Shown: piece by piece, positions 1 to 7,300 of the stretch
Layout: every line of letters starts with the position of its first letter
How positions within the stretch are numbered: position 1 is the first letter of the stretch
DNA from: Candidatus Rokuibacteriota bacterium
GTDB lineage: Bacteria; Methylomirabilota; Methylomirabilia; Rokubacteriales; JACPHL01
Assembly: GCA_016188625.1 (NCBI GenBank)
Contig: JACPHL010000269.1
Location: forward strand, 1-7,300
Length of the DNA stretch: 7,300 bases
Reading direction: 5' to 3'
Notes under the pieces: generated by a model
What the model was told of the DNA's origin: nothing
What the model saw: the letters and a program-made list of their open reading frames with translations, nothing else
Database searches by the model: none
Position numbers and translations under genes: made by a program

Positions 1-896
1 GCGGCTACACGCGCTGGGTGGAGGAGACGGACCCGACTGTCGTCGTCCGGGTCCTGAATGCCTACCTGGCGCGCATGACGGAGATCATCATTGAGTACGA
101 GGGCAGCATCAACGAGTTCATCGGAGACGCGATCTTCGCCATCTTCGGCGCGCCCCTCGCCGCTCCTGACCACGCCGAGCGCGCCGCCGCCTGCGCGATC
201 GCCATGCAGCGGGCGATGGAGGAGGTCAACCGGCTCCACCTCCCCGGCGGGCTGGCGCGGCTCGAGATGGGGATCGGACTCAACACCGGCGAGGCCGTGG
301 TGGGGAACATCGGCTCCGAGAAGCGGGCCAAGTACGGTGTCGTGGGCAGCGCCGTCAACCTGGCGGCCCGCGTGCAGGCCTGCACGATCGGCGGCCAGGT
401 CCTCCTGAGCCCGCACACCTACGAGCGCATCCGCGGGATCGCCGAGGTCGGCCCGCCCATCCCCATCGAGGTCAAAGGGATCCGGGAGCCCCTGCTCCTC
501 TACGAGCTCCAGGCGGTGGCCGGGCCCTGGGGCCAGCGCCTCCCGGAGGCGGCCGCCGACGCTGGCCCCGAGGTGCCCGTCGCCATGCCGCTTTCCTGCT
601 GGGTGGTCGAAGGCACGACCGTCCGGCCCGAGCGGCTCCGCGGCGAGGTGCTCCGGCTCGGCCCGCGCCGGCTCGAGGCCCGGCTCGAGCACCCGCTGGC
701 GCCGCTGACGAACCTCCGGCTCCGCCTCCGCTACGTGGTCCTCGCGCAGGACTCGGGCGACCTCTACGGGAAGGTGCTGGCCACCCGGGAGGAGGGCGGG
801 ACCTGGGTCGCCCAGATCGGGCTGACTTCCGTGGATGCCGCCGACCAGCGGGTCCTGGAGAGCCTCCTGCGGGGAGCCGGGGCGAGGCAGGCGTGA
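1..896 (+). CDS. Class III nucleotide cyclase with C-terminal PilZ-like domain (5' end outside window)
   Basis: The frame is open from base 3 (GYTRW, the tail of the usual DIRGxT motif), so the gene starts upstream; the GTG at 18 is internal. Counting from that GTG, residues 1-165 are a class III adenylate/guanylate cyclase catalytic domain that would make a cyclic nucleotide from NTP. The second metal Asp is D37 (FIGDAIFAIFG), and the transition-state residues are N114 and R118 (VNLAARVQ). The first metal Asp lies off the window. The usual adenine-selecting Lys is E33 (INEFIGD), and its Asp/Thr partner position reads Gly. Residues ~188-285 resemble a PilZ-type beta-barrel (GEVLRLGPRRLEARLEHPL, then an aromatic/basic strand), which suggests a link to c-di-GMP, but I see no clear RxxxR motif. 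The gene ends convergently with the epimerase debris. Cyclase call firm; PilZ call moderate. Confidence 0.88.
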   Translation, partial: GYTRWVEETDPTVVVRVLNAYLARMTEIIIEYEGSINEFIGDAIFAIFGAPLAAPDHAERAAACAIAMQRAMEEVNRLHLPGGLARLEMGIGLNTGEAVVGNIGSEKRAKYGVVGSAVNLAARVQACTIGGQVLLSPHTYERIRGIAEVGPPIPIEVKGIREPLLLYELQAVAGPWGQRLPEAAADAGPEVPVAMPLSCWVVEGTTVRPERLRGEVLRLGPRRLEARLEHPLAPLTNLRLRLRYVVLAQDSGDLYGKVLATREEGGTWVAQIGLTSVDAADQRVLESLLRGAGARQA

Positions 897-928
897 GCCC
901 TCGGCAGGCCCGCGACCGGCGGCCGGGG

Positions 929-1006
929 CTCGCCCTGGAGTAGGAGCGCCTCCACCAGGTGCGAGCCGATGAAGCCCGCCCCCCCGGTGACGAGGACCCG
1001 CGCCAT
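929..1006 (-). pseudogene. N-terminal stub of an NAD-dependent epimerase/dehydratase
   Basis: Starting at ATG 1006, the first ~26 residues are a textbook Rossmann start, MARVLVTGGAGFIGSHLVEA, with the GxxGxxG dinucleotide-binding loop. The expected continuation (a second beta strand ending in an acidic residue, as in VxxLDN) is missing. After LLLQGE the frame turns to Pro/Arg-rich antisense of the cyclase on the other strand. Homology stops near base 929, about 30 bases past the cyclase stop. It begins 3 bases after the restored stop of the epimerase piece at 1010-1620, so two epimerases once stood in tandem. It is too short to fold or act. I am confident of the family but cannot name the sugar substrate. 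Confidence 0.72.
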
Positions 1007-1009
1007 GGC

Positions 1010-1620
1010 TCAGGCGGCGCCGGGCCGGGCGCGGAGGTGGGCGATCACCCGCCGGAGGGTCTCTCGTCGAGGTCCACCTCGGGCTCGTAGCCGACCAGGG
1101 CGCGCGCCTTGGCGATCTCGGGGACCCGCCGGCGGAGGTCCTCGAAGCCGCGCCCGTAGGCCTCCTCGTAGGGGACCAGCCTGACGGGCGCGGCGGTCCC
1201 GGTCAGGGCGCGGATCCGCTCGGCCAGCTCGAGGATCGACACCTCCCGGCCGTTCCCCACATTGAAGACCTGGCCGACCGCCCCCGGGTGGTCCGCCAGC
1301 AGGACCGTGCCGCGGACCGCGTCGGCCACGTCGGTGAAGCTCCGCGTCTGGCGGCCGTCGCCGTAGACGGTGAGCGGCTCGCCCCTGAGTGCCTGCCCGA
1401 CGAGCCGGGGGACGACCATCCCGTAGCGGCCGGTCTGGCGCGGGCCGACGGTGTTGAAGTAGCGGAGGACGACGACCGGCACCTCCTTGCCGTGCCAGTA
1501 GGCGAGGGCGAGGAACTCGTCGATCGCCTTTGAGCAGGCGTAGCTCCAGCGGCTCTTGACGGTGGGGCCGAGGAGGCTGTCGTCGTCCTCCCGGAGGGGG
1601 ACCTGGTCGGCCTTCAGCCG
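1010..1620 (-). pseudogene. NAD-dependent sugar-nucleotide epimerase, N-terminally truncated and frameshifted
   Basis: This is the C-terminal two thirds of an extended SDR epimerase (UDP-glucose 4-epimerase / UDP-glucuronate decarboxylase type). It starts at KADQVPLREDDDS, which aligns after the SxSEVYG segment of intact members, and contains the catalytic Tyr-Lys pair in SYACSKAIDEF. It continues with RYFNTVGPRQ, YGDGRQTRSFTDV and VFNVGNG, all family hallmarks. The Rossmann half and the catalytic Ser/Thr are missing: homology ends abruptly at the TGA of the neighbouring cyclase. Near the 3' end a GAGAGA run (1060-1065) looks like a 2-base duplication. The read frame stops at 1045, but removing AG restores DETLRRVIAHLR and a stop at 1010-1012, 3 bases before the next ATG. 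Two independent lesions indicate a pseudogene or an assembly join plus a base error. Confidence 0.85.
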
Positions 1621-1621
1621 C

Positions 1622-3223
1622 TCAGGCTGAGACCTTCGTGTACACTCCCGGCGGCACCAGGCGGAAGACCCGCACCGGCTCCGAGACGTTCTTGAGCCGG
1701 TGCTCACCGGTATCTTCCAGCACGTAGTGCCCCTTGATCCGCTCCGCCGTCTCCGGCCCCACCATGATGTTCCCTCCGGTGGCCAGTGCGGCGATGCGCG
1801 CGGCCACATTGGTGGTCGGCCCTGACGCGGTGAACGTCCATCGACCCCCACCCGCTCCGCCGATCTTGGTGGCGCCGACGAACGCCGGGCCGCTGTTGAT
1901 CCCCACGTGGATCGCCACCGGCGGGTACACCCCGTCGAACTCGAGGTTGAGCTGGGCGAGCCGGGCCTGGATCTGGAAGGCGGCGCCCGCGGCGTTCAGC
2001 GTGTGGCGCGTGGGGTTCCCCTCGCTCTGGAAGATCACCATGAGGCCGTCGCCGGCGGTCTCGTTGACGTCGCCGTGGTTGGCCCGGATGATCTCCAGGA
2101 AGCTCGAGAAGTAGTCCTGGATCAGCCGGTTGAGGCGCTGGGGGGGGAGCTGCTCCGAGAGCTTGGTGTAGCCCTCCACGTCGAGGAAGAGGACCGAGAC
2201 GTCCGCTTCGCGCTTCTCCAGCTCCCGCGCGTCCGGGTTTGTCTCGAGCAGGCGCGAGACGGACTCGGGGACGAACTTGGATAGCTCGCCCTTGACCTGC
2301 TCGAGCAACTCCACCTTCTGCATGGACTCCTTGAGGCTCTGGAGCGCGTCCGCCAGCTCCACGTTGCGCGCTTCCAGGTCGTCGTGCGCGCTCTTCAGGC
2401 GCTCCGCCATGTCGTTAATGGCCTGGCCGAGCTGGCCGATCTCATCCCGGCTCTCGAGGGCGACCCGCGCCCCGAAGTCCCCCTCGCCGATCCGGCGCGC
2501 GGCCGCCGCCACCCGGGTGATGGGCTGGAGCACCACCCGTCCCATAAAGAGCACGAGGCTGGCGGCCACGCCCAGGATCGTCAGCATAGCGACGACGATC
2601 TGGCGGTTCCGCGCCGCGCGCAGCTCGGCGTCCAGCTTCTCGAGCCCGAGGCTCACCCGCATGACGCCGCGGACCTTGTGGTCCTCGCCGTGGCAGCCCT
2701 GGCACGCCTCGAGGTTCCGCAGGGGGCGAAAGAGGGTCAACACGCGGGCGTCGTTCACCGTCTCGTGGATCTCCTGGGCCTCCAGGGTCTCGACCGCGCG
2801 GGTGAACAGCGGATGGCTGATCCGCTCCCCGGGCTCCCGCCGCATCTTCGAGATGCTCGCGATGAGGTCCGCGTCGAGGCCAGCGATGCGGTTCACCTCG
2901 TTCACCGTCTCCAGGTCGGCGAACGCCTCCACACCGTTCCGACGGAAGACATCGAGCCGACGCACATCCGTGAGCTCAGCCTTCAGGTTCTGCACGAGCT
3001 GGCGGATGATGTCCGGCCGCCCTTCCAGCATCCCGTTCTCGATGCTCGTGAGGATGGAGGCGGAGAGGAGGCGCGCGGTCTCCCGGTTCGTGGCCACCAG
3101 CACCTCTGCCTCCCGCCGGATGTTCAGGATCAGGAGGACGCCGAACCCCACGATGAGCATGAGGAGGATCAGCGTGAGGACCTTAGCGCGAAGACGGGTC
3201 CGGAACAGATCGGGGAAGGGCAT
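1622..3223 (-). CDS. Membrane class III cyclase with periplasmic CXXCH haem-binding sensor and HAMP domain
   Basis: ATG 3223 is chosen because it overlaps the upstream stop as TGATG, implying translational coupling; a TTG one codon earlier is also possible. Numbering from the ATG (533 aa): membrane helix ~14-33; extracytoplasmic sensor ~35-207 carrying CQGCH (C174, C177, H178), a c-type haem attachment motif; second helix ~208-227; HAMP ~228-280 (LQPITRVAAAARRIGEGD); coiled coil ~280-320; cyclase domain ~338-525. Catalytic features: metal Asps D348 (FLDVEGYT) and D392 (AGDGLMVIF), N472 and R476. The adenine-selecting Lys is replaced by E388 and its partner is T465, so substrate is uncertain. 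The layout suggests a redox or gas sensor driving cyclic nucleotide synthesis, which is inference. The gene ends exactly where epimerase debris begins. Confidence 0.92.
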   Translation of the reverse strand: MPFPDLFRTRLRAKVLTLILLMLIVGFGVLLILNIRREAEVLVATNRETARLLSASILTSIENGMLEGRPDIIRQLVQNLKAELTDVRRLDVFRRNGVEAFADLETVNEVNRIAGLDADLIASISKMRREPGERISHPLFTRAVETLEAQEIHETVNDARVLTLFRPLRNLEACQGCHGEDHKVRGVMRVSLGLEKLDAELRAARNRQIVVAMLTILGVAASLVLFMGRVVLQPITRVAAAARRIGEGDFGARVALESRDEIGQLGQAINDMAERLKSAHDDLEARNVELADALQSLKESMQKVELLEQVKGELSKFVPESVSRLLETNPDARELEKREADVSVLFLDVEGYTKLSEQLPPQRLNRLIQDYFSSFLEIIRANHGDVNETAGDGLMVIFQSEGNPTRHTLNAAGAAFQIQARLAQLNLEFDGVYPPVAIHVGINSGPAFVGATKIGGAGGGRWTFTASGPTTNVAARIAALATGGNIMVGPETAERIKGHYVLEDTGEHRLKNVSEPVRVFRLVPPGVYTKVSA

Positions 3224-3555
3224 CAAAAACCGAGCGACCGGGCACCCTCCCGGAATCGCTCCACGTTCCGGAGCTTGATCTGCTCGTATCCGCGGATGAG
3301 GTCGGGGAGGCCGGCCAGGGTGACCGCGTGGTCGTACGTCTCCCGGTTGAGGTAGGCCATGAGCTTGAAGAGATAGCGCGCCACCGCCTCGCTGAACCGC
3401 GTCTCGCCGACACCCGCGGCGCGCTCGGCCGCAGCCACGCGCTTCACGAACTCCGCGTACTCCCGCGCATAGGCGGCGTTCTGGTACTCGATCCGCTCGG
3501 GCACGCGGATCTCCAGGAGCCGCCGCAGCTCGCCCGTGGAATCTAGGGAGTCCAA
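3223..3555 (-). CDS. C-terminal fragment of an indolepyruvate oxidoreductase-type protein
   Basis: The 110-residue frame reads EYAEFVKRVAAAE, then VARYLFKLMAYLNRET, then LPDLIRGYEQIKLRNVERF. These match the tail of long indolepyruvate (2-oxoacid):acceptor oxidoreductase beta-type proteins and the related DUF6537 tail (KLMAYKDEYE and RGYGHVKE motifs). Intact members are several hundred residues, and the catalytic region that delivers electrons to an acceptor is absent. The only usable start, TTG 3555, and the first ~7 residues lie in the flanking repeat, so the 5' part has been lost at the repeat edge. The TGA overlaps the ATG of the haem-cyclase by one base, so the two genes once formed an operon and may still be co-translated. 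It is probably non-functional as an enzyme. Family assignment is from motif memory. Confidence 0.66.
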   Translation of the reverse strand: MDSLDSTGELRRLLEIRVPERIEYQNAAYAREYAEFVKRVAAAERAAGVGETRFSEAVARYLFKLMAYLNRETYDHAVTLAGLPDLIRGYEQIKLRNVERFREGARSLGF

Positions 3556-3670
3556 AGCGCCCCTTTCATCGGCCCCGCCTGACGCACCCGAGCCCCCGGG
3601 CGCCTTCCCCCGGGGGCAGGCCCCGGGTGAGCGGAGCGTAGCACACCCCGAGCGGGGCGCGCAAGGGGCC
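3543..3670 (+). repeat. Dispersed hairpin repeat, copy A (~128 bp, short form)
   Basis: Begins CTAGGGAGTCCAAAGCG and runs to AAGGGGCC, after which it diverges from the other two copies. It lacks the last ~45 bases found in copies B and C. It contains a perfect 9-bp hairpin (arms 3592-3600 and 3609-3617, 8-base loop) and a second small one (CCCC at 3646-3649, GGGG at 3654-3657, GAGC loop). Its left edge abuts the oxidoreductase stub; its right edge is 28 bases from the channel stop. On the minus strand it supplies the TTG start used by the stub and an in-repeat ATGAAAG. Confidence 0.9.
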
Positions 3671-3697
3671 TGGGCTCAACCCGGAGACGCTGTCCCC

Positions 3698-4963
3698 CTA
3701 CGGTGTCCCGCCGGCTCCCGGGTGGAGCCTGCTTTCGGCAACCGCGCGGATGCTGGCATCGAGTTCGGGGTATTGCTGCATCAACCGGCGGAAGTCGCCG
3801 ATATCGAGCGCCAGCAGCTGGCATTCTGTAACTGCGATCACTGTCGCTGTGCGTGTGATGTCCTTCACTAGACCGATCTCGCCAAAGTACTGGCCGGCAC
3901 GCAGACGCACCGGTTGCGGCGTCAGCTCGACCTCAACCTCGCCCGCTAGGATGAAGTACATGGCGTCGGCAGCGTCGCCGCGATGGACGATGAGGTAACG
4001 CGCCGGCACCCACTGCGGCTTCAACAGGCGTGCGACCTGGGCGATCTGCGACGCGTCGAGCCCGGCGAACAACGGTACCCTGGCGACGGCCTGCCAGGTG
4101 ACGACGAAGTCACGCTTGCGGATCTCGGCGGCGAATCCGGTGGCGAGGATGCCGGCCGGAACCGCGAACATGGCGATACCGAGCAGCATGACGACCCCAC
4201 CGAAGAGACGGCCGAGCGGCGTCACCGGCAGCATATCGCCATAGCCGACGGTGGCGATGGTGACGATGCCCCACCATAGCGCGCGCGGGATCGAGCTGAA
4301 CACATGCGGCTGCGCCGTTCGCTCGAGCAGGTACATGACGCCCGACGCGAGGAAGAGCAGGACAAGCATCACGACGAGCGCCGCCGCGAGCGAGCGCAGC
4401 TCGTTTCGTATCACGGTGGCGACCAGCGACAGTCCCGGCGCGTAGCGCGCCAGTTTGAGCAACACGAGCAGACCGATCACGTGCTCGAGCGCGTTGCCCA
4501 GCGGCTGCACGAAGTGAAGGAGGCGCGGCAAGATCGCCAGGAGATCGATGACGCCGAGGAACGAGACCGCATAGGCCGCGCGCGCCGCCCAGGGATGACC
4601 AACCGCCGTCGGATCGCTGTCGGGCGCGATCCAGTGGCGGAGCGCATACTCGGCGGTGAAGGCGACGAGCGTCGCGGCGACGAGCGCCTCGACCAACCGG
4701 CGTATCGCCGGCGTCGCGTCGGGCAGCGTGCCGAGCATCCCCGCTGCAACCGCGACCGCGATGGTGAGCAAGAGGACGGTCGTGGCGGCAATGCGCGCCA
4801 GCGTCGCCGGCTCGCCCTCCGCGAGAAGGCCGACGACGTGTGACCGCCAACCCCGCGAACCTAGGAAGTCCAAAGCGCCTCTTTCATCGGCCCCGCCTGA
4901 CGCACCCGAGCCCCTGGGCGCCTTCCCCATGAGGGCAGGCCCCGGGTGACCGGAGCGTAGCAC
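3698..4963 (-). CDS. Cyclic nucleotide-gated potassium channel (six-helix, CNBD)
   Basis: 421-codon frame from GTG 4963. Residues 1-~34 are translated repeat sequence; channel homology starts about SRGWRSHVVGLL (~36), and no other start exists before the first helix except TTG 4876, also in the repeat. Helices: S1 ~59-79, S2 ~92-109, S3 ~129-147, S4 ~160-185 (few basic residues, so probably little voltage sensing), S5 ~192-213, S6 ~251-275. The pore has the K+ filter TVGYGD at 238-243. A cyclic-nucleotide-binding domain covers ~297-405, with the phosphate-binding cassette FGEIGLVKDITRTATV (E362, R371, T372) intact. This is a MloK1/SthK-like design in which cAMP or cGMP would open a K+ path in the inner membrane. 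Base use looks less GC-extreme than its neighbours, hinting at separate origin. It is flanked by repeats A and B. Confidence 0.93.
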   Translation of the reverse strand: MLRSGHPGPALMGKAPRGSGASGGADERGALDFLGSRGWRSHVVGLLAEGEPATLARIAATTVLLLTIAVAVAAGMLGTLPDATPAIRRLVEALVAATLVAFTAEYALRHWIAPDSDPTAVGHPWAARAAYAVSFLGVIDLLAILPRLLHFVQPLGNALEHVIGLLVLLKLARYAPGLSLVATVIRNELRSLAAALVVMLVLLFLASGVMYLLERTAQPHVFSSIPRALWWGIVTIATVGYGDMLPVTPLGRLFGGVVMLLGIAMFAVPAGILATGFAAEIRKRDFVVTWQAVARVPLFAGLDASQIAQVARLLKPQWVPARYLIVHRGDAADAMYFILAGEVEVELTPQPVRLRAGQYFGEIGLVKDITRTATVIAVTECQLLALDIGDFRRLMQQYPELDASIRAVAESRLHPGAGGTP

Positions 4964-5029
4964 CTCCCGAGCGGGGCGCGCAAGGTGGCCGGTGGCAGGG
5001 CGGCCGGCAGAGTGGACAGGCCGGCCAGG
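4861..5029 (+). repeat. Dispersed hairpin repeat, copy B (~169 bp)
   Basis: Begins CTAGGAAGTCCAAAGCG and ends near GGCCGGCCAGG. It is the same element as copies A and C, with scattered substitutions. In the main hairpin (4910-4936) the inner stem has TGGG paired with CCCA where A and C have CGGG with CCCG, a compensatory change. On the minus strand its frame runs open into the channel gene and supplies GTG 4963 or TTG 4876 as start. Relative to copy C it lacks about 10 bases near the right end. Confidence 0.9.
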
Positions 5030-5175
5030 CGCCTGCGCCCAGACCGCGGCCGGATCCGGCGCGGCGAGCCGCCCCCGGGGGCCCGGCTTACGGAACGGCC
5101 ACGCCGACGGCGAGGCGTTGCCTGTCAGTCGTTTCTAGGCAAAAGGGCTGGTCTTCATATAGCAAAAGGGTCTGG

Positions 5176-5194
5176 CCTCCGCGAGGGGGTTTTT
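5176..5194 (+). terminator. Weak intrinsic-terminator-like site
   Basis: CCTC (5176-5179) can pair with GAGG (5183-5186) over a CGC loop, followed by GGG and five T (5190-5194). The stem is only 4 bp and no + strand gene precedes it, so this may be chance. Confidence 0.25.
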
Positions 5195-5197
5195 CAA

Positions 5198-5229
5198 CCC
5201 GCCCGTCTGGGGGCCCCTGGACGGGTGGG
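5198..5229. other. 10-bp inverted repeat, 12-base loop
   Basis: CCCGCCCGTC (5198-5207) pairs with GACGGGTGGG (5220-5229) with one G-U wobble; the loop itself contains GGGGGCCCC. No T-run follows on either strand in terminator position. Unassigned structure. Confidence 0.45.
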
Positions 5230-5274
5230 ATGGGGCCGACCCAAACAAATCAAGATGTTAGGGCGCCCATCGAG

Positions 5275-5295
5275 GGGCCCGGTATGGCCGGGCCC
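5275..5295 (-). terminator. Hairpin just downstream of the rhodanese-cyclase stop
   Basis: GGGCCCGG (5275-5282) and CCGGGCCC (5288-5295) form a perfect 8-bp stem with a 5-base loop, 7 bases after the TAG of the minus-strand gene. There is no T-run, so a classic intrinsic terminator is doubtful. It could pause RNA polymerase or protect the 3' end. Confidence 0.4.
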
Positions 5296-5302
5296 GGGCG
5301 AT

Positions 5303-6355
5303 CTAGCCCCGCTGTTCCGATGTCAGCGCGCCGGCCGTGGCGGCCGGCTCGCGCGGGACGACGTAGGTGGGGACGGTCATCCCGTCCAGGCCCGGAACCT
5401 CGAAGGCCGGGTCGAGCAGCTGAAACTGCACGGCGATCTCCGGCGCTTCGGCCCGGAGCACCTCGACGACCTCGCCGCTGGCGATGATCCCGCCGGGCGA
5501 GACCTGTTTGAGCATCCTGGCGCCTACGCTCACGCTGGGACCGACGAGCGCGATGGCCTGGCGCATCGTCGACCCGATCACGCCCACGACCACGTCGCCC
5601 ACCGTGAGGCTCACACGCGCCTGGACCGGGTTCTCGTCCGCGCACGCCCCGCACGCGAGCGACGCCTGGATGGCGAGCGCCGCCTGGGCCGCCTCGGCGG
5701 GGGACTCGAAGTAGAGCAGCGCGCCGTCGCCCTCGAAGTCCTTCACGTCACCGCAGTAGGCCAGGGCCACCTCCGTGACGAGCTGCATGAAGCGCTGGAC
5801 CACCCCGAGCACCCGCTCGGGCGGGTGATGGGCCAGGAGGCGCGTCGAGCCGGCGATGTCCACGAAGAGCGTCGTCAGGCGACGGCGCGCCGGCAGGCCG
5901 CCGTCGAGCAGGTAGCGGGCGGCGAGGCTCGGCAGAAAAGGTGCCGGCTCTTCCGCCACGGCGGGGGCTGCAGCGCCGGCGCACTCAACGGTCCCGCGCG
6001 CCGCCCCTCGGAGCGAGGCCACCGGAAGGCCGGTGGCCCGCCACCCCGCGATGCCCCCCTCCAGGATCGAGACGCGCTCGAAGCCCTGACCCGCGAGCCA
6101 CCGTGCCACCCGGGCACTGGTCGCCTCGCCGGGTCAGGAGCAGTAGACGACGAGGTGCGTGTCCGCCGGAAGATCCCGGGCGCGCCGGGGAACTTCCTCG
6201 ATCGGCACCCAGAGGGCCCCCGGGACGCGGGCCGGGTCGGCGCTCCAGGCCTCCCGCCGCCGCACGTCCAGGACGGCAATTCGCTCTCCGCGGCGCAGGC
6301 TGGCGTCCAGCTCGCTGGCCGTGATGCGGTTCACGGCTTTTTGGGATTCGTGCAT
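5303..6355 (-). CDS. Rhodanese-class III cyclase fusion with in-frame TGA (possible selenoprotein)
   Basis: ATG 6355 follows a GGAG five bases upstream. Residues 1-~110 are a rhodanese domain (IAVLDVRRREAW; ADTHLVVYCS; LEGGIAGW), which would bind persulfide or other sulfur on C72. Codon 74 is TGA (6134-6136) where relatives have Cys in a VVYCSCPxEATSA motif; the same frame continues with PGEATSARVARWLAGQGF, so a read-through product is 350 aa. A Pro/Ala linker leads to a cyclase domain (~155-300): metal Asps D166 (FVDIAGS) and D210 (FEGDGALLYF), R280 present, but the transition-state Asn is S276 (VGPSVSVGARM). TGA could encode selenocysteine, be a nonsense mutation, or be a base error for TGC. 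A downstream GTG (6109) could start the cyclase half alone. The gene lies between repeats B and C and is divergent from the QueD stub. Confidence 0.8.
6094..6136 (-). promoter_or_regulatory. Candidate bacterial SECIS element after the in-frame TGA
   Basis: Reading the mRNA from UGA (6136-6134), a hairpin follows. The lower stem is CGAG (6128-6125) with CUCG (6097-6094), the middle CCA (6120-6118) with UGG (6100-6098), and the upper GUGCC (6117-6113) with GGCAC (6107-6103). The apical loop is CGGGU (6112-6108). The loop begins 22 bases after the UGA and has G as its second base, which fits the general rules for bacterial SECIS (loop of a few bases, early G, roughly 16-37 bases from UGA). GC-rich DNA forms hairpins easily, so this is suggestive only. 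Confidence 0.4.
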
Positions 6356-6430
6356 CGGAGCTCCGTTGGTTTAGAGACGCCAGCACCTGCAAAGGATTCG
6401 GACAAGGCCCTTCCCACGCCGTGCCCTCGC

Positions 6431-6461
6431 TTGACAGTCCCCCCTTCCCGGTAGCTAAGAT
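6431..6461 (+). promoter_or_regulatory. Sigma-70-type promoter upstream of the QueD stub
   Basis: A perfect TTGACA (6431-6436) is followed by TAAGAT (6456-6461), 19 bases apart; the CTAAGA register gives 18. The AT-rich context stands out in this GC-rich DNA. The predicted transcript start is near 6468, about 26 bases before ATG 6494. It probably still fires into repeat C. Confidence 0.6.
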
Positions 6462-6493
6462 AGGGCCAAAACGCCACGTCGTTCAACGGTTTT

Positions 6494-6577
6494 ATGCGCC
6501 TCACGAGCGAGTTCACCTTCGACGCGGCCCGCCGGATCCTGGGAGTCCAAAGCGTCTCTTTCATCGGCTCCGCCTGA
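6494..6577 (+). pseudogene. queD: N-terminal stub of QueD / 6-pyruvoyl-tetrahydropterin synthase-like gene
   Basis: ATG 6494 begins MRLTSEFTFDAARRILG, matching the start of QueD-family proteins (EFTFDAAHxL), which convert dihydroneopterin triphosphate to carboxytetrahydropterin in queuosine synthesis. After ~17 residues the frame enters repeat C and reads VQSVSFIGSA before TGA 6575. The zinc-binding His expected after FDAA is Arg here, a one-base change. Everything else, including the LHGHNY region, is absent. The identity rests on 12-15 residues plus the promoter, so it is moderate. The stub appears cut by the repeat or by a rearrangement at its edge. Confidence 0.55.
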
Positions 6578-6713
6578 CGCACCCGAGCCCCCGGGCGCCG
6601 TTCCCGGGGGCAGGCCCCGGGTGACCGGAGCGTAGCACGCCCTGACCGGGGTGCGCCAGGGGCCGGTGGCAGGGGGGCCGGCAGAGTGGACGGGCCGGGA
6701 TAGGCCGGCCAGG
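6538..6713 (+). repeat. Dispersed hairpin repeat, copy C (~176 bp, longest)
   Basis: Begins near CTGGGAGTCCAAAGCG inside the QueD stub and ends near GGCCGGCCAGG. The perfect 9-bp hairpin is at 6587-6595 and 6603-6611 with a 7-base loop. The second hairpin region (around 6628-6650) differs in sequence from copies A and B but can still pair. It has the same orientation as the other two. Confidence 0.9.
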
Positions 6714-6790
6714 GCCTTGTTCGAAAGAATCCTCGGCCTCATCGGAGGGCTCAGGCCATTGCCCGACCCGACCTGACCGAGGGGTTGACC

Positions 6791-6964
6791 GTGCAGCGAG
6801 GGAGTTCTGAGGAAGTACGTGTGGGGCATGTCTTGAGCTTGCATCGGAAGATGGACCGACGCCGTTGTGGCGAGGCTAAGATGGTGGAGCTGAGCGGAAC
6901 GCCCTCCCGGCGGATGACAGGCCGGGAGGGCGGTGTTATGCTTGAGCGGCGAGGATGGGTATGA
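6791..6964 (+). CDS. Possible small ORF (57 aa) ahead of the transporter; unrecognised
   Basis: GTG 6791 is preceded by GAGGGG six bases upstream, and the frame runs to TGA 6962-6964, which overlaps the transporter ATG as ATGA. The product is basic and hydrophilic (SLHRKMDRRRCGEAKMVEL in the middle) with no family I know. Codon third positions are not GC-biased as in real genes nearby, and the frame runs through a strong inverted repeat. It may be a leader peptide, debris of a gene, or nothing. The rest of 6714-6899 shows no other feature I can support. Confidence 0.2.
   Translation: MQRGSSEEVRVGHVLSLHRKMDRRRCGEAKMVELSGTPSRRMTGREGGVMLERRGWV
6900..6932. other. Perfect 12-bp inverted repeat upstream of the YeeE/YedE gene
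   Basis: CGCCCTCCCGGC (6900-6911) and GCCGGGAGGGCG (6921-6932) form a perfect stem with a 9-base loop, ending 28 bases before ATG 6961. No T-run follows. It could be an attenuator or mRNA structure controlling the transporter, a protein-binding operator, or a terminator-like element. Confidence 0.6.
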
Positions 6965-7300
6965 ATCGGACAGGGACGCTGACCGTGCCGACGCCGGTGG
7001 GCGTCACCGCCGAGCGCGGCCCCCGGCGGGTTCAGCCGCGGGTGGTGGGGGCGGCGGGGGTACTGCTCCTGGGCCTCTTCGCCTGGCTCGCCGCCCAGTA
7101 CGGGCTGCGCCACGGGGCGCTCTTCCTGGTGGGCGGGGCGCTCGGCCTGGTGCTCTACCAGTCCTTCTTCGGCTTCACGACGGCGTTCCGTCTCTTCGTC
7201 ACGGTGGGGGACGGCCGGGGGATCCGGGCCCAGATGCTGATGTTCGCCCTCGCGACGGCCATCTTCGCCCCCATGCTCGCCTCCGGGCAGGTCCTGGGCA
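6961..7300 (+). CDS. YeeE/YedE family membrane transporter (3' end outside window)
   Basis: Start at ATG 6961 is preferred because GAGG lies six bases upstream; ATG 6955 in the same frame would leave no spacing. The 113 visible residues have a ~27-residue soluble N-terminus, then membrane helices ~28-47, ~52-66 and ~90-106. Between them is FGFTTAFR (70-77), preceded by GALFLVGGALGLVLYQ and followed by RAQMLMFALAT. This pattern is typical of the YeeE/YedE family, whose characterised members import thiosulfate; some relatives occur in selenium-metabolism clusters. Intact proteins have about nine or more helices, so most of the gene lies beyond the window. It lies just right of repeat C and is not obviously part of the cyclase modules. 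Confidence 0.87.
   Translation, partial: MNRTGTLTVPTPVGVTAERGPRRVQPRVVGAAGVLLLGLFAWLAAQYGLRHGALFLVGGALGLVLYQSFFGFTTAFRLFVTVGDGRGIRAQMLMFALATAIFAPMLASGQVLG

Follow-up and report, generated by a model that had tools for sequence, protein, structure and literature searches.

A predicted selenocysteine-containing rhodanese fused to a class III cyclase-like domain in a Candidatus Rokuibacteriota bacterium

An in-frame TGA codon beside the active-site cysteine of a rhodanese domain may mark either a damaged gene or a selenocysteine (Sec) residue, and where the rhodanese is joined to a cyclase-like domain the further question arises of what such a protein would do. Both questions are raised by a locus in the window, the whole 7,300-nucleotide stretch of DNA analysed here, which comes from a 2.6 Mb genome (G000; 344 contigs, 84% complete, 2% contamination) that is an incomplete assembly. 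A sequence-only reading had proposed a candidate selenoprotein in which the TGA replaces a residue next to the catalytic cysteine within an otherwise open frame. The overall explanation preferred here, with a probability of roughly 0.75, is a Sec-decoded rhodanese-cyclase fusion that would act as a sulfur, selenium or redox sensor carrying a nucleotide-signalling domain. The gene lies on the minus strand (a plus-strand reading of 5303-6355 was rejected), and its features are as follows.

5303 to 6355, minus strand: full coding region of the rhodanese-cyclase fusion, 350 residues with TGA read as Sec, stop codon TAG
6035 to 6322, minus strand: rhodanese domain, residues 12-107 (Pfam PF00581)
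6140 to 6142, minus strand: Cys72, at the site of the rhodanese loop that bears the persulfide in catalysis, placed by alignment to homologs
6134 to 6136, minus strand: in-frame TGA, codon 74, predicted Sec of a CxU motif, placed by homolog comparison
6103 to 6117, minus strand: bacterial SECIS (bSECIS)-like hairpin, stem GUGCC/GGCAC, loop CGGGU, the loop starting 21 nt past the TGA
5906 to 5938, minus strand: FLPxLA helix, conserved, residues 140-150, lying after the linker and ahead of the cyclase domain
5348 to 5890, minus strand: class III cyclase-like domain, residues 156-336 (Pfam PF00211 and AlphaFold model)

The reading frame runs from an ATG at 6355-6353 to a TAG at 5305-5303 and, when the TGA is taken as a residue, contains no further lesion, so that the unbroken frame first described on either side of the TGA is borne out. 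The rhodanese domain belongs to PF00581 (E 2.3e-13; 50.9 bits, cut-off 22.2), and Guanylate_cyc (PF00211) is matched at residues 160-310 with an E of 9.1e-10, above the gathering score. Cys72 aligns with the conserved cysteine of homologous rhodaneses, and we take it, as in rhodaneses generally, to be the persulfide-bearing catalytic residue. The TGA follows two codons later within VVYC-S-U-PGEATSARVA, beside the active-site cysteine of the rhodanese loop as had been claimed. The fusion protein is probably cytoplasmic.

Whether this codon is a lesion can be judged from its relatives. The read-through protein was used to search genomes of the same order and the same phylum as well as GTDB contigs, and the query carried Cys at position 74, so that it was not biased toward TGA. 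Three further rhodanese-cyclase fusions were recovered, all with TGA at codon 74: L057 from a Candidatus Methylomirabilota metagenome-assembled genome (G074; 73% identity, full length), L081 (G073, contig C52; 65% identity), which stops at the contig end just past the linker, and L058 from a Candidatus Tectomicrobia genome (G095; 46% identity, full length). By phylum, fusions were found only in the source genome, G074 and G073 among 95 genomes, and in G095 among 5; a viral-contig scan and a plasmid protein search yielded no others. Across the rhodanese homologs codon 74 is TGA in 35 distinct DNA sequences and TAA or TAG in none, and about 30 homologous rhodaneses beyond the cyclase fusions, many of them joined to DedA, share the TGA. 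TGC is found in two Burkholderiaceae homologs (L115 and L116, from Burkholderia and Cupriavidus), Ser stands there in a few homologs of the same phylum, and rhodaneses farther removed show other residues or a gap of two residues at this site.

Two observations on these relatives may be recorded separately. The Ser-for-Sec rhodaneses of the same phylum (L107-L110 and L114; YCDSPGEATSAR, YCTSPEEATSAR) mostly lack the hairpin and form a natural Sec/Ser series. The same-order relative L033, a DedA-rhodanese membrane protein whose sequence was examined in full, carries in frame after its DedA-rhodanese part a second rhodanese-like domain (L033 1501-2200; G011:C266) with its own TGA (IIFYCA-TGA-PAEATAAGQAA) and likewise a SECIS-like hairpin, and is possibly a double selenoprotein of the form DedA-Rhd(U)-Rhd(U).

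Selection on the two sides of the TGA was compared between the window gene and L057 by the Nei-Gojobori method with Jukes-Cantor correction. The dN/dS ratio is about 0.25 upstream of the TGA, 0.32 in the remainder of the rhodanese, 0.20 in the cyclase domain and 0.27 over everything downstream; these similar values point to protein-level selection that is alike before and after the codon. They bear on the simplest alternative, namely that a nonsense mutation or an assembly error turned a TGC Cys codon into TGA and left a broken pseudogene. Such a change needs a single base, and the two proteobacterial homologs do have TGC, but the identical TGA recurs in some 30 other homologs and in fusions from other genomes that are as little as 46% identical, the gene has no other lesion, its downstream part is under purifying selection, and the genome contains the machinery for Sec. 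The independent TGA homologs refute the pseudogene explanation for practical purposes, and its probability is negligible. The expectation that the TGA did not arise by chance is borne out by the 35 distinct homologous sequences that share it, close relatives among them, and scattered stops, which would have spoken for decay, were absent from the relatives' genes.

Decoding of UGA as Sec depends on dedicated factors, and the sequence-only reading had named selA, selB, tRNA-Sec and selD as the genes to look for; all four were found in the source genome. A tRNA-Sec with anticodon TCA lies at C273:1401-1498 (75.7 bits, with ARAGORN in agreement) and shares one contig with selA (600 bits) and selB (380.7 bits). 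The selD gene scores above its cut-off and itself contains a TGA, in frame, where Sec is classically found (LSHGAG-TGA-ACKLG). The G+C content of the contigs with the Sec machinery (0.71-0.75) is similar to that of the window (0.705), and selA was found in every genome that carries one of the other fusions.

A SECIS-like hairpin is also present directly downstream of the TGA, with the pattern AG[C/U]GCC-CGGGU-GGC[G/A]C and a G at loop position 2. The published rule for bSECIS elements places the loop 16-37 nt past the UGA (PMC13188914); the criteria applied here further called for a G within the first two positions of the loop, a stem of at least 4 bp and a minimum free energy (MFE) of -7.5 or lower. 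The window hairpin falls within these limits at 21 nt, with a 5 bp stem and G at loop position 2, and the MFE for the 48 nt following the TGA is -27.3. In an alignment of 22 sequences 97% of the cells are paired, three pairs have changed on both sides (C-G/U-A and G-C/C-G replacements), and no slid register performs equally well. The 5 bp core is found in 34 of 35 TGA homologs versus 1 of 12 non-TGA homologs. All 35 TGA homologs have G at loop position 2 and GCC as codon 81; codon 80 is AGU in five of them and codon 84 is GCA in five, which, according to the pair counts, reflects U-A replacing C-G. When synonymous codons were shuffled gene by gene, the native fold was no stronger than the shuffled ones and no significance was obtained, owing to the very high G+C content of these genes; it is thus the cross-homolog comparison that carries the whole argument for the hairpin. 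A scan of the window with Rfam gave no match, without it being presumed that Rfam holds a bSECIS family of this type.

The combination of TGA conservation, Sec machinery, hairpin and selection makes it nearly certain, at the level of comparative sequence evidence, that UGA at codon 74 would be decoded as Sec. There is one other way to keep the gene functional, in which the UGA specifies a different amino acid or translation re-initiates past it, so that rhodanese and cyclase are made as two products. GTG codons downstream of the TGA make an internal start formally possible; however, the rhodanese fold is completed by residues 75-112, on which the constraint resembles that on its first half, a tRNA-Sec (UCA) is present, the hairpin is conserved together with the TGA, and codon 74 is TGA and never TAA or TAG. 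This alternative is therefore very improbable, and the candidate selenoprotein first suggested for the locus is well supported by its TGA-bearing relatives, the Sec machinery, the hairpin conserved across TGA homologs and the lack of scattered stops.

What the selenoprotein does is a matter of its second domain and of how the two are connected. The AlphaFold model of the fusion protein has a mean pLDDT of 87, with both domains good and low confidence in linker residues 120-138, and its residues 155-336 match the class III cyclases Ma1120 and Rv1900c at Z 23.6. In class III cyclases an Asp pair binds metal, a Lys binds adenine, and an Asn and an Arg act on the transition state. The metal-binding pair (D166 and D210) is invariant and the Arg (R280) is kept. 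D206 stands where CyaC has its adenine-binding Lys, and the transition-state Asn is replaced by S276 in the window protein, by Ser in L057 and by Pro in L058. The loss of Lys and Asn makes classical cyclase activity doubtful, and catalysis by the domain may be weak, altered or absent, as judged from these residues. The original label of a nucleotide cyclase is accordingly upheld by the fold and weakened by the absence of some catalytic residues. A separate cyclase, L080 1501-2076 (G024:C118), is 60% identical to the fused domain, is free of rhodanese and retains the catalytic Asn.

The three full-length fusions (the window protein, L057 and L058) agree in the order of their domains and have the FLP helix and the core of the cyclase in conserved form, and AYCGDVKDFEGDGALLYFES is identical across them. 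Within the helix F140, L141, P142, L144 and A145 are invariant in the same three proteins and likewise in L081; the helix of the model spans residues 144-150, and the structural match to OaPAC reaches across the FLP region. The FLPxLA helix occupies what we take to be the site of the transducer helix in sensor-cyclases, and by this analogy it is probably a sensor-to-cyclase transducer.

The most likely mechanism can be outlined from these parts. Ribosomes would decode UGA-74 by means of tRNA-Sec, SelB and the downstream hairpin, and the predicted product would consist of a Cys-Ser-Sec (CxU) rhodanese followed by a flexible linker, the short FLP helix and the class III cyclase-like domain. Cys72 might then accept sulfane sulfur or become oxidised, and Sec74 could pair with it as a fast and reversible selenenyl-sulfide or perselenide. 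The resulting change in the loop would be relayed through the FLP helix to a cyclase-homology dimer, where it might alter the output of nucleotide or, should the domain be a poor catalyst, the binding of NTPs or of partners. That the sensor controls the second domain is put at somewhat less than an even chance. The narrower proposal, in which the Sec rhodanese directly senses redox state or sulfane sulfur/selenium and switches the fused class III cyclase domain, is tentative, and cAMP or cGMP as the output is unlikely.

The same protein could also be a selenoenzyme without a part in signalling, in which the CxU rhodanese is a sulfur/selenium transferase or a peroxide reducer and the cyclase-like module, now degenerate, serves dimerisation or nucleotide binding. 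This possibility is given a weight of about one third; it draws on the replaced Lys and Asn positions and on the CxU relative L033 of the same order, which is joined to a DedA membrane domain and not to a signalling domain. Against it stand the conservation of the cyclase domain, which is the most constrained region of the protein (dN 0.116 versus 0.2 in the rhodanese), the roughly 20 identical residues around Asp210 even in the homolog of 46% identity, and the retention of the metal Asp pair and the Arg. The Sec-decoded fusion with a sensing rhodanese and a nucleotide-signalling domain remains the preferred overall account.

The remainder of the window provides some context for this account, and contains the following elements.

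3 to 896, plus strand: an additional cyclase
1622 to 3226, minus strand: a HAMP-cyclase
3223 to 3555, minus strand: an ORF of 110 aa that matches part of DUF6537 only, with a repeat copy beside its start
3548 to 3673, 4867 to 4990 and 6543 to 6664, plus strand: three interspersed copies of a repeat about 126 nt long
3698 to 4963, minus strand: an ion channel with a cyclic-nucleotide-binding domain
6955 to 7300, plus strand: the start of a membrane protein gene, cut by the contig end, with a weak Sulf_transp (YeeE/YedE) match below cut-off

With two other cyclases and a cyclic-nucleotide-binding channel on the window contig, the source organism probably uses cyclic nucleotides, as far as gene content can indicate. 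No conserved gene neighbourhood was found among the window, L057 and L058; their neighbours differ, and the context is thus uninformative about the signal. The Sulf_transp-like gene is divergent from the selenoprotein gene, and YeeE/YedE is a known selenoprotein family (PMC13188914). The repeat has two more copies in the genome (C65:1545-1666 and C200:1-107), with 90-97% identity to the first copy, and the ORF at 3223-3555 may be a gene fragment.

The prokaryotic selenoproteins known so far are mainly metabolic or antioxidant redox enzymes. That the fusion of a Sec rhodanese with a nucleotide-signalling domain is conserved suggests a use of selenium chemistry in sensing and signalling. We know of no selenoprotein that governs a nucleotide second-messenger enzyme within the same chain, and a sensor-switched cyclase, if the proposal is true, would be the first. 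In the open-access literature searched, nothing relevant was found on a rhodanese-cyclase or cyclase-containing selenoprotein; the term 'cyclase' has no match in a survey of prokaryotic selenoprotein families up to 2026 (PMC13188914), and the deep-Sep paper mentions neither rhodanese nor cyclase. The fusion of a Sec rhodanese to a cyclase domain thus appears to be undescribed: the rhodanese chemistry is known, the partner domain is new and a signalling role is possibly so. The new signalling arrangement envisaged at the outset stands in that the fusion is conserved and absent from the literature searched, and is qualified by the missing catalytic residues. Because standard annotation splits such proteins in two at the TGA, the arrangement as a whole can easily be overlooked. 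The protein is a small and apparently soluble construct that lends itself to testing.

Rhodanese selenoproteins with a CxU motif have already been catalogued, as NF041203 or rhodanese-like form 3 (PMC13188914), which confirms the rhodanese-related selenoproteins of environmental bacteria mentioned in the sequence-only reading. NF041203 (rhodanese_LYCAU, 'rhodanese-related (seleno)protein') is the best NCBIfam match of the window protein (8.2e-24), and at 83.7 bits against a curated cut-off of 115 bits the protein is a relative of this family and not a member. Both have Sec two residues past the catalytic Cys, followed by P-x-E-A-T-S-A-R-V-A. Members above the cut-off from the same class as the source (L111 and L112) also use TGA, within LYCA-U-P or IYCA-U-P versus VVYC-S-U-P here; they are small, have a single domain and begin with a signal-peptide-like segment, whereas the window protein lacks such an N-terminus and has the C-terminal cyclase-like domain. 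The DedA-rhodanese membrane proteins of Methylomirabilota, Burkholderia and Cupriavidus belong to the rhodanese subfamily of the window protein and have CxU or CxC; they share TGA and hairpin with the window gene, with Cys versions in Burkholderiaceae, but in these proteins the rhodanese follows the membrane domain and a cyclase domain is absent.

Among class III cyclases (Ma1120, Rv1900c, CyaC, CyaB and the photoactivated OaPAC and bPAC) the fold is matched at Z 21-24, and the metal Asp pair, the Arg, the helix preceding the domain and the order of N-terminal sensor and C-terminal cyclase are held in common; the window protein differs in Asp206 for Lys, Ser or Pro for Asn, and a Sec rhodanese as the predicted sensor. 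Other fusion selenoproteins are known, such as a Prx-PP2C-type phosphatase in which a Sec domain is fused to a signalling phosphatase (PMC2398784) and the rhodanese/DsbD-like TsoB (NF045694; PMC13188914). Like the window protein they combine a Sec redox domain with another functional domain, and they differ from it in Sec motif and in partner domains.
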